In this document: positions 1 through 64,000 of the stretch, one piece after another
How positions within the stretch are numbered: position 1 is the stretch's first letter
Layout of the letters: each line of letters starts with the position of its first letter
DNA from: Jeotgalibacillus malaysiensis
Lineage (GTDB): Bacteria > Bacillota > Bacilli > Bacillales > Jeotgalibacillaceae
Reading direction: 5' to 3'
Assembly (NCBI GenBank): GCA_000818095.1
Contig: CP009416.1
Coordinates: 3,270,501 to 3,334,500, forward strand
DNA: 64,000 nucleotides
Made by a program: the position numbers and the translations under genes
Notes under the pieces: generated by a model
Told to the model about the DNA's origin: nothing
Databases searched by the model: none
The model's input: only the letters and a program-made list of their open reading frames with translations

Positions 1-251
1 GGAAAACTTTTATCACTTCGGACAATCTCTTCAAATTGATTAGATGCCTGATCTACATAATAAATGAATACCTCATGAATCAGGTTATGCTTGCTTTCAA
101 AATAATTGTAAATCGTTACTTGTGATACCTGAGCTTTTTTAGCGATATCTGCGATTGATACTTTCTGAATGCCAAGCTCACTGAACAGCTCCATTGCCGC
201 CTGGAGAATATGCTGCTTCTTCAGTTCACGCCTTCGTTCAAAACCATTCAT
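1..251 (-). CDS. TetR/AcrR-family regulator, partial (C-terminus outside window)
   Basis: The N-terminal 83 codons of a transcriptional repressor are present; the rest lies beyond base 1. The reverse-strand translation begins MNGFERRRELKKQHILQAAM and continues through the TetR helix-turn-helix, with the typical VSQVTIYNYFESK segment near residues 45-57. GAGGTGACAGC precedes the ATG at 249-251. It is divergent from the ABC exporter genes at 411 and separated by 159 bp holding inverted repeats, the usual layout for a TetR protein that represses both itself and an efflux system. The ligand is unknown. Confidence 0.9.
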   Translation of the reverse strand, partial: MNGFERRRELKKQHILQAAMELFSELGIQKVSIADIAKKAQVSQVTIYNYFESKHNLIHEVFIYYVDQASNQFEEIVRSDKSF

Positions 252-297
252 GCTGTCACCTCTTTTTCTCTGGCGTACTATCATTATTTTATCAAAA

Positions 298-390
298 ATA
301 TGAAATATAACAACGAAATGGGTTCATAAAGTATTGTATTTTTGTTTAGATAGGTATATTATGAAATATATAAACATAAATATTTCATAA
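298..390. promoter_or_regulatory. Divergent promoter region with inverted-repeat operators
   Basis: A perfect 11-bp inverted repeat, TTATGAAATAT (359-369) and ATATTTCATAA (380-390) with a 10-bp spacer, sits just downstream of a -10-like TATATT (355-360) and upstream of the ABC ATPase gene. A weaker related pair, TATGAA (299-304) and TTCATA (323-328), lies nearer the TetR gene. These are likely TetR operator sites; protein binding is inferred. Confidence 0.6.
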
Positions 391-410
391 CTTTCAAAGG
401 AGGGTCTCTT

Positions 411-1307
411 ATGACCATTCTTCAAATTAACCACTTATCTAAAAGCTTTGGTAAATTCCAGGCACTGAATGATGTAAATCTTTCTATTCAAAAAGGTGAA
501 ATTTTTGGCTTTATCGGTCCGAATGGCGCCGGGAAATCAACTACGATTCGGATACTGCTAGGAATTTTAAAGCCCACAGCAGGCAGCGCCTCTATATTCG
601 GTATGAATGTATGGAAGGAATCTGTCGACATTCATAAACGGATTGCTTATGTGCCGGGTGATGCTAACCTCTGGCCGAACCTGACAGGCGGAGAAGTAAT
701 TGATCTATTTTTAAAGCTGAGAGGCAGTAAAAATCCGGATAAAAAACAGGAGTTGATTGAAAAGTTTCAGCTGGACCCGACGAAGAAGTGCCGTACCTAC
801 TCAAAGGGAAACCGTCAGAAGGTAGCACTTGTAGCTGCTTTTGCTTCAGATGCTGAACTCTTCATTCTTGATGAGCCGACTTCCGGGCTCGATCCATTAA
901 TGGAACGTGTATTTCAGGAGTATGTACTAAAAGCAAAAGCAGAAGGAAAAAGCGTCCTGCTCTCGAGTCATATTCTTTCTGAGGTAGAGCGTCTGTGCGA
1001 CCGTGTTGCGATTATCAGGCAGGGGGAAATTATTGAATCCGGTTCACTCGATGATATGCGGCATTTAACAAGAACAAATTTAATTGTAGAAACAAAAGAG
1101 CCGCTGAATGGCATCAGGGATGTCCAGGGCGTTCATGAAGTAGTCGAAACGGAGAAAGGTACATCTTTGCAGGTAGATGCTGAAGCGCTGGATCTTGTGA
1201 TAAAAAAAGTGAGTTCACTTGGCATTCTCAGGCTTGAAAGCACCCCGCCAACACTTGAGGACCTGTTTATGCGCCACTATGAGGGGACAGGAAGTGATCG
1301 GACATGA
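411..1307 (+). CDS. ABC exporter ATP-binding protein
   Basis: 298-aa nucleotide-binding subunit of an ABC-2 type exporter. Walker A GPNGAGKST is at residues 36-44, the signature is the variant YSKGNRQ at 130-136, Walker B LFILDEP at 150-156 and the H-loop histidine near 187. The degenerate signature (SKGNRQ rather than SGGQ) is common in the DrrA/CcmA-like drug and polyketide exporter group. AAAGGAGGG precedes the ATG. The gene overlaps the permease by 4 bp (ATGA), so the two are translationally coupled. Divergence from a TetR regulator suggests drug or toxic-compound efflux; the substrate cannot be read from the sequence. Confidence 0.93.
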   Translation: MTILQINHLSKSFGKFQALNDVNLSIQKGEIFGFIGPNGAGKSTTIRILLGILKPTAGSASIFGMNVWKESVDIHKRIAYVPGDANLWPNLTGGEVIDLFLKLRGSKNPDKKQELIEKFQLDPTKKCRTYSKGNRQKVALVAAFASDAELFILDEPTSGLDPLMERVFQEYVLKAKAEGKSVLLSSHILSEVERLCDRVAIIRQGEIIESGSLDDMRHLTRTNLIVETKEPLNGIRDVQGVHEVVETEKGTSLQVDAEALDLVIKKVSSLGILRLESTPPTLEDLFMRHYEGTGSDRT

Positions 1308-2908
1308 ACCGGAAATCCTTTCATCAGACCGGTGCGTTAATCAAGTTTTATTTGCGGACTGACCTTCTTAGATTAGTTATCTGGATTCTTTCCATTACTG
1401 CTCTAACCCTTCTGACTGCATGGGCATTTGAAGATCTGTATCAGTCAGAGGCTGAACGGATGGCAGTAGCTGAAACGATGAGAAACCCTGCAATGACTGC
1501 GATGGTAGGACCTGGTTATGGACTTGAAAATTATACAACCGGCCCAATGATGGCTCATCAGATGCTGCTTTTTACAGCGATTTTAGCTGCAGTGATGACC
1601 ATTCTTTTGACAGCCAGACACACACGCGGTGATGAAGAAGATGGCCGCCTGGAGATGATTGGATCACTACCAGCAGGCAGACTCGCACCATTAACCGCCG
1701 TACTGATCACAATCGGACTCTCTCAGCTGATTCTAGCGCTGGCAATTGGCGCTTCTTTAACTGCGCTTGGCATTGATACCCTTCCCGCATCAGATTCATT
1801 TTTATATGGTGCAGCAATTGGCGCAACGGGTCTTTTTTTTGCAGGAGTGACCGCATTGTTTGCTCAGCTGGCAGAGAGCAGCCGTGGAACAACAGGATTC
1901 GCTTTCTTAATCCTTGGCGTCTCTTATATTGTAAGAGCACTTGGTGATGTCAGTAATGAAACGGTATCCTGGATTTCTCCACTTGGTTGGGCGCTTAAAA
2001 CAGAAGTATATGTGAACAACTATGTCAGCCCGGTGCTAATCTTAATCGCAGGCAGCCTGTTACTTGTCGTTGCCGCTTTCAGCCTTATATTAAAAAGGGA
2101 TCTTGGCAGCGGCCTGCTGCCTGCAAGAGCCGGGCGGCGTCATGCGTCCCCGCTGTTACTCAGCCCATTTGGACTCGCACTCAGACTGCTCCGGACTAGT
2201 ATCATTGTATGGGGCATTGCACTCATGGCAATTGGCGCCTCCTATGGCTCAGTACTGGGTGACCTGGAGTCATTTTTCGGGAGCAATGAGATGCTCAGCA
2301 ATATGGTCGACCCGGATAGCGGTCTCACACTGACAGAACAGTTTGTTTCTATGCTGATGGCTATTATGTCTATGATGGCTGCAGTGCCGGCACTGATGTT
2401 TTTCTTCAAATTAAAATCTGAGGAGAACAAAAACCGGATGGAAAACTTATATGCACGGGCAGTTTCAAGACAAAAGGTGTTTTTAAGTTACCTGGGTATC
2501 TCTGTACTTTTCGGCTCATTGATGATGGTAATTGCAACTGTCAGCCTCTGGAGCGCATCTGTTCCGGTGATGGATGAGCCGATGTCATTTGGAACAGTCA
2601 TGTTATCAGGGCTCGTTTATCTGCCTGCCATCTGGGTGATGATCGGTCTCGGTGCTTTATTTACAGGTCTTAAACCGGGAGTCGCTTCTGTTGCATGGGG
2701 TTATTTAATCTACTCATTTCTTGTTGTCTATCTCGGCGGGCTTTTACAGCTGCCTGAATGGCCGGGTAAGTTGTCACCGTTTGGGCATGTGCCACAGATA
2801 CCGGGTGAGGATTTTAGTTTTATACCTCTTCTAAGTTTAATTTTAATTGCTGCACTCTTATATGCAGCAGGCATTTTCAGTTATAAGCAACGTGATCTGA
2901 AAGGTTAA
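1304..2908 (+). CDS. ABC-2 type exporter permease (polyketide/drug exporter family)
   Basis: 534-aa polytopic membrane protein with about twelve hydrophobic segments arranged as two similar halves, each with a hydrophobic N-terminal helix followed by a membrane bundle. This length and duplicated architecture fit the large permeases that pair with a single DrrA-like ATPase. It overlaps the ATPase gene by 4 bp and is followed by an intrinsic terminator, so the two genes form a compact operon. No catalytic motif is expected. The assignment rests on hydrophobicity and gene pairing more than on a conserved motif. Confidence 0.85.
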   Translation: MNRKSFHQTGALIKFYLRTDLLRLVIWILSITALTLLTAWAFEDLYQSEAERMAVAETMRNPAMTAMVGPGYGLENYTTGPMMAHQMLLFTAILAAVMTILLTARHTRGDEEDGRLEMIGSLPAGRLAPLTAVLITIGLSQLILALAIGASLTALGIDTLPASDSFLYGAAIGATGLFFAGVTALFAQLAESSRGTTGFAFLILGVSYIVRALGDVSNETVSWISPLGWALKTEVYVNNYVSPVLILIAGSLLLVVAAFSLILKRDLGSGLLPARAGRRHASPLLLSPFGLALRLLRTSIIVWGIALMAIGASYGSVLGDLESFFGSNEMLSNMVDPDSGLTLTEQFVSMLMAIMSMMAAVPALMFFFKLKSEENKNRMENLYARAVSRQKVFLSYLGISVLFGSLMMVIATVSLWSASVPVMDEPMSFGTVMLSGLVYLPAIWVMIGLGALFTGLKPGVASVAWGYLIYSFLVVYLGGLLQLPEWPGKLSPFGHVPQIPGEDFSFIPLLSLILIAALLYAAGIFSYKQRDLKG

Positions 2909-2927
2909 TAAGGTGTTATATAAGTCG

Positions 2928-2958
2928 TGCCCACCTTCTATAAAAGGTGGGTATTTTA
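2928..2958 (+). terminator. Intrinsic terminator of the ABC exporter operon
   Basis: Stem CCCACCTT (2930-2937) and AAGGTGGG (2944-2951) with a short loop, followed by a T-rich tail TATTTTATATT. Confidence 0.85.
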
Positions 2959-3039
2959 TATTGTTTAAATATGACTTTCAAACTATTATTAGAGTAAGGA
3001 AACAAAAATGAAATTCTTTTAAAAAGTGGGGTCATATTA

Positions 3040-6000
3040 TTGAAAAAACTACTGATTTTGATCGCAGTACTCATTATGGTTATTTCATTGCCTATTATAA
3101 TATGGTTTTCAAGAGATCAAACAGAATTGGATGTCAGCATAATCGATTATACGGTTCCTGACGAAAAGTACCGTGAACACCACAGTTTAACCTGGCTACT
3201 AAATCATCATCATTATCAAAAATCTGATGGTACTGAATTTGATGAAGAAAATGATTATATCGGATTAAAGACAGATGAACAGGCTGAATCTGTCGATCAT
3301 TATCGTTTCCCATCGTCATTGACGGGAAAAGATTTAATTTATATTGCTGATACTTATGGCGTATATGAGAGTGACCTGCCCTGGTATTCAGACGTTGAGG
3401 CTACACCAGGGAGCAGCGACCTGATTGAAGGCGGTCTGAAGCAGGAAGATTGGAACCTTATTAAAAATCAGGTGTTAAGTGAGGATACTGACCTTGTAAT
3501 GGAATTTAATTCTTTTGCTTCTCCCACAGCTGATAATGTACAACAGGATGTTATGGAATTTATTAAGGCAGATTGGACAGGATGGATCGGCCGGTATTTC
3601 CCTTCTCTTGAAGGCGAAGAAGTGCCGGCATGGATGATTGATCAATATGAGAATACCCAGGGTGACTGGCAGTATGAAGGCGAGGGATTCGTCTTGTTAA
3701 ACGAATCTTCGGACAGCATTCTCGTCCTTGATCACAATGATTTTGACGAAACAGCAATCAGTTTGAATTTTACTGAAAAAGGAACAGAACTTTTTGACCT
3801 TGAAGATAGCCCCGGTTATCGTTATTGGTTTGATATTTTGCTTCCACAGGATGAAGAAGACGTTGCCGCCTGGTATGACTGGTCGACAAACGCAACCGGC
3901 AGCGAGAAGTTGAAAACGGCAGGAATTCCTGATCAATTTCCAGCTGTGCTGCATCATACAAAACAAGAGGCGAATATAACCTACTTCGCTGGAGACTATG
4001 CTGATGCTGAAAATCTGCCGTCTTTTTTTCAGGTGTCAGGCATGGCAACTGTACAGAGCTGGCTATCACCTGAATCATTTTCTCCTGACAAAAGCTTTTT
4101 CTGGCGCACGGCTGCACCGATGATTACTAAAACCTTTGATCGTGCTGCAGAAAAATCAGCTTCAACCACAGACGAAAGCTCGTCTAAAGAAGCTCAGGCT
4201 TCAATCAATAATATTTCATATCCTGCAAGAATTAACGGACAACAGTATGAGGTTTATCAAGACAATGAATGGCAGCCAATTACGATCAAAGGCGTTAATA
4301 TGGGAATGGGCAAGCCAGGTTATTTCCCCGGAGAGGCTGCAATTACAAGAGAAGAATATGATAGATGGTTCAAGATGATTGGAGAAATGAATGCCAATAC
4401 AGTAAGAGTCTACACCCTTCACCCTCCTGCATTTTATGACGCACTTGCTGCTTATAATGAACAGGCAGAAGAGCCAATCTATCTGATGCACGGTGTATGG
4501 GCTGATGAAGAGCCGCTTGAGGAGACGCTTGATGCTTTCAACAAAGAAAGTACAGAATCTTTCAGAGAAGAGATTCAGCACATAACAGATGCCATACATG
4601 GAAATGCGAATATTGACCACGTACCTGGCCATGCTTCTGGCGTATACCGGTCAGATATATCTCAATATGTGATCGGCTGGATGATCGGAATAGAGTGGTA
4701 TCCGCTAATGGTTGATCAAATGAAAACTCAGTATCCTGATATGGAAGACTTTTCAGGAGAATTTATTTCTACTGAAAATGCCGAACCGATGGAAATTTGG
4801 CTTGCAGAACAATTTGAATACCTTGTCAAATATGAGCTTGAAGAATACAAGAGTATGCGCCCATTAAGCTTTACAAACTGGGTAACAACAGATAACCTTG
4901 AGCATCCGGCAGAGCCATCTGAACAGGAAGATCTTGCGACAGTGGATCCAAACCACATCAATGTATTCGGTGATGTGAAAGAAGCAGGAATGTTTGCTTC
5001 TTATCATGTGTATCCATATTATCCGGACTTTTTAAACCTGGAGGAAAAATACACAGAGTTTATCGATCACAGGGGCGAGCCTAATAACTATGCAGGCTAT
5101 TTAGCTGACCTGAAGGCAAGTCACGATCTTCCTATACTCATTGCAGAATTCGGCATCCCTGCTTCTAGAGGTAAAACGCATGAAAATCCTTTTGGATGGA
5201 ATCAGGGCTTTATTGAAGAAACAGAGCAGGGAGAAATTCTTACAAGACTTTATGAAGATATGATAGAGCTTGATATGCTTGGCGGACTCGTATTCACCTG
5301 GCAGGATGAGTGGTTCAAGAGGACGTGGAATACAATGGATTATGACAATCCTGACAGGCGCCCATACTGGTCAAATGCCCAGACAAATGAACAGCAATTC
5401 GGTCTCCTAAGCTTCGATAGACACCTGGGAAGAATCAATGGAGAAGAAGATGAAGAGGCTGAAAGTCTTGGACAATACTCAGGTCTAATTAAAGAACTTA
5501 AGACGTTGCATGACGAACGATATCTGTACCTTCAACTTGATGTAGCGGAGCTTTCAGACGGTTTCTTTGACGACCAGTGGCTTGACCTCTACTTCAGTAT
5601 TAGATCTGATAAAGGGATTGAAACCGGTCAGGGGCCAGCTGACTTCAGAGCCAGATTCAAAGGACAAGAAGCTGATCTGGAAGTAGCCGGTGACTATGAT
5701 ACTTTTTACTTTGATTATGCTACAACGCTTGATATGATTCCGGCCGATGAAAAGCCTGACGAATTTCATCCGATTCGACTTGCACTGAATAAAGCGTTTG
5801 TCAGACCTGACACGAATGAACTGGTTCCTTTTGACAGTTATGAAACAGGTGAATTGAAGTTCGGAATTGGTGATCCTGATCATGAGGATTATGATTCGTT
5901 AGCCGACTATTATTACACTGAAGAAGGTTTGCTCGAAGTCCGCATTCCATGGATGCTGCTAAATGCCAAGGACCCAAGTCAGCGTGAATTTACAGGAGAT

Positions 6001-6204
6001 ATCCTAAATGATGGACTGACATCATCAATTGAGATTGAAGCTATTAACATTTCAGCTGCGGTTGTAAGCAGTGCTGATCAGAAAGTAATAGAACAGACAC
6101 CTTTTGAACCTTATACGTGGGAAAAGTGGGATATTCCTCAATCTGAAGAAAGATTAAAGGATTCATATTATATCCTTCAGGAATTATTTAAATCCACTGA
6201 ATAA
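3040..6204 (+). CDS. Membrane-anchored glycoside-hydrolase-like (TIM-barrel) protein
   Basis: 1054-aa protein with a TTG start preceded by AGTGGGG. One N-terminal hydrophobic helix (about residues 3-24) anchors or exports it; the rest is acidic and extracytoplasmic. The middle third (about 395-780) reads like a clan-A glycosidase barrel: the entry segment ITIKGVNMGMGKPGYFPGE, then NTVRVYTLHPP, then candidate catalytic acids E552 in GWMIGIEWYP and E703 in ILIAEFGIPAS, then LGGLVFTWQDEW. The last 250 residues look beta-rich. It faces the GT2 gene convergently across a shared terminator, so a role in making, trimming or binding a surface polysaccharide is plausible. The exact GH family is not recognised and no substrate is claimed. 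Confidence 0.75.
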   Translation: MKKLLILIAVLIMVISLPIIIWFSRDQTELDVSIIDYTVPDEKYREHHSLTWLLNHHHYQKSDGTEFDEENDYIGLKTDEQAESVDHYRFPSSLTGKDLIYIADTYGVYESDLPWYSDVEATPGSSDLIEGGLKQEDWNLIKNQVLSEDTDLVMEFNSFASPTADNVQQDVMEFIKADWTGWIGRYFPSLEGEEVPAWMIDQYENTQGDWQYEGEGFVLLNESSDSILVLDHNDFDETAISLNFTEKGTELFDLEDSPGYRYWFDILLPQDEEDVAAWYDWSTNATGSEKLKTAGIPDQFPAVLHHTKQEANITYFAGDYADAENLPSFFQVSGMATVQSWLSPESFSPDKSFFWRTAAPMITKTFDRAAEKSASTTDESSSKEAQASINNISYPARINGQQYEVYQDNEWQPITIKGVNMGMGKPGYFPGEAAITREEYDRWFKMIGEMNANTVRVYTLHPPAFYDALAAYNEQAEEPIYLMHGVWADEEPLEETLDAFNKESTESFREEIQHITDAIHGNANIDHVPGHASGVYRSDISQYVIGWMIGIEWYPLMVDQMKTQYPDMEDFSGEFISTENAEPMEIWLAEQFEYLVKYELEEYKSMRPLSFTNWVTTDNLEHPAEPSEQEDLATVDPNHINVFGDVKEAGMFASYHVYPYYPDFLNLEEKYTEFIDHRGEPNNYAGYLADLKASHDLPILIAEFGIPASRGKTHENPFGWNQGFIEETEQGEILTRLYEDMIELDMLGGLVFTWQDEWFKRTWNTMDYDNPDRRPYWSNAQTNEQQFGLLSFDRHLGRINGEEDEEAESLGQYSGLIKELKTLHDERYLYLQLDVAELSDGFFDDQWLDLYFSIRSDKGIETGQGPADFRARFKGQEADLEVAGDYDTFYFDYATTLDMIPADEKPDEFHPIRLALNKAFVRPDTNELVPFDSYETGELKFGIGDPDHEDYDSLADYYYTEEGLLEVRIPWMLLNAKDPSQREFTGDILNDGLTSSIEIEAINISAAVVSSADQKVIEQTPFEPYTWEKWDIPQSEERLKDSYYILQELFKSTE

Positions 6205-6206
6205 GT

Positions 6207-6240
6207 AAAAGTCCGGAGCCTAAATGGCTCCGGACTTTCT
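6207..6240. terminator. Bidirectional terminator between convergent genes
   Basis: Perfect 12-bp stem AAGTCCGGAGCC (6209-6220) and GGCTCCGGACTT (6226-6237). It has A/T-rich flanks on both sides and serves the glycosidase-like gene and the GT2 gene. Confidence 0.9.
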
Positions 6241-7658
6241 TATGCCGCTTCCTCTTCAGAAATCCCTTTACGCTGCATATTCCCCCATGAACCCTTCTGG
6301 CGGATTGCAGCAATCAGTCCTTCACATCTCCATAAGACAGTCAGCGGACGATACCAGAATGCTTCTGTCAGAGACCATACGAATAATTTCAACAGACTCT
6401 TCACGTCTGGGTACTTATGATATGTCCATTCTTCGAGTAGTACTGCCAGACTGGAGATCAGTGAGCCGTATACAACGGTTGCAATGAACATAATCAACGT
6501 GATTTCCCAGGAAATAAAGGCAAATACAAGACCTGCAATAATGATGACATATCCGAGCAACTCAAAAATCGCACTCAATAGCTCCACAAATAAATAGTAA
6601 GGAAGTGCAAAAAGACCGATTCCTTTATATTTAGGATTTAACAGCATCGATTTATGAGTCCATAAAGTTTCAGCGAGCCCTCTTTGCCATCTTCTCCGCT
6701 GAGATCTGAGCGAGCTGATAGTAGATGGAGCTTCCGTCCAGCAGACCGGGTCCTGAATATACTCGATCCGCTGATCAGACCGCTCATCTTTGATCGACTT
6801 ATGCATCCTGACGATGAGCTCCATATCCTCACCAACCGTGTTCACCTTATAGCCGCCAGCCTTAATGACACGATTCTTCTCAAATACACCGAATGCACCT
6901 GAGACGATCAATAGCATATTCATTCTGCTTAAGCCCAGGCGACCGATTAAAAATGCTCTGAAATACTCGATAATCTGCATTAGCACAATCGGTGTCTTCG
7001 GCAGAGCAATTTCTTCCACTTCACTTCTGACAATCCTTGAGCCGTTAGCAATCCGGACCGTTCCGCCAGTTGCCGTTACCTTACCATTAGAATCAATGAT
7101 TGGTTTCATCGTTTTTAACAGCGCATCGCGGTCTAATAATGAGTCACCGTCAATTGCTGCAAAATAAGGATACTTTGAAAAGTTGATGCCAGCGTTTAGC
7201 GCATCCGCCTTTCCGCCATTCTGCTTTTGAATTAAAAAGAGATGCGGAAACAATGTAGACTGATACGCACGCTCTACTTCTGCAGTATCAAAGTAGCGGC
7301 GTATAGCAAGATCAATTTCCTTCATCCTGAACTCAGCGATCACACGCTCACTGGTTCTGTCAGAAGAACCATCATCAATCACAATGACTTCAAACTGCGG
7401 ATAATTTAAGGCAAGCATCGACCTTGCCGTACTGACAACTCCGACCTCTTCATTGTAAGCCGGTACCAGTACTGAAATAGGAAACGTATCCTTATTCATT
7501 GAGATCTCTTCAATATGTGCTTCTCTGTTAAGCTGACGTTCTTTTCTGATTCGCGGCCCTGCCACCAGAAACATTCCGATATAAAGCAGGGAAACTGATG
7601 CCATATAGATGATAATCACGATGGCAGCAGTATAAACGAGCCAATTCAACCAATCCAT
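6240..7658 (-). CDS. Processive GT2-family glycosyltransferase (membrane polysaccharide synthase type)
   Basis: 472-aa inner-membrane glycosyltransferase of the cellulose/hyaluronan-synthase type. N-terminal transmembrane helices are followed by a GT-A domain with PISVLVPAYNEE, VIDDGSSDRT, the DxD-like AIDGDS, the acidic TEAPS and the QRRRWQRG (QxxRW) signature of processive synthases, then several C-terminal transmembrane helices. It is the last gene of a three-gene run with the HEAT and diguanylate cyclase genes, with 1-nt junctions (7658 and 8692 shared). Coupling to a diguanylate cyclase suggests c-di-GMP-dependent exopolysaccharide synthesis; no PilZ motif is evident in this protein. The sugar substrate is unknown. 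Confidence 0.88.
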   Translation of the reverse strand: MDWLNWLVYTAAIVIIIYMASVSLLYIGMFLVAGPRIRKERQLNREAHIEEISMNKDTFPISVLVPAYNEEVGVVSTARSMLALNYPQFEVIVIDDGSSDRTSERVIAEFRMKEIDLAIRRYFDTAEVERAYQSTLFPHLFLIQKQNGGKADALNAGINFSKYPYFAAIDGDSLLDRDALLKTMKPIIDSNGKVTATGGTVRIANGSRIVRSEVEEIALPKTPIVLMQIIEYFRAFLIGRLGLSRMNMLLIVSGAFGVFEKNRVIKAGGYKVNTVGEDMELIVRMHKSIKDERSDQRIEYIQDPVCWTEAPSTISSLRSQRRRWQRGLAETLWTHKSMLLNPKYKGIGLFALPYYLFVELLSAIFELLGYVIIIAGLVFAFISWEITLIMFIATVVYGSLISSLAVLLEEWTYHKYPDVKSLLKLFVWSLTEAFWYRPLTVLWRCEGLIAAIRQKGSWGNMQRKGISEEEAA

Positions 7659-8692
7659 TATCTGCTCACCCCTGTTTTCAAAGTCTGGAGCTGCTTAGCC
7701 ATATCTCTTGCGTACAGATCTTCATGTCCTTCAGCTGCAAAGGTGAGCAGAACTTCACCATCCGGCATCTGCTTAAGCGCTTCACACGCTGCAAATCGAA
7801 CCCACCAGTTTGAATCGCCTGCCAGCTTCATTAGCGTGGTAGAATACCTGGTCAGTTGCAGCAAGCCGGTCAACCTTGATGCATACATTCTTTCTTCCCA
7901 GAACTCAGAAGACAGAAATGGTGAGATCTTATCCGCTGAAGAAATATATCTGTACTGACATAATGAAGCAAAAGCTTTTAATCTGACTTCTTTTTCTTCA
8001 TGTGTAAGATGTGCCTCCACGTAAGGCAGATGCTCATAGTAGCCTGTTTCACCGAAGTAAGAAATCAGACCCAGCTTTATTTGCACTGGCAGCTCTGAAT
8101 CTTTTTTCAATGTTTCAATTAGGGCTGCCGGCAATCTTCTGAAGCATTCCTTCATAAACCCAACCGCAATGTCCTCATCATTCTTTAGCATTCCTAGTAC
8201 GCTGTCATCCCCGAATGAAGCAAGTACACGGAGGGACTGCCTGTACTCCTCATCTTTATCCTTAAGTGATAGATAATGAGTTTTTACTTCCGGCTGCAAT
8301 ACGTTCATCTGGTAATCCTCAATAAAGAAAAGCGTATTCACCCGCTCTGCCCAGCTTCCTTTTTGAAGCACATGTTTATAGTGATCAGCAAGAAAACGCT
8401 CAGCTGTCCGTCTCATACGCTGCTCATTTTCAGAACCTTTTATATTGGATGCATAACCGGATAAGAGCTTTTCAAGCACCTTAACCCGGATCTGCTCCTC
8501 CTGAGGGAGTGAAGGCTCCTGATCTGTTTCACCGTCAAGATAAGCGAGATAATCAACTAATACATGCTTATATATCTGATGGACCTTTTGATCATGACGG
8601 ATCCCTTTTTGCTTGGAAACGGACAGATACAATAACACAATGACCTGCAGCAGCAAAAACGCACCTGAAATCCATAAAATCACTGTGATCAT
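7658..8692 (-). CDS. Membrane-anchored HEAT-repeat protein
   Basis: 344-aa protein with one N-terminal transmembrane helix (about residues 3-25) followed by a soluble alpha-helical solenoid. Repeats of the HEAT/PBS-lyase kind are visible from about residue 145 on, for example EVRLKAFASLCQY and WWVRFAACEALKQM. It carries no catalytic motif and is probably a scaffold linking the neighbouring synthase with its regulator. It shares its boundaries with the GT2 gene downstream and the diguanylate cyclase gene upstream, so the three are almost certainly co-translated. Confidence 0.8.
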   Translation of the reverse strand: MITVILWISGAFLLLQVIVLLYLSVSKQKGIRHDQKVHQIYKHVLVDYLAYLDGETDQEPSLPQEEQIRVKVLEKLLSGYASNIKGSENEQRMRRTAERFLADHYKHVLQKGSWAERVNTLFFIEDYQMNVLQPEVKTHYLSLKDKDEEYRQSLRVLASFGDDSVLGMLKNDEDIAVGFMKECFRRLPAALIETLKKDSELPVQIKLGLISYFGETGYYEHLPYVEAHLTHEEKEVRLKAFASLCQYRYISSADKISPFLSSEFWEERMYASRLTGLLQLTRYSTTLMKLAGDSNWWVRFAACEALKQMPDGEVLLTFAAEGHEDLYARDMAKQLQTLKTGVSR

Positions 8693-10320
8693 TAGCTGAA
8701 CATCCTTTCCATCATACGGTCTATTCTTGACGCCACTTCACGTACATTGAACGGCTTCACCATATAATCATCAGCACCCAGGCCAAGCGCCCTTTCAACC
8801 TCCTGGTCACCCTGTCTTGCAGTCAGCATAGAAACCAGAATATTTCTTGTTCCATAAGCCTCCCGAAGCTTTGCAAGCACTTCAATTCCGTCCATTTTCG
8901 GCATCATACCATCGAGCAGAATCATATATTTTTTACCAGCTACATACCAGTCACCCTGCAAAAAGTCGACGCCGTTAGAATAAGTTTTAACATCAACAGA
9001 TCTTCCTCCAACCTTACCGCGGCGCTCAAAGTGATCCTTCAGCATTTCTCTTACTAATTCATCATCATCGACGACAATCAGCATCATTTGTTCTGTCGCA
9101 AGCTGCAGTCTGATCACCTCTGAATAGCGGACTGTGCAGTTACGCCCATTTTCCTTGGCGTAATAAAGAGATTTATCAGCACATTCCAGAATTTCCTTCA
9201 CGTGAACCGCATGATGCCATTCATGAAGACCTGCTGAGAATTCGACGCTGAATTCCTGCTCTCCTGCTGTAAAAACCTGCTGATTAAAAGTCTCACGCCA
9301 TACCCCGATCTTTTTTTCTGCCTCCTCGTAAGTGGCACCCGGAAGGATCACTGAAAATTCCTCTCCGCCAAACCTGATCAGTCTGTCTGCGGGGTCTTTA
9401 GTGTTCATAATGACCTTAGCAAAAGCTTTCAGTACTTCATCTCCTGCCGGATGTCCATAAGAGTCGTTCACCTGCTTAAAGTGATCAAGGTCAATCATGG
9501 CAAATACGGCAGAATCCATTTCCCCTTCAGCTATTTTCTTTGTAACATGAAGCACTTCCTGATCGAGGCAGTCTCTCTTAAGTGCCCCTGTTAGAAAATC
9601 GTTTCTGATCTGACCAAGCAGCATGTTCCGCTGAAAAAGTCTGTTTTTCAAAAAAGGAATAATGATATTTTCATTGATTGGCTTTCCGATCACATCGAGT
9701 ACACCGGTTTCATAAGCGGCAATCCTTTTCTCATCTGTCAACTCACTGCTAACAAGTACAATCGGTGTCAGATCCTTTCTCGCCTTTTTCATCATTTCAC
9801 TAATCAAATGCTCTTCACCTTCAGAAAGCAAATCGAGATCCACAATTAATAAATCTGGTGAAAGGTCATAGTAATGTTCAAGGCCTTTTGAGAGGTTCAC
9901 TGTTGTAATCACCTGAAAATCATGTTCTTCTAAAAAGCCCTTCATTCTTGTGATGAATTCAACATCTCTTTCAATCATCAAAATAAACGGGATGTCTTCT
10001 GACTGGTCCTCTAACTGCTCGTCCAATACGTCAACTCGGTCTAAAGCTGCCGCCTGCTGCACAAAAGCAACTGTCTGTTCATCAGTAAAGAACCTTCTCC
10101 ATTCACTGCCTGTAAGGACCTTTGTTCCGTCTTCATTCAGCTCAGAGAGGGCGCGTTCTGCCTGTTCTGATAAATCCATCAGTCCAATCGTTCCGGCAGT
10201 GCCCTTTAGGCCATGGAAAAAACGATAGCATTCATCCTCAGTGACAGCATCCTTTGCACTCCATTCCATTACTGTCTGTTCGATTCTTTTATTTAACATT
10301 TCCTGATATTTCGTACTCAT
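8692..10320 (-). CDS. Hpt-REC-GGEEF-REC diguanylate cyclase
   Basis: About 542 aa. Domains in order: Hpt-like bundle with the phospho-accepting histidine in FHGLKGTAGTIG (about H36); receiver 1 with acceptor D161 in LLIVDLDLL and K213 in GKPI; a GGDEF domain with active-site GGEEF at 318-322 and MIDLDHFKQVND; receiver 2 with D470 in MILLDGMMPKMDG and KPFN. The GGEEF site looks active. The RxxD inhibitory site is not intact (DPAD where R would be expected), so product feedback may be weak. It is the first gene of the operon with HEAT and GT2. An ATG at 10318-10320 is chosen; a GTG three codons upstream is possible. It likely converts phosphorelay input into c-di-GMP that controls the synthase. 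Confidence 0.9.
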   Translation of the reverse strand: MSTKYQEMLNKRIEQTVMEWSAKDAVTEDECYRFFHGLKGTAGTIGLMDLSEQAERALSELNEDGTKVLTGSEWRRFFTDEQTVAFVQQAAALDRVDVLDEQLEDQSEDIPFILMIERDVEFITRMKGFLEEHDFQVITTVNLSKGLEHYYDLSPDLLIVDLDLLSEGEEHLISEMMKKARKDLTPIVLVSSELTDEKRIAAYETGVLDVIGKPINENIIIPFLKNRLFQRNMLLGQIRNDFLTGALKRDCLDQEVLHVTKKIAEGEMDSAVFAMIDLDHFKQVNDSYGHPAGDEVLKAFAKVIMNTKDPADRLIRFGGEEFSVILPGATYEEAEKKIGVWRETFNQQVFTAGEQEFSVEFSAGLHEWHHAVHVKEILECADKSLYYAKENGRNCTVRYSEVIRLQLATEQMMLIVVDDDELVREMLKDHFERRGKVGGRSVDVKTYSNGVDFLQGDWYVAGKKYMILLDGMMPKMDGIEVLAKLREAYGTRNILVSMLTARQGDQEVERALGLGADDYMVKPFNVREVASRIDRMMERMFS

Positions 10321-10403
10321 ATGCTCCACATCCTATGTAAATGTTCGTATTTCCACTACACTGTTTCGTTCTTTTTTCCCTATTATACAATTCTTTTTGC
10401 AAT

Positions 10404-10441
10404 GAAAAAGAACTTTCCCGTAAATTTTGGGAAAGTTCTTT
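10404..10441 (-). terminator. Terminator after the riboswitch-controlled secreted protein gene
   Basis: 13-bp stem AAAGAACTTTCCC (10407-10419) and GGGAAAGTTCTTT (10429-10441). On the reverse strand a TTTTT tract follows. It separates this gene from the diguanylate cyclase operon. Confidence 0.9.
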
Positions 10442-10510
10442 CAAATTCAGCCTGTATTAAAGTTTGCTGCTGTTTGTGCAAGCAACAATTGTCTTTAACG
10501 GAGCATAGGC

Positions 10511-11383
10511 TTAAGGCTTCATGGCTTTCCAGCTTTCAGTATGGTGAATAGCAAAGCCGTTAAAACTCGAATAACTCTGCACCTGATTATAGACTTTGTT
10601 CAGCTCCTGATTCATGAACGCTTCACCTTCCTGATAAAACGTCAGGTAATCTCCTTCTGCTGTCTGACCGGTTTCCACTCCAATGACTACAGGCTTCCCA
10701 AGCTTCTGCCCATTGGCAAGCTCATGAAGGGTTAACGGTGCAATTGCTGCAGCCGAGTCCCGATAAGCCATTATCGTAATACCATCAGTTTGCTGCTGAA
10801 CCCAGTCAGAGAGCAGCCCATTTCCATATGTGTTTTTATATTTAATTTCATCAAACCAGAAAGGTACATCAGCTTCCATACGGATTTTCAGCTGATTCGC
10901 CTTCACTGATGCTTCTTTTATAATAGACTGATACGCTTTAATAACCGTTGCACGCTTTGTATTCCAGCCGCTATATAAATAGGGCTCAACGTCTAGATGT
11001 ATGCCTTTAAAATCAGATTCTGCCGGAGATGCCTTCTGGTATTGTTCAACCCAACCAAGAAGCTGTCTAAGCTGGAGATAGCCTTTTGGTGCAGCCCAGT
11101 CTGGTGCCCCGTCAAGTGCGTATACATCGATTCCTCTTGTCGTTGCACCTCTAATAAATTCGCGGTAGACTTCAGAAGAAACATCGCGATCAATCTGCAC
11201 ATAAACTTTTGTTACCTGTTTTTCGGCTAGAAAGTCCAAAGTTTCCTGCGATCCTTCCACAAGTGACCATGGATTCCATAACCATGTGGCTTTTTCCATT
11301 GCGGAAGCCTTTGCCGGAACTGCCATATTAACCACCAATCCCACAACCAGACATAAAAACACAGAACAAATAACCTTTTTCAT
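10511..11383 (-). CDS. Secreted TIM-barrel (glycosidase-like) protein under c-di-GMP riboswitch control
   Basis: 290-aa exported protein with a signal peptide: MKK, a hydrophobic core, then AKA/ASA before about residue 28. The body shows spaced barrel-strand motifs, VTKVYVQIDRDV, GIHLDVEPYL, IRMEADVPFWFDE and ITIMAYRDSA, resembling GH18-like or DUF-type barrels; I cannot name the family. The ATG at 11381-11383 is preferred because GGAGG lies 7 nt upstream; an earlier in-frame ATG at 11395 overlaps that ribosome site. Its leader carries a c-di-GMP-I riboswitch. Position beside the diguanylate cyclase/GT2 operon suggests it processes or binds the same polysaccharide. Confidence 0.8.
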   Translation of the reverse strand: MKKVICSVFLCLVVGLVVNMAVPAKASAMEKATWLWNPWSLVEGSQETLDFLAEKQVTKVYVQIDRDVSSEVYREFIRGATTRGIDVYALDGAPDWAAPKGYLQLRQLLGWVEQYQKASPAESDFKGIHLDVEPYLYSGWNTKRATVIKAYQSIIKEASVKANQLKIRMEADVPFWFDEIKYKNTYGNGLLSDWVQQQTDGITIMAYRDSAAAIAPLTLHELANGQKLGKPVVIGVETGQTAEGDYLTFYQEGEAFMNQELNKVYNQVQSYSSFNGFAIHHTESWKAMKP

Positions 11384-11392
11384 TTTGTCCTC

Positions 11393-11420
11393 CATTCTAT
11401 AAGGTGGGCCTCATAGAATG
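11393..11420 (-). promoter_or_regulatory. Expression-platform hairpin next to the ribosome site
   Basis: A perfect 8-bp inverted repeat, CATTCTAT and ATAGAATG on the reverse strand, abuts GGAGG of the secreted protein gene. Its 5' arm overlaps the sequence (TCATT, 11417-11421) that could close the riboswitch P1 helix with AATGA (11510-11514). The two folds would then exclude each other and could switch translation. This is inferred from pairing by eye. Confidence 0.5.
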
Positions 11421-11514
11421 AGAACCCGGCAGCCAGACAACCATTTGAAAAACAGGCAGGCTCACGGCTTTGCGTCCTTCCCTTTCGGAGAAGTTTGCCC
11501 TTATCAGATTCATT
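11421..11514 (-). promoter_or_regulatory. Cyclic-di-GMP-I (GEMM-I) riboswitch
   Basis: The reverse strand shows the hallmark order AGGGCAAAC, a short P2 hairpin closed by a GAAA tetraloop (CTCCGAAAGGG), the core GGACGCAAAGCC, a P3 helix (AGCC...GGCT) and the 3' conserved CTGCCGGGTT. These are the diagnostic GEMM-I elements. It lies about 35 nt upstream of the secreted TIM-barrel gene and on the same strand. A diguanylate cyclase is encoded immediately downstream, so ligand source and target are neighbours. Confidence 0.93.
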
Positions 11515-11567
11515 TTTAAAAATTATACGATCATTTTTGAAAGTCGTCTATGCAAAAATAATTTGCT

Positions 11568-12326
11568 TTATTTTTTCTCAGGCTTTATCAGCTGCATCCG
11601 TTCGTTAAAGAGTGTCGGATAGGATAAAAAGCCGAGCATTGCACTTGTAACGACTGCTGTTGTCAGCAACAGGAAGATAATTAGAAGCTGGAACATAACG
11701 GCCTGCAGTGGATCTGCCCCTGCGATAATTTGACCGCTCATCATACCAGGAAGCTGGACAAGCCCGATCGTTTTCTGGCTTTCAATTGTTGGAATTGTGC
11801 TTGCCTGAATCGATGAGATCAGCGGGCGGTGAATCGCCTGCTTTGGTGTTCCGCCAAGCGACAGGATCAGCTCGGTTTCAGCTTCCCGCGATTCAATTTC
11901 CGAGGTGAAGCGGTTTAAAAACAGAATAGATAAGACCATTGAATTACCGATCACCATGCCGCTGATTGGGATAATATACTGAGCAGTCGCCGGTGTAATA
12001 TTCAGTCCGAGTAAAATACCCTGCGTTAATACTTCTATGAAAACGAATGTCACAATCAGCTTCCATGTGATCCCTTTAATCGATACACCTTTTTTACGCG
12101 CATTTTGAACGGCTGCACCGATGATCAATACAACCATCAAAAAGATATAGAAAAAGTTTTCTGCATCGAAGACGAACTGCAGAATGTACCCGACTGCCAG
12201 CAGCTGAATAATAGCGCGGATAGTTGCTACAACTGCATCTTTTTCAAGACCGAGGTTCAATGTTTTCGATAATACAAGGGGGATAAGAACGAAAATTAGA
12301 GATAAACCGAGTAATAGAAAACTCAT
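11568..12326 (-). CDS. fetB: FetB-like ABC transporter permease (UPF0014)
   Basis: 252-aa membrane protein with about seven transmembrane helices and family motifs such as IRAIIQLLAVGYIL, IPISGMVIGNSM, ELILSLGGTP and GLVQLPGMMSGQI. FetB is the membrane subunit of an iron-export ABC system in enterobacteria; in Bacillales the substrate is less certain. The ATG at 12324-12326 is chosen because AAGGGGGAAGC precedes it and it overlaps the ATPase stop by 4 bp; a longer reading frame upstream has no ribosome site. Confidence 0.88.
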   Translation of the reverse strand: MSFLLLGLSLIFVLIPLVLSKTLNLGLEKDAVVATIRAIIQLLAVGYILQFVFDAENFFYIFLMVVLIIGAAVQNARKKGVSIKGITWKLIVTFVFIEVLTQGILLGLNITPATAQYIIPISGMVIGNSMVLSILFLNRFTSEIESREAETELILSLGGTPKQAIHRPLISSIQASTIPTIESQKTIGLVQLPGMMSGQIIAGADPLQAVMFQLLIIFLLLTTAVVTSAMLGFLSYPTLFNERMQLIKPEKK

Positions 12327-13054
12327 TCCGCTTCCCCCTTTACAAAGGTCTGGACACGCGGATTCTGAGGATCTTTCAGCAGACTGCTTTCTCCAGTCTC
12401 TACAAGTTCCCCGTCCATCATGACCCACGTGTATTCGCCGATTGAAAGTGCCTGTCTGAGATTATGGGTAATCCACATAATCGTTGTATGATAAGTCTCA
12501 TTAATTCTAACAATCAATTCTTCTATCTCCTGCTGTGAGACCCGGTCCAGTGAGGATGTGATCTCATCAAGCAGCAGAATCTCAGGCTTCATCACAAGCG
12601 TCCGTGCGATCGATACCTTCTGACGCTGACCGCCTGATAAATCCTTTGCATCACGCTCAAGGAAACTTTCATCGAGACCTACAAGCCTGATCATCTCTTC
12701 TGCTGTTTCAGCAGGAAGTTCCTCCCCCTGGAGTTCAAAAGGGAGTGCCATGTTTTTACGGACGGTTCCAGGCACCATGGTCGCTGTCTGCAGCGCAATT
12801 CCTACTTTTCTTCTGAGCTCAACCGGCTCATAGGAGGAAATCTTTTTATCATCTATATAAATTTCACCTGCATCAGGGGAAATAAGCCCATTACAGAGCC
12901 TGAAGAGAGTCGTCTTCCCTGCACCCGATGGTCCTACAAGTGTGGTAATGCTGTTTTTGGGAAACCAGCCGGTAATATTGTGAAGAATTTTTGTATCGCC
13001 TGATTGATAATATACATGGCTGAACTGAATAGCAGCCTGAGCATCCTTCGTCAT
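12323..13054 (-). CDS. fetA: FetA-like ABC transporter ATP-binding protein
   Basis: 243-aa ATPase with Walker A LVGPSGAGKTTLF, signature LSGGQRQKV and Walker B ILLLDEITSSLD, followed by the switch histidine in WITHNL. The DEITSSLD form is typical of the FetA group. It pairs with the FetB-like permease through a 4-bp overlap. An ATG lies two codons upstream, but AAGGAAG is better spaced for the ATG at 13052-13054. A Fur-box-like sequence sits upstream at 13097-13115. Predicted role: iron or other metal efflux. Confidence 0.87.
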   Translation of the reverse strand: MTKDAQAAIQFSHVYYQSGDTKILHNITGWFPKNSITTLVGPSGAGKTTLFRLCNGLISPDAGEIYIDDKKISSYEPVELRRKVGIALQTATMVPGTVRKNMALPFELQGEELPAETAEEMIRLVGLDESFLERDAKDLSGGQRQKVSIARTLVMKPEILLLDEITSSLDRVSQQEIEELIVRINETYHTTIMWITHNLRQALSIGEYTWVMMDGELVETGESSLLKDPQNPRVQTFVKGEAE

Positions 13055-13096
13055 GATCATTACTTCCTTTTCTCTTATTTATAATTATTATAATGT

Positions 13097-13115
13097 AATA
13101 ATGATAATAAATAAA
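13097..13115. promoter_or_regulatory. Possible Fur box
   Basis: AATAATGATAATAAATAAA matches 14 of 19 positions of the classical Fur consensus GATAATGATAATCATTATC. It lies about 45 bp upstream of the FetA-like gene. The surroundings are AT-rich, so a chance match is possible. Confidence 0.35.
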
Positions 13116-13119
13116 TCAC

Positions 13120-13149
13120 AAAAAGGCAAGCTGAGCAGCCTGCCTTTTT
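13120..13149 (-). terminator. Terminator overlapping the stop of the thioredoxin-like gene
   Basis: Stem AAAAAGGCA (13120-13128) and TGCCTTTTT (13141-13149). A T tract follows on the reverse strand. Confidence 0.8.
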
Positions 13150-13480
13150 ACTGTTCCAGAAGAGCAGTCATTTTATTTAAGGATTCTCTGAATTCTTCTA
13201 CTCTGATAAAGCGTGCATCTCTCAGCAGTTCTTTCCCTTCAGAAAAAATCATCACAACCGGTACGGTAAAAATTGATAATTTACCTGCTACTTCTTCGTA
13301 TTCATCTGCCAGAATATGACCGAATTCAACTTCGGGATATTCCTCCATGATCTGCTGGATTTTCGGGAGGAGGGCATGACAAACACTGCAGCCTTCTCTC
13401 GAAATATACACAACACTCAACGGCTGATTCATCATCTGATCCAGCTCTTCATTTGAACGAATTTCAGTATACTGCCTCAT
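13148..13480 (-). CDS. Thioredoxin-like protein (YdbP-type)
   Basis: 110-aa small cytosolic protein with a thioredoxin fold. The redox motif CSVC is at residues 31-34, preceded by VVYISREG, and a cis-proline segment FTVPVVMIF lies near residue 75. GAGGTGACCTGTAT precedes the ATG. It lacks a signal peptide. Likely a general thiol-disulfide oxidoreductase; the target is not known. It stands alone between the FetAB-like pair and an MFS gene, with its own terminator. Confidence 0.85.
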   Translation of the reverse strand: MRQYTEIRSNEELDQMMNQPLSVVYISREGCSVCHALLPKIQQIMEEYPEVEFGHILADEYEEVAGKLSIFTVPVVMIFSEGKELLRDARFIRVEEFRESLNKMTALLEQ

Positions 13481-13532
13481 ATACAGGTCACCTCTACTCT
13501 GTCATTACCCCTGATTCCCTCTGTCTACACCG

Positions 13533-14687
13533 TCAGTCTGCTTTTTTAAGCGTCGTACGATCTGCTGTTACCCATAGCATGACCTGAAGCACACCCATCA
13601 TACAGATAATTGCTGTCATGCCATAAAGTGCGTTCAAATAACTGCCAGTTATATCGTACACAGCTCCTACGCCAAGCGGTCCAAGCGCTGAAATCACATA
13701 GCCGCCGCCCTGCGACATCGCTGCCCACGCACTCGCTTTCTGATAGGAATCCGTCTCGATGATCGGCAGCATTAAGGCTAGCGGGAACAGTCCACCCGCT
13801 CCAAGTCCGATCAATAGCATTGCGATCAGCGGCTGTCCGCCTGCAATCAGCAGGATGACACCTGAAAGCTCAACTACGGTACAGCCGATCAGAGTTGGAA
13901 ATACATAGCCGAACCTTGCAACAAGACTCGGGATGATAAAGGAGGAAGGAATCTGAATTAAGACAAATGCAGTCAGCATAGACCCTGCCACTACCGAGCT
14001 GTATCCCATGCTCTGAATAATCGGTGCCCCCCAGGCAGTAACTGAATAGAATATACTCGACATCAGCCCAAAGAATAATAAAATGAGCCACGCACGTCCG
14101 CTAGTCCATGGCAGCGCGGTTTTTTCAGGCAGACCTGACTGCTTCTTAGACGGGAATCTGATCCAGATCACCATTGCCGCAAGCCCAAGCACAGCCCAGA
14201 TTGCAAGTGCAGGCTCCCAGTTGCCAAGCGATTGATAAATCGGCGCTGAGATTCCGGTTGCACTGCCTGCACCTATTGCCATCGACACGGTATAGACACC
14301 GACAACCCCAGGCCTGGTCGGAAAATACTGCTTAATAAAGCCGGATACAAGCGGTCCAGCCACACCAATTCCGACACCCGCTAAAAATGCTGTTACAATT
14401 AGTAATGGTACCGTTCCGAAAAAACCTCTTAATGCTGTTGCAATTGTAATCAGGACAAGAGAGTAAAAGATACCACGCTCAAGTCCAACACGCTCACTGA
14501 TTTTTGTTGCAAGCGGGGCAAAAATCCCCATACACAAAACAGGCAGCGTCGTTAAAAGCCCGGCAGTTGTTCCGCTCATCCCGAGATCCTGCTGAATCGT
14601 ATCCAGGAGTGGTGCTACTGATGTAATTGCCGGTCGTAAATTAATTGATATTAAAAATAAAGCAATAATCAACATCCATGTTTTCAA
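13533..14687 (-). CDS. MFS transporter, CynX/NimT family
   Basis: About 384 aa with twelve hydrophobic segments. The start region LLFLISINLRPAITSVAPLL type (here MLIIALFLISINLRPAITSV) and the RPGVVGVYT and SQGGGYVISALGPLGVG segments are characteristic of the cyanate/nitroimidazole-transporter MFS group (YycB of Bacillus). AGGTG is well placed for a TTG start at 14687; a GTG three codons upstream is the alternative. The substrate is unknown. No operon partner is visible. Confidence 0.85.
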   Translation of the reverse strand: MKTWMLIIALFLISINLRPAITSVAPLLDTIQQDLGMSGTTAGLLTTLPVLCMGIFAPLATKISERVGLERGIFYSLVLITIATALRGFFGTVPLLIVTAFLAGVGIGVAGPLVSGFIKQYFPTRPGVVGVYTVSMAIGAGSATGISAPIYQSLGNWEPALAIWAVLGLAAMVIWIRFPSKKQSGLPEKTALPWTSGRAWLILLFFGLMSSIFYSVTAWGAPIIQSMGYSSVVAGSMLTAFVLIQIPSSFIIPSLVARFGYVFPTLIGCTVVELSGVILLIAGGQPLIAMLLIGLGAGGLFPLALMLPIIETDSYQKASAWAAMSQGGGYVISALGPLGVGAVYDITGSYLNALYGMTAIICMMGVLQVMLWVTADRTTLKKAD

Positions 14688-14878
14688 CTTTTTCACCTGC
14701 TTACTTCAATCATAAGAGCCTTGCCGGAGTGGCAAAGCTCTATATTAACCTTACTGCTTTTTGGTGTGAATCTCTACCAATTCAACTGATTTTCTCTCTG
14801 CTGCTAATCATAACATGCGGGCAAAAGGACATTTGTCCTGAAAAATCCAACCATATGTCTGACAAAGGAGATTTAATT

Positions 14879-15523
14879 ATGATTATTATTGGCATTGATT
14901 TATCAGGACCTTCCAATCATCAGGATACGGTTGCCTCAGCTTTTTATATGGAGGAGTTTTTGACGCTAAAGAAAACTGTAGCAGGCGCTTCAGATCACGA
15001 TATCCTGAACCTCGTACAGGAATGCCTGACGGAAGGAGAAGTGATAATCGGTATTGATGCGCCGCTGTCCTATCAGGATGGAGGCGGTGACAGGCCGCAC
15101 GATAAAGCACTCCGTCATATAATGAAGGTAGGCGGGTTAAACGGAAGCTCCATTATGACCCCAACCATGACAAGGATGGTCTATATTACACTTAGAGGCA
15201 TCCAACTCACGAGAATGCTGAGTGAACTGAGCGAAGCGATAACCATTCTCGAAGTCCATCCGGGTGCTGCCATCGGGTTAAGAATGAAAGACCCCGCTCC
15301 CGCACTCAGCTATAAAAAAGATTCTTCCATGAGAGCAGAAATATTTTTCTGGCTTCAACGTCAGGGAATGAATGGACTGACAGAAAAAAATGCAGCTACA
15401 ACCCATTCCATTGATTCATGCGGTGCCGCCCTTGCAGCCTGGCATTACACAGCAAGTGATAAACAGCCGGTCTGGTCATATGAACAAACATCAGCAGCAC
15501 ATCCTTATGTGATGTGCTGCTGA
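14879..15523 (+). CDS. DUF429-family protein
   Basis: 214-aa protein beginning MIIIGIDLSGPSN, with IGIDAPLSYQDGGGDRPHDKALR and EVHPGAAIGLRM. These acidic IGIDLS/IGIDAPL motifs and the E-x-HP segment define DUF429, a predicted RNase H-like nuclease fold. AAAGGAG precedes the ATG at 14879-14881; the reading frame is open further upstream but has no ribosome site there. Function is uncharacterised. It ends convergently against the VTT-domain gene with no gap. Confidence 0.82.
   Translation: MIIIGIDLSGPSNHQDTVASAFYMEEFLTLKKTVAGASDHDILNLVQECLTEGEVIIGIDAPLSYQDGGGDRPHDKALRHIMKVGGLNGSSIMTPTMTRMVYITLRGIQLTRMLSELSEAITILEVHPGAAIGLRMKDPAPALSYKKDSSMRAEIFFWLQRQGMNGLTEKNAATTHSIDSCGAALAAWHYTASDKQPVWSYEQTSAAHPYVMCC
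15492..15522. repeat. Perfect 12-bp hairpin at the convergent gene boundary
   Basis: CAGCAGCACATC (15492-15503) and GATGTGCTGCTG (15511-15522) form a perfect stem within the last codons of the DUF429 gene. No T tract follows on either strand, so it may be an mRNA 3'-end stabiliser or a weak terminator for the convergent pair. Confidence 0.6.
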
Positions 15524-16075
15524 CTAAGAGATCGTATCCATTTTATCGTTATGCATTTTACCAATGATTTTATAGACGACCAGCAGTAATATAAATAATA
15601 TCGCCGTTCCATACCACGGCAGCTCGTGGATCGCTCCGCCAAAAGCGGTATAAATGACAGCCGGCGCAATCACACCAAGCATCGAATAGATCATATATTC
15701 TTTACGGGTTTCAGTCATTTCCATCAGATAAAATGATAACAGGTGAAAATGAACAAACGGCATAATCCGGAGTACCATGATCTGTCCGACTGATAAATGG
15801 CGATCCGGCAGCACTTTATCTTTCAGCTTTGAAAGCTTTTGCTTAAAAGTCGGGAAACGATAGATTAATGCGTATGAGACAAAGCTCATTAAAGTAAGAC
15901 CGATAAACGAAAGAATAGCTCCTTCTAAAAAGCCGAATAGCAGGCCACCTGCCACGCATACCAGGATCACCGGCAGGAATAGCAGCGGTCTGATCAGGTG
16001 CAGCAGGATAAACAGGGCCGGACCAAGCCAGCCTGACTCTTCGATTAAATATTGAACTTCTGCCAGCTCTTCCAA
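15524..16075 (-). CDS. TVP38/TMEM64 (VTT domain) membrane protein
   Basis: About 183 aa with six hydrophobic segments and the VTT/SNARE-associated family features: RPLLFLPVILVCVAGGLLFG, LTLMSFVSYALIYRF and the glycine-rich AVIYTAFGGA. The family relates to the DedA flippases and probably handles lipid or membrane homeostasis. GGAGGGG overlaps the first possible ATG, so a TTG two codons later (16073-16075) has the correct spacing. No partner gene is evident. Confidence 0.8.
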   Translation of the reverse strand: MEELAEVQYLIEESGWLGPALFILLHLIRPLLFLPVILVCVAGGLLFGFLEGAILSFIGLTLMSFVSYALIYRFPTFKQKLSKLKDKVLPDRHLSVGQIMVLRIMPFVHFHLLSFYLMEMTETRKEYMIYSMLGVIAPAVIYTAFGGAIHELPWYGTAILFILLLVVYKIIGKMHNDKMDTIS

Positions 16076-16149
16076 CTGCATCCCCTCCCTGCATATTTAA
16101 ATATATGTGTAAAATCATCATATAGGCTTTATTTAAAAATTGCATCATG

Positions 16150-16184
16150 AAAAACCGGACCTGCTGTCAGATCCGGTTTTTTTT
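16150..16184 (-). terminator. Terminator of the acyl-CoA ligase gene
   Basis: Stem AAAACCGGA (16151-16159) and TCCGGTTTT (16172-16180) with T runs on both strands; on the reverse strand it follows the acyl-CoA ligase stop. Confidence 0.85.
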
Positions 16185-16189
16185 CTCTA

Positions 16190-17827
16190 TTATGACGTTT
16201 CTACGCCGGCTTTTTCAAGCGACATTTCTCTCAGCACGTATTTCTGAATCTTACCCGAAGCCGTCATCGGATAAGAGTCTGTAAATTCGATGTACCGCGG
16301 GATCTTGTGATGTGAAATCTTCCCGCGGCAGTAGCCTCTTAATTCTTCTTCCTGCATAGACGAGCCTTCTTTTAAAATAATCCAGGCCATCAGCTCTTCC
16401 CCATATTTCGCATCCGGGACCCCGACAACCTGTACATCCTGAATAGACGGATGCTGATAAAGAAATTCTTCAATTTCACGTGGATAAATGTTCTCCCCGC
16501 CTCTGATGATCATATCCTTGATGCGTCCTGTAATAGCAATATAACCATCTTCATCCATGACAGCAATGTCTCCCGTGTGAAGCCAGCCTTCATGATCAAT
16601 CGCAGCATCTGTTGCTTCCTGATTTTTATAATATCCTTTCATAATCAGGTAGCCTCTTGTACATAATTCGCCCGGCTCACCGGTTTTCACTTCCTGCCCA
16701 GTTACCGGATCGATGATTTTCACTTCCACATCCGGGTGCGGCTTACCGACTGTTGCAACGCGTTTTTCAATGGCATCATCGGGCCTTGTTTGGGTAATCA
16801 CCGGTGAGGATTCGGTCTGGCCATAACAGATCGTAATTTCATCCGCTCCCATATCATGAATGACCTTTTTCATCACTTCAATCGGGCACGGGGATCCCGC
16901 CATAATACCAGTACGCAGTGATGATGTATCAAATGTATGATAGTCCGGATGATTCAGCTCAGCAATGAACATTGTTGGTACGCCGTGTAATGCCGTGCAC
17001 TTTTCTTTCTGTACAGCCTGCAGCACCTTCAGCGGGTCAAACTGTTCAAGCAATACCATCGTTGAGCCATGCGTCACAGCTGCAAGCGTTCCTAATACGC
17101 AGCCGAAGCAGTGAAAGAAAGGCACCGGAATGCACACTCTGTCTTTGGTTGTCAGCTTCATATAGTCACCGATCAGCTGCGCGTTGTTGACGATATTATG
17201 ATGCGTCAGCATAACCCCTTTTGGAAAACCGGTCGTGCCTGAGGTGTACTGAATATTAATGACGTCCTGCACGTCAAGTTCCTGGAGTCTCTCAGGCAGT
17301 GCCTGGTCTGAGATCTTGCGGGCAAATTGCTGAAATTCCGACCATGTGTAAATCCCTGGATAGTCATTGTCACTCATCACAATGACCCGTTTTAAATGTG
17401 GCAGCTTATTCTGCTGCAGGTTCCCTTTTTCGGAAGAAGCAAGCGCCGGACATACTGTGTTGATGATATCTATGTAAGAGGTGCCTTTAAATTCCTCTCC
17501 AAGGATCAGTGTTGTGGCATCAGACTGCTCCAGCAGATAAGTGAGTTCCGCCTGCTGATAGTTTGTATTCACAGTGACCAGAACAGCGCCCATTTTCCCT
17601 GTGGCATATTGACTCAAAAGCCACTCGCGCTTATTTTCTGACCAGATCGCCACATGTTCCCCTTTTTCAATGCCAATTCCCATAAATGCTTTTGCGAGTT
17701 CATCCGTTTCCTGATCAAACTCGCTATACGTTTTTCGAATGTTGTGTTCAGGATACACATACGCTTCCACATCCCCATATGAATGCGCCATCTCCTTCAC
17801 AATCTGACCGACCGTCTTCTCAACCAT
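16190..17827 (-). CDS. AMP-forming acyl-CoA synthetase (YngI-like)
   Basis: 545-aa adenylate-forming enzyme that activates a carboxylic or fatty acid to its CoA thioester. The P-loop-like IQYTSGTTGFPKGVMLTHHN lies near residue 195, ICYGQTES near 340, GWLHTGDIAVMDEDGY near 420, and the C-terminal catalytic lysine region ends in PMTASGKIQKY. These are the ANL-superfamily core motifs. GAAAGGGG gives correct spacing for the second in-frame ATG (17825-17827). It is monocistronic. Long-chain or medium-chain preference cannot be read here. Confidence 0.92.
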   Translation of the reverse strand: MVEKTVGQIVKEMAHSYGDVEAYVYPEHNIRKTYSEFDQETDELAKAFMGIGIEKGEHVAIWSENKREWLLSQYATGKMGAVLVTVNTNYQQAELTYLLEQSDATTLILGEEFKGTSYIDIINTVCPALASSEKGNLQQNKLPHLKRVIVMSDNDYPGIYTWSEFQQFARKISDQALPERLQELDVQDVINIQYTSGTTGFPKGVMLTHHNIVNNAQLIGDYMKLTTKDRVCIPVPFFHCFGCVLGTLAAVTHGSTMVLLEQFDPLKVLQAVQKEKCTALHGVPTMFIAELNHPDYHTFDTSSLRTGIMAGSPCPIEVMKKVIHDMGADEITICYGQTESSPVITQTRPDDAIEKRVATVGKPHPDVEVKIIDPVTGQEVKTGEPGELCTRGYLIMKGYYKNQEATDAAIDHEGWLHTGDIAVMDEDGYIAITGRIKDMIIRGGENIYPREIEEFLYQHPSIQDVQVVGVPDAKYGEELMAWIILKEGSSMQEEELRGYCRGKISHHKIPRYIEFTDSYPMTASGKIQKYVLREMSLEKAGVETS

Positions 17828-17892
17828 GTTCATACCCCTTTCTCCCAGTTGTTCCCTTTTATATTATCACAATGTTCAGAAAGATATAGTCA

Positions 17893-17985
17893 GGGGGTGA
17901 GAATTGGGTGATTGGATGGAGGGGTAGTGATGAAGGTAGGGGGGATGGACATAGAGGGGGGGCGACGGGGGATGGGCGATGAGGG
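17893..17985 (+). other. G-rich tract with quadruplex potential
   Basis: Eight G runs of 3-7 bases lie within 93 bp, including G6 (17939-17944), G7 (17956-17962), G5 (17967-17971) and G3 (17974-17976). It lies just upstream of the acyl-CoA ligase gene, on that gene's template strand. Nothing coding is seen. Confidence 0.5.
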
Positions 17986-17993
17986 TGACAGGA

Positions 17994-18176
17994 TTTCCTT
18001 CATTTCAGGACTTATTCCATCAAAAACGAATTTAATTCCATCAATCTGAAATTTTTTCACTCAGAATTCAAAAAGATTCATTCATTTGGATTTCCCGACG
18101 CCTTTTTACATCAGCACCGCACTTAATTCCTTCAAAATGGACACCAATTCCTTCAAAAAACCACCTGATTCCTTCA
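17994..18176 (+). repeat. Intergenic 21-bp-period word array A (ATTCCwTCA)
   Basis: The word ATTCC[A/T]TCA or a close variant starts at 17994, 18014, 18035, 18055, 18076, then 18105, 18126, 18147 and 18168. Steps are 20-21 bp, with one 29-bp interruption between 18076 and 18105. Sequence between words is not conserved. It fills the gap between the acyl-CoA ligase gene and the small gene at 18272. Confidence 0.8.
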
Positions 18177-18233
18177 CCGACTCAATACCGGCCGGCTGCC
18201 GTGCCCACGACCTTAACCCCCCTCCATAGGCAA

Positions 18234-18264
18234 AAGAAAAAGAGCTGGTACGTACCTCCAGCTC
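18234..18264 (-). terminator. Terminator of the 70-aa gene
   Basis: Stem GAGCTGG (18242-18248) and CCAGCTC (18258-18264) followed on the reverse strand by TTTTTCTTTT. Confidence 0.85.
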
Positions 18265-18271
18265 CATCAAA

Positions 18272-18484
18272 CTATACTTTTTCTACAATATAAGCACGCT
18301 TCGTCTGGTAGGATGCACCGTGACTGTGAAAGCCCTCATACCATGAAACCACTCTATATTCACGTGACGCATCAGTAAATAACTGATCTTCGTTAGAGGA
18401 CAGCAGTAAAACATCTTCACTTTCACTGATTTTCTGAAGCTCTTCCCCTGTGTAATTTCTGCCCGGCTCAAGTAATTGGGTCAT
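18272..18484 (-). CDS. Small hypothetical protein (70 aa)
   Basis: 70-aa acidic soluble protein with no recognised family. AAGGAGTGGTAAG precedes the ATG with ideal spacing and a terminator follows, which together support a real single-gene transcript. The C-terminal half (RVVSWYEGFHSHGASYQTKRAY) is mixed aromatic and charged, consistent with a small beta-rich fold. No signal peptide or membrane segment. Confidence 0.7.
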   Translation of the reverse strand: MTQLLEPGRNYTGEELQKISESEDVLLLSSNEDQLFTDASREYRVVSWYEGFHSHGASYQTKRAYIVEKV

Positions 18485-18544
18485 CTTACCACTCCTTTTT
18501 ATGAATTGGTAAGTCTTTTCCCACTATATCATCTCTTAAACCAA

Positions 18545-18805
18545 TTAAAGCCCACGCTCAGTTTGCAGTCTGCGAATATATTTCTGTGCTTCAGGCTGAT
18601 TCAGGCCTGTTTCATCTCTGACAAAACGTACAATAATTTCCTGATCCTGACCGCTTCTGATTAGATTGACTACCTGCTGCTCAAGTTTTTTATCATTACT
18701 CAGTCTGCCTGAGACATCCTGATGGATCTTTTTGTTATTGTTCATGACAACAGCAATGATTAAAGCGAGCATCATCAGCGTCATAATTAATGCCACATAC
18801 ACCAT
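18545..18805 (-). CDS. Small membrane-anchored protein (86 aa)
   Basis: 86 aa with one N-terminal transmembrane helix (about 3-21), then a charged helical tail VNLIRSGQDQEIIVRFVRDE that looks like a small helical-hairpin domain. Unknown function. The GGGAGGGCG ribosome site lies inside the terminator hairpin that follows ilvE, so expression may depend on read-through or on opening of that hairpin. Confidence 0.7.
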   Translation of the reverse strand: MVYVALIMTLMMLALIIAVVMNNNKKIHQDVSGRLSNDKKLEQQVVNLIRSGQDQEIIVRFVRDETGLNQPEAQKYIRRLQTERGL

Positions 18806-18810
18806 ATAAA

Positions 18811-18850
18811 AACGCCCTCCCTGACTGTTATTTTACATCAGGAAGAGCGT
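18811..18850 (-). terminator. ilvE terminator overlapping the next gene's ribosome site
   Basis: On the reverse strand ACGCTCTTCCTGA pairs with TCAGGGAGGGCGT (two mismatches) and TTTTTAT follows. The 3' arm contains the ribosome site of the 86-aa gene. Confidence 0.75.
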
Positions 18851-18860
18851 CTTGAGAAAG

Positions 18861-19931
18861 TTATTTTACCTCGACTGTCCAGTTGAACTCATCAGGTCGT
18901 CTGCCTGTCTGAATGCCGGTAATCGTGTCATACAGTTTTTGAGACAGCTCTCCTATATTATGGTCATTAAATACCATCTTTTTATCTCCCCAGTTCAGCT
19001 CGCCAACCGGTGAAATAACAGCTGCTGTACCTGTTCCGAAAGCTTCTTCCACATGCCCTTTTTCATAAAGGTCATACAGCTCATCAATTGCGATGCGGCG
19101 TTCAGTAACAGGGATCCCCCAGCTTTTCAGCACTTCGATAATCGACATACGCGTGACGCCTTTTAAGATACTGCCGCTGAGTGCAGGTGTGACCACTTCT
19201 CCATTGATTTTGAAGAAAATGTTCATGCTACCGACTTCTTCAATGTAGCGCTTCTCAATTCCGTCAAGCCACAGCACGTCTGCATTTCCTGCTTTTTTAG
19301 CGCCTGCCTGCGCCTGATAGCCTGAAGAGTAGTTTCCTGCAGTCTTCGCCATGCCTGTCCCGCCTTTTACAGCGCGAGTGAACTCCTGCTCCACATGAAT
19401 TGTAACCGGCTTCAGACCACCCGGGAAATAAGGGCCGACCGGTGAAAGCAGAATCATCATCCGGTATGTTTTAGACGGACTGACTGCAAGGTTCGGTTCT
19501 GTTGCAATAATAAACGGACGAATATATAAAGAGTGTCCCGGTGTAGATGGCACCCAGTCTTTTTCAAGCTCGATCAGTGTTTTCAGGTATTCAAGCACCC
19601 GCTCTTCGTCAACCGGCGGAATGCTGAGGCGTTCACCTGACAGATTCAAGCGCTCAAAGTTTTTCTCAGGACGGAACAGAAGAATCCGGTCGTCTTCTGT
19701 ACGATAAGCTTTTAACCCTTCAAAAATGGTCTGTCCATAGTGGAAAATCATAGCTGCAGGATCAAGCGTCAGCGGTGAGTAAGGTGTAATCCGCGCATCG
19801 TGCCAGCCGCGCCCTTCTTCATACTCCATAATGAACATGTGATCTGTAAACGTCGTACCAAAAGGAACCCCCTCAGATGGCTTCTCTTTCAGCTGCTGTC
19901 TTTTTACAATTTCAAGGTCTTTTATCTTCAT
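18861..19931 (-). CDS. ilvE: Branched-chain amino acid aminotransferase
   Basis: 356-aa fold-type IV PLP enzyme that transaminates leucine, isoleucine and valine with 2-oxoglutarate. The PLP lysine is K196 in GMAKTAGNYSSGY; YGQTIFEGLKAYR, SLYIRPFI and the AFGTGTAAVISPV cofactor-phosphate segment are also present. This is the longer (about 355 aa) type seen in B. subtilis IlvE/IlvK. No other ilv or leu genes are nearby, which fits a stand-alone catabolic or final-step enzyme. Confidence 0.95.
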   Translation of the reverse strand: MKIKDLEIVKRQQLKEKPSEGVPFGTTFTDHMFIMEYEEGRGWHDARITPYSPLTLDPAAMIFHYGQTIFEGLKAYRTEDDRILLFRPEKNFERLNLSGERLSIPPVDEERVLEYLKTLIELEKDWVPSTPGHSLYIRPFIIATEPNLAVSPSKTYRMMILLSPVGPYFPGGLKPVTIHVEQEFTRAVKGGTGMAKTAGNYSSGYQAQAGAKKAGNADVLWLDGIEKRYIEEVGSMNIFFKINGEVVTPALSGSILKGVTRMSIIEVLKSWGIPVTERRIAIDELYDLYEKGHVEEAFGTGTAAVISPVGELNWGDKKMVFNDHNIGELSQKLYDTITGIQTGRRPDEFNWTVEVK

Positions 19932-20054
19932 CTGTCATAACTCCTTTTTGGCTCTTTATTTGAACCATTGTACACAGAAGTTTTAATGATTAAAAGTACT
20001 AAAGTGAAAAAATTCAGAAATAATTGTATTTTCATAGTGTGCGGTTTGACGTGG

Positions 20055-20165
20055 TTCGGGTTAAAACCCGTGATGTTCGATGGATAAGTCGCCTGGTTCG
20101 TCACTAAGCATGCACACTTCAACACTTAACCTCACACCTTCAACGCTAATCACCTAACCTTCGAC
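20055..20165 (+). repeat. Intergenic 21-bp-period word array F (TTCrAC-like)
   Basis: Six words start at 20055 TTCGGG, 20076 TTCGAT, 20097 TTCGTC, 20118 TTCAAC, 20139 TTCAAC and 20160 TTCGAC. All five steps are exactly 21 bp. The array lies between ilvE and the Nudix gene and does not overlap a gene. Confidence 0.75.
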
Positions 20166-20187
20166 ACTTCATGACTTTTGACCCGTA

Positions 20188-20232
20188 TAAAAAAGCTCCA
20201 CCCGGCTGCTTAAACAGCTGTCGGGTGGAACT
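20188..20232 (-). terminator. Terminator of the Nudix gene
   Basis: Long stem: GCTCCACCCG (20195-20204) pairs with CGGGTGGAAC (20222-20231). On the reverse strand it is followed by TTTTTTATA. Confidence 0.88.
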
Positions 20233-20234
20233 TC

Positions 20235-20858
20235 TTATTCTTTCTTTAACACTTTGTCTACAAACTCCCTCAACACACGCGCTGTCAGGCCCCAGATCAC
20301 CCTGCCTTCATAGTGATAGAAGTACTCTGAATACTGCCTTGTCTGCCACTTGTATTCCCGGCCATTGGCAATCAGTTCATAAGGAAAACCGTCTTCAGGC
20401 TTCACTTCTACCTTAATAATATGCTCATCCGGCTTTTCATTTAAAAAGTAAGAAAGCGGTACGGTGAATACTTCTTCCACTTCTGAAGGGTTCGGCTGGA
20501 TTTCGGATTCCTGATCAATAAAACCGACATATGTGCTGATTGTCATACCAAAAGGAGATACCAGCTTTCCAAAAGAATAGACGCGCCCGATCGATGCGTC
20601 GCGCAGTCCAAGCTCTTCCCGTGCTTCACGGATCGCTGCACCCTTTGCACTATCGTCATCACGGTCGACTTTTCCACCCGGGAAGCAGATTTCGCCCGGC
20701 TGCCTCCGCATAGTCAGTGATCGCACTTCAAACAGCAGATGAAGCCCGTCTTCTTTTTTAATAAAAGGAATTAAAATCGAATAATTTCGTACGGCTTCTT
20801 CTCCGAGAATAATCGGTTCATGCGCCTGAAGCCGTTCAATGATTTTATGTTCTTCCAT
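20235..20858 (-). CDS. Nudix hydrolase, CoA pyrophosphatase-like
   Basis: 207 aa. The Nudix box spans about residues 60-85 (PGGKVDRDDDS then AAIREAREELGL) and is preceded by RRQPGEICF, the upstream NuCoA signature of the CoA-pyrophosphatase (NudL/YeaB) group. The predicted reaction is hydrolysis of CoA or acyl-CoA to phosphopantetheine and 3',5'-ADP. It is followed by its own terminator; the alpha/beta hydrolase gene lies 79 bp upstream on the same strand, so the two may be cotranscribed. Confidence 0.88.
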   Translation of the reverse strand: MEEHKIIERLQAHEPIILGEEAVRNYSILIPFIKKEDGLHLLFEVRSLTMRRQPGEICFPGGKVDRDDDSAKGAAIREAREELGLRDASIGRVYSFGKLVSPFGMTISTYVGFIDQESEIQPNPSEVEEVFTVPLSYFLNEKPDEHIIKVEVKPEDGFPYELIANGREYKWQTRQYSEYFYHYEGRVIWGLTARVLREFVDKVLKKE

Positions 20859-20937
20859 GTCATCAGCCCCGTTACTCTTTTCTTCAACTATATCAGAGTT
20901 TTACATCCGGCTGTCAGTTGACCACCTACTCAATATG

Positions 20938-21573
20938 TTAGTGAAAGCTGCCGTGCCTGAAAAAGTGATTGATCAGCCGGGCAGTTTCCTGCTGATGATG
21001 AATCTGCTTGTGATGATAGGGAAGAATCAGAAAATCTTTTATATCCGGCAGCCAGACTGATGCCGTCTCAACACGTCCATCGTTGCGCTGTCTGAGCAGT
21101 TTCCCAAGTAAAAGGCCTGCGCGGTCACCTGCAATAGCCCCAACCTCAACACCCGAAGCAGCAAACGGATACCCGCTGAGAAAAGCAGGTGTAATGGAAA
21201 ACAGCGTTTTGTATACTGCTGTAAAAGGACGGATCAGGTGAGCAGCGCCAGCGAGACCGCTCCCCTGGTTCGGTGTGGCAATCAGTACAGCACGCTCGAC
21301 CTTCCTGGCACAGTCAGGATCTGAGAGCACCTTGCGAATCACAATGCCTCCTGTGCTGTGACCGACTAGAAATACTTTTTCATCTCTAAGTACTTTATTT
21401 TTCAGCAGACCTGACAACACTTCTGCTGCGTGCTCAAAAGGGTGGTATCTGAGCTCGAAGGAGAGGGTGATACAGTCATAACCCATCTGACTCAGAAAGC
21501 GTTCAAGAGGATACATATCTGCTGCACTTTTATTGAAGCCATGAATTAAAAACACTTTTGCACCCAACTGCAA
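20938..21573 (-). CDS. Alpha/beta hydrolase (lipase/esterase-like)
   Basis: 211-aa cytosolic hydrolase. The nucleophile elbow GHSTG places Ser at residue 73, with an N-terminal VFLIHGF oxyanion segment and a late HHKQIHH stretch as candidate catalytic histidine. AAGGAGCAGG precedes a TTG start. The family resembles small PGAP1-like or triacylglycerol-lipase-like hydrolases, but substrate is unknown. No signal peptide. Confidence 0.78.
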   Translation of the reverse strand: MQLGAKVFLIHGFNKSAADMYPLERFLSQMGYDCITLSFELRYHPFEHAAEVLSGLLKNKVLRDEKVFLVGHSTGGIVIRKVLSDPDCARKVERAVLIATPNQGSGLAGAAHLIRPFTAVYKTLFSITPAFLSGYPFAASGVEVGAIAGDRAGLLLGKLLRQRNDGRVETASVWLPDIKDFLILPYHHKQIHHQQETARLINHFFRHGSFH

Positions 21574-21662
21574 CCTGCTCCTTCCTCCTCCTGATTATCA
21601 CGATCATTACACATCGCAAACGACGACACAAATATGGTGCGCCCCGTCATATAATTGCATAC

Positions 21663-21690
21663 AAAAAAACTGCCGGTATCTTCGGCAGTT
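21663..21690 (-). terminator. Terminator of the beta-glucoside operon
   Basis: Stem ACTGCCG (21669-21675) and CGGCAGT (21683-21689) followed on the reverse strand by seven T, just after the LacI gene. Confidence 0.88.
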
Positions 21691-21692
21691 TC

Positions 21693-22718
21693 TCAGCTAT
21701 TCGTCTGCAGTGCAGCACCTGTTGAGTGTCTGACAACAAGTTCAGGCTCGACAGCAACTGTACTGGATTCAATATGATTTTTAATCAGATCAAGTAAAAT
21801 GTGAGCAGCCATCTTGCCCATTTTCACTTTATCCTGTCTGATCGTTGTAAGCGGTGGCTCCACATATCTTGCCGGCAGAATATCATCACACCCGATAACG
21901 GAAATATCATCAGGCACGTGAAGTCCGCGCTCTTTTGCCGCTTTCATTGCACCAATCGCCATCAGGTCTGCGCTTGCAAAAACAGCAGTTGGTGTATCTT
22001 CTAGATCAAGCAGGCGGTTCATCCCGTCATATCCGCTCTTTTCGAAGAAATCACCCTCGTAAAACCATTCATCCTTCATCGGAAGACCATAGTACTTTAG
22101 CGTCTGCTTAAATGCACTTAATCTGGAATCAGCAACAAGAGATCCATTTGTACCGCCGATATAGGCAATTTTACGGTGCCCGTTCAGGTAAAAATGTTCA
22201 ACCACTTTTGCTGCGATACTGTTGCTGTCACTCATGACATAGCTTGAAAACGGTCCTGTCAGTTCAATATCCACACCTACACACGGAATTGGACTCTGGT
22301 CAAGTTCATATACTGAGGACTCGACCTGATCACCTGCAATAATCAGGCAGCCATCCACATCGAAATGCTGACATCTGGCAAGATAGTTTTCCCGCACTTC
22401 AAAAAACTGTTCATTGGAAAATAAAATCAGGTCATAGCCTAATTGACCAATTGTTTTTTTGAATTCATTCAGCACTTCAACAAAAACCGGATGGGTTAAA
22501 TCAGCGTTAACCCGTCCGGCAAATACGACTCCAACTACGTTGGTTTTTTTATCATTGATCATGCGTGACTGGGAAGGACGATAGCCTTCGCGCTCCATAA
22601 TTTCTATGACGCGCTTTCTCGTTTCCTGCCCGACATCATGATAATTATTAATAATTTTAGAAACAGTCGCCTGAGAAACGCCGGCTAATTTGGCGATATC
22701 TTTTATGGTTACCTTCAT
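21693..22718 (-). CDS. LacI/GalR-family regulator of the beta-glucoside operon
   Basis: 341 aa. The N-terminal helix-turn-helix begins MKVTIKDIAKLAGVSQATVS followed by KIINNYHDVGQETRKRV, then a periplasmic-binding-protein-like sensor domain (GCDDILPARYVEPPLTTIRQ near 280). GGGGAG precedes the ATG at 22716-22718; an upstream TTG overlapping the permease stop is less likely. It is the last gene of the operon and probably represses it through the palindromes upstream of the GH1 gene, with a beta-glucoside as inducer. Confidence 0.9.
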   Translation of the reverse strand: MKVTIKDIAKLAGVSQATVSKIINNYHDVGQETRKRVIEIMEREGYRPSQSRMINDKKTNVVGVVFAGRVNADLTHPVFVEVLNEFKKTIGQLGYDLILFSNEQFFEVRENYLARCQHFDVDGCLIIAGDQVESSVYELDQSPIPCVGVDIELTGPFSSYVMSDSNSIAAKVVEHFYLNGHRKIAYIGGTNGSLVADSRLSAFKQTLKYYGLPMKDEWFYEGDFFEKSGYDGMNRLLDLEDTPTAVFASADLMAIGAMKAAKERGLHVPDDISVIGCDDILPARYVEPPLTTIRQDKVKMGKMAAHILLDLIKNHIESSTVAVEPELVVRHSTGAALQTNS

Positions 22719-22747
22719 TTTTCTAGACTCCCCGGTCTTCAGCACAC

Positions 22748-23596
22748 TCAACTCTTTACAGCCCCTTGTGTAAGACTGCTGATAAACGCTTTGTTGAATA
22801 GCAGGAAGACAATGATTAATGGTACTGTTGCCCAGAATGTACCTGATAATATCATACCATAATCACGGTTATAAGAATCACTTAACGCACGAAGCGCTAC
22901 CTGTAACGTGTGGCTAGACTGGTCCTGAAGTACGACTAACGGCCATAGGAAATCGTTCCATACATTCATGAATACGATAATGCCAAGTGTTGCGAATGCC
23001 GGCAGGATAGCCGGTGTAACAATGTTCCAGTACACTCTGAAAATCGAGCACCCATCAATTCGTGCTGCTTCAATCAGTTCGTCAGGTACAGCTTCTTTAA
23101 TATACTGACGCATCCAGAAGATTCCGAACGCATTGATCAGACCTGGTACGATGATTGCCTTCAGATCACTTAACCAGCCAAGCTGACTGATGATGTAATA
23201 CGTTGGAATTAATCCAAGCTGAGGCGGGATCATCATTGTAATTAGAATCAGAACGAACAGTACATCGCGTCCTTTAAACTTAAGCTTTGCAAATGCAAAT
23301 CCTGCAAGTGAACATAAGAACAGACTTCCTGCAGTAACAGCTACTGAGACAATCAGTGAATTCATCATTGCACCGAAGAAATCAATTGTTCCAAGTACGT
23401 TCGTAAAGTTAGTGACAAGCTCTGCACCAGGTAATAATGCAGGCGGTGTCTGGTTAATCACGTGGTTTGGCTGAGTCGCCATGACAAACATCCAGTAGAA
23501 CGGGAAAAGTGATACGAGTCCGGCGAAAATCAGTAAGCCGTACAGGATAAATCTTCCCGGCTGCTTTTTAGGTTGATTAATTGCTACTTGTTTCAT
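22748..23596 (-). CDS. Sugar ABC transporter permease (MalG-type)
   Basis: 282-aa permease with six transmembrane helices and the EAA loop DELIEAARIDGCSIFRVYW near residue 185. This is the second permease of a CUT1 carbohydrate importer. It begins next to the first permease stop (shared boundary 23596/23597). The operon encodes no ATPase, as usual for CUT1 systems served by a shared MsmX-like ATPase encoded elsewhere. Confidence 0.93.
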   Translation of the reverse strand: MKQVAINQPKKQPGRFILYGLLIFAGLVSLFPFYWMFVMATQPNHVINQTPPALLPGAELVTNFTNVLGTIDFFGAMMNSLIVSVAVTAGSLFLCSLAGFAFAKLKFKGRDVLFVLILITMMIPPQLGLIPTYYIISQLGWLSDLKAIIVPGLINAFGIFWMRQYIKEAVPDELIEAARIDGCSIFRVYWNIVTPAILPAFATLGIIVFMNVWNDFLWPLVVLQDQSSHTLQVALRALSDSYNRDYGMILSGTFWATVPLIIVFLLFNKAFISSLTQGAVKS

Positions 23597-24538
23597 TTAA
23601 GCCTTCCTCGCTTTCCCGCGGCCAAGCCGGTTTGTAACTAACAGGTTGATCACTGAGAACACCATGATGATCACAAACAGTACAATTGCTACTGCTGATG
23701 CTGTGCCAAAGAAGTTATTTTCAAAAGCGTCACGATACAGATACGCTACTACTGTAATTCCTTCTTCACGAAGGTTTCCACCAAAGAAGATTAATGGCTC
23801 TGTAAAGATCTGAAGTGATCCGATTGTTCCCATAAACACAGTAAACAATACGAATGGCTTCAGCATTGGCAGCGTAATATAACGCAGCTGCTGTGTAAGT
23901 GTTGCCCCATCAATTTTTGCAGCTTCATATAAATCATTTGAAATACTCTGCATCCCTGCAAGGTAAATGATCGTATTATAACCAACCCAGCGCCAGAAGA
24001 TCATCGCTGCAATCGCAATTTTCGCACCCCACTCAGACTGCGTAAAGACGATTGGCTCTACACCGAAAATGCCGAGGAAGCTGTTAACTAATCCGAAAGA
24101 TTGATTGTTAAAGATAATACTGAATAGAATCGCCACAGCTACAATTGATGTAACGTACGGCATAAAGATCGCTACTCTGAATGTATTTTTAAAGCGGAGA
24201 ACCTGTGAATTCAGTGCATATGCCAGTAAAAATGCGACGATCAGCTGCGGCACCGTTCCCAAAAGCCCAATGATAACTGTGTTATAGATTGACTTCCAAA
24301 AAATCGGATCGTTAAAAATAATTGTGAAGTTGTTAATACCGTTATACGTCATTTCTCCAAGGCCGTTCCACTTAAAGAAAGCAAGATAGAAGCTGAACAG
24401 CATCGGGAATAAGCCGAAAATCGCAAAGAGAATGAAAAACGGAGAGACAAACAGGTAGCCTGCAATACTATGACGTTTTTCTTCGCTTAAAGATCGCCTT
24501 GCTTTTTTCTCAGTGTATTTCTCAGAATTTGATACCAT
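23597..24538 (-). CDS. Sugar ABC transporter permease (MalF-type)
   Basis: 313 aa with six transmembrane helices after a cytoplasmic N-terminus, and the EAA loop DLYEAAKIDGATLTQQLRY near 210. It is the first permease of the CUT1 importer and pairs with the MalG-type permease and the lipoprotein upstream. AAGGAGATGACCTTGTAAA provides the ribosome site, 13 nt before the ATG. A hairpin between the lipoprotein gene and this gene probably lowers its expression relative to the binding protein. Confidence 0.93.
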   Translation of the reverse strand: MVSNSEKYTEKKARRSLSEEKRHSIAGYLFVSPFFILFAIFGLFPMLFSFYLAFFKWNGLGEMTYNGINNFTIIFNDPIFWKSIYNTVIIGLLGTVPQLIVAFLLAYALNSQVLRFKNTFRVAIFMPYVTSIVAVAILFSIIFNNQSFGLVNSFLGIFGVEPIVFTQSEWGAKIAIAAMIFWRWVGYNTIIYLAGMQSISNDLYEAAKIDGATLTQQLRYITLPMLKPFVLFTVFMGTIGSLQIFTEPLIFFGGNLREEGITVVAYLYRDAFENNFFGTASAVAIVLFVIIMVFSVINLLVTNRLGRGKARKA

Positions 24539-24560
24539 TTTACAAGGTCATCTCCTTTTA

Positions 24561-24600
24561 ATAAAAAGGGCAAGGAACCGGCTAAAGCGGACCTCACCCT
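24561..24600 (-). terminator. Intra-operon hairpin after the binding-protein gene
   Basis: On the reverse strand AGGGTGAGG pairs with CCTTGCCCT (with wobbles) around an inner CCG/CGG stem, followed by TTTTTATT. It lies between the lipoprotein and permease genes and looks like a partial terminator or mRNA stabiliser. Confidence 0.6.
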
Positions 24601-24613
24601 TCATGAATCCTAT

Positions 24614-25897
24614 CTACTCACGCTCAAGACGCTGTTTGATTCTTTCCATTGCATCTTCCCACTCCTGGTCAGGATCTCCACCGCTGCTTAATACGTTATT
24701 AAGCGCCGTCATGATCTCACCCTGTACAAGCAGGTAGTTACGGCCTTTATATACATCGTTTACTTGCTCAGCAGCTTCTGCGAATACTGCTGCTGTATTG
24801 ATTCCACCGAAGTACTCATCAGAATAATTGTTGAACTCTTCTGCAGCATAAGTCTCAGGAGTTGATGGGAATAGACCCATATCCTTGAATGACTCAAGCT
24901 GGTTTTCAGGAGATACTAACCACTCGATGAATGCATATGCTTCTTCCTGCTGCTCAGACTCTTCAGAGATTGTCAGGTAAGAACCACCCCAGTTACCAGC
25001 ACCCTCAGGCATTGTTGTGATCATCCACTCAGTAGCATCAGGCGCATTTCCTTTTACTACACCCTGCATCCAGGCTGGTCCAAGAAGTGTTGCGTAAGAA
25101 CCTTCAGCCATACCCTGACCCCATTCAGGCGTCCATAGCGGCATGTTTCCTACAGCATCTGCATTAATCAAGTCTACTGTGTAATCATATGCTTCACGAA
25201 TTTCAGCATTTTCTTCAACAATCAGTTCATTATCACGATTAAAGTAATGTTCAGATGCCTGATCACGCTTAGCGTTAAAGATCAGCTCTGCATTATCTAC
25301 AACCGGCTTACCAGTTGCTTCTGCAATGTCTTTTGCAAAAGTTGCATATTTATCCCAAGTGTCAACTTCAGCAGCAAGTTCTGCCGGATCAGTCGGGTAA
25401 CCTGCTTCTGATACTACATCTGTACGGTAGTACATTGCAGTTGGTCCGATATCAGTTGGAAGACCAAACTGGAATTCACCGTCAGCACTTCCACCTACGT
25501 TCCAAACCCAGTCAAGATAGTTGCCCTGAACGTCTCCTGCACCAAGGTCATAAAGGTTCACGAAACGATCCTGCGCTTCACGGTAACGCTCGATTTCCCC
25601 AACCTCGATCATTGCAATATCAGGTGCACCCTGTCCTGCTGATAGTGCAGTGAATAAGTTGTTGTGGTGGTCACCCATTTCAGTCGTCTGAATGTTGATC
25701 TCAACATCCGGATTTTCTTCCATGTAAGCTTCTGCAAGCTTTTCGTAACCTGTTGTACCAAATACCCACATATCAATGACGCCTGAATCACCGCCGCTGC
25801 TGCCTGCTGTACCACTTTCCCCTTCATCACTTGAACATCCTGCAAGTATTGCCATAACTCCCCCAGCTACAAGCCCTGCTTTTAGTACCTTATTCAT
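24614..25897 (-). CDS. Sugar ABC transporter substrate-binding lipoprotein
   Basis: 427-aa extracellular solute-binding protein of family 1. The lipobox LAGC gives lipidated Cys21, followed by a Ser/Gly-rich linker. Downstream motifs include VIDMWVFGTTGYEKLAEAY, APDIAMIEVGE and EAYAFIEWLVSPENQ, typical of CUT1 binding proteins. It sits between the GH1 gene and the two permeases, so a beta-glucoside (such as cellobiose or an aryl glucoside) is the likely cargo. That is inferred from the operon. Confidence 0.93.
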   Translation of the reverse strand: MNKVLKAGLVAGGVMAILAGCSSDEGESGTAGSSGGDSGVIDMWVFGTTGYEKLAEAYMEENPDVEINIQTTEMGDHHNNLFTALSAGQGAPDIAMIEVGEIERYREAQDRFVNLYDLGAGDVQGNYLDWVWNVGGSADGEFQFGLPTDIGPTAMYYRTDVVSEAGYPTDPAELAAEVDTWDKYATFAKDIAEATGKPVVDNAELIFNAKRDQASEHYFNRDNELIVEENAEIREAYDYTVDLINADAVGNMPLWTPEWGQGMAEGSYATLLGPAWMQGVVKGNAPDATEWMITTMPEGAGNWGGSYLTISEESEQQEEAYAFIEWLVSPENQLESFKDMGLFPSTPETYAAEEFNNYSDEYFGGINTAAVFAEAAEQVNDVYKGRNYLLVQGEIMTALNNVLSSGGDPDQEWEDAMERIKQRLERE

Positions 25898-25909
25898 TCC
25901 TTCATCCCC

Positions 25910-27253
25910 TTAAGTATATTGTTGTTGAATCTTTAACCCATTGTTCAAAATAACCTGCTGAAACCATTTTGCACTTTCTTTCGGAATTCTTTGCTGTGTT
26001 TCAAAATCAACATATACCAGGCCAAAGCGTTTGCAATAGCCGAATGCCCATTCAAAATTATCAAGGAAGCTCCATGCGAAGTAACCTCTCAGATCAACAT
26101 CTGCATCAATCGCGTCCAGGCAGGCATCCAGATGCTCCTGTAAATATTGAACGCGTTCAGGATCATGAACTTCTCCATTTGTTACCTCATCATCGTATGC
26201 TGCGCCATTTTCAGTGACGTAAATCACCGGGTTATCATAATCGTTTTTCAATCTGATAAGCAGATCAGATAGTCCTTTTGCGTATACTTCCCAGCCCATT
26301 GATGTGCGTCTGTGACCGCCGCCTTCGTGCCCGGCTTCAAGCCATGCGCCCGGCTGATGCGTCAGGTAGGAAATTGAGTAATAATTAATCCCAAGGAAAT
26401 CTACAGCTGCTGACATTGTGTCAAGGTCTCCTTCTTTTACGAAAGAGAAGTCTGTGTATACGCTGTAGTGTTCAAGCATGTCAGCAGGATATTGCCCTTT
26501 GAATACCGGATCAAGGAACCAGCGATTCAGGAAACCGTCCCATCTGACAGCCGCTTCAACTGATGAAGCGTTTTCATTAAATGGATAAGAAGAATTTAAA
26601 TTAAGTGTAATGCCGATCTCACCCTGTAGGCCTCTTTCTCTAAAGCGCTTAACAACTACCCCGTGAGATAAAAGCACGTGGTGTGCAGCCTTCAGAAATC
26701 CTGGTATATCGCGATAACCTGGTGCGTGCTCTCCGGAACCATATCCAAGCCAGCTGACTACCCAGGGCTCATTGTGTGTGATCCAGTTAGACACTCTGTC
26801 ACCAAAGCAGTCAAAGATCACGTCACAGTAATGAGCGAATTCTTCCACAATGTCTCTGTTCATCCAGCCGCCTTTATCCTGAAGCGCCTGTGGCAGGTCC
26901 CAGTGATAAAGTGTTACAGCCGGTTTAATTCCCTGCTGCTCAAGCTCTGTTAGCAGGTTATCGTAGAACTGAAGTCCTTCTTCATTTACGACTCTGTCGC
27001 CGTTTGGAAAAATGCGTGACCATGAAATCGAAAAACGGTACCATGGTACATTCAGATCCTTCATTAGTTGAACGTCTTCTTTATAACGGTTAATGTGATC
27101 ACAAGCTACCTCACCATGATCTCCGTTCAAAACCTTACCTGGATTCTTACAAAACTGATCCCAGATTGATTCTCCTCTTGATTCTCTTCCGCCTTCGATC
27201 TGGAAGGAAGAAGTTGCTGTACCCCAGACGAAATGTTCAGGAAACTTTCTCAT
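25910..27253 (-). CDS. GH1 beta-glucosidase
   Basis: 447 aa, the normal length for GH1. The acid/base is E162 in THNEPWV and the nucleophile E348 in YVTENG; the N-terminal FVWGTATSSFQIEGG is a GH1 signature. It is cytosolic with no signal peptide and lacks an obvious phospho-binding context, and the neighbours are an ABC importer rather than a PTS. So it probably hydrolyses unphosphorylated beta-glucosides. The ATG at 27251-27253 follows GAGGATGGTGG. It is the first gene of the operon. Confidence 0.94.
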   Translation of the reverse strand: MRKFPEHFVWGTATSSFQIEGGRESRGESIWDQFCKNPGKVLNGDHGEVACDHINRYKEDVQLMKDLNVPWYRFSISWSRIFPNGDRVVNEEGLQFYDNLLTELEQQGIKPAVTLYHWDLPQALQDKGGWMNRDIVEEFAHYCDVIFDCFGDRVSNWITHNEPWVVSWLGYGSGEHAPGYRDIPGFLKAAHHVLLSHGVVVKRFRERGLQGEIGITLNLNSSYPFNENASSVEAAVRWDGFLNRWFLDPVFKGQYPADMLEHYSVYTDFSFVKEGDLDTMSAAVDFLGINYYSISYLTHQPGAWLEAGHEGGGHRRTSMGWEVYAKGLSDLLIRLKNDYDNPVIYVTENGAAYDDEVTNGEVHDPERVQYLQEHLDACLDAIDADVDLRGYFAWSFLDNFEWAFGYCKRFGLVYVDFETQQRIPKESAKWFQQVILNNGLKIQQQYT

Positions 27254-27272
27254 AGCCACCATCCTCAAAAAC

Positions 27273-27415
27273 AACGAAAACTTTTCGTTTAGTTTTTTAT
27301 TTAAGTAAAATGTTTCGTTAATTTGGATTTTAAACTCATTTTAAAGCGCTGTCAATACATTATTTACGTTTTTATTCGTATTTTTTAGAAAATATTTACG
27401 AAACATATTCGTAAA
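27273..27415. promoter_or_regulatory. Operators and cre site of the beta-glucoside operon
   Basis: Three elements are visible. A perfect palindrome AACGAAAACTTTTCGTT lies at 27273-27289, close to the GH1 gene. A cre-like site, ATTGACAGCGCTTTAA on the reverse strand, lies near 27341-27356 and matches the CcpA consensus at most positions. A second perfect inverted repeat TTTACGAA-N5-TTCGTAAA lies at 27395-27415. The palindromes are the likely LacI-type operators; the cre implies glucose repression. Confidence 0.65.
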
Positions 27416-27420
27416 TAAGC

Positions 27421-27458
27421 AAAAAGACTGCTGCATCAATATTCGATGCAGCAGTCCT
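27421..27458 (-). terminator. rpmE2 terminator
   Basis: Stem GACTGCTGCATC and GATGCAGCAGTC with a short loop, followed by TTTTTGC on the reverse strand. Confidence 0.9.
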
Positions 27459-27465
27459 TACCTTT

Positions 27466-27708
27466 TTACAGGTTGTATTTCTTTTTAAATCGTTCAGCAC
27501 GTCCATCTTTATCAGCGAATTTCTGGCGCCCTGTATAGAAAGGATGAGAATCAGAGCTTACTTCTACCTTAAGCAGCGGGTAAGTGTTCCCGTCTTCCCA
27601 CTCTATCGTTTCATTAGACCCTTTCGTTGATCCAGTTAAAAACTTATATCCGCTATTGGTATCCATAAATACGACTTTACGGTATTCAGGGTGTGTGTTT
27701 TGTTTCAT
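27466..27708 (-). CDS. rpmE2: Ribosomal protein bL31, type B (zinc-independent)
   Basis: 80 aa starting [20 protein letters not shown] and ending ERFKKKYNL. It contains no cysteine, so it lacks the zinc-binding CxxC pair of type A L31. This C-minus paralogue replaces the zinc form under zinc limitation, sparing zinc. AGGAGG precedes the ATG and a Zur box lies just upstream, which agrees with that role. Confidence 0.96.
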
Positions 27709-27730
27709 AATATAAAACCTCCTGTTTGAT

Positions 27731-27753
27731 TAAATCGTAACCATTACGTTTTA
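27731..27753. promoter_or_regulatory. Zur box upstream of rpmE2
   Basis: TAAATCGTAACCATTACGTT, extended TTA, is a near-perfect match to the Bacillus Zur consensus AAATCGTAATnATTACGATT. It lies about 23 bp upstream of the rpmE2 start, where repression of a zinc-independent L31 would be expected. Confidence 0.85.
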
Positions 27754-27875
27754 TATTAAAACATGAATAACAGATTGTTGCAAGTCAGATGCTTCTATAA
27801 AATCTTCTATTGAATGAAGTTTTTTATTTTGTGCTAAACTTAAAGGAATGAATTGATTATGAAAGGTTGATATAG

Positions 27876-28940
27876 ATGACAAACACAATCAGATTAACTT
27901 CACTATCTTCAAAAGGCGGATGCGGCTGTAAGATCGGTCCTGCTGATCTGTCACAGGTACTTAAAAACCTCCCGCAGGCAGAAGCAAACCCAAACCTGCT
28001 TGTCGGTCTGGATACGAGTGATGATGCAGGCGTTTATAAGATCAATGAAGAAACTGCTCTTGTACAGACACTTGATTTTTTTACACCAATTGTTGATGAC
28101 CCTTATGATTTCGGCCAGATTGCTGCTGCCAATGCAATTAGTGATGTCTATGCAATGGGCGGTACACCACTGACTGCATTGAACATCGTGGCATTTCCAA
28201 TCTCAACGCTTGATAAGAGTATTCTGACTGATATCCTTCGCGGTGCAGGTGATAAGTTGAAAGAAGCCGGCGTCACACTTGTAGGCGGACACTCAATTGA
28301 TGATCAGGAACCGAAGTTTGGCCTTGCTGTAACCGGTACTGTTCACCCTGATAAGGTCAGAGCCAATGCCGGAGCGAAGCCTGGTGATAAACTGATTCTG
28401 ACGAAGCCGATCGGGGTAGGAATTTCGACAACTGCACTTAAGAATGGTTTGTTAAATGATGAAGAAACGAAAAACGTTACAAAAGTGATGGCCACTCTTA
28501 ATAAAAAGGCCGCTGAAACGATGGCTGATTTTGATGTGCATGCAGCAACAGATGTAACCGGCTTTGGATTGCTTGGACACGCTTCAGAAATGGCAGAAGG
28601 CAGTCATACCGGGATCCGCATCTACAGTGATCAGGTTCCGGTTCTTCCACGTGTACGTGAGCTGGCTGAGGGCGGCACTATCCCAGGTGGTACGAAAAAT
28701 AACTATGCTCACCTCGATGGCAAGGTGATCTTCCCTGAGGAGATGGATCAGATTGACCGATATATTCTGTGTGATGCTGTAACATCAGGCGGGCTTTTAA
28801 TCTCAGTTTCTGATCAGGATGCCGATGAGTTGCTGAAAAAGCTGCGCTCAGAACAGGTGGATGCACATATCATTGGTGAAGTTACAGATGATCATGCAGG
28901 AAAGATCAATGTTCAATCGTCTGAAGGTGAACAGCGTTGA
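27876..28940 (+). CDS. selD: Selenide, water dikinase (selenophosphate synthetase)
   Basis: 354 aa. It makes selenophosphate from selenide and ATP. The catalytic Cys/Lys pair is in GGCGCKIGP (C16, K19), the Cys form rather than Sec. Further PurM-like motifs are GLDTSDDAGVY, QTLDFFTPIVDDPYDFG and LVGGHSIDD. It overlaps mnmH by 4 bp (TTGA), tying selenophosphate directly to tRNA 2-selenouridine formation. No selA/selB/selC is present in the window. Confidence 0.96.
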   Translation: MTNTIRLTSLSSKGGCGCKIGPADLSQVLKNLPQAEANPNLLVGLDTSDDAGVYKINEETALVQTLDFFTPIVDDPYDFGQIAAANAISDVYAMGGTPLTALNIVAFPISTLDKSILTDILRGAGDKLKEAGVTLVGGHSIDDQEPKFGLAVTGTVHPDKVRANAGAKPGDKLILTKPIGVGISTTALKNGLLNDEETKNVTKVMATLNKKAAETMADFDVHAATDVTGFGLLGHASEMAEGSHTGIRIYSDQVPVLPRVRELAEGGTIPGGTKNNYAHLDGKVIFPEEMDQIDRYILCDAVTSGGLLISVSDQDADELLKKLRSEQVDAHIIGEVTDDHAGKINVQSSEGEQR

Positions 28941-29989
28941 CCCGGGAGATCAGCTTAGATGACTTGATGAAAGTACATGAGAATAACGAACGGATCCTTG
29001 TTGATGTGCGTTCCCCGGGAGAATTTGAGGAAGGCTCTATCCCGGGAAGTATTAACATTCCTGTTTTTGATAATGAAGAGCGTGCAGAAATCGGTACGAT
29101 CTACAAACAGGTTGGACAAGAAGAAGCAAAAGAGCGTGGACTCGAAATTTTCGCTGCAAAGCTGCCCCAATTTGTGAAACAGTTCAAGTCATTAGGCGGG
29201 CCGGTCTCTGTTTTCTGCTGGCGCGGCGGGATGAGAAGTAAAACAGCTGCTACTATGACTGAATTAATGGGCGTGGATGTGAACCGTCTGACAGGCGGGA
29301 TACGGACTTATCGTCAGTGGGTTGTGAAGTCCCTTGAGGAATATGAATTCACCCCTGAATTGCTTGTATTAAATGGATACACCGGAACAGGTAAGACTGT
29401 CATTCTGAACCGTCTGAAGGATGAGGGCTATCCAGTCATTGACCTTGAAATGATGGCAGGCCACAGAGGCTCTGTGTTTGGACAGATCGGCCTGAATCCG
29501 AGTAATCAGAAGAAGTTTGATTCATTACTAGTGACTGAACTGAGAAAACTGAAGCATTCTCCTTATATTTTGATTGAAGGTGAAAGCAGAAGAATTGGCC
29601 GGGTTCATATGCCTGACTTTTTACACACAAAGAAGGAAAAAGCACCTCAGCTGTTTCTTGATTTGCCGGCTGATGTCCGCGTGCAGAATATTCTTGATGA
29701 TTATCAACCTGACGAGATGCCTGAACAGTTCATGGAAGCCTTCAGTAAAATCGAACGCAGAATTCACACGCCAATTTCCCGGGAAATAAAACAGTATTTG
29801 ACGAATGGTGATTTCAGAGAAGCGTTTCGTCTTCTCCTCATTCATTATTATGATCCCCGCTATGAGCATGCAATCAGCTCACAGGACGGTGATCACGCCT
29901 TTATCCAGGCTGATTCAATGGAAGAGGCATATGAAAAAGTAAAAGCAGCAGCGGATTCATTTCGCCTTACTTCAAGCCGTCAGCACTGA
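28937..29989 (+). CDS. mnmH: tRNA 2-selenouridine synthase
   Basis: 350 aa (also called selU/ybbB). An N-terminal rhodanese domain carries the catalytic Cys94 in FCWRGGMRS, followed by a P-loop domain with GYTGTGKT at 147-154. The enzyme replaces sulfur by selenium in 2-thiouridine at the wobble base of tRNA Lys, Glu and Gln through a geranylated intermediate. TTG start inside the selD stop overlap. Terminates in a hairpin overlapping the last codons. Confidence 0.95.
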   Translation: MTREISLDDLMKVHENNERILVDVRSPGEFEEGSIPGSINIPVFDNEERAEIGTIYKQVGQEEAKERGLEIFAAKLPQFVKQFKSLGGPVSVFCWRGGMRSKTAATMTELMGVDVNRLTGGIRTYRQWVVKSLEEYEFTPELLVLNGYTGTGKTVILNRLKDEGYPVIDLEMMAGHRGSVFGQIGLNPSNQKKFDSLLVTELRKLKHSPYILIEGESRRIGRVHMPDFLHTKKEKAPQLFLDLPADVRVQNILDDYQPDEMPEQFMEAFSKIERRIHTPISREIKQYLTNGDFREAFRLLLIHYYDPRYEHAISSQDGDHAFIQADSMEEAYEKVKAAADSFRLTSSRQH

Positions 29990-30006
29990 TGACGGCTTGA
30001 TTTTTA
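29972..30006 (+). terminator. selD-mnmH terminator
   Basis: Stem TCAAGCCGTCA (29972-29982) and TGACGGCTTGA (29990-30000) followed by TTTTTAA; the 5' arm lies in the end of mnmH. Confidence 0.85.
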
Positions 30007-30030
30007 ACTTTCTGATGAGCAGGTGATGAC

Positions 30031-30381
30031 ATGAATGTGCTATGGGTGGGAATAGGTGGTGCTGCAGGGGTCTGCCTCAGGGCTTTAGTGAACATACTGA
30101 TCCAGAGCAGCTTTCCTTTTTCGACACTTCTCGTAAATCTTTTAGGCTCATTTTTACTCGGACTGCTATCAACGGCTCCTGTTCGAATGAGTAAGGGCAT
30201 CAGACTTGCGCTGACCACCGGACTGATCGGTTCTTTTACCACTCTGTCAGCTGTCAGTGCTGAATTGTTCGTCTTTTTACAAGAGGCACAATATGGGTTT
30301 GCTATTCTTTATTTCGCTGTAAGTCTGGCAGGTGGATTTATTTTGGCATTTTGCGGTATCAGGGCAGGTGAACGGATATGA
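30031..30381 (+). CDS. crcB: Fluoride channel subunit CrcB/Fluc (copy 1)
   Basis: 116 aa with four transmembrane helices. Fluc motifs: GGAAGVCLRALVN, VNLLGSFLLG and the GLIGSFTTLSAVS filter/sodium-site segment. Overlaps copy 2 by 4 bp (ATGA). Paired short CrcB genes in Gram-positives form heterodimeric fluoride channels. GCAGGTGATGAC precedes the ATG. I found no fluoride riboswitch upstream. Confidence 0.92.
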   Translation: MNVLWVGIGGAAGVCLRALVNILIQSSFPFSTLLVNLLGSFLLGLLSTAPVRMSKGIRLALTTGLIGSFTTLSAVSAELFVFLQEAQYGFAILYFAVSLAGGFILAFCGIRAGERI

Positions 30382-30719
30382 ATATTTTATTGCTGGGAGC
30401 CGGTGGATTTTTTGGCGCCATAGCTCGTTACATCATTTCTACATATGGTAATAAAACATTTCCCTACGGAACGCTTACAGTCAATCTTCTCGGTTCTTTC
30501 CTGCTTGGAATAGCTGTTGCAATCGAACTTTCTACCGTGTATAACGTGCTATTTGCCACAGGATTTCTTGGTGCATTCACCACCTTTTCAACGATGCAGA
30601 TTGAAGCATTGAAGCTTTTTGATGATAAGAAGCGGTTCAAGGCGACGGCTTATTTAATACTGACATTTTCGGCAGGAACTTTAGCTGCAGCGCTTGGATA
30701 TATGCTGGTTATCTTCTAA
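30378..30719 (+). CDS. crcB: Fluoride channel subunit CrcB/Fluc (copy 2)
   Basis: 113 aa, four transmembrane helices, with GGFFGAIARYIIS, VNLLGSFLLGIAV and TGFLGAFTTFSTM. The second subunit of the dual-topology pair; its filter segment GAFTTFS matches the first subunit's GSFTTLS. Translation is coupled to copy 1 by the ATGA overlap. Role: passive efflux of fluoride across the cell membrane. Confidence 0.92.
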   Translation: MNILLLGAGGFFGAIARYIISTYGNKTFPYGTLTVNLLGSFLLGIAVAIELSTVYNVLFATGFLGAFTTFSTMQIEALKLFDDKKRFKATAYLILTFSAGTLAAALGYMLVIF

Positions 30720-30723
30720 AACG

Positions 30724-30758
30724 CGAAAAAATCCCTGGCAGCTGCCAGAGATGTCCGC
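30724..30758 (-). terminator. Palindromic terminator on the reverse strand
   Basis: ATCTCTGGCAGCTGCCAGGGAT on the reverse strand is nearly a perfect palindrome, followed by TTTTTTCGCG. It faces transcripts arriving from the VOC gene side. The 210 bp between it and the VOC stop hold nothing I recognise. Confidence 0.65.
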
Positions 30759-30971
30759 AATTCATTTATGTGGGAAAGAATGTATGCCCTCTTAATCGCC
30801 AATTCGGGTGGTTGGATCCTTTTCTTTAAGAAAGCCGCTGTCTTTCCGGCAGTCACTACAATGCAGCAAAATAGCGGTTCATTTATCCGCCACCCCACCG
30901 TTGTTTTACGTGGTCACAAAGAATATTTACCCACGGTTTCCGAGATTAAAACCACCTTAAACACATTGATG

Positions 30972-31385
30972 CTATTCTCCCAGATTGAACTGCCATGAGA
31001 TACCAAAGCGGTCTGTTATCTGGCCATAAAGCTCACTCCAGAAGGTCTTCTGAAGGTCCATTTGAACAACTCCGCCTTCTTTGATCCGATCAAACTGAGC
31101 TCTGAGTTTTTCTTCCTCATTTATGACTACAGCAAGGGTTATGTTATCACCCTTTGTTAAAGCAGAACCAGGGAAAGTATCCGAAAACATAACATCGCTT
31201 CCGTTGATATTCAACTTCCCGTGCATTACCCGTTGCTTTTCTTCCTCACTTAGAGGATGTGCCGGATGTGCCGGTGCTTCCCCGAATGTCATGATTTCCG
31301 CCTGATCCGTTTTAAAAACGTCCTGATAAAAATTAATTGCTTCCTTTGCATTCCCATCAAAAACCATATATACGTTAATAGCCAT
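30972..31385 (-). CDS. VOC-family protein, PhnB/YjdN-like
   Basis: 137 aa with the glyoxalase/bleomycin-resistance (VOC) fold of the PhnB-like group: NVYMVFDGNAKEAINFYQDVF at the start, VMHGKLNINGSDVMFSD in the middle, and WSELYGQITDRFGISWQFN at the end. GGGGGGATACTCA precedes the ATG at 31383-31385. No enzymatic function is established for most members. Confidence 0.85.
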   Translation of the reverse strand: MAINVYMVFDGNAKEAINFYQDVFKTDQAEIMTFGEAPAHPAHPLSEEEKQRVMHGKLNINGSDVMFSDTFPGSALTKGDNITLAVVINEEEKLRAQFDRIKEGGVVQMDLQKTFWSELYGQITDRFGISWQFNLGE

Positions 31386-31498
31386 TGAGTATCCCCCCTG
31401 ACTCATTATTTCGATAAAATCAGCGAGATTTCCTTCTATAGCTTTTAGTTTTAGAATTTCTCAATTACACTATAAAAAAGAATAAAGGAGCGTACCAA

Positions 31499-31783
31499 AT
31501 GAACCAAAAAGAAAAAGAAGCTTTTATTATCAAACAGTATCAGGAAGATGAACAAGTCATGGTACGCATATTCATTCAATGGTGCCATGAGCATAATCTG
31601 GACCCTGAAAAAGTTTACCATGAGGCTTATCCTGCACAGGCTCCTAACCCTCTTTTAAAGAAACTGAAAGAAGAAAGCGAAGTGTTCGATATGACCGTAG
31701 ATTCCGGAACACTTATCAATGTTCTGCAGGTATTCGGGAATGACGACCTTGCTTTTGTGGTTTCAGAGCATGCAAAAAAATAA
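31499..31783 (+). CDS. Small hypothetical protein (94 aa)
   Basis: 94-aa soluble protein with a perfect ribosome site (AAAGGAG, 8 nt before ATG). The N-terminal half is helical (EKEAFIIKQYQEDEQVMVRI) and the C-terminal half ends FGNDDLAFVVSEHAKK. No recognised family. A short hairpin (CAGGCTGCT with AGCAACCTG) follows at 31789-31811 without a T tract. Confidence 0.75.
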   Translation: MNQKEKEAFIIKQYQEDEQVMVRIFIQWCHEHNLDPEKVYHEAYPAQAPNPLLKKLKEESEVFDMTVDSGTLINVLQVFGNDDLAFVVSEHAKK

Positions 31784-31914
31784 CGTCAGGCTGCTACGGC
31801 AGCAACCTGAAGAAATTCCTCCATTCATGCGGAAGCTGATCTACACCAACCGCCTGTAGATTCTCATCCTCACCAGTAATAACTACCTGCCAGTACAAAT
31901 CTGATTGTACCGGT

Positions 31915-32142
31915 TCAGACCGTTCTCTCTCTTAAGGTATCCACATTTAAGAAGGTTAATTTTTCTCTCAGTCTATTTTTTTCAACATCATTTAAGCCTG
32001 AAGGTATAAAATCAACTTTCTCATCATTGACGATTCCGGATCTTAATATATGCCCTTTTTCGAAATCAATAATTGTACGATAGGAAGTCCCCACTGTCCC
32101 GGAAATCCGGATCTCAAGCTGCTTCAGTTTTTTACTGTCCAA
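31915..32142 (-). CDS. Small hypothetical protein (about 75 aa)
   Basis: A charged 75-aa protein, if the TTG at 32140-32142 is the start; GGAGTGAGGGGC precedes it. The frame is open 15 codons further upstream without a ribosome site. Sequence features include IRISGTVGTSYRTIIDFEKG, suggesting a small beta-sheet domain. No family recognised. Confidence 0.5.
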   Translation of the reverse strand: MDSKKLKQLEIRISGTVGTSYRTIIDFEKGHILRSGIVNDEKVDFIPSGLNDVEKNRLREKLTFLNVDTLRERTV

Positions 32143-32262
32143 GCCCCTCACTCCGTCTTTTACTTTATATTTTATCAAATAACGCAATGATGTGCGCAGT
32201 TATAATAAGTTCTTTAGACTTTAATAAAATGTAACTTTTTACACTCAAATCACATTATAACC

Positions 32263-32291
32263 GTGACATACGTCACCATTCGCATTATGAT
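32263..32291 (+). promoter_or_regulatory. Promoter with palindrome covering the -35 box
   Basis: -35 GTGACA (32263-32268), 17-bp spacer, -10 TATGAT (32286-32291). The -35 lies in the palindrome GTGACATACGTCAC (32263-32276), which has the GTGA-N6-TCAC form recognised by CRP/FNR-type regulators. It drives the GGDEF-EAL gene at 32348. Regulator identity is inferred. Confidence 0.6.
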
Positions 32292-32347
32292 AGAAGTAAT
32301 TATTTATTTCTTATATATATGTTCGTTTGTTTGGAGGAGGAAAATAG

Positions 32348-34552
32348 ATGGCGCATCTGAAAGCGGACCCCCAATACCTGTTTGATTTTTTCACCGGACT
32401 TTATAAAATGGTCTTTCTAATGGAAGTGGATACACAAGGCTACAAATACACAGATGTTACTTCAGAAGCAGTCCGTCTTGCTTCACTTCCAGAAGATTGG
32501 AAGGGTCGCTATATTCACGAAATCTATGAAGAAAAAGTCGCAGCTCCTCTCATCAGTCAGTATGATGAAGCGGCTTCTTCAGGAGAGCCTGTGTTTTATT
32601 CTGATCAGATGAACAAGTTTTCCAACATATCAGAATACGCCGCTTCAGCGCTCATGCCGATCACAGATGAGCATGGCCGCGTCGGATATATTATCGGACT
32701 GACAAACGATCTTTCAGACTCAACATCCAGCAAACTGCTCGCTTCAATTGAAAATATTGATTACTTAACCGGACTCCCAAGTCTGCTGCAGGTAAAAGCG
32801 GAACTACTACCTAAAATGGAGCATTCCGCGTTTTCAATTCTGTATCTGAATATCGACAGGTTTAAGCTCATTAACGAATGGCTCGGTATTGAAGCGACGA
32901 ATGAGTTATTAAAGAAAATCGCAAAGCAGACCGCCGCTCTTTTACCACCTGAGTCGATCCTTGGAAGAATCGACGGTGACGAGTTCATTGTGACTGTAGC
33001 TGACCATTCTGAAGACCAGACGATTCATCTTGCTGAAAAAATACTTTCTTCCTTATCTCAATTCACTTATGAGGTGAATGGCGTATCTATTCCGGTGACA
33101 GGCTGCATTGGTATCTGTATGAGTCCCGGTCACCCTAATTCAATGATTACGAATGCCTGCGCTGCTATGGTCGAAGCGAAGCGTGAGGGAAGAAATTCCA
33201 TCCGCCTGTTCAAAACAGAAAATCAGCACCAGACCATGATTGATGAAGCCATTATGGAGGCTGAACTATACAAAGCACTCGATCAGGACGAACTGACCGT
33301 CTACTACCAGCCGAAATTGAATGTACGGACGAACCGTGTTCATTATGAGGCACTGGTCAGATGGTTCAGCCCCGTGCTTGGAACAGTGCCGCCTTTGAAG
33401 TTCATACCGGTTGCTGAAAACACTACACTGATTCAGGATGTAACAAGAGCCGTCGTATATAAAGTCTGTGAAGATATTAAGCATACTCCCGAACTTTTTA
33501 AAGATGCAGTTACTTCAATTAACCTGTCCGCCGCTTTATTTGAGCCGGATTTAATTGACGCTCATTTTATTCAGGTCGTACGCGAGAGTGGAATTACCCC
33601 TTCAAATATTGAAGTTGAAATTACTGAGAATATGCTGATGAAGGATCCAATTAAAGGCGTGGAAATCATCAATCATCTAAAAGAGCTTGGCTTTCGCGTT
33701 GTCATTGATGACTTTGGTGTCAGCTATTCTTCTTTAAATTATTTGAGAAGCTTTTCACTGGACGGAATTAAAATTGACCGGTCCTTTATCTCGCAGATTG
33801 ATCAGCACCATAATGAAAAGGATATCAGCATCGTACATTTTATTATTCAGCTCGCGAAAAAGCTGGATCTCTATGTTACGGCTGAGGGTGTGGAAACGAA
33901 AGAACAATTTGATATTCTGACGAGCCTTGGCTGTGATGAAATTCAAGGGTATTACTTCAGCAGACCCCTGCCTCTTGAGAAAATTAAAAGTACGATTCAT
34001 CACTTTTTTGATTATATTCTTTTGAAAGACCAGTTTTATCAGGAAGCAGCCGTTACACAGGAAAGAACCGGGGAAGAACGCAGACTGAAGGAAATTGAGC
34101 GTCTCCACATTCTTGATACACCGGTTGAAGAACGATTTGATCGAATTACGCGGACAATTAAAGGTGCTTTTCATGTGCCGATCTGTTTTATCTCGATTAT
34201 TGATGATAAACGCCAGTGGTTCAAATCATGTATCGGGCTTCCTGAACCGGTACAAACAACGAGGGAAGTCCTCAGGGAGTTCACGTTATGCGATTATGTG
34301 ATCAGAGAGCAGAAAGCGCTCATCATTGAAAATATAGCTGAACATCCTGACGAAGAGATCCGTAAATTCTTCACATTAAGCGGACTTCAATTTTACGCCG
34401 GCATTCCCCTTATCTCGAAGGGTCAGATGATCGGAACGCTTTGCATTACTGATTATCTGCCGCGCACATTTACTGAGCATCAGTTTGAAACGATATTAGA
34501 TTACTCAAAGTGGGTAGAGTCTGAGATCGAGCTCTATAGCATGAGGGTTTGA
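32348..34552 (+). CDS. PAS-like/GGDEF/EAL/GAF c-di-GMP signalling protein
   Basis: 734 aa, cytosolic. A PAS-like N-terminus (about 1-125) leads into a GGDEF domain whose site reads RIDGDEF (209-213), where the first glycine is lost, so cyclase activity is doubtful. The EAL domain starts at EALVRW (334-339) and retains NLSAALFE, EITENML, IDDFGVSYSSLNYL, KIDRSFI and TAEGVE. It therefore looks catalytically competent for c-di-GMP hydrolysis. A C-terminal GAF domain (about 585-734) resembles the sensor half of bacterial GAF-GGDEF proteins. GGAGGAGG precedes the ATG. It probably acts as a phosphodiesterase with two sensory inputs. Confidence 0.93.
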   Translation: MAHLKADPQYLFDFFTGLYKMVFLMEVDTQGYKYTDVTSEAVRLASLPEDWKGRYIHEIYEEKVAAPLISQYDEAASSGEPVFYSDQMNKFSNISEYAASALMPITDEHGRVGYIIGLTNDLSDSTSSKLLASIENIDYLTGLPSLLQVKAELLPKMEHSAFSILYLNIDRFKLINEWLGIEATNELLKKIAKQTAALLPPESILGRIDGDEFIVTVADHSEDQTIHLAEKILSSLSQFTYEVNGVSIPVTGCIGICMSPGHPNSMITNACAAMVEAKREGRNSIRLFKTENQHQTMIDEAIMEAELYKALDQDELTVYYQPKLNVRTNRVHYEALVRWFSPVLGTVPPLKFIPVAENTTLIQDVTRAVVYKVCEDIKHTPELFKDAVTSINLSAALFEPDLIDAHFIQVVRESGITPSNIEVEITENMLMKDPIKGVEIINHLKELGFRVVIDDFGVSYSSLNYLRSFSLDGIKIDRSFISQIDQHHNEKDISIVHFIIQLAKKLDLYVTAEGVETKEQFDILTSLGCDEIQGYYFSRPLPLEKIKSTIHHFFDYILLKDQFYQEAAVTQERTGEERRLKEIERLHILDTPVEERFDRITRTIKGAFHVPICFISIIDDKRQWFKSCIGLPEPVQTTREVLREFTLCDYVIREQKALIIENIAEHPDEEIRKFFTLSGLQFYAGIPLISKGQMIGTLCITDYLPRTFTEHQFETILDYSKWVESEIELYSMRV

Positions 34553-34561
34553 TGTAATCTG

Positions 34562-34597
34562 ACAAAAAGACAGCGCGGGTGCGCTGTCTTTTTGTTA
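34562..34597. terminator. Bidirectional terminator
   Basis: Perfect 15-bp stem ACAAAAAGACAGCGC (34562-34576) and GCGCTGTCTTTTTGT (34581-34595), serving the EAL gene and the convergent glucosidase gene. Confidence 0.92.
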
Positions 34598-36247
34598 ATC
34601 TGCTGATACAAACTCATATACGCGGGCTTCATATGGCTTTAAGTCAAGCGTTTCAGGCAGTATAGACCTTGCCTCAGCGTCAACCTTGTAGTTGCCGATC
34701 ACAAGGCGCGTCGCTTCACCTGCAAGGGTTTTCGGACTTTTCACTGAGAGTGCCTGCTCTGAGTGATTCAGTGCAATCAGCCATGTCGTATTTTTATATG
34801 TTCTTTTATACATGTACAGTGGTTCTTTCCCTTTTGAAAGATCCTCATAATCACCATAAACCATTACAGGATGCTCTTTGCGCAGTTCGATCAAGTTCTG
34901 ATACGTATAGAAAACGGAGCTTTGATCATCTAGCGCCTGCTCTACATTGATTTCCTGATAATTTGGATTCACTTTCATCCAGGGAGTTCCCTCAGTAAAT
35001 CCTGCATGTTCCTTACCGTTCCACTGCATTGGCGTCCGGGAATTGTCACGGCTGAGCAGCAGCAGATCCTCAAATACTTCTTCAGGATTCCTTCCTTTTG
35101 CCACTTCTTCTTTGTATTTATTTTTCATCGCAATATCATTGTAGTCATCAATGGAATCAAACCGGACACCGGTCATCCCGATCTCTTCCCCCTGATAAAT
35201 ATAAGGCATGCCGGGCAGTGTATGAAGCATGATTCCGAGAAGCTTTGCGGACTCAGTCCGGTACTGGTCGTCATTCCCGTAACGCGTGACCTGCCTGGTA
35301 TGGTCGTGATTATTTAAAAACTGAGAGTTCCAGCCTTTTTCAAACACACCCTTATACCAGCTCTCCTGAATTTCCTTATATTTTGGCAAATCCATCACAG
35401 GCATCTCATCGGCTACCTGAAAATGAAATAATGTGTTAAGCTCATCACGGTCTTCATGGACATATAAAAGTCCTGTCTCTGGATTCACAAAAGGAATTTC
35501 TCCTACAGTCATCACATCGTATTGCGACAGTACTTCACGATTCATTTCCTGCAGATAATCATGGATGCCCGGATTGTCAGCTAGATAACTGATCTGCTCA
35601 GGGTTGTCAGCATCCGGGAAACCTTCCTGCTTTGCCAGCAAATTAATGACATCCATTCTGAATCCGTCAATGCCAAGGTCGAGCCACGAGCGCATCATGC
35701 GAAAAATTTCCTGTCTGACGTCAGTATTCTCCCAGTTCAGATCAGGCTGTTCCTTTGCAAAAGAATGAAAGTAATATTCTTCTGTCTCCTCATCTTTTGT
35801 CCAGGTTGAAGGTTCAAAGTAAGAGCGCCAGTTATTCGGTGGCCTGTCATTTTTTCCTTCCTTCCAGATATACCAGTCACGCTTCGGGTGATCTTTAGAA
35901 GATTTTGAATCAAGGAACCACGGATGCTGATCTGAAGTATGGTTTACGACCAGGTCCATGATCACTTTCATCCCTTTATCATGAATAGCTTCAAGCAATT
36001 CTTTAAACGTATCCAAATCACCCGCTTTTTCCATTACAGCCTCATAGTCTGATATATCATAGCCATTATCACGGTCAGGCGATTCATAAAATGGATTCAG
36101 CCAGATCACATCAACACCGAGCTTTTTTATGTAGTCCAGCTTCTCAAGTACACCCCGTAGATCTCCATATCCATCACCGTTACTGTCATAAAAGCTGCGC
36201 CAGTAGACCTGATAAACAACAGCTTCCTTCCACCACGTTTTCTTCAT
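34595..36247 (-). CDS. malL: Oligo-1,6-glucosidase / alpha-glucosidase (GH13)
   Basis: 550-aa cytosolic GH13 enzyme. The catalytic triad is D199 (GFRMDVI), E250 (TVGEIPF) and D315 (NNHDHTR); region I reads DLVVNHTS. Length and the segment around WWKEAVVYQVYWRSF match MalL/oligo-1,6-glucosidases, which hydrolyse isomaltose, isomaltotriose and sucrose-like alpha-glucosides. GGAGGGATTTGC precedes the ATG at 36245-36247. A cre-like site lies upstream at 36277-36293, implying CcpA repression. No transporter gene is adjacent. Confidence 0.92.
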   Translation of the reverse strand: MKKTWWKEAVVYQVYWRSFYDSNGDGYGDLRGVLEKLDYIKKLGVDVIWLNPFYESPDRDNGYDISDYEAVMEKAGDLDTFKELLEAIHDKGMKVIMDLVVNHTSDQHPWFLDSKSSKDHPKRDWYIWKEGKNDRPPNNWRSYFEPSTWTKDEETEEYYFHSFAKEQPDLNWENTDVRQEIFRMMRSWLDLGIDGFRMDVINLLAKQEGFPDADNPEQISYLADNPGIHDYLQEMNREVLSQYDVMTVGEIPFVNPETGLLYVHEDRDELNTLFHFQVADEMPVMDLPKYKEIQESWYKGVFEKGWNSQFLNNHDHTRQVTRYGNDDQYRTESAKLLGIMLHTLPGMPYIYQGEEIGMTGVRFDSIDDYNDIAMKNKYKEEVAKGRNPEEVFEDLLLLSRDNSRTPMQWNGKEHAGFTEGTPWMKVNPNYQEINVEQALDDQSSVFYTYQNLIELRKEHPVMVYGDYEDLSKGKEPLYMYKRTYKNTTWLIALNHSEQALSVKSPKTLAGEATRLVIGNYKVDAEARSILPETLDLKPYEARVYEFVSAD

Positions 36248-36276
36248 GCAAATCCCTCCCTGCAAATGTAGCTCCA

Positions 36277-36293
36277 TTATAACCGCTTACAAA
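36277..36293. promoter_or_regulatory. cre (CcpA) site upstream of malL
   Basis: Reverse strand TTTGTAAGCGGTTATAA fits the cre consensus TGnAArCGnwwwCA at all but about one position, 30 bp before the malL start. Confidence 0.6.
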
Positions 36294-36340
36294 TGAGATT
36301 ACTGCTCAGAACCATTATAATTCAGTAGAGGAGTGATCAA

Positions 36341-36940
36341 ATGAATGCATGGGATAGAAGGTTTCAGAACAAAGCCTATATTTACGGAAAAGAACCGAAT
36401 GAATTTGTTGTATACGCACAGAACAAACTGAACTTGAAGAAGGGTTCCTTGCTTGCAGTTGCTGAAGGAGAAGGCAGAAATGCTGTATTTATGGCCGAAA
36501 AAGGACTCAGCGTGACAGCGTGGGATTACGCGGAAGAAGGACTGAAGAAAACGCAGGCCCTGGCTGCTGAAAGACACGTTCACGTTCAGACCGCACTGGC
36601 TGATCTGACTGATGCAGATTGGATGCCTGAAGCTTATGATGCTGTCGTGAATGTATTTGGTCATATTGAGCCTGCGGGGAGAGAGTCAATGCTTGAGGGA
36701 ATTAAGAGCACCATTAAACCAGGCGGCTATTATATCAGTGAGGTGTATTCAAAGCATCAGCTTCCTTATAAATCAGGTGGTCCACCAAAGGAAGATTTTT
36801 TATATGATGCAGGAAAAATGCTTGAGACTTTTAAAGGCTGGAAGATCATTCACTTCTTCACCGGTGAAGTCACAAGGCAGGAAGGTAAGCTGCATAATGG
36901 CCTGTCGCATGTGATTCAGATTATTGCACAAAAAATCTGA
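36341..36940 (+). CDS. Class I SAM-dependent methyltransferase (TehB-like)
   Basis: 199 aa. The SAM site is the motif-I variant LLAVAEGEGRNAVFMAEKG with an acidic TAWDYAEEGL strand-2 end; DAVVNVFGHIEP and GGYYISEVY follow. This is the small methyltransferase group related to tellurite-resistance TehB. GAGGAGTGATCAA precedes the ATG. Substrate unknown. The stop codon lies 4 bp before the parS site. Confidence 0.85.
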   Translation: MNAWDRRFQNKAYIYGKEPNEFVVYAQNKLNLKKGSLLAVAEGEGRNAVFMAEKGLSVTAWDYAEEGLKKTQALAAERHVHVQTALADLTDADWMPEAYDAVVNVFGHIEPAGRESMLEGIKSTIKPGGYYISEVYSKHQLPYKSGGPPKEDFLYDAGKMLETFKGWKIIHFFTGEVTRQEGKLHNGLSHVIQIIAQKI

Positions 36941-36943
36941 AAA

Positions 36944-36959
36944 TGTTTCACGTGGAACA
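36944..36959. other. parS centromere site (ParB/Spo0J binding)
   Basis: The reverse complement reads TGTTCCACGTGAAACA, an exact match to the B. subtilis parS consensus TGTTnCACGTGAAACA. The site nucleates ParB spreading and condensin loading for origin segregation. It lies between the methyltransferase stop and the tandem hairpin repeats. Such sites cluster around the origin, so the window is likely origin-proximal. Confidence 0.92.
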
Positions 36960-36961
36960 AT

Positions 36962-37363
36962 GAAAAGCGTAAGGCGCTTGGTCAGCTCTGACGGGCATAA
37001 GCCACGGAGCGGAAAATGGGCGCCCTTCCCATTTACCGATGCGTGGCTTATGACCCGAAGAGTTAGCGCCTGGAGCTAGATCTAATGAAAAGTGGAGGGC
37101 GCTCGTTCAGCTCCGACAGGCATAAGACGCGGAGCGGAAAACGGGTGGTCTTTCCCGTTTACCGATTCGTGGCTTATGTCCCGAGGAGTTAGCGCCTGGA
37201 GCTGGATCTAATGAAAGGCGGAAGCAGGCGTTCAGGTCCGACAAGCATAAGACGGCTTGAGAGAAATGGGTGACCTTTCCCATTTTCTCAAGGTGACTTA
37301 TGACTCGAGGACCTGCCTGCTGGAGCTGGATCTAATGAAAAGTGGAAGGCGCCCTTTCAACTC
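36962..37363 (+). repeat. Three tandem 125-bp hairpin repeats plus a partial fourth
   Basis: Units begin with GAAA at 36962, 37087 and 37213 and end CTGGAGCTrGATCTAAT; a partial copy starts at 37337. Each unit folds into one long hairpin with three stems: outer AGGCGCT/AGCGCCT or AGCAGGC/GCCTGCT, middle CATAAG/CTTATG, inner AAATGGG/CCCATTT or AAACGGG/CCCGTTT. Differences between units are compensated on the opposite arm. Non-coding; resembles dispersed hairpin repeats seen in Bacillaceae genomes. Confidence 0.85.
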
Positions 37364-37390
37364 TTATAATCATAAAAAGCACCCTCAACT

Positions 37391-38860
37391 TTACATATCT
37401 TCCATTACTGCCTTAACAAATTTACTGTAGCGCTCGTAAATCTTTACATATTCCTTATGCTGTTCTTCATCAGGTTCAACTCGCTCACCTAAAGGAATGT
37501 TTTCTTTTATCTGCTGCAGCGAGCTCTTTTCACCCAGTGATGTCAGCACCAGCCATGCTGCTCCCCACGCAGCACTATGGTGGCTTTCAGTCCGCTGTAC
37601 TGGCTTATTGAAAATATCTGAAAGAATTTGAACCCAGAGAGTTGATCTGGATAGTCCCCCATTTACATAAATCACTTCTGCTTCTTCTCCAGCAGTACCG
37701 AGTGAAAGGTAAATCTGATAGAGATTGAATGTAATCCCTTCAAGCACAGCTCTCGCATATTGCGGAATACCATGAGATATCGAAAGACCAATTAAACTCC
37801 CTCTGGCATCCTGATCCCATAACGGCGCACGTTCACCGTTAATATACGGTAAAAAGAGCAAGCCATCCGCTCCAGGACTGACTGCTTCTGCTTCCATGAT
37901 CAATTCTTCATAAGTACCGTGATAATTCAACGTCTTTTTTAACCAATCTATCACTACTCCTCCATTATTAGTAGGTCCTCCAGTTATATAATGCTCCGGT
38001 GTGAATGCATAACAAAAGACTTCCTGTCCGTTACTGACATTGAAGCGATTTGTCCATTTACGAACCGCTCCACTCGTACCGGCTGAAATCGTCAAACAGT
38101 TTTCTTCAAGTCCACTACTGCCAAGATTAGCAAGCTGACCATCAGCCGATCCCACGACAAATGGTATGTCCTGTGGAAGTTTTAAGTAGTTTGCGATAAT
38201 TGGATTCAACTCTGTCAGCTGATAATCAGGAGATACCGTTTCACCAAGCTGTTCTTCCTTCAAACCTGCTGTATTAAGTATTTCTTCATCCCAGGTCAGT
38301 GTCTGTCCATTCATCATGCCGGTCGCTGCTGCCATTGCATAATCTGTGACCCTTTCATCAAACCACTGATAGATGATGTATTCTTTGATTGACATGATAT
38401 ATCCGGACTCCAGGTAAGGGACGTAGCCGGTTTCCTTCATCCATATCAGCTTGGTTAAAGGCGACATTGGATGAATCGGTGTGCCTGTAAGCTTGTAGAA
38501 ATCAGGACCTTTAGAGCTCATCAATTCCTTTGCCTGCTTACGGCTTCTGCCATCCGCCCATATCATTGCTTTTGAAAGCGCGCGGCCATCACCATCTGTG
38601 CAGATCAGGGAATGCATTGCGCTTGAAAAACCGATTCCAAGAATATTTTCTGCGCTGGCACCGGTCTCATCTAAAACGCTTTTTAATGCAAAAACGGCAG
38701 ATGACACGATGACATCAGGGTCCTGTTCTGCATGTCCATCTGTTGAATAGAAGGTTTTTATCAACTGTTCCGCTTCAGCTTTTACTTTTCCACCTCTCGT
38801 AAACATGACTGCTTTCACACTCGTTGTACCCAAGTCAAGACCGATTACAAATTCCTTCAT
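37391..38860 (-). CDS. gntK: Gluconokinase (FGGY family)
   Basis: 489 aa. Phosphorylates D-gluconate to 6-phosphogluconate. The first ATPase motif is EFVIGLDLGTTSVKAVMF, with AMHSLICTDGDG, LTGTPIHPMSPLTKLIWM, and the second-domain signature LPYINGERAPLWD; these match gluconokinases rather than xylulo- or glycerol kinases. AAAGGAAGAGATGAT precedes the ATG at 38858-38860. No gntP or gnd is adjacent. The divergent neighbour is the Rex-controlled NADH oxidase. Confidence 0.88.
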   Translation of the reverse strand: MKEFVIGLDLGTTSVKAVMFTRGGKVKAEAEQLIKTFYSTDGHAEQDPDVIVSSAVFALKSVLDETGASAENILGIGFSSAMHSLICTDGDGRALSKAMIWADGRSRKQAKELMSSKGPDFYKLTGTPIHPMSPLTKLIWMKETGYVPYLESGYIMSIKEYIIYQWFDERVTDYAMAAATGMMNGQTLTWDEEILNTAGLKEEQLGETVSPDYQLTELNPIIANYLKLPQDIPFVVGSADGQLANLGSSGLEENCLTISAGTSGAVRKWTNRFNVSNGQEVFCYAFTPEHYITGGPTNNGGVVIDWLKKTLNYHGTYEELIMEAEAVSPGADGLLFLPYINGERAPLWDQDARGSLIGLSISHGIPQYARAVLEGITFNLYQIYLSLGTAGEEAEVIYVNGGLSRSTLWVQILSDIFNKPVQRTESHHSAAWGAAWLVLTSLGEKSSLQQIKENIPLGERVEPDEEQHKEYVKIYERYSKFVKAVMEDM

Positions 38861-39048
38861 ATCATCTCTTCCTTTATTAAAATCTTTTTTTACCTTAAAT
38901 GAATGATTTACTTCATCAAGCATATCACAGGAAACTCTTATCATCGGTACAGATTTTCATTAGTAATCAGATGTCACCTCTCATTTAAGCATCTTTAGGC
39001 TCAATTACATCTATCCCATTCAGATCGATTTTTTTGCATAAAATAAGT

Positions 39049-39133
39049 TTGTGAAAAATTGAACAAAACACTTGCATTCCATTTCAAACCGTCGTATACT
39101 GAAGTTAATAAATTATTGTGAAATATTTCACAA
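39049..39133 (+). promoter_or_regulatory. nox promoter with Rex operators
   Basis: Sigma-A promoter TTGCAT (39072-39077), 17-bp spacer, TATACT (39095-39100). A perfect Rex operator TTGTGAAATATTTCACAA lies at 39116-39133, just downstream of the expected start site. A weaker copy TTGTGAAAAATTGAACAA lies at 39049-39066 upstream of the -35. Rex represses when NAD+/NADH is high and releases when NADH builds up. Confidence 0.9.
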
Positions 39134-39157
39134 TCAAAACTTAGGAGGAATTATCTC

Positions 39158-40507
39158 ATGAAAATCGCAGTCATCGGAAGTACTCACGCTGGAACAGCAG
39201 CTGTAACGAATATGGCCAATATGTATCCTGATGCAGATATTACAGTCTATGAGAAAAATGATAATGTGTCCTTTCTTTCATGTGGTTTAGCATTATATGT
39301 GGGCGGTGTCGTTGAAGATCCACAGGGGCTTTTCTACAGTTCACCTGAACAGCTTAGAAGCCTCGGCGTTACGATGAAGATGCAGCATGCCGTGCAGGAA
39401 ATCGATACTGCTCGCAAGCAGATCAAAGCGTTAAATCTGGTCACTGGTGAAGAAGTGAATGACAGCTATGACAAGCTTGTGATGTCTACTGGCTCATGGC
39501 CAATCATTCCGCCAATCGACGGCATTAAGCTGGATAACATTTTGTTAGCGAAGAACTTCAACCAGGCGAATACCATTATTGAAAAGTCACGTGACGTAAA
39601 ACACGTAACAGTTGTCGGTGCAGGCTATATTGGCGTTGAGCTTGTAGAAGCATTCCAGCAGGCGGGTAAAGAAGTAACGCTAATTGACGGTGTGGACCGT
39701 ATTCTGAATAAATACCTTGATCAGGAATTTACAGATCAGGTCGAACAGGTATTCATTGACCGCGGCGTTGAACTCCGACTTGGAGAAACGGTTACACGCT
39801 TTGAAGGAGAAATATCTGTTGAAGCTGTAGTAACGAATGCAGGACGCGTTGAGACTGACCTTGTGATTATGTGTGTCGGCTTCCGCCCAAATACTGAGCT
39901 TTTAAAAGGGAAAGTCAATATGCTGCCAAACGGAGCAATCACAGTCGATGACTATATGCGCACAAGCGACCCTGACATCCTTGCAGCCGGTGACTGCTGT
40001 GCAGTGAAATACAATCCGACTGGTAAAGCGGCTTACATTCCGCTTGCAACAAACGCAGTCAGAATGGGTACACTCGTTGCACGCAACCTGATTGAACCGG
40101 TGATGAAAAATGTCGGTACGCAAGGAACTTCAGGCCTTCACATTTATGATCTGAATATGGCATCAACAGGATTAACTGAAACAAGTGCACAAGCGATGGA
40201 CATTCATGTGAAAAGTGTCACAATCTCTGAAAAGCACCGTCCTGAATTTATGCCAACATCAGAAGACGTATTGCTGAAAGTCAGCTACCTGCCAGAAAGC
40301 CGGAAGATCATCGGTGCACAGGTACTGTCAAAAGCAGATGTGACACAGTCAATCAATACACTCAGCGTCTGCGTTCAGACCGGTATGACAATTGATGAAC
40401 TCGCTTTTGTGGACTTCTTCTTCCAGCCGCACTTTAATCAGCCATGGAACTTCCTGAATAAAGCAGGGCTGGCAGCAGCTGAGACGCGCAAGCCTGAACT
40501 CGTTTAA
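39158..40507 (+). CDS. nox: NADH oxidase / CoA-disulfide-reductase-like flavoprotein
   Basis: 449 aa, FAD- and NAD(P)-binding pyridine-nucleotide disulfide oxidoreductase. The redox cysteine is C42 in FLSCGLALYVGG, the NADH fold has VVGAGYIGVELVEAF, and the FAD site ends ILAAGDCCAV; the last region carries FFFQPHFNQPWNFL. These fit water-forming NADH oxidases (Nox) of Firmicutes, which oxidise NADH with O2 to water. AGGAGGAATTATCTC precedes the ATG. The upstream Rex operators support a role in NADH re-oxidation. CoA-disulfide reductase is the main alternative. Confidence 0.88.
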   Translation: MKIAVIGSTHAGTAAVTNMANMYPDADITVYEKNDNVSFLSCGLALYVGGVVEDPQGLFYSSPEQLRSLGVTMKMQHAVQEIDTARKQIKALNLVTGEEVNDSYDKLVMSTGSWPIIPPIDGIKLDNILLAKNFNQANTIIEKSRDVKHVTVVGAGYIGVELVEAFQQAGKEVTLIDGVDRILNKYLDQEFTDQVEQVFIDRGVELRLGETVTRFEGEISVEAVVTNAGRVETDLVIMCVGFRPNTELLKGKVNMLPNGAITVDDYMRTSDPDILAAGDCCAVKYNPTGKAAYIPLATNAVRMGTLVARNLIEPVMKNVGTQGTSGLHIYDLNMASTGLTETSAQAMDIHVKSVTISEKHRPEFMPTSEDVLLKVSYLPESRKIIGAQVLSKADVTQSINTLSVCVQTGMTIDELAFVDFFFQPHFNQPWNFLNKAGLAAAETRKPELV

Positions 40508-40517
40508 TTGCATACAC

Positions 40518-40545
40518 AAAAAGCGCACTTTTGGGTGCGCTTTTT
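40518..40545. terminator. Bidirectional terminator between nox and the lipase gene
   Basis: Stem AAAAAGCGCAC (40518-40528) and GTGCGCTTTTT (40535-40545); T runs on both strands. Confidence 0.92.
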
Positions 40546-40563
40546 ACCTTTTACGTCAGCTTA

Positions 40564-42102
40564 TTAAAAAGCTACCCCTTCTTCATCTACAAAGACAGAC
40601 TCAATCACTGTACGCTGGAATTTGTCTCCGGCTGGCGTAGTGCCTTCTACCTCTACAGTCATATTGTAAGTTCCCTCATTTGAAGGGATAGAGATTGTTT
40701 TACCGCTTTGCTTAAATTGACGCATTTGCTGTCCGAGTCCACGTTTTTCTTTCCCGTTCCCCGGCTTAAATCCAATGTCAGTAAACATCTGAATACCAGT
40801 AGGCCGGGCTTTATTTCTCAACCCGGGATTCGTTTCCAAAGCCCAGCTTCTCTTGTTGTCAGAAGGCTCAAGTACAAGCTGATCGTTTAAATCAGAAGTG
40901 AACGTCACCATTAAAGCATAAGCAGATGCCTGATCGGTTACCGTTTGTGCTGTCCATTTTCCGGCTGCAGGGTCAGTGATTTCGATTGTATGATGATAAG
41001 CACCGTTAAAAAACATTGTATCATCCGCATCAGCAGTCACTTCGTACTCTTTTGCAGGACCGCGTGGCGCTTTTAACGTAATAGTCTCATGCGGTGTTGC
41101 ACTCATCCAGTTAATCACAAGACTTTCCGCCTCATCTTCAACATAAAAGCTTTCAGATGCTTTGCCATTCTGTTCTCCGCCCCTTAACAGCGTATCAAGC
41201 GGCTGAACCTCTTCTTCTTTTGCTTCCATCGTGCTAAAAGCTGAAAAAGGAGCTGCACGCTGTGTCGTTAAATAAGGCTGGAAGATCGATAGTGTATTGT
41301 ATCCTTTGTTAATCTCACCGTGATTCCAATTGCCAACAGCCAGACTTCTGCTGTATGGTAGCTTGGCACTTGCAACTGATACAACTCCATCATTAGGACC
41401 CGAAATGAAACCGCTCCCAAACCAATACGCACTAAACCACGGTCCGGTACGGGTGCCAGCAAGTGAAAAGTAACTATTTTGAGAAGCTTCAAAACGGTTA
41501 TCTGTAATCGATCTAAAGTAATTCATCGTTCCAGTCTGAAGACTCTGTGTCCCCTCACTGTTTTGTCCAATCAGACTGGCAAGCCAGCCGAGTGACGTAC
41601 TATTTGCCAAATCAGCAAGCTCACTGCCATAGTGAGGCGAGCTTAGCGTGATCACGTTAGATACAAGCGGATATTTCCCCTCATGGATCAGGGCAACCTG
41701 CGTATCAACGCCTCCTTTACTAAATGCAACAATGACAAGTTTTTTCCCGCCAAAATGGGTAGAGATTTCTTCAAGCTGTCCTGCAAGCATCGCGCCATTA
41801 TCCCAATAGCTTTTTGGCGTTCCACCAGAGTCATTCAGCTCGACAAAAGCCGTCTCGTAGCCCGCTGCAACAGCACGGCTGTACATATCATTTTCGTTAT
41901 ACCAGACAGTTGAATCATTTGTCAGACCCTGAACGAACACAATCGCAGGTTTTGCAGGGTCTATGTAAGCAGGGGCTTCACCAATACTGATCGTTCCGGG
42001 CACAAGCGAGTTACCGGGTGTCTTAAATCCTCCGGCAAAAGCGGCAGACGGCAGTGACAGAAGCAGAAACACAGCAATAAACAGGGAAAGCGTCTTTTTC
42101 AT
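40564..42102 (-). CDS. Secreted alpha/beta-hydrolase (lipase-like) with C-terminal beta domain
   Basis: 512 aa with a classic signal peptide (MKKTLSLFIAVFLLLSLPSA, cleavage near AFA). The hydrolase domain (about 35-300) has IVFVQGL as oxyanion strand, nucleophile Ser128 in VAFSKGG and late acid/base candidates in GPNDGVVSV and GNWNHGEI, a pattern of class-2-type lipases. The C-terminal 200 residues look like one or two beta-sandwich domains. AAAGGAGAAGATTGG precedes the ATG. It probably acts on extracellular esters; substrate unknown. An extended frame upstream lacks a ribosome site. Confidence 0.82.
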   Translation of the reverse strand: MKKTLSLFIAVFLLLSLPSAAFAGGFKTPGNSLVPGTISIGEAPAYIDPAKPAIVFVQGLTNDSTVWYNENDMYSRAVAAGYETAFVELNDSGGTPKSYWDNGAMLAGQLEEISTHFGGKKLVIVAFSKGGVDTQVALIHEGKYPLVSNVITLSSPHYGSELADLANSTSLGWLASLIGQNSEGTQSLQTGTMNYFRSITDNRFEASQNSYFSLAGTRTGPWFSAYWFGSGFISGPNDGVVSVASAKLPYSRSLAVGNWNHGEINKGYNTLSIFQPYLTTQRAAPFSAFSTMEAKEEEVQPLDTLLRGGEQNGKASESFYVEDEAESLVINWMSATPHETITLKAPRGPAKEYEVTADADDTMFFNGAYHHTIEITDPAAGKWTAQTVTDQASAYALMVTFTSDLNDQLVLEPSDNKRSWALETNPGLRNKARPTGIQMFTDIGFKPGNGKEKRGLGQQMRQFKQSGKTISIPSNEGTYNMTVEVEGTTPAGDKFQRTVIESVFVDEEGVAF

Positions 42103-42215
42103 CCAATCTTCTCCTTTATAAATCAGCTGTACCGGGAACCCCCGACCACCTGTGTATTTCGACATTCGGCAGGTAAATCCTGTATGTTTCGGATAATTAA
42201 ATTATTATTTATGTG

Positions 42216-42306
42216 TTGGCGATGGCGTATTTACGGAATGTCGCTGTTTCTTCTTAGAATGTAGCATCCCCCGCTTGAGTTGTAGCGATACACCCGGGGA
42301 TTTGTA
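42216..42306 (+). repeat. Intergenic word array D1 (TTGTmGCGAT)
   Basis: Word starts at 42216 (TTGGCGAT), 42238 (ATGTCGCT), 42259 (ATGTAGCA), 42280 (TTGTAGCGAT) and 42302 (TTGTAGGTG), steps 22, 21, 21 and 22 bp. It lies upstream of the secreted lipase gene. Confidence 0.65.
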
Positions 42307-42453
42307 GGTGTTCTACCCGGATTTTCCTCTTTCCCGCCTCCACCTGTTTATATCCTGACCAATAGTTGTTTCCCTCACCCTCTTCATGCCTCTAAGAAAC
42401 AAGAGCTTTTTTCTCAAGGGCATAAAGAGAATGTGACGGATCCGTCTTGGAGT

Positions 42454-42550
42454 TTGTCGCGATTTCCGGCTGAATTGTCTCTGTCTTCGCCCGGATTGTC
42501 GCGATACACCCGGGGATTTGTCGCAATCCATCCCGCATTTGTTGCAATCA
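42454..42550 (+). repeat. Intergenic word array D2 (TTGTCGCGAT)
   Basis: Word starts at 42454 TTGTCGCGAT, 42475 TTGTCTCTGT, 42496 TTGTCGCGAT, 42518 TTGTCGCAAT and 42539 TTGTTGCAAT, steps 21, 21, 22 and 21 bp. It shares the longer word GCGATACACCCGGGGATTTG with array D1. Confidence 0.75.
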
Positions 42551-42586
42551 CCCGCTCTCCACGTCTCATCCGCCCCGCACACCGCC

Positions 42587-42620
42587 AAAAAAAGCCGGAT
42601 ATCCATTAAGATACCCGGCT
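42587..42620 (-). terminator. Terminator of the ring-cleaving dioxygenase gene
   Basis: Imperfect stem AGCCGGATATC with GATACCCGGCT followed on the reverse strand by seven T. Confidence 0.88.
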
Positions 42621-42626
42621 CACCTA

Positions 42627-43610
42627 CTATTCTTTTTTAAATGTTTTCGTACTTCTCACCGTATCAATCGGACGCACTCTGCTTTCGATTTCGTCACGTT
42701 TAGGCTCTAAAAACGGTGGCAGCGAAAGCTTTTCACCGAGCGTTTCATACGGTTCATCACCCATAAACCCTGGACCATCCGTAGCGAATTCGAACAAAAT
42801 TTGTGGTGCGACTCTTGTATACAGGGATTTAAAGAAGAAGCGGTCTACAAAGCCTGACGTTGCAAAGCCGAAGCTCTTCATGCGCTCATCCCACTCATCA
42901 AGCATCTCTCTGTCTTCAAGTCTGAAGGCTGCATGGTGTACAGTGCCAAAGCCCTGCTGCGCCTGCGGTAAAAAGGTGTTATGCTCGACAATCACGCTTG
43001 CACCGTTACCACCTTCACCGACTTCAAATAAATGAAATGACTTCTCTGACGCCGTTTCTTTAAACAGCAATACCTTCTCAAGCATTTCCTTAAAATAATC
43101 AAAGCGGTCGACACGGACAAATAAAGGTCCGAGTCCTGTAATCGCGTATTCAAGCGGAACAGGTCCTTGTTGCCAAGGCGTCCCTGATTCTACACCATGA
43201 TCATTTTCATCTGAAATCAGCTGATACTGCTGATCATCGAAATCAACAAATGAAATTGTCTTCTTACCAAACTGCTCCTGCACCCCTTTATGCTTCACAT
43301 TCAGCCGGTCAAAACGCTTTTCCCAGTAATCAATCGCCGCATCACTCGGTACGCGGAAAGACGTCTTGGAGATTTCATTCGTTCCATGATTGCCTTTTGG
43401 AATGCCCGGGAAATCAAAGAACGTCATATCAGTCCCGGGACTTCCGGTATCATCAGCGAAAAACAGATGATACGTCTGAATATCATCCTGATTGACTGTC
43501 TTTTTGACCAGCCTCATTCCAAGTACATAAGTGAAAAACTCGTAATTTTTTTCAGCACTGCTTGTGATCGCAGTGACGTGATGAATGCCTTTTAGCGCTT
43601 TAATCGACAT
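42627..43610 (-). CDS. Ring-cleaving dioxygenase, MhqO-like (two VOC domains)
   Basis: 327 aa with two VOC units: KGIHHVTAITSSAEKNYEFF at the N-terminus and ITGLGPLFVRVDRFDYFKEML from about residue 155. Metal-binding residues are likely His10/His11, His223 region GFGTVHHAAF and Glu in LFEFATDGPGF. The length and start sequence match the MhqO/YkcA group of Bacillus glyoxalase-type dioxygenases tied to quinone stress. No MhqR gene is adjacent. Function as a true dioxygenase is by family only. Confidence 0.88.
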   Translation of the reverse strand: MSIKALKGIHHVTAITSSAEKNYEFFTYVLGMRLVKKTVNQDDIQTYHLFFADDTGSPGTDMTFFDFPGIPKGNHGTNEISKTSFRVPSDAAIDYWEKRFDRLNVKHKGVQEQFGKKTISFVDFDDQQYQLISDENDHGVESGTPWQQGPVPLEYAITGLGPLFVRVDRFDYFKEMLEKVLLFKETASEKSFHLFEVGEGGNGASVIVEHNTFLPQAQQGFGTVHHAAFRLEDREMLDEWDERMKSFGFATSGFVDRFFFKSLYTRVAPQILFEFATDGPGFMGDEPYETLGEKLSLPPFLEPKRDEIESRVRPIDTVRSTKTFKKE

Positions 43611-43771
43611 AATAAAAAGCCTCCTCTAGTGCAATTTTCATACACATAGCATCTAATGATTCCAGATTGAATGCAAGAATTATGACTGCTCAAGTGTTAA
43701 AAATGTAAATCCAGCTGAAAGTGCTTCATAATAAGAAGTAACTAACCTTATTTGAAAGGAGGAGTAATGAT

Positions 43772-44272
43772 ATGAGTATTCCCAAAGTCGATTTTTACTT
43801 TGGCGCACTGCTGTCACACCTTGTTAATCGCGGATTCTCACCTGTCATGAAAGAAGGCGGGCAGGACCGTAGAATTTATGCACTTGAAAATGAAACCGAC
43901 AGCTACTTTATTTATGCAAAATACTCGTTTACACCCCGTTTTAAAAAAGAATCCCGTATCTGGACCTTCTCCTTTTACGATACAGAAATGGAAAAAACGC
44001 TCCGCAGCCGGCATGACAATCAGTATCTTTTCGCTTTCATCTGTGGTGAAGAAGACCTCCAGAATACTGAAATCATTTTACTGACTGCGAGCGAAGTTTC
44101 AGAGTGTATCAAAACGTCAGATGCCGGACGGAAATGGCTAACGATCGAGATGGCTGACCGCAAAAGAACCCTGACCGTACGCGGAAGTGCACATTCAAAG
44201 CCCGGATATTCACTTAAGATCACTCGCAGCACCGATCAGCGTCTTGAGGAGTTGCCAACTATGCTTTTTTAA
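43772..44272 (+). CDS. Hypothetical protein (166 aa), first gene of a small operon
   Basis: 166-aa soluble mixed-fold protein of unknown family, with GGAGGAGTAATGAT before the ATG. Features include SYFIYAKYSFTPRFKKESRIW and YLFAFICGEEDLQNTEIILL, which read like beta strands of a nuclease-like or DUF fold; no catalytic motif can be claimed. It starts a three-gene run with 15-bp gaps, followed by a helix-hairpin-helix protein and a small membrane protein. Confidence 0.7.
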   Translation: MSIPKVDFYFGALLSHLVNRGFSPVMKEGGQDRRIYALENETDSYFIYAKYSFTPRFKKESRIWTFSFYDTEMEKTLRSRHDNQYLFAFICGEEDLQNTEIILLTASEVSECIKTSDAGRKWLTIEMADRKRTLTVRGSAHSKPGYSLKITRSTDQRLEELPTMLF

Positions 44273-44287
44273 AAGGAGCGTGCAGAA

Positions 44288-44470
44288 ATGACGACCAGCT
44301 TACCGTCTAACTTAAGTAAACCCTCACAGCGTGCATTCGCTCAGGCAGGAATTCAGACGATGGATGATATCAGTCAGTATACTGAAAACGAGCTGCTCTC
44401 CCTTCACGGCGTCGGACCAAAAACCATCAGACAGCTAAAAGAAGCCGGTGGATCTTTCAAAAATACGTAA
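44288..44470 (+). CDS. Small helix-hairpin-helix protein (60 aa)
   Basis: 60 aa with a C-terminal helix-hairpin-helix, LLSLHGVGPKTIRQLKEAG, similar to the RNA polymerase alpha-CTD and DNA-repair HhH motif. AAAGGAGCGTGCAGAA precedes the ATG. Probably a nucleic-acid-binding accessory protein. Its place after the 166-aa gene suggests they act together. Confidence 0.8.
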   Translation: MTTSLPSNLSKPSQRAFAQAGIQTMDDISQYTENELLSLHGVGPKTIRQLKEAGGSFKNT

Positions 44471-44485
44471 GAGGTGACGATTCAT

Positions 44486-44653
44486 ATGATGACCATCATT
44501 TTGATCTTTTTTGTGTTTTTCGTGACCTTCTGTATCAGTGCCCTGATGAATATTATAAATAAAACGACTCAGGGAAGGCACTGGTTCTACTCTGTATTGT
44601 TCAGTTTCGTGATTGCGGTAATCGGCGTGCTGATATTTGAACCGAGGGAATAA
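44486..44653 (+). CDS. Small two-helix membrane protein (55 aa)
   Basis: A short open frame starting MMTIILIFFVFFVTFCIS, then a polar turn NKTTQGRHWF and a second hydrophobic helix VLFSFVIAVIGVLIF, ending EPRE. GAGGTGACGATTCAT is a good ribosome site. Its 15-bp spacing from the HhH gene continues the operon. Unknown function. Confidence 0.7.
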   Translation: MMTIILIFFVFFVTFCISALMNIINKTTQGRHWFYSVLFSFVIAVIGVLIFEPRE

Positions 44654-44682
44654 AGTCCATCTTACTTTTTTGCACAGCTGGT

Positions 44683-44766
44683 GGTTTCAGCGTAAGGGGA
44701 CGACTCCAGCAGGAGAAGCCGGATAGGTGAGACCCCGCAGTGCGAAGCACGAGGAGGCCCACTTTA
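44683..44766 (+). repeat. Dispersed GC-rich hairpin repeat
   Basis: The element contains AAGGGGACGACTCCAGCAGG, AGAAGCCGGATAGGTGAGAC, CCCGCAGTGCGAAGCACGAG and GAGGCCCAC. Related GGGGACGACTCCnGCnGG...GACCCCGCAGnGCGAAGC...GAGGAGGC sequences recur in Bacillaceae intergenic regions. It has internal complementarity and no coding potential. It lies just before the TPP riboswitch promoter. Confidence 0.6.
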
Positions 44767-44817
44767 TTAAACCTTAATAAAAAGGAATAATATGGTTCTA
44801 ATTAGTTTTTCAAGGTA

Positions 44818-44846
44818 TTGCACATTCCAATCTCTGGTGATATAGT
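44818..44846 (+). promoter_or_regulatory. Sigma-A promoter of the ykoFEDC operon
   Basis: TTGCAC (44818-44823), 17-bp spacer, TATAGT (44841-44846), ahead of the TPP riboswitch. Confidence 0.8.
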
Positions 44847-44875
44847 GGTCGTGCACAGAAAATTAAATACCGTTA

Positions 44876-44968
44876 TCTGCACTAGGGGTGCGAATTAGCT
44901 GAGATGTGAGCATTAGCTCCGATCCCTTATGACTCGATCAGGATAATACCTGCGTGAGGAAGTGTAGT
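44876..44968 (+). promoter_or_regulatory. TPP (THI-box) riboswitch
   Basis: The conserved THI elements appear in order: ACTAGGGGTGC, GCTGAGATG, a variable stem with TTAGCT, then GACTCGATCAGGATAATACC, TGCGTGAGGAAGT. It precedes a terminator hairpin and the thiamine/HMP transporter operon. When TPP is bound the downstream terminator should form. Confidence 0.95.
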
Positions 44969-44985
44969 GACTTCTCTTTTTATAT

Positions 44986-45045
44986 CAGGAGCAGTGGCTA
45001 CATCTTTCGCGGATGTGGTCTTTTTTTGTGCAAAAACTGCTCCTG
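44986..45045 (+). terminator. Riboswitch-controlled terminator and nested hairpin
   Basis: Terminator CTACATC (44998-45004) with GATGTGG (45012-45018) and seven T (45021-45027). It lies inside a perfect 10-bp inverted repeat CAGGAGCAGT (44986-44995) and ACTGCTCCTG (45036-45045), whose 3' arm touches the GGGAGG ribosome site. Confidence 0.8.
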
Positions 45046-45058
45046 GGAGGAATATAAA

Positions 45059-45649
45059 ATGGAATGTGGAACAAGCAAAATTGTCGGGTGCCGTTTTTCA
45101 CTGCACCCAATGGCGGGAGATTTTATTCCGGTGATTAAAGGCGCGCTCGAGGCAACTGATCTGACTGGCGTCTGGAAGCATACAGATGATGTATCGACCG
45201 TGATTCGCGGACAGGAACAGCATGTATTTAATGTGATCAAGGCGATTACGCTGCATGCTGCAAAAACAGGGGAACATGTAGCAATCAATGCGACCTTTTC
45301 AGCCGGCTGTCCGGGTGATACAGCAGGCGATTCTTATATGGACGTTGATCAAGAAGTGCACAACCATGATGAAACAAAGCAATATGTTTCTTCACAATTC
45401 GCACTATACCCGATGAACAATCCGGATTATATGAGTGTCATCTACAGGGAAGTAGATCGTGCAAAGGAACGCGGTGTATTCAATGACTCTATGCATTATG
45501 CAAGCGGAATACATGGAGATATTCATGAAGTGTTTAATTTTTATGAGGAGACTTTCGGTAAGGCAAGATCAGATGAGCACCAGCATTTAGTGATGACCAT
45601 GTCAATGAGTATTAATAGTCCATCTCACAAGGGTGATCACCATGCTTAA
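45059..45649 (+). CDS. ykoF: Thiamine/HMP-binding protein YkoF
   Basis: 196 aa. Two ferredoxin-like repeats: CRFSLHPMAGDFIPVIKGAL at the start and SSQFALYPMNNPDYMSVI in the second half; the duplicated FxLhPM motif is the Ykof-family signature, and YkoF binds thiamine. GGGAGGAATATAAA precedes the ATG at 45059-45061, downstream of the terminator. Its stop overlaps ykoE by 8 bp. Probably a cytosolic binding partner of the YkoEDC ECF importer. Confidence 0.94.
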   Translation: MECGTSKIVGCRFSLHPMAGDFIPVIKGALEATDLTGVWKHTDDVSTVIRGQEQHVFNVIKAITLHAAKTGEHVAINATFSAGCPGDTAGDSYMDVDQEVHNHDETKQYVSSQFALYPMNNPDYMSVIYREVDRAKERGVFNDSMHYASGIHGDIHEVFNFYEETFGKARSDEHQHLVMTMSMSINSPSHKGDHHA

Positions 45650-46214
45650 GAGTTGGAAGCTGAAAGAAGTCGTTCTAATGTCGCTATTTGCAGTTGTATT
45701 CGGCATTATTTACTTATTGTTTGTACATATCGGAAACATCTGGGCATCTTTGATTGGTCCGATTGCATATGAATGGATCTTCGGTATCTGGTTTATTGTG
45801 TCTATTATTGTCATGGCGATCATCCGAAAGCCTGGTGCTGCAGTGATTCCTGAGACCATGGCTGCTGCGATTGAAGTCATGATTGGGAACGCACTCGGTC
45901 CCCGTCTGATTTTAGTAGGAGTGATTCAGGGACTTGGAGCTGAAGCTGTTTTTGCAGCCACGAGGTATCGCCATTTTAACCTTGGGATTTATATGATGGC
46001 TGGTGCGGGGGCCGCGGTGTTCAGCTTTGTGTACGGGTATCTGTTAGGCGGTTTTGCAGCGCTCAGCACTGAATATGTATTACTGATGTTTGTGATCCGT
46101 GTGATGAGTGGTGCCATTATTGCAGGAATTGGCGGGAAATACCTTGTAGATGCACTGCTTGCGACAGGTTCGCTGAGAGGCTATGCCATTACAAAGCGTG
46201 ATGCACATGTATAA
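45642..46214 (+). CDS. ykoE: ECF transporter S component YkoE (thiamine/HMP)
   Basis: 190 aa, about five to six transmembrane helices, with VVLMSLFAVVFGIIYLLFVH at the N-terminus and AVIPETMAAAIEVMIGN, characteristic of YkoE substrate-binding subunits. ATG at 45642-45644 with AAGGGTG upstream. It overlaps both neighbours (8 bp each), so the operon is translationally coupled. It recognises thiamine or its pyrimidine precursor. Confidence 0.93.
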   Translation: MLKSWKLKEVVLMSLFAVVFGIIYLLFVHIGNIWASLIGPIAYEWIFGIWFIVSIIVMAIIRKPGAAVIPETMAAAIEVMIGNALGPRLILVGVIQGLGAEAVFAATRYRHFNLGIYMMAGAGAAVFSFVYGYLLGGFAALSTEYVLLMFVIRVMSGAIIAGIGGKYLVDALLATGSLRGYAITKRDAHV

Positions 46215-47586
46215 AGTCATCTCTTTGCAGGATGTGTCATTCCGTTTTCCGGATGATGTGGACCCGGTATTTGAACAGCTGAACTTTGAGGTAAGAGCCG
46301 GCGAACGTGTTGTGATCACAGGACCAAGCGGGTGCGGGAAGTCTACGCTTTTATACCTGCTTAACCGCCTTTATCCTGAAAACTGTGACGGGATCACCTC
46401 AGGACAGATTAAGCTGTTTGAAAAAGCGGCTTCTGACTATGCACCGGGTGAAATCAACCAGCGGATTGCCACTGTTTTTCAGGATCCTGACAGTCAGTTT
46501 TGTATGCAGACCGTTGAAGAAGAGCTCGCTTTTACACTTGAAAATGTGGGTGTACCTTCGGATAAAATTAATGACCGTATTGAAAAGGTGTTACAGGAAA
46601 CCGGGCTGGAGTTATTCAAGGGTTCAGTCATCCAGACGTTGTCAGGCGGACAGAAGCAGCGTGTCGCTACTGCTTGTGCGTGGGTGTTGGAGCCCGAAAT
46701 CCTTTTACTTGATGAGCCGCTCACACACTTAGATCCGGTGACCGCTCAGGAGTTTGTCGCTTGGCTCCGCGGCCTTCATGAGTCAAGAGACCTCACAGTG
46801 ATTGCGATTGATCACCAGGTTGCTTTATGGGATGGCTTTTTTGACCGGGAATGGCAGATGGTTGCTTCAAAGCCTGTTGAACAGGTAATCGGACGGGTGC
46901 CATTAGAGACAGATCAGATCGCTTTGACAGCAAAAGACCTGACTGTAGAACCAATCGTCTCACCAGCCACTTTTTCATTAAAAAAAGGAGAGATTGCAGT
47001 GCTTGCAGGTCCAAATGGCAGTGGGAAATCCACGCTGTTGAAGGCATTATGCGGTCTGAAATCTACCGGCGGTCAGGTAGAGCCTAAGCGGATCGGTTAT
47101 GTCCCGCAATCTCCTGAGTTCTTGTTTTTAACAAAGTCAGTCCGTGAAGAACTTTTATTTGGCGGAGGACATGGCGCTGACGACATACTGAAGCGGTTAT
47201 ACCTCGATGAAGTCAGTGAATCCAACCCTTTCGCTGTCAGCCATGGTCAAAAGAGACGGACTGCAATTGGCGCCATGCTTTGTGACGGCCGGCCTGTCAT
47301 CGTCATGGACGAACCGACTGCAGGACAGGACCAGGCGGCTTTACGGGAGCTTGAAAACCTGATTACAGCGAGAGCGAATGAGGGTATCACGTTTTTGATT
47401 GTGACGCATGACATGAATTTTGCAGACCGTGTGGCAGATTCACTGCTTTTATTACATAAAGGCAGTCTGAGCGGTCCATTCAGTCCTACTACAGTCTGGC
47501 AAGATCAAGAGCTTCTTAAACAGCACCGCTTATGTCCGCCATTCGGAGGTGACCTGCATGATCAACCGTATGAATCCTTCGGTTAA
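46207..47586 (+). CDS. ykoD: ECF transporter ATPase YkoD (two fused ABC domains)
   Basis: 459 aa. First ABC domain: Walker A GPSGCGKST (39-47), LSGGQKQRV, ILLLDEPLTHLD. Second: AGPNGSGKST near 267, signature VSHGQKRRT and VIVMDEPTAGQD. The fused double ATPase is the YkoD form that replaces the EcfA-EcfA' pair. The second signature has HGQ in place of GGQ. The ATG at 46207 overlaps ykoE; an ATG at 46201 is possible. Confidence 0.93.
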   Translation: MYKVISLQDVSFRFPDDVDPVFEQLNFEVRAGERVVITGPSGCGKSTLLYLLNRLYPENCDGITSGQIKLFEKAASDYAPGEINQRIATVFQDPDSQFCMQTVEEELAFTLENVGVPSDKINDRIEKVLQETGLELFKGSVIQTLSGGQKQRVATACAWVLEPEILLLDEPLTHLDPVTAQEFVAWLRGLHESRDLTVIAIDHQVALWDGFFDREWQMVASKPVEQVIGRVPLETDQIALTAKDLTVEPIVSPATFSLKKGEIAVLAGPNGSGKSTLLKALCGLKSTGGQVEPKRIGYVPQSPEFLFLTKSVREELLFGGGHGADDILKRLYLDEVSESNPFAVSHGQKRRTAIGAMLCDGRPVIVMDEPTAGQDQAALRELENLITARANEGITFLIVTHDMNFADRVADSLLLLHKGSLSGPFSPTTVWQDQELLKQHRLCPPFGGDLHDQPYESFG

Positions 47587-48253
47587 ATTCATTGCGATCA
47601 CCGTTTCAATGATCGCAATGGCATTCTTTTTCAATCCATGGACGCCACTTGTGTTCTTTGTCGGTGTTGTATTGATCCAGTTGATTTTCGCAAAAATTTC
47701 ATGGAAGGTGTGGAGCCTGATGATGCTTCCCTTCCTGCTTGGCGCAGTCGGTTATTTCTGGACAACACTTGTATTTGGCAGTGAAGACAGCACGCTTGGC
47801 ACTGCACTGTCCCTAAGCTTCAGGGTGCTTGCATTCTCCAGCCTGTCTCTGCTTTTTGTCTTTACCACAAAACCGGTTGATTTCATCTTAAGCCTGATGC
47901 AGCAGATGAAGCTGTCTCCAAAAATTGCGTACAGCATCCTCGTCGGATATCAGTTCCTGCCTGTATTAAAGGATGAATTTTTTCAGATTCGCCAGGCACA
48001 GCAGCTAAGGGGACTTGAAGTGCCAAAGTCTCCTGTAAAAAGGGTGCTTGCGATGCGGCATGTCCTGATTCCAATGCTCGCGGGTGCCGTGCGAAAAGCG
48101 GAGCGGACAGCTTTTGCAATGGAAGCGCGCGGGTTTACCGGTGAAGGCAAGCGAGATTTTTACCGGAAAATTACAGTCGACCGGGTTGATGTAGCAGGTG
48201 TTGCGTTATTTGTGATCCTGCTTTGCGGGAGTATGGCTGCAGGATTGATTTGA
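47558..48253 (+). CDS. ykoC: ECF transporter T component YkoC
   Basis: 231 aa, five to six transmembrane helices, CbiQ/EcfT type, with the two coupling motifs ALSLSFRVLAFS and MEARGFTGEGKRDF (Ala-Arg-Gly). GGAGGT precedes the ATG at 47558-47560 inside the end of ykoD. It completes the YkoEDC importer. Confidence 0.92.
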   Translation: MINRMNPSVKFIAITVSMIAMAFFFNPWTPLVFFVGVVLIQLIFAKISWKVWSLMMLPFLLGAVGYFWTTLVFGSEDSTLGTALSLSFRVLAFSSLSLLFVFTTKPVDFILSLMQQMKLSPKIAYSILVGYQFLPVLKDEFFQIRQAQQLRGLEVPKSPVKRVLAMRHVLIPMLAGAVRKAERTAFAMEARGFTGEGKRDFYRKITVDRVDVAGVALFVILLCGSMAAGLI

Positions 48254-48254
48254 G

Positions 48255-48283
48255 AAACAGCCGGCCCGCGCCGGCTGTTTTTC
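48255..48283 (+). terminator. ykoFEDC operon terminator
   Basis: Stem AAACAGCCGGC (48255-48265) and GCCGGCTGTTT (48270-48280) with TTTTTC. Confidence 0.9.
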
Positions 48284-48310
48284 GTTCTGGAGGCGTAGGG
48301 CTATATACAC

Positions 48311-48428
48311 TTTTCTACGAACATGGTGTGGTTTTCTGAGAACGGTCCATGTTTTTCTCCGAACACCGTTCACTTTTCTACGAACACTTTCCTCTATTCT
48401 GTGAACAACACCCACTTTTCCACGAACC
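48311..48428 (+). repeat. Intergenic 21-bp-period word array B (TTTTCTnnGAACA), six units
   Basis: Words start at 48311 TTTTCTACGAACA, 48332 TTTTCTGAGAACG, 48353 TTTTCTCCGAACA, 48374 TTTTCTACGAACA, 48395 TATTCTGTGAACA and 48416 TTTTCCACGAACC. All five steps are exactly 21 bp. The 8 bp between words are not conserved. Lies between ykoC and phnD. Confidence 0.92.
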
Positions 48429-48516
48429 ATTACCCCGGCAATTCCTTTACACCTCCCCCAATTAAGCATAAAATTTAACTATTGTTCAAAATCAGAATGA
48501 AAAGAGGAAGATCAAT

Positions 48517-49422
48517 ATGAAAAAAATGATGTTATCAGCTGCTGCACTATCAACTGCTTTAGTGCTTGCTGCATGCGGAAACGCTGAAGAAACCGAGGAC
48601 ACAGACCAACAAAGCTCCGGGGACGATACTTTTACAATCGGCGTTATTCCTGCGCAAACTGAGGGTGAAATGGAAGGCGCGATGAATAAACTTCAGGACG
48701 TGCTGACAGAATCTCTTGGCAGGGAAACTGAAATTGACGTATACCCGGACTATAACGGTGTCGTGGAAGCGATGAACTTTGACCAGATTGATATGGCTTA
48801 CCTTGGGCCATTAACATATGTGATTGCTCAGGAAAGAAGCGATGCAAAAGCGATTATTACCCAGCTTGTAAATGGTGAACCGTTTTACCATTCATATATC
48901 ATTACGCACCAGGACCAGCCTTTTGAATCAATTGAAGATCTCTTAAGTGACCCGTCAGCAATCGATTTTGCGTTTGGTGATCCGAACTCAACTTCAGGCT
49001 CTCTGATCCCTTCGATCGAACTGCAGGACCGCGGTGTGTATGAATCTGAAGACAACTATGAATTCAGTACTGTCAGATTCACAGGCTCACATGATGCAAC
49101 GGCGCTTGCTGTGCAGAATGAACAGGTTGATGCCGGAGCGATTGACAGTGCAATTTATAACCAGCTGATTGAATCCGGGAAAATTGATGATAGTCAGTTA
49201 AAAGTAATCTGGACATCTGAACCGCTGTTCCAATATCCATGGGCTGTTACGGCAGGTACCGATGAAGAAACTATCGCTGCGCTGCAGGAAGCATTTTTAG
49301 CGATTGAAGACCCTGAAATCCTGGATGCGTTCGGTGCATCAGGCTTTACAGAAGCGACACCTGAAGATTATGACAGTATTTTGGACGCAGCTGAAAAGCA
49401 GGGCATTTTAGATGCTGAATAG
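48517..49422 (+). CDS. phnD: Phosphonate/phosphite ABC transporter substrate-binding lipoprotein
   Basis: 301-aa lipoprotein; lipobox LAAC gives Cys20. PhnD-family features are FTIGVIPAQTEGEM, VYPDYNGVVEAMNFDQIDMAYLGPLTYV and DFAFGDPNSTSGSLIPS, the ligand-binding region for phosphonate-like oxyanions. First gene of phnDEC. No phosphonate-degradation genes are nearby, so cargo may be phosphonate, phosphite or another oxyanion. Confidence 0.9.
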   Translation: MKKMMLSAAALSTALVLAACGNAEETEDTDQQSSGDDTFTIGVIPAQTEGEMEGAMNKLQDVLTESLGRETEIDVYPDYNGVVEAMNFDQIDMAYLGPLTYVIAQERSDAKAIITQLVNGEPFYHSYIITHQDQPFESIEDLLSDPSAIDFAFGDPNSTSGSLIPSIELQDRGVYESEDNYEFSTVRFTGSHDATALAVQNEQVDAGAIDSAIYNQLIESGKIDDSQLKVIWTSEPLFQYPWAVTAGTDEETIAALQEAFLAIEDPEILDAFGASGFTEATPEDYDSILDAAEKQGILDAE

Positions 49423-49433
49423 GACTGAGTGAA

Positions 49434-50186
49434 GTGTGGTTTAAGAAAAAGCATGTTGCACTTGCTGTTATTCTGACTGCTTTTGTCATCCTCAGTATGC
49501 GGATCACTGAGTTTGATCTCGCAAAATTCCGAGACTTTGGAAATATGATTGAGTTTTTAGGCCAATGGTTTCCAATGGATACATCAAAGCTGCCGCTGAT
49601 GCTTGAGGACGCAGGAGAAACGCTTGCTATGGCGTTTCTCGGCAGCTTTTTGGCGTTGCTCGTGGCACTTCCAATCAGTTTTCTCGCAGCTAAAAACACT
49701 GCGCCAAAAGGATTCTTTTACTTTTTAAGAACGAGCCTGAGCTTTATACGCTCCGTGCCTGAGATCGTCATCGGACTCATTCTGCTGACGATGCTGGGTC
49801 TTGGTCCATTCCCGGCAGTGATCGCCATCATGATTCACAACGTAGGCGTGCTTGGTAAGCTGATTTCAGAGCTGATTGAAGCCGCTGATCCAGGTCCACA
49901 GGAGGCGATGCGAGCTGTTGGGGCGAAGCGCTGGACTGCGCATCTATTCAGCATATTGCCTCAGATCTGGCCAAATGTGTTATCACACTTCTTCTATCGT
50001 TTTGAAGTCGCGATCCGCACCTCACTAGTACTTGGATTCATCGGTGGTGGCGGAATTGGGCAGCGTCTGTTCAATGATTTTAAAACCTTTCAATATAACG
50101 CAGTCGCACTGGATGTGTTGATTATCATGGTGATGGTCATTGTGATCGATTTTCTCACCAGCTATATCAGAAACCGTGTCATTTAA
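49434..50186 (+). CDS. phnE: Phosphonate-type ABC transporter permease
   Basis: 250 aa with about six transmembrane helices. The EAA-type loop SELIEAADPGPQEAMRAVGA followed by RWTAHLFSILPQIWP identifies PhnE. GTG start with AGGACTGAGTG upstream; 11 bp after phnD. The C-terminus ends in a short cytosolic tail (DFLTSYIRNRVI). Confidence 0.9.
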   Translation: MWFKKKHVALAVILTAFVILSMRITEFDLAKFRDFGNMIEFLGQWFPMDTSKLPLMLEDAGETLAMAFLGSFLALLVALPISFLAAKNTAPKGFFYFLRTSLSFIRSVPEIVIGLILLTMLGLGPFPAVIAIMIHNVGVLGKLISELIEAADPGPQEAMRAVGAKRWTAHLFSILPQIWPNVLSHFFYRFEVAIRTSLVLGFIGGGGIGQRLFNDFKTFQYNAVALDVLIIMVMVIVIDFLTSYIRNRVI

Positions 50187-50198
50187 GGAGGGAACCGG

Positions 50199-50939
50199 AT
50201 GATCGAATGCAGAGAAATATCAGTAACGTATCCTGGTTCTCAGACAAAAGCACTCCAGGCGGTTAATCTGACATTTACAAAAGGTGAATTTATCTGTGTG
50301 CTCGGTAAAAGCGGCGCCGGCAAATCGACGTTTATCCGCTGCCTGAATGGGCTGCAGATACCGACTGAAGGTGAAGTCATTTACAGTGATCAGTCTCTTA
50401 ATAAATTGAGTGAAGCTGAACTCAGACCGATTCGTCAGCGTACAGGCATGATTTTTCAGCAGTTTAATCTGATCCCACGTCTGTCTGTCATGCAAAATGT
50501 TCTAACTGGTCTGTTTGGGAGCCGTCCTTCATTTAAAAATCTGACGGGTCTTTTTACAAAAGATGAAAAATCAGCTGCTCGTAACGCCATCCGTAGTGTT
50601 GGACTGAATGGATTTGAAAATCGCAGGGTAGAGCAGCTCTCAGGCGGACAAAAGCAGCGTGTCGGTATCGCCAGAGCACTCGTTCAGCAGCCAGCCGTCA
50701 TGCTCGGCGATGAACCGGTTGCTTCACTGGACCCCGGAACAGCTAATCAGATTTTTACGTTGCTGCGAAATATGCATGATGACCTTGGACTGCTCACGAT
50801 TATTAATGTCCATGACCTGCAGCTGGCAAAGAAGTATGCTGACCGGGTGATTGCGTTGAAAGATGGAAAAGTGATATTCAACGGGTTGCCGGAGATGTTT
50901 GGTGACAGAGAATATGAAGAAACTTATGGTGATGAATAA
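50199..50939 (+). CDS. phnC: Phosphonate-type ABC transporter ATP-binding protein
   Basis: 246 aa with Walker A LGKSGAGKSTFIRCLNG (about 37-45), signature LSGGQKQRVGIARAL, Walker B MLGDEPVASLDP and IINVHDLQLAKKY. The ...DEPVASLDP and FNLIPRLSVMQNVLTGLFG segments are typical of PhnC. AAGGAGGGAACCGG precedes the ATG; 12 bp after phnE. Completes phnDEC. Confidence 0.92.
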   Translation: MIECREISVTYPGSQTKALQAVNLTFTKGEFICVLGKSGAGKSTFIRCLNGLQIPTEGEVIYSDQSLNKLSEAELRPIRQRTGMIFQQFNLIPRLSVMQNVLTGLFGSRPSFKNLTGLFTKDEKSAARNAIRSVGLNGFENRRVEQLSGGQKQRVGIARALVQQPAVMLGDEPVASLDPGTANQIFTLLRNMHDDLGLLTIINVHDLQLAKKYADRVIALKDGKVIFNGLPEMFGDREYEETYGDE

Positions 50940-50941
50940 AT

Positions 50942-50976
50942 ACTGCCGGACGCGATTGTGGCGTCGGGCAGTTTTT
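50942..50976 (+). terminator. phnDEC terminator
   Basis: Stem ACTGCCGGACGC and GCGTCGGGCAGT (one mismatch) followed by TTTTTG. Confidence 0.9.
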
Positions 50977-51010
50977 GTATGCGATTGGTGATACGAAAGT
51001 CCCGAAGTGG

Positions 51011-51121
51011 CGAAGTTCTGCTGAGATACGGCGAAGTCAGGATCATAAGCGGCGAAGTTCACAGGTTTTCCTCCGAACGTTGACTGGGATACGATGAACT
51101 CTACATATCTTCCGTCGAACC
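51011..51121 (+). repeat. Intergenic 21-bp-period word array E (GGCGAAGT to CGAACn)
   Basis: CGAA words start at 51011, 51032, 51053, 51074, 51095 (TGAACT) and 51116, all steps exactly 21 bp, six units. The fourth unit, TTTTCCTCCGAACG, matches the word of arrays B and C. Lies between phnC and the pirin gene. Confidence 0.82.
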
Positions 51122-51203
51122 ACATCAGAAAAACTTCAGCCTAATGAATGATTGGTTTTTACAGGGGAAATATGGTTCAGTAGTACATGAAGGAGTGATT
51201 CAA

Positions 51204-52070
51204 ATGACTGAAGAAAATCGCTTTAAAAGAGATGTAAAAGATCATTGGAGAGTTTCTTATAATCAAAATGGATATCCTCACGTCCAGCAGGGTTGGATTT
51301 TGCCGCCTGAACGGATGAAGGAATTTGATCCATTTATTTTAATGGCAGATGACTGGTTCAAGCGCGGGACATTTTCAGACCACCCGCACAGAGGGTTCCA
51401 GACGATCACCTATGTAGTAGATGGCAGACTTGAGCATATAGATAATCACGGCGGACATTCCATTCTTGACGCGGGAGATGTGCAGTATATGAATGCCGGC
51501 TGGGCTGCGCGCCACGGTGAGGAAGCGGTGGATGATGACCTGATTCATACGTTCCAGCTCTGGCTGAACCTGCCGCATGAGCTGCGGACAACCACTACTT
51601 CATATCAGAATGTCTACCTTGAAGATGCACCGGTAGCAGAGGTTGAAGGCGGCAGTGTACGCGTCTATTCAGGTGAGATTGCCGGAGTCAAAGGACCGAT
51701 GGAAAGCCTTGTGCCGATCACCATGACAGAAATCCGCCTGAAAGAAGGCGCGGAATACAAGCACGTAATCCCTGAAAATCATAATGGATTTTTCTATGTG
51801 ACAGCAGGCGAAATCGAAGCGGGAGAATCATCCGTTCCACTTGCAAAAACGGATGTTGGAATCCTGACGTACAAAGAAGATGGAAGCGATGCAGAGAGTG
51901 AATTTACAATCCGTGCGAAGACACGTGCACGCCTGCTTCTTTATTCAGGCGTTCCGCTGAAAGAAGATTATGTTGCACACGGCCCATTTGTGATGAGTAA
52001 CATGGATGAGATCCGTGATGCGATGCGTGATTTCCAGGCTGGGAAGTTCGGCAAGCCTGCAGTGAAATAA
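51204..52070 (+). CDS. Pirin-family protein
   Basis: 288 aa bicupin. The N-terminal metal-binding cupin has SDHPHRGFQTITYVVDG, EHIDNHGGHSILDAGDVQYM and GWAARHGEEA; the histidines and the glutamate are the usual Fe-binding set. Some pirins have quercetinase activity, others regulate transcription or metabolism. AAGGAGTGATTCAA precedes the ATG at 51204-51206; the frame is open upstream but lacks a ribosome site. Confidence 0.9.
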   Translation: MTEENRFKRDVKDHWRVSYNQNGYPHVQQGWILPPERMKEFDPFILMADDWFKRGTFSDHPHRGFQTITYVVDGRLEHIDNHGGHSILDAGDVQYMNAGWAARHGEEAVDDDLIHTFQLWLNLPHELRTTTTSYQNVYLEDAPVAEVEGGSVRVYSGEIAGVKGPMESLVPITMTEIRLKEGAEYKHVIPENHNGFFYVTAGEIEAGESSVPLAKTDVGILTYKEDGSDAESEFTIRAKTRARLLLYSGVPLKEDYVAHGPFVMSNMDEIRDAMRDFQAGKFGKPAVK

Positions 52071-52086
52071 GCGTTTTGTTTTGGAG

Positions 52087-52117
52087 GCACCCTTACAATG
52101 ATAAGGGTGCTTTTTTA
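52087..52117 (+). terminator. Pirin gene terminator
   Basis: Stem GCACCCTT (52087-52094) and AAGGGTGC (52103-52110) followed by six T. Confidence 0.9.
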
Positions 52118-52630
52118 TGAGCCGCCTGCAGCTCCTCCGCCACTACCAGCACTTCGATTTCGTTTCTCAATCGCATTCACACCCATAATCACAGCAATCA
52201 GTTCATCCGCTTCAAACAGCTCTGAGTGATTCACCAGCTCATAAGCAGCCGTTTGAAAAAAGCCGCTGACTTTACGGAAAAAGACGACTTCTTCTCTGGA
52301 TTCATTTAAAACTGTATACTCTTTAGAAAAGGCAGGTGACTCAATCTCATACTCTAGTCCGTCTTTGAAGTAGCGATATTTTTTCGTGAAAAAGGAAAAC
52401 GCATTTTTCACATAGCCAAGCTCTTCCTCCCCCCGTTTAATTGTCCATTTATTCGAGAAGAAACCAAACCCCGCTTCAATTCCGGTAGTTCTATGTACAC
52501 CTTCGATTCTGATACCTGAAGTGAACATACTCATGTGATCCAGCGTGCCGATTTTTTCCTGTGATTCATTATAAATATCCGTCATTCCCGCTGAAAAGAA
52601 TTGATCTGAAAAATACACTTTGTTTTCCAT
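52115..52630 (-). CDS. Hypothetical protein (171 aa), possible LURP-like beta protein
   Basis: 171 aa, rich in beta-type segments (KVYFSDQFFSAGMTDIYN, SGIRIEGVHRTTGIEAGF, KYRYFKDGLEYEIESPAF) and ending in a Gly/Ser tail SAGSGGGAAGGS. The pattern resembles tubby/LURP-type or YxjI-like proteins, but I do not assign a family. AAGGGGTGAT precedes the ATG at 52628-52630. Unknown function; monocistronic. Confidence 0.7.
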   Translation of the reverse strand: MENKVYFSDQFFSAGMTDIYNESQEKIGTLDHMSMFTSGIRIEGVHRTTGIEAGFGFFSNKWTIKRGEEELGYVKNAFSFFTKKYRYFKDGLEYEIESPAFSKEYTVLNESREEVVFFRKVSGFFQTAAYELVNHSELFEADELIAVIMGVNAIEKRNRSAGSGGGAAGGS

Positions 52631-52889
52631 TTTTATCACCCCTTAGCTTTTATACGAAGAGAAGTGGAAAATGTTTCATTTTGGATGGGGATGCAACGGA
52701 TGCTTGAAATCGTAGAAAGGTGTTCGAATAAATGTGAATGGTGATCGAAAAAACAAAAAGCTGATAGATAAATTCCGGTCCAGCACGCTATAAGACGAAT
52801 ACTGCAGATTGATGAGCTAATTCATCCAAAAGGTCATAGATAAATCCGAAGAGGTGATTGATATCTCACCCATCTCCCCCCACCATATA

Positions 52890-52916
52890 AAAAACCTCCA
52901 GCCGAAGCTGAAGGTT
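52890..52916 (-). terminator. Terminator of the 129-aa membrane protein gene
   Basis: Reverse strand AACCTTCAGC-TTCG-GCTGGAGGTT followed by TTTT; overlaps the gene's stop codon. Confidence 0.85.
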
Positions 52917-53305
52917 CAGTCCTGATTAAAAAGCACATACACGAGTGGCCCGGCAAACATAAACGCCAGTAGTACATAAATTCCCAGCACGCCAAAAATA
53001 TCTTCCAGGTTGCCATTTCCAATGCCAATCGCAAAATACATCACAAACGTCACAAGCATCCAGGTCCAGGCTTTGCGCCAGCCGGCTTTCTGATCAGGCT
53101 TTTGCCATCTGGCGAATAAATACGTCACCAGCCCGGCAGGTATAGCCGTTAACAAAAATTCAAGGTTCAGATACTGACGATACTCCGCCTCGGGAAGCGC
53201 CCAGACATCCTGTGTTCCAAACGGCAGCGTCACCAGAAATTCCATGATCATCACCACAACAAAGATCACGACACCGAAGAGAACATCCTTTACCAGGGCT
53301 TTCAT
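52916..53305 (-). CDS. Small membrane protein (129 aa, about four helices)
   Basis: 129 aa with hydrophobic segments near 9-27, 48-66, 80-98 and 107-126, joined by short loops (GTQDVWALPEAEYRQY outside, RWQKPDQKAGWRKA inside). AAAGGAGAGGCTGACG precedes the ATG. No family recognised; flanked by its own terminator. A transporter or sensor role cannot be claimed. Confidence 0.7.
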   Translation of the reverse strand: MKALVKDVLFGVVIFVVVMIMEFLVTLPFGTQDVWALPEAEYRQYLNLEFLLTAIPAGLVTYLFARWQKPDQKAGWRKAWTWMLVTFVMYFAIGIGNGNLEDIFGVLGIYVLLAFMFAGPLVYVLFNQD

Positions 53306-53374
53306 CGTCAGCCTCTCCTTTCAAAAAAGGTTCTACTTATCTATACCCCTTTTTGAAAAGAATGCAGCGCTATA

Positions 53375-53827
53375 TTATTGTGATTCTTTGTACAATTTCA
53401 TTGGATTTTCCAGGTCGTCTTCAAGCTCTACCTTCTTCATTTGAAGTGAGCGTTCACTACGAGGCTTTCTGAGATCGGCATATATGTCTGCTGATTTCTC
53501 AAGCCCTGCCTTAGCTGCTTCTTCGACTGTAGCACAGTAATAAATATCAGTCATTCCGGCAAAAGTCATTGTCGTAAAGCACATCGGACACGGCTCACCG
53601 CTTGCATACATCGTATAGCCGGAAAGATCATGAGACTGGATCTTCTCTTGAAGCTTTCTGATTGCAAGCATTTCAGCATGACCGCTCACATCATAATGAA
53701 GGTGAAGTTCATTCACGCCTTCAGCAACAATTTCATCATCCTTTACAATGACAGCGCCAAAAGGGTGTCCACCTTCTCTTACATTATCAGCTGCTAATTC
53801 CACTGCCCTTTTCATAAATGCATTCAT
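53375..53827 (-). CDS. Nucleoside/guanine deaminase (CDA fold)
   Basis: 150 aa. Zinc site: H50 and E52 in GHAEML and C80/C83 in GEPCPMC, exactly the cytidine/guanine/tRNA deaminase motif. The length and the C-terminal ADIYADLRKPRSER segment fit the GuaD-like free-standing deaminases rather than TadA. Substrate is probably guanine or a related nucleobase; not proven. Confidence 0.87.
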   Translation of the reverse strand: MNAFMKRAVELAADNVREGGHPFGAVIVKDDEIVAEGVNELHLHYDVSGHAEMLAIRKLQEKIQSHDLSGYTMYASGEPCPMCFTTMTFAGMTDIYYCATVEEAAKAGLEKSADIYADLRKPRSERSLQMKKVELEDDLENPMKLYKESQ

Positions 53828-53993
53828 CTCTTCCGCCTCCTATAATCTGATTCTTCATCAGTATAGAACAATCCAACCCGCTTTTAGAATAAAACGCTTC
53901 CAAAAATGTTCAATGTCATAATTGTGTCACTTGCTCTCAGGAAGCAACGCCTGCTACACTTAACAGAACGTTTTTAGAAAGAAGGTGTCACGC

Positions 53994-54554
53994 TTGCTAC
54001 AAGCATTGATTATTTTTGTTGCCCAGCTGATTTTTGTTCCCGTACTGACCCTTCGTACAATCATGATGGTAAAAGGAATGAAAGGGAAAGCCTCAGCGCT
54101 TGGTACGCTTGAAGGTGTTATTTATGTTATTGCCCTTGGGCTTGTGTTTAGTGACCTATCAAACTATTTAAATATGGCAGCCTATGCATTAGGTTTTGGT
54201 CTAGGTGTCTACCTTGGACAAATCTTAGAACAACGCCTCGCAATCGGGTTTGTCTCGATAGAAGTTAATATCATGAAGAAAAATGAAGAGTTAATTCAGA
54301 ACCTGCGAAATGAAGGCTTCAGTGTATCAACATCTGAAGTAGAAGGAATGAACGAGGCACGCCGCTACCGACTGGACTGCACAGCCCGCCGTGATCGCGA
54401 GCGTGAATTTATTAATATCGTCAGCACGCATGAACCAAATGCGTTCATCGTTTCCTATGAGCCGCGAAACTTTAAAGGCGGCTATATCACAAAGGCCATG
54501 AAGCGCAACAGAAAACGTGGTCTTCAGAAAAAAGAAGCATTAAAGAATTCTTAA
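53994..54554 (+). CDS. UPF0316/DUF2179 membrane protein (YebE-like)
   Basis: 186 aa. Three N-terminal transmembrane helices with [31 protein letters not shown], then a cytosolic DUF2179 domain ([19 protein letters not shown] to [10 protein letters not shown]). DUF2179 may bind a nucleotide or small ligand. AAGGTG is best spaced for a TTG start at 53994; a GTG three codons upstream is possible. Confidence 0.88.
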
Positions 54555-54594
54555 AAAACCGGCTATCGGGATTTTTTCCCGGCCGGTTTTTTCT
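54553..54594. terminator. Bidirectional terminator
   Basis: Nested stems AAAACCGGC/GCCGGTTTT with inner CGGGA/TCCCG between 54556 and 54590; T runs on both strands. Shared by the UPF0316 and GNAT genes. Confidence 0.88.
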
Positions 54595-55045
54595 ATAATT
54601 TGCGTTCAAACATCACCAGGTCAAGACCATGAATGCCATGCTCATAGACCGGTGGATCATAGTCTGCAAAGTAGTCTTTCATAATCGAAAACATACGAAA
54701 GCCCGCTTTTTGATAAAATGCCAGATTTTCAATACTTGAGTTTGCCGTACCAACATTCATCTGCTTAAAACCATTATCCTTGTATAACTTTACAGCTGCT
54801 TCTATAGCTTTCTTTCCAATTCCTTTTCCCCGCTGATTCTCAGTCAGAGCCATATTTTTCAGTTCTACTGCATGCTCAGACAGTGTAACAAATAGCATTA
54901 CTCCGACAATTTGTTGTTCAATATGTATAACATATAAATCTCCATAATCCAGATAAGAACGAACCGCATTTTCACTATCATCGGCTAACAGCAGCCAATT
55001 AACATAGTCATGCCGTCGCTCATAAGGTACAGCTTCCAATCTCAT
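54593..55045 (-). CDS. GNAT-family N-acetyltransferase
   Basis: 150 aa with the acetyl-CoA site NQRGKGIGKKAIEAAV (Q/RxxGxG/A) near residue 90 and VGTANSSIENLAFYQKAGF near 120, both GNAT signatures. TTTGGAGGTATTTTC precedes the ATG at 55043-55045. Substrate unknown. The leader contains a terminator hairpin (55070-55097), so expression may be attenuated. Confidence 0.87.
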   Translation of the reverse strand: MRLEAVPYERRHDYVNWLLLADDSENAVRSYLDYGDLYVIHIEQQIVGVMLFVTLSEHAVELKNMALTENQRGKGIGKKAIEAAVKLYKDNGFKQMNVGTANSSIENLAFYQKAGFRMFSIMKDYFADYDPPVYEHGIHGLDLVMFERKL

Positions 55046-55069
55046 GAAAATACCTCCAAATAATAAATA

Positions 55070-55200
55070 AACCCCCTGATCCAAAGACCAGGGGGTTCCT
55101 CAAAATTTGCGGCGCCGGACCACGCTCCACAACGTGATAACATCCGAACGTCTTATGCAAACGAGCTCATCGCAACGTTTACTTTACGTGATCAAAAGAA
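55070..55200 (-). ncRNA. Structured leader or small RNA upstream of the GNAT gene
   Basis: Transcription on the reverse strand would give several short stems (CACG...CGTG, AACGT...ACGTT) and then a strong hairpin AACCCCCTG/CAGGGGGTT followed by TTTATTTATT, ending 25 nt before the GNAT start. It matches no riboswitch I know. Could be an attenuator leader or an independent RNA. Confidence 0.4.
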
Positions 55201-55205
55201 AAGTG

Positions 55206-56117
55206 TCAATCTATTTTTCCTTCCTCACGCAGTACTTCCTCAAACAACTCCACCACTGTCTCATCATATAAATCGCCTTTATGCGCCTTGATCTCCTCTA
55301 AAGCACTCTGGGGAGTCCAGGCTTTACGGTAAATCCTGTCTTCAGTCAGCGCATCAAAGGTATCACTGACTGCAATAATTTTTGCCTCAATCAGGATCTC
55401 GTCACCTTTCAGCCCGTCCGGATAACCGGAACCGTCAAGCCGTTCATGATGCTGGTGAATGATCGGAGCCAGGTCCTTATAATAAGTCTGTTCAACCATC
55501 GCAGCGCCGTCTGCAGGATGTTTTTTCATAATTTTATATTCTTCTTCTGTCAATTTTCCCGGTTTATTCAGGATTTCTTCCGGGACGTTAACTTTGCCGA
55601 TATCGTGTAGAAAAGCAGCCCGGTTAAGTCTTTTTAAATGAGTAGCATCCATTTTCATCTTTCTAGCTATACTGACCGAGTATTCAGCCACCCTCTGACT
55701 ATGTTTTGCAGTATACCGGTCCTTATACTCAACCTTTTTTGCTACATCTCGTAATACAGTTAATTTTTCGCTAATGTGATAAAAAGACTCCTCACTTGAG
55801 AAAATTAATATCTTTACTTTCTCAAGTACTTTAAAATGCACTGGCTCTTCTAATCCTTGGGCACAAATATAATCACCACTATTTAGTTCAGACTTTTCTC
55901 CTTCATAATCTTCACATCTGACATGACCATCAACAATATAATAAAATTCTAATGCTTCAGGATGTTCACCAGGATAAATATAAAAACTGTTGCCCTTGTC
56001 TATATATTGTTGCATGATCTCTAAACCTGAACTGTTAAGTAATAAATCTATTTTTGTAATATCATTATTAACCTGCTCAAGGAACTGACCTGCTTTTTTA
56101 ATGCTGAACCCCCTCAT
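55206..56117 (-). CDS. HD-GYP domain c-di-GMP phosphodiesterase with cupin/cNMP-like N-terminus
   Basis: 303 aa. Residues about 30-115 form a cupin or cyclic-nucleotide-binding-like barrel (FYIYPGEHPEALEFYYIVDGH, LNSGDYICAQG). The HD-GYP domain follows: HD at 171-172 (FLHDIGKVNVP), HxxDG-type region, HHERLDGSGYPDGL with GYP at 231-233. HD-GYP enzymes degrade c-di-GMP to GMP. The ATG at 56115-56117 is preferred; an earlier ATG lies inside the preceding gene's terminator. The only HD-GYP protein in the window. Confidence 0.9.
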   Translation of the reverse strand: MRGFSIKKAGQFLEQVNNDITKIDLLLNSSGLEIMQQYIDKGNSFYIYPGEHPEALEFYYIVDGHVRCEDYEGEKSELNSGDYICAQGLEEPVHFKVLEKVKILIFSSEESFYHISEKLTVLRDVAKKVEYKDRYTAKHSQRVAEYSVSIARKMKMDATHLKRLNRAAFLHDIGKVNVPEEILNKPGKLTEEEYKIMKKHPADGAAMVEQTYYKDLAPIIHQHHERLDGSGYPDGLKGDEILIEAKIIAVSDTFDALTEDRIYRKAWTPQSALEEIKAHKGDLYDETVVELFEEVLREEGKID

Positions 56118-56148
56118 ATTAATAGCTGACCTCCTAACATTCAAAATA

Positions 56149-56175
56149 AAATGAGTTCTCAAGAGAACTCATTTT
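56149..56175 (-). terminator. Terminator of the secreted 193-aa protein gene
   Basis: Perfect stem AAAATGAGTTCTC and GAGAACTCATTTT followed by TATTTTG on the reverse strand. Confidence 0.88.
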
Positions 56176-56197
56176 ATTTCTTCAGGCTTTTTAAATA

Positions 56198-56779
56198 TTA
56201 TTTAGTACCGCCACCCACAACCTCAATCGGATCAATCCACTCTCTCGTATCACCAAAGCGTACATGCACCCAGCTGCATTTCGCCAGTAATCCAAGTTCA
56301 GCTGCTTCCTGAATGCCCTGATCTGTTAACGCAAGCGTCACATCATATACATGCTTGATGATTGCATCACGCTCAGCTTCATATGCTGCAGTTAGTTCAA
56401 GGTATGCCTGTACCTGTTCAGAATCTGGATTTAATGCCCCATGCGCCTGTTCAAGCTGCACTTCTTTATTATCCAACGCCTTGTTTAGACCCGGGTTTTC
56501 CTGACCTGATGCTTCCAGTGCTACTAAAATTGCTGTTTTTTCCTGCTTTAATGACAGAATATGTGCAACTTCCTCAAGTTGACTGATTTCATCAAAGTAG
56601 TTGTCTTTTAAAGCCTCTGTGGCTGCAACACCATGATCAATTTCTGAATAGATTTCGGAATTTTTCTCATCGACTACCTCAAGTGCTTCTGCGTTCGAAG
56701 TGTCTCCCGTCGCAAATGCCGGTGTTGCCAAACTTAATAGTAAAACGAGTGAAAATAGAGCTGTCATCAATTTTTTCAT
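56198..56779 (-). CDS. Secreted helical protein of unknown function (193 aa)
   Basis: 193 aa with a signal peptide (MKKLMTALFSLVLLLSLATP, cleavage near AFA). The mature part is acidic and predicted helical with long Glu/Gln-rich stretches (TAAYEAERDAIIKHVYDVTL). A C-terminal SWVHVRFGDTREWIDPIEVV looks like a small beta motif. AGGAGATGTAATA precedes the ATG at 56777-56779. No known family. Upstream of the HD-GYP gene but separated by a terminator. Confidence 0.75.
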   Translation of the reverse strand: MKKLMTALFSLVLLLSLATPAFATGDTSNAEALEVVDEKNSEIYSEIDHGVAATEALKDNYFDEISQLEEVAHILSLKQEKTAILVALEASGQENPGLNKALDNKEVQLEQAHGALNPDSEQVQAYLELTAAYEAERDAIIKHVYDVTLALTDQGIQEAAELGLLAKCSWVHVRFGDTREWIDPIEVVGGGTK

Positions 56780-56963
56780 TATTACATCTCCTGTCCTATT
56801 AGTTGCAATGCACCTTCTCAAATTCTTTTTCGAAATAACATCTTACCTGATATTACCTCTACTTTATCCCCCCTTTATTATACAGGCGCTAAGACAATAT
56901 GGCTATTATTTTTAAAATATTTCGATTATTCATGTATAAATATTCAGGTATTATGTATACAAA

Positions 56964-56996
56964 AAATCCTCCCTTTAAAATGAGAAGGAGGATTTC
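56964..56996 (-). terminator. Terminator of the decayed chemoreceptor gene
   Basis: Stem AAATCCTCC (56964-56972) and GGAGGATTT (56987-56995) followed by TTTTTTG on the reverse strand. Confidence 0.85.
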
Positions 56997-57016
56997 ATTG
57001 TTATATAGTCATTTCA

Positions 57017-57718
57017 TCATAACTTTGCTGCATATTCTTTAAGTTTCACACTCATTTCTTCAATTTAATTAATAAATGATGAAATGTCTTCTGTTGCCGA
57101 AGCCTGCTCGCGGTCAACAGTAACCACGTTTTCTACCATAGACTGAATTTCATGTATGGATGTCTGCATCATTTTTAATGTCGAACTGATTTTTTCTGTA
57201 GATTCGAGCGTATCATTTGATAATTTGCGGATTTCTTTCGCGACAATATTAAATCCCCGTCCGTGCTCACCCGCTCTCGCTGCTTCAATGGATGCATTTA
57301 GCCCGAGAATATTTGTCTGGCTTGCGATCTTCTTAATGATATGAATGACTTCATCAGTATTTTTCATCGCCTCAGATGCTTCAGTCGATTGCTGCAGTAG
57401 TGAAGAGGAATATGCAGCAAGCCCTTCAGATCCGGTATGGATAGAAGTAATTCTTTCGTTTGCCTGGTTGATTGATTCAAAAATCTGGTCAGAGATTTCC
57501 TGCAGGGCTTTTTCATTCTGTTCCTGAATCTGGATCGCGATCGCACCGATCACCTGTCCATTTTCTATAATCGGCGCTGCCAGACCTCTAAAAGAAACAC
57601 CAAAAAACGCTTCCAATTTATTTGAAATTGTGACATTTGAATATGCTAAAGATTGTATGAATAGAACCCCTTTTATGTTTATACCTTTACTAGTTATCCA
57701 ATATTTTAGAATGATAAA
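57017..57718 (-). pseudogene. Decayed methyl-accepting chemotaxis-type protein
   Basis: The reverse-strand frame contains a clear MCP signalling tip: ASQTNILGLNASIEAARAGE then GRGFNIVAKEIRKLSN. An in-frame TAA at 57065-57067 interrupts it at DISSFIN*; reading on gives IEEMSVKLKEYAAKL*, a normal MCP-type C-terminus ending at 57017. At the 5' side the frame is open to 57718, where TAG stops it, but no start with a ribosome site is seen and the sensor domain is missing. So the gene is both 5'-truncated and interrupted. A 183-aa protein from a TTG at 57616 is possible but has no ribosome site. Confidence 0.72.
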
Positions 57719-57836
57719 CTAAAGACCTATTCATTATATACGTTAAACTGACATAGTGGCACACTGATCAGCACGTTCAGGTTTAAGCCAAATACTTCAG
57801 GGAAAAATGATAGAAAACTCACGAAGGAGCTTACTT

Positions 57837-58676
57837 ATGACAAAAATACCTGAATGGACAATGCATAATGGCTATAAAATTCCTGCCACAGGCCTTGGTA
57901 CATATACATTAAAAGGTGAAAAAGGCGTGGAGGCAATGACTGCTGCAATTAAAAATGGCTATCGGCTATTCGACTCTGCCATCCGCTATGATAATGAAGG
58001 TACATTAGGCGAAGCTGTGAAGAGATCCGGGATTTCACGGGACGATTTATTTTTAACTTCAAAGCTGCGTGCACAGTATTATGACTACGACCGAGCACTT
58101 GAGATGATTCAGGAGTCGCTGTATCGTGCCAACTTAAATTATTGGGACCTGTATCTGCTTCACTGGCCAAATCCGAAACAGGATCAGTATGTGGAAGCAT
58201 GGAAAGCGCTGATCACTGCACAGGAAAAAGGATGGGTCCGCTCAATCGGTGTATGTAACTTCATGCCTGAGCACCTGGAGCGCCTCGAAAAAGAAACAGG
58301 TGTAAAGCCCGTCATCAACCAAATAGAAATGCATCCTTATTTTTCTCAAAAAGAACAGCGTGAATACAATAAAAAGCATGACATCATTACGGAAGCCTGG
58401 AGCCCGCTTGAAAGAGCAGGCAGCGTGCTGAACGATGAGACTCTTCAAAACATTGCCAATCAGCACAACAAATCGGTAGGGCAGGTCATTCTGAGATGGA
58501 TCTACCAGCTTGATACGATCTCACTCCCAAGATCCACTAATGCGCATAGACAGCGCGAAAATCTTGAACTATTTGATTTTGAGTTATCTGATGCAGAAGT
58601 TGAGAAAATCAATGGACTGACGCGCGAAGATGGCAGAATCGCTGACCAGGACCCGCGTGAATACGAAGAATTTTGA
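57837..58676 (+). CDS. Aldo/keto reductase
   Basis: 279 aa NADPH-dependent oxidoreductase with the AKR tetrad D46, Y51 (FDSAIRYDNEG), K76 (LTSKL) and H109 (LLHWP). The signature GLGTYTL and the C-terminal SLPRSTNAHRQRENLE are also present. AAGGAGCTTACTT precedes the ATG at 57837-57839. Similar to YtbE/YvgN-type reductases that reduce methylglyoxal and other aldehydes. Confidence 0.92.
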   Translation: MTKIPEWTMHNGYKIPATGLGTYTLKGEKGVEAMTAAIKNGYRLFDSAIRYDNEGTLGEAVKRSGISRDDLFLTSKLRAQYYDYDRALEMIQESLYRANLNYWDLYLLHWPNPKQDQYVEAWKALITAQEKGWVRSIGVCNFMPEHLERLEKETGVKPVINQIEMHPYFSQKEQREYNKKHDIITEAWSPLERAGSVLNDETLQNIANQHNKSVGQVILRWIYQLDTISLPRSTNAHRQRENLELFDFELSDAEVEKINGLTREDGRIADQDPREYEEF

Positions 58677-58683
58677 TCAACGG

Positions 58684-58712
58684 AATCAGCAGTCTGCACT
58701 GCTGATTTTTTC
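58684..58712 (+). terminator. Terminator of the aldo/keto reductase gene
   Basis: Stem AATCAGCAGT (58684-58693) and ACTGCTGATT (58698-58707) followed by TTTTC. Confidence 0.9.
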
Positions 58713-58808
58713 TGCACAGTAAATTTTTTAACAATTGATGTTAGATGTCCCATTTAAAAGGGAAGAGTATAGGTGGTGGAAAAATTACATATCAAAGGAG
58801 TGGAGAAA

Positions 58809-59702
58809 ATGAATCAGGAGCAATTTGACAAGGTCAAGAACGGAAAAGGTTTTATCGCAGCACTCGATCAGAGCGGTGGCAGCACACCGAAGGCACTAAA
58901 AGCTTACGGCGTTGAGGAAAGTGCATATTCCAATGAAGATGAAATGTTCGACATGGTCCATGAAATGCGCACAAGAATCATTACTTCTCCTGCTTTTACA
59001 TCTGAAAAAATACTCGGCGCGATTCTCTTTGAACAGACAATGGATCGTGATATTGAAGGCAAGCATACAGGCGACTATCTGTGGGAAGAAAAGGGCGTTG
59101 TGCCATTTCTGAAAGTCGATAAAGGCCTCGCAGATGAAAAGAACGGCGTACAGCTTATGAAGCCGATTCATGATCTGGATGAAACACTTAGCCGGGCAAA
59201 TGAAAGACACATTTTCGGTACAAAAATGCGCTCAGTCATTAATGAACCAAATGAAGAAGGCATCAAAGAAGTCATTGATCAGCAATTTGAAGTCGGCAAA
59301 CAGATTATTGCTGCAGGGCTTGTGCCGATCATTGAACCTGAAGTCAATATTCATAGTAAAGATAAAGAACAGTGCGAATCGATAATGAAGGATGAGATTT
59401 TAAAGCATCTTAATAATCTTCCTGAAGATCAGAACGTCATGCTGAAGCTGTCGATTCCAACTAAAGCAAATTTCTTTAAAGAACTCGTAGACCACCCACG
59501 TGTGGTGCGTGTGGTCGCACTATCAGGCGGATACTCACGCAAAGAGGCAAACGAAAAGCTGCGTGAAAATGATGGCTTAATCGCAAGTTTCTCTCGTGCA
59601 CTTGCATCTGATCTGCGCCACGGCCAGACACAGGAGCAATTTGACGCTGGACTGAAAGATGCGATTGATACGATTTATGATGCATCAGTGAACAAGAAAT
59701 AA
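58809..59702 (+). CDS. fda: Class I fructose-bisphosphate aldolase
   Basis: 297 aa. Signatures: [20 protein letters not shown] at the start and [18 protein letters not shown]; the Schiff-base lysine is probably in [11 protein letters not shown]. This is the small class I FBA found in Staphylococcus (FdaB, 296 aa), not the zinc class II form. AAAGGAGTGGAGAAA precedes the ATG at 58809-58811. Cleaves fructose 1,6-bisphosphate into DHAP and GAP. Confidence 0.94.
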
Positions 59703-59712
59703 ACACTTTATG

Positions 59713-59747
59713 CTGCCTGAAGCGATCATGCTTCAGGCAGTTTTTTG
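59713..59747 (+). terminator. Terminator of the aldolase gene
   Basis: Perfect 11-bp stem CTGCCTGAAGC (59713-59723) and GCTTCAGGCAG (59730-59740) followed by six T. Confidence 0.92.
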
Positions 59748-59773
59748 TTTGTTTCGGGTAGGTCAAATGTCAC

Positions 59774-59891
59774 TTTTCTACGAAGGTGAGGTGATTTTCT
59801 AAGAACATGATCGTTTTTTCTGAGAACACTTATGGTTTTTCTAAGGACATTCAAGCCTATTCTAAGAACCACCACACCTTTTCTACGAACC
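59774..59891 (+). repeat. Intergenic 21-bp-period word array C (TTTTCTnnGAACA), six units
   Basis: Words start at 59774 TTTTCTACGAAGG, 59795 TTTTCTAAGAACA, 59816 TTTTCTGAGAACA, 59837 TTTTCTAAGGACA, 59858 TATTCTAAGAACC and 59879 TTTTCTACGAACC. All steps are exactly 21 bp. Same word and unit number as array B. It lies between two terminators of convergent genes, so no promoter role is expected. Confidence 0.93.
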
Positions 59892-59908
59892 AGCCTCTCA
59901 CCACCAAA

Positions 59909-59941
59909 TAAAAAACACCGCAGACTCTAAAAGCCCACGGC
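59909..59941 (-). terminator. mqo terminator
   Basis: On the reverse strand CCGTGGGCT pairs with AGTCTGCGG using wobble pairs, then TGTTTTTTATTT follows. Confidence 0.7.
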
Positions 59942-59952
59942 ATTTCATCAGA

Positions 59953-61488
59953 TCATACAGTTGTTGTCTCAGCTTTAATTGGATCTTCAGCAATCGCAGC
60001 ACCGGCATTTACCAGGCCAAGCGCTTCTGAAGTCGTCTCGTTAATTTCTTTAATTAAGTCAGGATGCTCAAGCAGATTTTTTCCGTAAGAAGGAATCATC
60101 TCTTTGATCTTAGGCTCCCATCCTTTCATTTCCTCAGGGAAACAGCGGCTCAGTACATCGAGCATAACGGATACTGATGTAGAAGCGCCCGGTGAAGCGC
60201 CCAGCAGTGCAGCAATTGATCCATTTGCGCCGCTGATGACCTCCGTTCCAAACTGAAGCGTCCCTTTTCCACCCTGTTTCGTATCCTTAATCACCTGCAC
60301 ACGCTGGCCGGCTACAACAAGCTCCCAGTCGTCACTGTTTGCATTCGGTACAAATTCACGCAGCGCTTCCATACGCTGTTCCTTGGATTGCAGCACCTGC
60401 TCAATCAAATACTTTGTCAGCGGCATATTTTTCAAGCCTGCTGAAACCATTGTTGTCAGGTTGTCCTTTTTTACTGAAGTAATCAGGTCCATATTCGAAC
60501 CTGTCTTTAAAAACTTTGGTGAAAAGCCTGCAAACGGTCCAAAAAATAACGACTCTTTCCCGTCAATCAGGCGAGTATCAAGGTGAGGCACGGACATTGG
60601 CGGTGCGCCAACCGGTGCTTTCCCGTACACTTTCGCATAGTGCTTCTCAACGATTTCAGGCTTTTTACACACCATGAACAACCCGCTAACCGGGAATCCG
60701 CCAACATTTTTACTTTCAGGAATACCTGATTTCTGAAGCAGATGCAGACTTCCGCCACCTGCGCCAATAAAGACAAACTTCGCCTTATGATACTCAAGAC
60801 GATCGTTTTTGAGATCGCGGATTTTCAGTTCCCATTCACCATCTTCAGTACGCGTCATATCGTCAACCTGATGCTTATAATTAACTGAAACGCCTTCTTC
60901 TGCTAAATGAGCGAATAACTTACGTGTTAGCGCGCCGAAATTCACATCTGTTCCAGCATCAATTTTTGTAGCTGCGATCGGCTGGTTCACTTGGCGATTT
61001 TCCATAATTAACGGGATCCATTCCTTCAGCTTCTCCGGATCATCCGAATACTCCATACCGGAAAACAATGGATTATCTGAAAGCGCTTTAAATCGGTTTT
61101 TTAAAAAATTAACATCTTTTTCACCATGAACAAGACTCATATGAGGAAGTGCCATGATGAATTCCTTCGGGTTTTTAATCAGGCCGCTATTAACAAGATG
61201 CGCCCAAAACTGTTTGGAAACCTGAAATTCCTCGTTAACCTTATTCGCTTTTGTTACATCAATCGTGCCATCTGGCAATTCATTTGTATAATTCAATTCA
61301 CATAAAGATGAATGGCCTGTTCCTGCATTATTCCATTCATTTGAGCTCTCTTCGCCTGCACTGTCAAGCCGTTCAAAAGCTTTTATATTCCAATCCGGCG
61401 CCAGTTCCTTCAGCAAAGATCCAAGCGTTGCACTCATAATACCGGCACCAATTAAGATAACGTCTGATTTAATATGTTTGTTACTCAT
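59953..61488 (-). CDS. mqo: Malate:quinone oxidoreductase
   Basis: 511 aa FAD membrane-associated enzyme oxidising malate to oxaloacetate with quinone as acceptor. The FAD fold is [56 protein letters not shown] and [19 protein letters not shown] are family hallmarks. A typical Bacillales/Staphylococcus Mqo by length. Convergent with the aldolase gene across array C. Confidence 0.96.
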
Positions 61489-61617
61489 TTTTACCGTCCT
61501 TTTGTATGCTTAAATTTGTTTTGAAAGTATAAATATTATTTTTCGAACTATTTCTACATATTAATATTGTATCATTCTGGGGGATTCTTTCAAATCTTTA
61601 TTTGTTACCAGCAAATT

Positions 61618-61676
61618 GGGGACGGAGGTTAAAGTGCCGTCATATCACACTCTAACCTCCGTCCCCACGGTGCATA
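61618..61676. repeat. REP-like inverted repeat (GGGGACGGAGGTTA)
   Basis: GGGGACGGAGGTTA (61618-61631) and TAACCTCCGTCCCC (61663-61676), a perfect 14-bp stem with a 31-nt loop. The GGGGACGG core is the hallmark of REP-like elements common in Bacillaceae. No T tract follows, so it is not a normal terminator. Confidence 0.75.
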
Positions 61677-61693
61677 TCCTATATCAGCAAAAC

Positions 61694-62197
61694 TCATTCT
61701 AGCTGATTCCCTGATAAATTCTTCTGGCGCTCAAGCTCCTTCTTCAACTTTTCACGCTGTCCTCTCAATTCACGCGTAATCACCAATTCATCCTTTACAT
61801 CAGATGTTTTCAGCTTCAAATATTGATTCATCGCTTTTTCAAATCCGCGGCTGACTTCATCAATTGCTTCGATCAGCGTATGATGCGTAATTGGAATTTT
61901 ATCCTGTTGCGTGGCTTTATTCACTTTTTGCATCAAAATCGTCTCTGCATATAAAAGGTTGGCATATGTTTCAATAGATTCCCTGTTAACCGCCATCCCC
62001 CTGATATCAGAAGCCATCTGGATCGTCCTCACAATCATACCCGTCATCGCATCAGGATCCAATTTCTTTCTCATAATCTTCCTGACCTTCGTCTCCCCGA
62101 CACCATTTCTCAAAGACTTCTCAAACGTCTGTAACGTCTGCACAAACATCGAACGAAACCGCTGCTCTTCCATGTTCTTCTTTATATTGTCAAACAT
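61694..62197 (-). CDS. Hypothetical helical protein (167 aa) flanked by REP-like repeats
   Basis: 167 aa, almost wholly alpha-helical and charged: EEQRFRSMFVQTLQTFEKSL, MIVRTIQMASDIRGMAVNRE, and a C-terminal coiled-coil-like RELRGQREKLKKELERQKN. No motif assigns a function. AGGGAGAGGTCTC precedes the ATG at 62195-62197. Two GGGGACGGAG inverted repeats bracket it, at 61618-61676 and 62287-62363. Confidence 0.75.
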   Translation of the reverse strand: MFDNIKKNMEEQRFRSMFVQTLQTFEKSLRNGVGETKVRKIMRKKLDPDAMTGMIVRTIQMASDIRGMAVNRESIETYANLLYAETILMQKVNKATQQDKIPITHHTLIEAIDEVSRGFEKAMNQYLKLKTSDVKDELVITRELRGQREKLKKELERQKNLSGNQLE

Positions 62198-62286
62198 GAG
62201 ACCTCTCCCTTGCTAATTGAAGGATTTTAGGTCATTATAGCAAAATTTGGGGTGCGGGGTGGGGATTAGAATGATTTTAAAAATGA

Positions 62287-62363
62287 CACAGCGGGGACGG
62301 AGATGAGTGCGCCACTTTTAGAATCATTCTAAAAATGAATCACTGAACTCCGTCCCCGCTGTG
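62287..62363. repeat. REP-like inverted repeat (CACAGCGGGGACGGAG)
   Basis: CACAGCGGGGACGGAG (62287-62302) pairs perfectly with its complement at 62348-62363. Inside lies a second perfect palindrome TTTTAGAATCATTCTAAAA (62316-62334). A related segment TTAGAATGATTTTAAAAATG precedes the element at 62266. Confidence 0.78.
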
Positions 62364-62367
62364 CCGC

Positions 62368-63015
62368 TTATCTCAAAGGACAATTCCCGCAATACGGCTG
62401 CTCCTGACCTTCCTTAATCTGATACAGCCTGCAGCACGTCTCCCTCACAGGAATCACATCCCAGCTTTCAGGCCGCTGGAGGTATTTTGTAAAGGGGTTC
62501 GTATCCACACCTGTCCATTCTGCTTCAGGATCAGTTATTTCAATAAATAATGCTTCAAGCTGTTCCTGAGGATACTCAGCAGCTTTTTTACGAAACACGG
62601 CCTGCATGCGCACGGCGATATTTTCCCATAAGATCCTTTGGGGGATTTTACACGTTTTAGAGAAGTGATGAACCATTGGTGTCAGGTGTTCTGCGAAAAC
62701 AACTGTTTTCCAGTCCCGGTCCATGTCAGGCATCTGATCTCCTTCAAGCAATACGAAATGATCAAAGTGAAATGCCGCTTCTTTCAGCCAATCTTTTTTC
62801 CCTTCATAAAGACCGTAATATTCCAGCGCTGCAGCTGCCGTCATGACGGCATATCTTTTCATGACGAGTGAGGCTGCAGTTGACTCAAGTTTGATATCAC
62901 TGACGCGGGCATAACGGCCAACGACTTCTGCAATGACTTCAGGATTTTCAAGCTGTTTGATTGGCACACCTTCTCTGCCATGCTGTTTTTCAATCCGGTA
63001 TTGTTCTAAGTTCAT
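62368..63015 (-). CDS. FhuF-like ferric-siderophore reductase
   Basis: 215 aa. The C-terminal [2Fe-2S] motif CC-x13-C-x2-C is present at C194, C195, C209 and C212 (ETCCRLYQIKEG, then YCGNCPLR), the unusual FhuF cluster ligand set. FhuF reduces ferric siderophores in the cytosol to release iron. It lies 36 bp after a FecCD-type permease in the same direction, which supports a siderophore-uptake operon. Confidence 0.88.
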   Translation of the reverse strand: MNLEQYRIEKQHGREGVPIKQLENPEVIAEVVGRYARVSDIKLESTAASLVMKRYAVMTAAAALEYYGLYEGKKDWLKEAAFHFDHFVLLEGDQMPDMDRDWKTVVFAEHLTPMVHHFSKTCKIPQRILWENIAVRMQAVFRKKAAEYPQEQLEALFIEITDPEAEWTGVDTNPFTKYLQRPESWDVIPVRETCCRLYQIKEGQEQPYCGNCPLR

Positions 63016-63051
63016 GATCAGTCTCCTTTTAAAAACGATTAGTCACTAACA

Positions 63052-64000
63052 TTATTGATTCCGATAGCGAAACAGCAGATAGAGGAAAAATGGTGCGCCG
63101 ATTGCTGCAGTAAACACGCCTGCCGGAATATCAAGCGGCAGGAACACAGTTCGCGCCACAAGGTCTGCAATGAGCACGAGAAATGCACCAATGAGCGCCG
63201 TCAGTACAGCCAGTCCCGGGAATGATCGATGAACGAGGCGTCTTGCGATATGAGGTGCCATCAGTCCCACAAACTCGATTCCTCCCGCATAAGCGGCTGC
63301 AGTTCCTGCAAGCATCACACTGCACATCAGAAAGATAAACTGCTGGAGCTGTACGCGGATACCTACATTGACTGAAAAATCCTCACCAAGCTCTGTCACA
63401 TTCAACCCTCTGCCAAATACGATTAAAAACGGAATCGGGATGAGCAGCCACCAGATCATTGAAGTAACTTCACTCCATGAGGCAGCATAAATACTGCCAG
63501 TCAGCCATATATAGGCCTGGGTAGTGGTAGCTGTATCACTCATTACCAGCATGAACGTCACACACGCCTTCATAATGGCAGAGAGCCCGACGCCGATCAG
63601 CACAAGCCTGATCGGCGTTACCCCTTTATTCCAGGAAATCAGATAAATCAGCAGAGCCGCAAGTAAGCCACCCGCAATTGCTGCAAGAGGTAAATATTGC
63701 AGACTGATGATCCCTGCACCAAATGAAATGAAAGTAACCGCACCCAGAGAGGCACCACTTGTAATCCCGATAATATCAGGTGCAGCAAGCGGATTTCTCA
63801 CCAGACTCTGCAGGATCAGACCAGCTACACCAAGTGCCGCTCCGACTAAAATCGCCATCAGTGCCCGCGGCAAACGGAGTGTTTCTATAACAAATGAATG
63901 CTGATCAATCTGACCTGTGATCTGCATAAATACTTCAGTCAGTGGAATCCAATTACTTCCTGATGAGAGGCTCAGTAAAAAAACCATCATGACTGCAAGC
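63052..64000 (-). CDS. FecCD-type siderophore ABC transporter permease, partial (5' end outside window)
   Basis: At least 316 codons of a BtuC/FecCD permease. Motifs include LRLPRALMAILVGAALGVAGLI near the start, NPLAAPDIIGITSGA, and GFVGLMAPHIARR-like IEFVGLMAPHIARRLVHRSF with ALIGAFLVLIADLVAR near the end. Continuation beyond base 64000 is likely, since residues upstream of the first Met (LAVMMVFLLS) are still hydrophobic. With the FhuF-like protein it forms a ferric-siderophore uptake unit. Confidence 0.9.
   Translation of the reverse strand, partial: LAVMMVFLLSLSSGSNWIPLTEVFMQITGQIDQHSFVIETLRLPRALMAILVGAALGVAGLILQSLVRNPLAAPDIIGITSGASLGAVTFISFGAGIISLQYLPLAAIAGGLLAALLIYLISWNKGVTPIRLVLIGVGLSAIMKACVTFMLVMSDTATTTQAYIWLTGSIYAASWSEVTSMIWWLLIPIPFLIVFGRGLNVTELGEDFSVNVGIRVQLQQFIFLMCSVMLAGTAAAYAGGIEFVGLMAPHIARRLVHRSFPGLAVLTALIGAFLVLIADLVARTVFLPLDIPAGVFTAAIGAPFFLYLLFRYRNQ

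Follow-up and report, generated by a model that had tools for sequence, protein, structure and literature searches.

Leader-preceded arrays of mostly six 21-bp units on the origin side of the Jeotgalibacillus malaysiensis chromosome

The array of six TTTTCTnnGAAC words at exact 21-bp steps between ykoC and phnD, at 48311-48436 of the window (the whole 64,000-nucleotide stretch analysed here, C1:3270501-3334500), belongs to a genome-wide element of Jeotgalibacillus malaysiensis. The initial annotation had taken the array as local; in fact the element recurs at dozens of places, is preceded by a leader, is mostly fixed at six units and keeps to the origin side of the chromosome, and its words are far better conserved between species than its linkers. 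The best reading, which we hold with about as much belief as doubt, is a phased multi-site binding array for a putative protein, possibly organising the origin-side chromosome.

Architecture of the array and of its genome-wide family

Direct re-reading placed the six words of the ykoC/phnD array at 48311, 48332, 48353, 48374, 48395 and 48416 on the plus strand, with no phase slip, as the initial annotation had reported. In comparison with TTTTCTNNGAACA, three of the six words are exact, TTTTCTGAGAACG and TATTCTGTGAACA carry one mismatch each and the last word, TTTTCCACGAACC, carries two. A single 21-bp unit is made of a 12-bp degenerate word, here TTTTCTnnGAAC of the word type F1, and a 9-bp linker. 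The array is preceded by a leader, TAGGGCTATATACAC (48296-48310, plus strand), whose family form is TAGGTCnnnTTACAC. Upstream, an intrinsic terminator with a G+C hairpin and a T-run (about 48256-48283, plus strand) follows the ykoC-like gene, which stops at 48253, and phnD starts at 48517. The leader, the terminator and further arrays in the window go beyond what the initial annotation had described. A TPP riboswitch scoring above the gathering score lies at 44874-44977 (plus strand), upstream of the gene run that ends in ykoC.

A second F1 array of six units, found by word match and model match, lies between an aldolase-like gene and mqo at 59774-59899 (plus strand), with the leader TAGGTCAAATGTCAC at 59759-59773 (plus strand), and it also sits behind a terminator. 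A degenerate six-unit array at 51003-51125 (plus strand) was recognised by a weak model match and direct read-out. Here GAAC or GAAG stands at 51012, 51033, 51054, 51075, 51096 and 51117, exactly 21 bp apart, and such a six-fold run of this motif, which was picked post hoc, occurred in 0 of 20,000 mononucleotide shuffles. The word-blind scan showed an array of about five 21-bp units with a different, ATTTGTCGCRAT-like word at 42453-42557. Elsewhere in the window we observed a short 21-bp array of the other word CTTCAACRCTTA between ilvE-like and NUDIX-like genes (20102-20168), a loose 21-bp array with words resembling GGTGATCGAAAAA and GATAGATAAA (52690-52870), a c-di-GMP-I riboswitch above the gathering score (11425-11509, minus strand) and a 125-bp tandem repeat of 3.2 copies (36959-37363).

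The genome consists of two contigs, C1 of 3,516,439 bp and the megaplasmid C2 of 603,070 bp. A two-word pattern with up to 3 mismatches gave at least 161 matches in it, and the reversed control gave 0. Twenty arrays were read out fully; all have six units, and a clear leader precedes every one except L017. A sequence-only model built from these 20 arrays and searched against the own genome gave 46 array places, 35 strong (E < 2e-18) and 11 weak, after 17 opposite-strand shadow matches were subtracted from 63 model matches. This number is a lower bound, as the model missed arrays of other words that are visible to the word-blind scan, for example at C1:573012, 3143632, 3150241, 3468108 and 3471729. 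All 11 weak places were inspected and seven proved to be 21-bp arrays of other words. C1:475860 has five units, C1:3477244 and C1:3501458 have six units of other types, and the array at 51003-51125 of the window has its six degenerate ones.

Counted with the F1 chain finder, which covers 35 of the 46 places, the arrays of the own genome have six units in 33 cases and five in two. The array at C1:3002570 breaks this one-word finder, and by eye it shows six units of mixed type. With the same finder, six units were counted in 24 of 29 G006 arrays and 23 of 28 G008 arrays. The eight fetched G007 arrays gave six units in two, five in three, four in one and none found in two, and the five from G011 gave five units in one, four in three, two in one and six in none. 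These low six-counts arise partly because the finder is blind to other word types. Counting as a leader any match to at least four of the six letters of TAGGTC, we found one in front of 34 of the 35 own arrays, 27 of the 29 G006 arrays and 27 of the 28 G008 arrays.

The phase is equally regular. Among 167 steps between neighbouring words of the own genome, 159 measure 21 bp, two measure 20 bp and six, each spanning a single poor word, measure 42 bp. The chain finder is biased towards 21-bp steps, but the word-blind scan agrees on the period, so the 21-bp phase given in the initial annotation holds for the family. These are direct repeats phased near two helix turns, as in arrays of the iteron and parC type. 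Of 139 noncoding origin-side segments, 20 were strongly periodic, 18 with a period of 21, 42 or 63 bp and the others with one of 53 bp, against two matches in 2,780 segments after 20 rounds of dinucleotide shuffling. This comparison with shuffled DNA had been set beforehand as a way in which the array could fail, and the array came through it.

The origin-side stretches were chosen where arrays were already known, and the samples of G271, G173 and G237 lay partly around model matches; the contrasts of the word-blind scan and of the autocorrelation are therefore not blind, while the own-genome model search is. In this non-blind sampling, 400 kb of origin-side DNA gave 22 noncoding peaks, of which 20 fell on 21, 42 or 63 bp and the remaining two on 53 bp, with six further peaks at 21 or 42 bp inside open frames. 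The 300 kb of terminus DNA gave two noncoding peaks (12 and 49 bp), with 21 and 42 bp once each in open frames, and 132 kb of C2 gave noncoding peaks once at 22 and once at 41 bp. The noncoding autocorrelation at lags 21, 42 and 63 reached z values of 5.2, 4.5 and 2.6 on the origin side; under the same choice of stretches, the window gave 5.7, 5.4 and 2.9, and the terminus and C2 samples stayed at 1.4 or below. In L249 and L251, noncoding repeats at a lag of 53 bp carry CTCCGTCCCC or its complement and form a different repeat family.

Conservation among relatives and range of word types

For placement, 29 arrays of G006, 28 of G008, 6 of G007 and 5 of G011 were fetched. For 26 of the 35 own arrays, at least one relative has an array in the same position with matching sequence on either side; three had one or a weak flank only, and six were without counterpart among the fetched arrays. 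Between orthologous arrays, depending on the species pair, words were 85-93% identical and linkers 37-61%, in 51 pairs that are not mutually independent and that come from a word-based model favouring word identity (67 candidates, 16 dropped for unequal unit counts). Words and linkers were respectively 92.9% and 61.2% identical between the own genome and G008, 88.6% and 52.7% between the own genome and G006, 89.7% and 54.9% between G006 and G008, and 85-90% and 37-44% in the comparisons with G007, which hold few units. The word cores were kept best, GAA at 97-100% and TTC at 96-97%. The conserved words and free linkers that had been noticed in one array are thus found between species as well, and the proposal that close relatives might show the words drifting as freely as the linkers, which would have spoken against the array, was put to the test and the words did not.

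Because these pairs came from the word-based model, the phnD and mqo sites were located via the genes instead. With phnD as query in seven genomes (ortholog at least 87%), six units were found in G000, G006 and G008 and four in G011, together with a partial array at a contig edge in G007 and, in G004/G009, six units of a variant word in opposite orientation. With mqo as query, G000, G006 and G008 again showed six units and G011 four, and the G007 array (L161) is partial and lies at a contig end; the remaining seven genomes have a different neighbour beside mqo and no array in the stretch. Both gene-located sites agree with the model-based conservation result.

Other sites changed between species. 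At C1:201020 the own genome carries F1 words, and relatives carry a type that by eye is AATCTCCTGAAC-like, of which G007 and G011 each have six units and G006 has about five; the array is absent from seven other genomes. At C1:511320 only the own genome, of six genomes with the flank, has an array. Several word types share one architecture within one genome; their consensus forms, drawn by eye from the own genome and the genus, include TTTTCTAMGAAC, TAATCTCCTGAAC, TTTWCCGYCGAAC, TTGAACGCCGAAC and ATTTGTMGCRAT. Single arrays that mix TTTTCTnnGAAC and TGAACGnnGAAC among their six units were observed in L064 (G011) and L132 (C1:3002570).

The genus-level model search matched 7 of 12 genomes among the matches listed and left 5 without a match. 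At the order level, 32 of 299 genomes matched at E 1e-4 among the matches listed, 25 of them outside the genus. Among the matches listed outside the genus none starts before model position 6, so that the leader is not matched, and those that were printed are 20-21-bp arrays of other words, such as ATGTTCCCATAAA in G237 and GTTCGGTGATAAATAAA in G271. In nine other genomes, sampled partly around model matches as given above, the noncoding autocorrelation at lags 21, 42 and 63 reached z values of 6.1, 6.3 and 5.2 in G271; at lag 21 it was 3.0 in G005 and 3.2 in G237 (whose top lag is 51), and the other six genomes gave 2.1 or less. Nine stretches from a pattern scan of a named-genome collection, which may omit near relatives, are probably all unrelated, since seven match in open frames and two are conserved-linker repeats.

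Chromosomal position and interpretation of the arrays

With dnaA recognised by sequence at C1:523, none of the 46 array places is more than 1,162 kb away from it, and 42 lie in the origin half. The array-free gap on the terminus side measures 1,297,400 bp, 36.9% of C1; neither this terminus-side third (1.30 Mb) nor the 603-kb megaplasmid C2 gave any array place in the model search. In 20,000 trials, 46 random points never left a gap of that length, and 24 merged clusters left one in 0.065% of trials (P 0.00065). In G006, G008 and G011 the terminus stretch L262 is kept as a single collinear block of 20 kb, 79-82% identical, and L267 shows collinear pieces in the same three genomes over most of its length; their conservation in relatives argues that the absence of arrays there is not simply due to recent foreign DNA. 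The G008 contig that holds both stretches (its C2, 985,906 bp) carries one of the 53 matches listed for that genome, at 964,590. No strong replication-orientation signal was seen, with 28 of 46 places co-directional.

The 46 model-found places have the origin-side, terminus-free layout of Noc (nucleoid-occlusion) sites. Using a Noc consensus, we found 23 Noc-like sites in the own genome, separate from the arrays; 22 of them lie within the arrays' distance of dnaA, and the outer half holds 6 of the 23 against 4 of the 46 arrays, so that they lean to the origin side less tightly than the arrays do. The arrays are not themselves Noc sites, as their words lack the palindromic Noc consensus.

In the preferred reading, the element would be a leader followed by six near-palindromic words with a TTC-Tnn-GAA core, two helix turns apart, on which a sequence-specific protein, probably a dimer, would sit six times along one helix face and bind cooperatively. 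Cooperating dimers lined up in a row would call for just such features: a usual count of six, the phase, conserved words that are nearly palindromic, and linkers that vary more freely. A multi-site protein-binding array had been put forward by the initial annotation and gives the best fit to the conserved phased words, binding itself being something that we infer. The 46 or more arrays may in turn mark or organise an origin-side domain, in anchoring, condensation or a cell-cycle role, for which Noc sites offer the comparison in layout; this resemblance in layout to an established class of cell-cycle sites points to such a chromosome-domain role less strongly than the words point to binding.

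The coexistence of word types and the mixed arrays indicate that one fixed binding protein is not a sufficient explanation. The two sites that differ between species, the six own arrays without a counterpart, the five genus members without a match and the G007 and G011 arrays in which six F1 words are not kept also speak against the preferred reading. More tentatively, and with doubt outweighing belief, the arrays could form a so far undescribed chromosome-addressing code, in which each array would consist of a leader and six phased sites that in most arrays belong to a single discrete word type. A diverging DNA-binding protein family would read the types, which would be replaced wholesale with place, phase and number kept, the origin-side domain being marked and related 20-21-bp codes with other words existing in other families of the order. 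If the origin-side marking were true, it would be a sequence-encoded map of chromosome position in a Bacillus relative, beside parS and Noc sites, and the count and helical phase of the arrays would put this map within easy reach of editing experiments. The orthologous site at which word types differ would be a natural experiment on the way in which a DNA-binding protein might shift along with dozens of its sites.

The main rival, unlikely in our view but by no means negligible, is a non-autonomous mobile or REP-like element whose words are transposase or recombinase sites and which inserts in harmless gaps past terminators. The arrays are indeed intergenic and often lie just behind a transcription terminator. 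At four printed G004/G009 loci the arrays are alike and flanked by GGGACAGACCC repeats, and L153 and L156 of G009 each hold a pair of arrays separated by some 220-230 bp, nearly identical to each other in L153, which appears to be a duplication of the whole element. Paralogous pairs exist, such as L048/L055 with linkers 78% alike, and linkers of the same index are 0.375 alike against 0.308 for different indices, an excess expected of copies from one ancestor. The site C1:511320, occupied in one species and empty in others, and two further sites where the type or the orientation has switched point the same way. This reading is opposed by the 26 of 35 arrays that stay at the same place in a relative, where words remain and linkers drift, and by the empty plasmid and terminus-side third. 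The initial annotation had likewise offered a dedicated copying mechanism; given the repeat-flanked and paralogous copies, it may have had a part in the origin and spread of the element, but copying alone does not explain words that are kept beside linkers that are free. Mobile ancestry is compatible with later use of the words as binding sites, and even as relics of mobile elements the arrays' six-fold phasing and word conservation need explaining.

Transcription insulation, with a protein on the six phased sites past a terminator stopping read-through into the next gene, is improbable. By simple open-frame calls the upstream gene is directed towards the array in 28 of 35 cases, and 18 of 33 arrays have a terminator hairpin within the preceding 110 nt, compared with 11 of 330 random windows from the same loci; a far-side hairpin on the opposite strand accompanies 4 of 33. 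An insulator would nevertheless be expected all round the chromosome, yet the terminus-side third is without arrays, and the ykoC/phnD element is reversed in G004/G009. In one dense cluster at C1:502-515 kb, the genes read by eye are mostly transporters and enzymes; a GntR-like regulator gene together with ABC transporter genes adjoins the C1:505122 array (L243:4608-5256), with no sign that the regulator is linked to the arrays.

That the arrays are decoys titrating a transcription factor with operators elsewhere is very improbable. Like words are densely clustered, 84 of 98 exact words genome-wide lying inside arrays, but the 14 outside compare with 4 in the reversed control, counting exact words only, and the middle letters that are favoured, AC, AA or CC, are missing from all 14. 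With just these 14 outside arrays, isolated operators are unsupported as well.

We give hardly any credence to a gene for a small heptad-repeat protein, in which 21 bp would be seven codons. Of 80 arrays, 55 are open in frame +1 and 48 in frame -1, and of 33 own arrays 26 and 22 are, against 14.2 (sd 2.8) and 10.8 (sd 2.7) when letters are shuffled within linkers; shuffles that keep column composition, however, leave 51.7 (sd 3.7) and 45.0 (sd 3.7) of 80 open, as observed. Under column shuffling the stops number 26 against 34.3 (sd 5.0) in frame +1 and 37 against 45.5 (sd 5.1) in frame -1; they are fewer in frame -2 (161 against 195, sd 8.2; 5 of 80 arrays open) and more numerous in frame +3 (177 against 134, sd 7.5; 13 of 80 open). 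The linkers show flat conservation without a three-base rhythm, and conserved 20-bp steps break the frame in L037, L088 and L118. Such arrays may often be mis-annotated as small proteins.

A structured RNA or hairpin element is not supported, since no stable fold with covarying pairs was seen. No Rfam family reached its gathering score at the array (best E 0.94), plus-strand folding of 17 of the 20 arrays gave z values from -3.8 to 1.5 with only L003 and L008 below -2.5 and the others spread around zero, and of 15 linker pairings in 72 arrays one (4 with 6) reached 1% and no centre stood out. In CRISPR arrays, nearly identical repeats some 23-50 bp long alternate with unique spacers of comparable length, with cas genes close by, a repeat/spacer layout that 12-bp degenerate words with 9-bp linkers do not have. 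The earlier dismissal of CRISPR, microsatellite and coding sequence is upheld, for coding by the stop counts over 80 arrays.

Relation to known repeat and site systems

We found no description of the element in the open-access literature. REP and BIME repeats are many short intergenic copies behind genes, with palindromic or stem-loop units. The arrays are likewise many, short, intergenic and behind genes, but they are made of direct phased words with freer linkers and without a consistent fold. Plasmid iterons and parC-type centromeres are direct repeats of about 20 bp in helix phase, in several copies bound by a dimeric protein, and they occur once or twice per replicon beside the gene of their own protein. 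The arrays resemble them in repeat length, phase and copies per array, and differ in that there are dozens per chromosome, none found on the megaplasmid and no common partner gene identified. The arrays in other families of the order share a period near 20-21 bp; unlike here, the leader is unmatched among the matches listed and their copy number is variable where seen.

Noc sites are single palindromes, without array, phase or leader. In B. subtilis and S. aureus they are described as lying on the origin side and largely absent round the terminus, with tens per chromosome (PMC5540599). The arrays share this origin-side, terminus-poor position and the number of tens per chromosome, and they differ from Noc sites by their six-fold phasing, their leader and their sequence.
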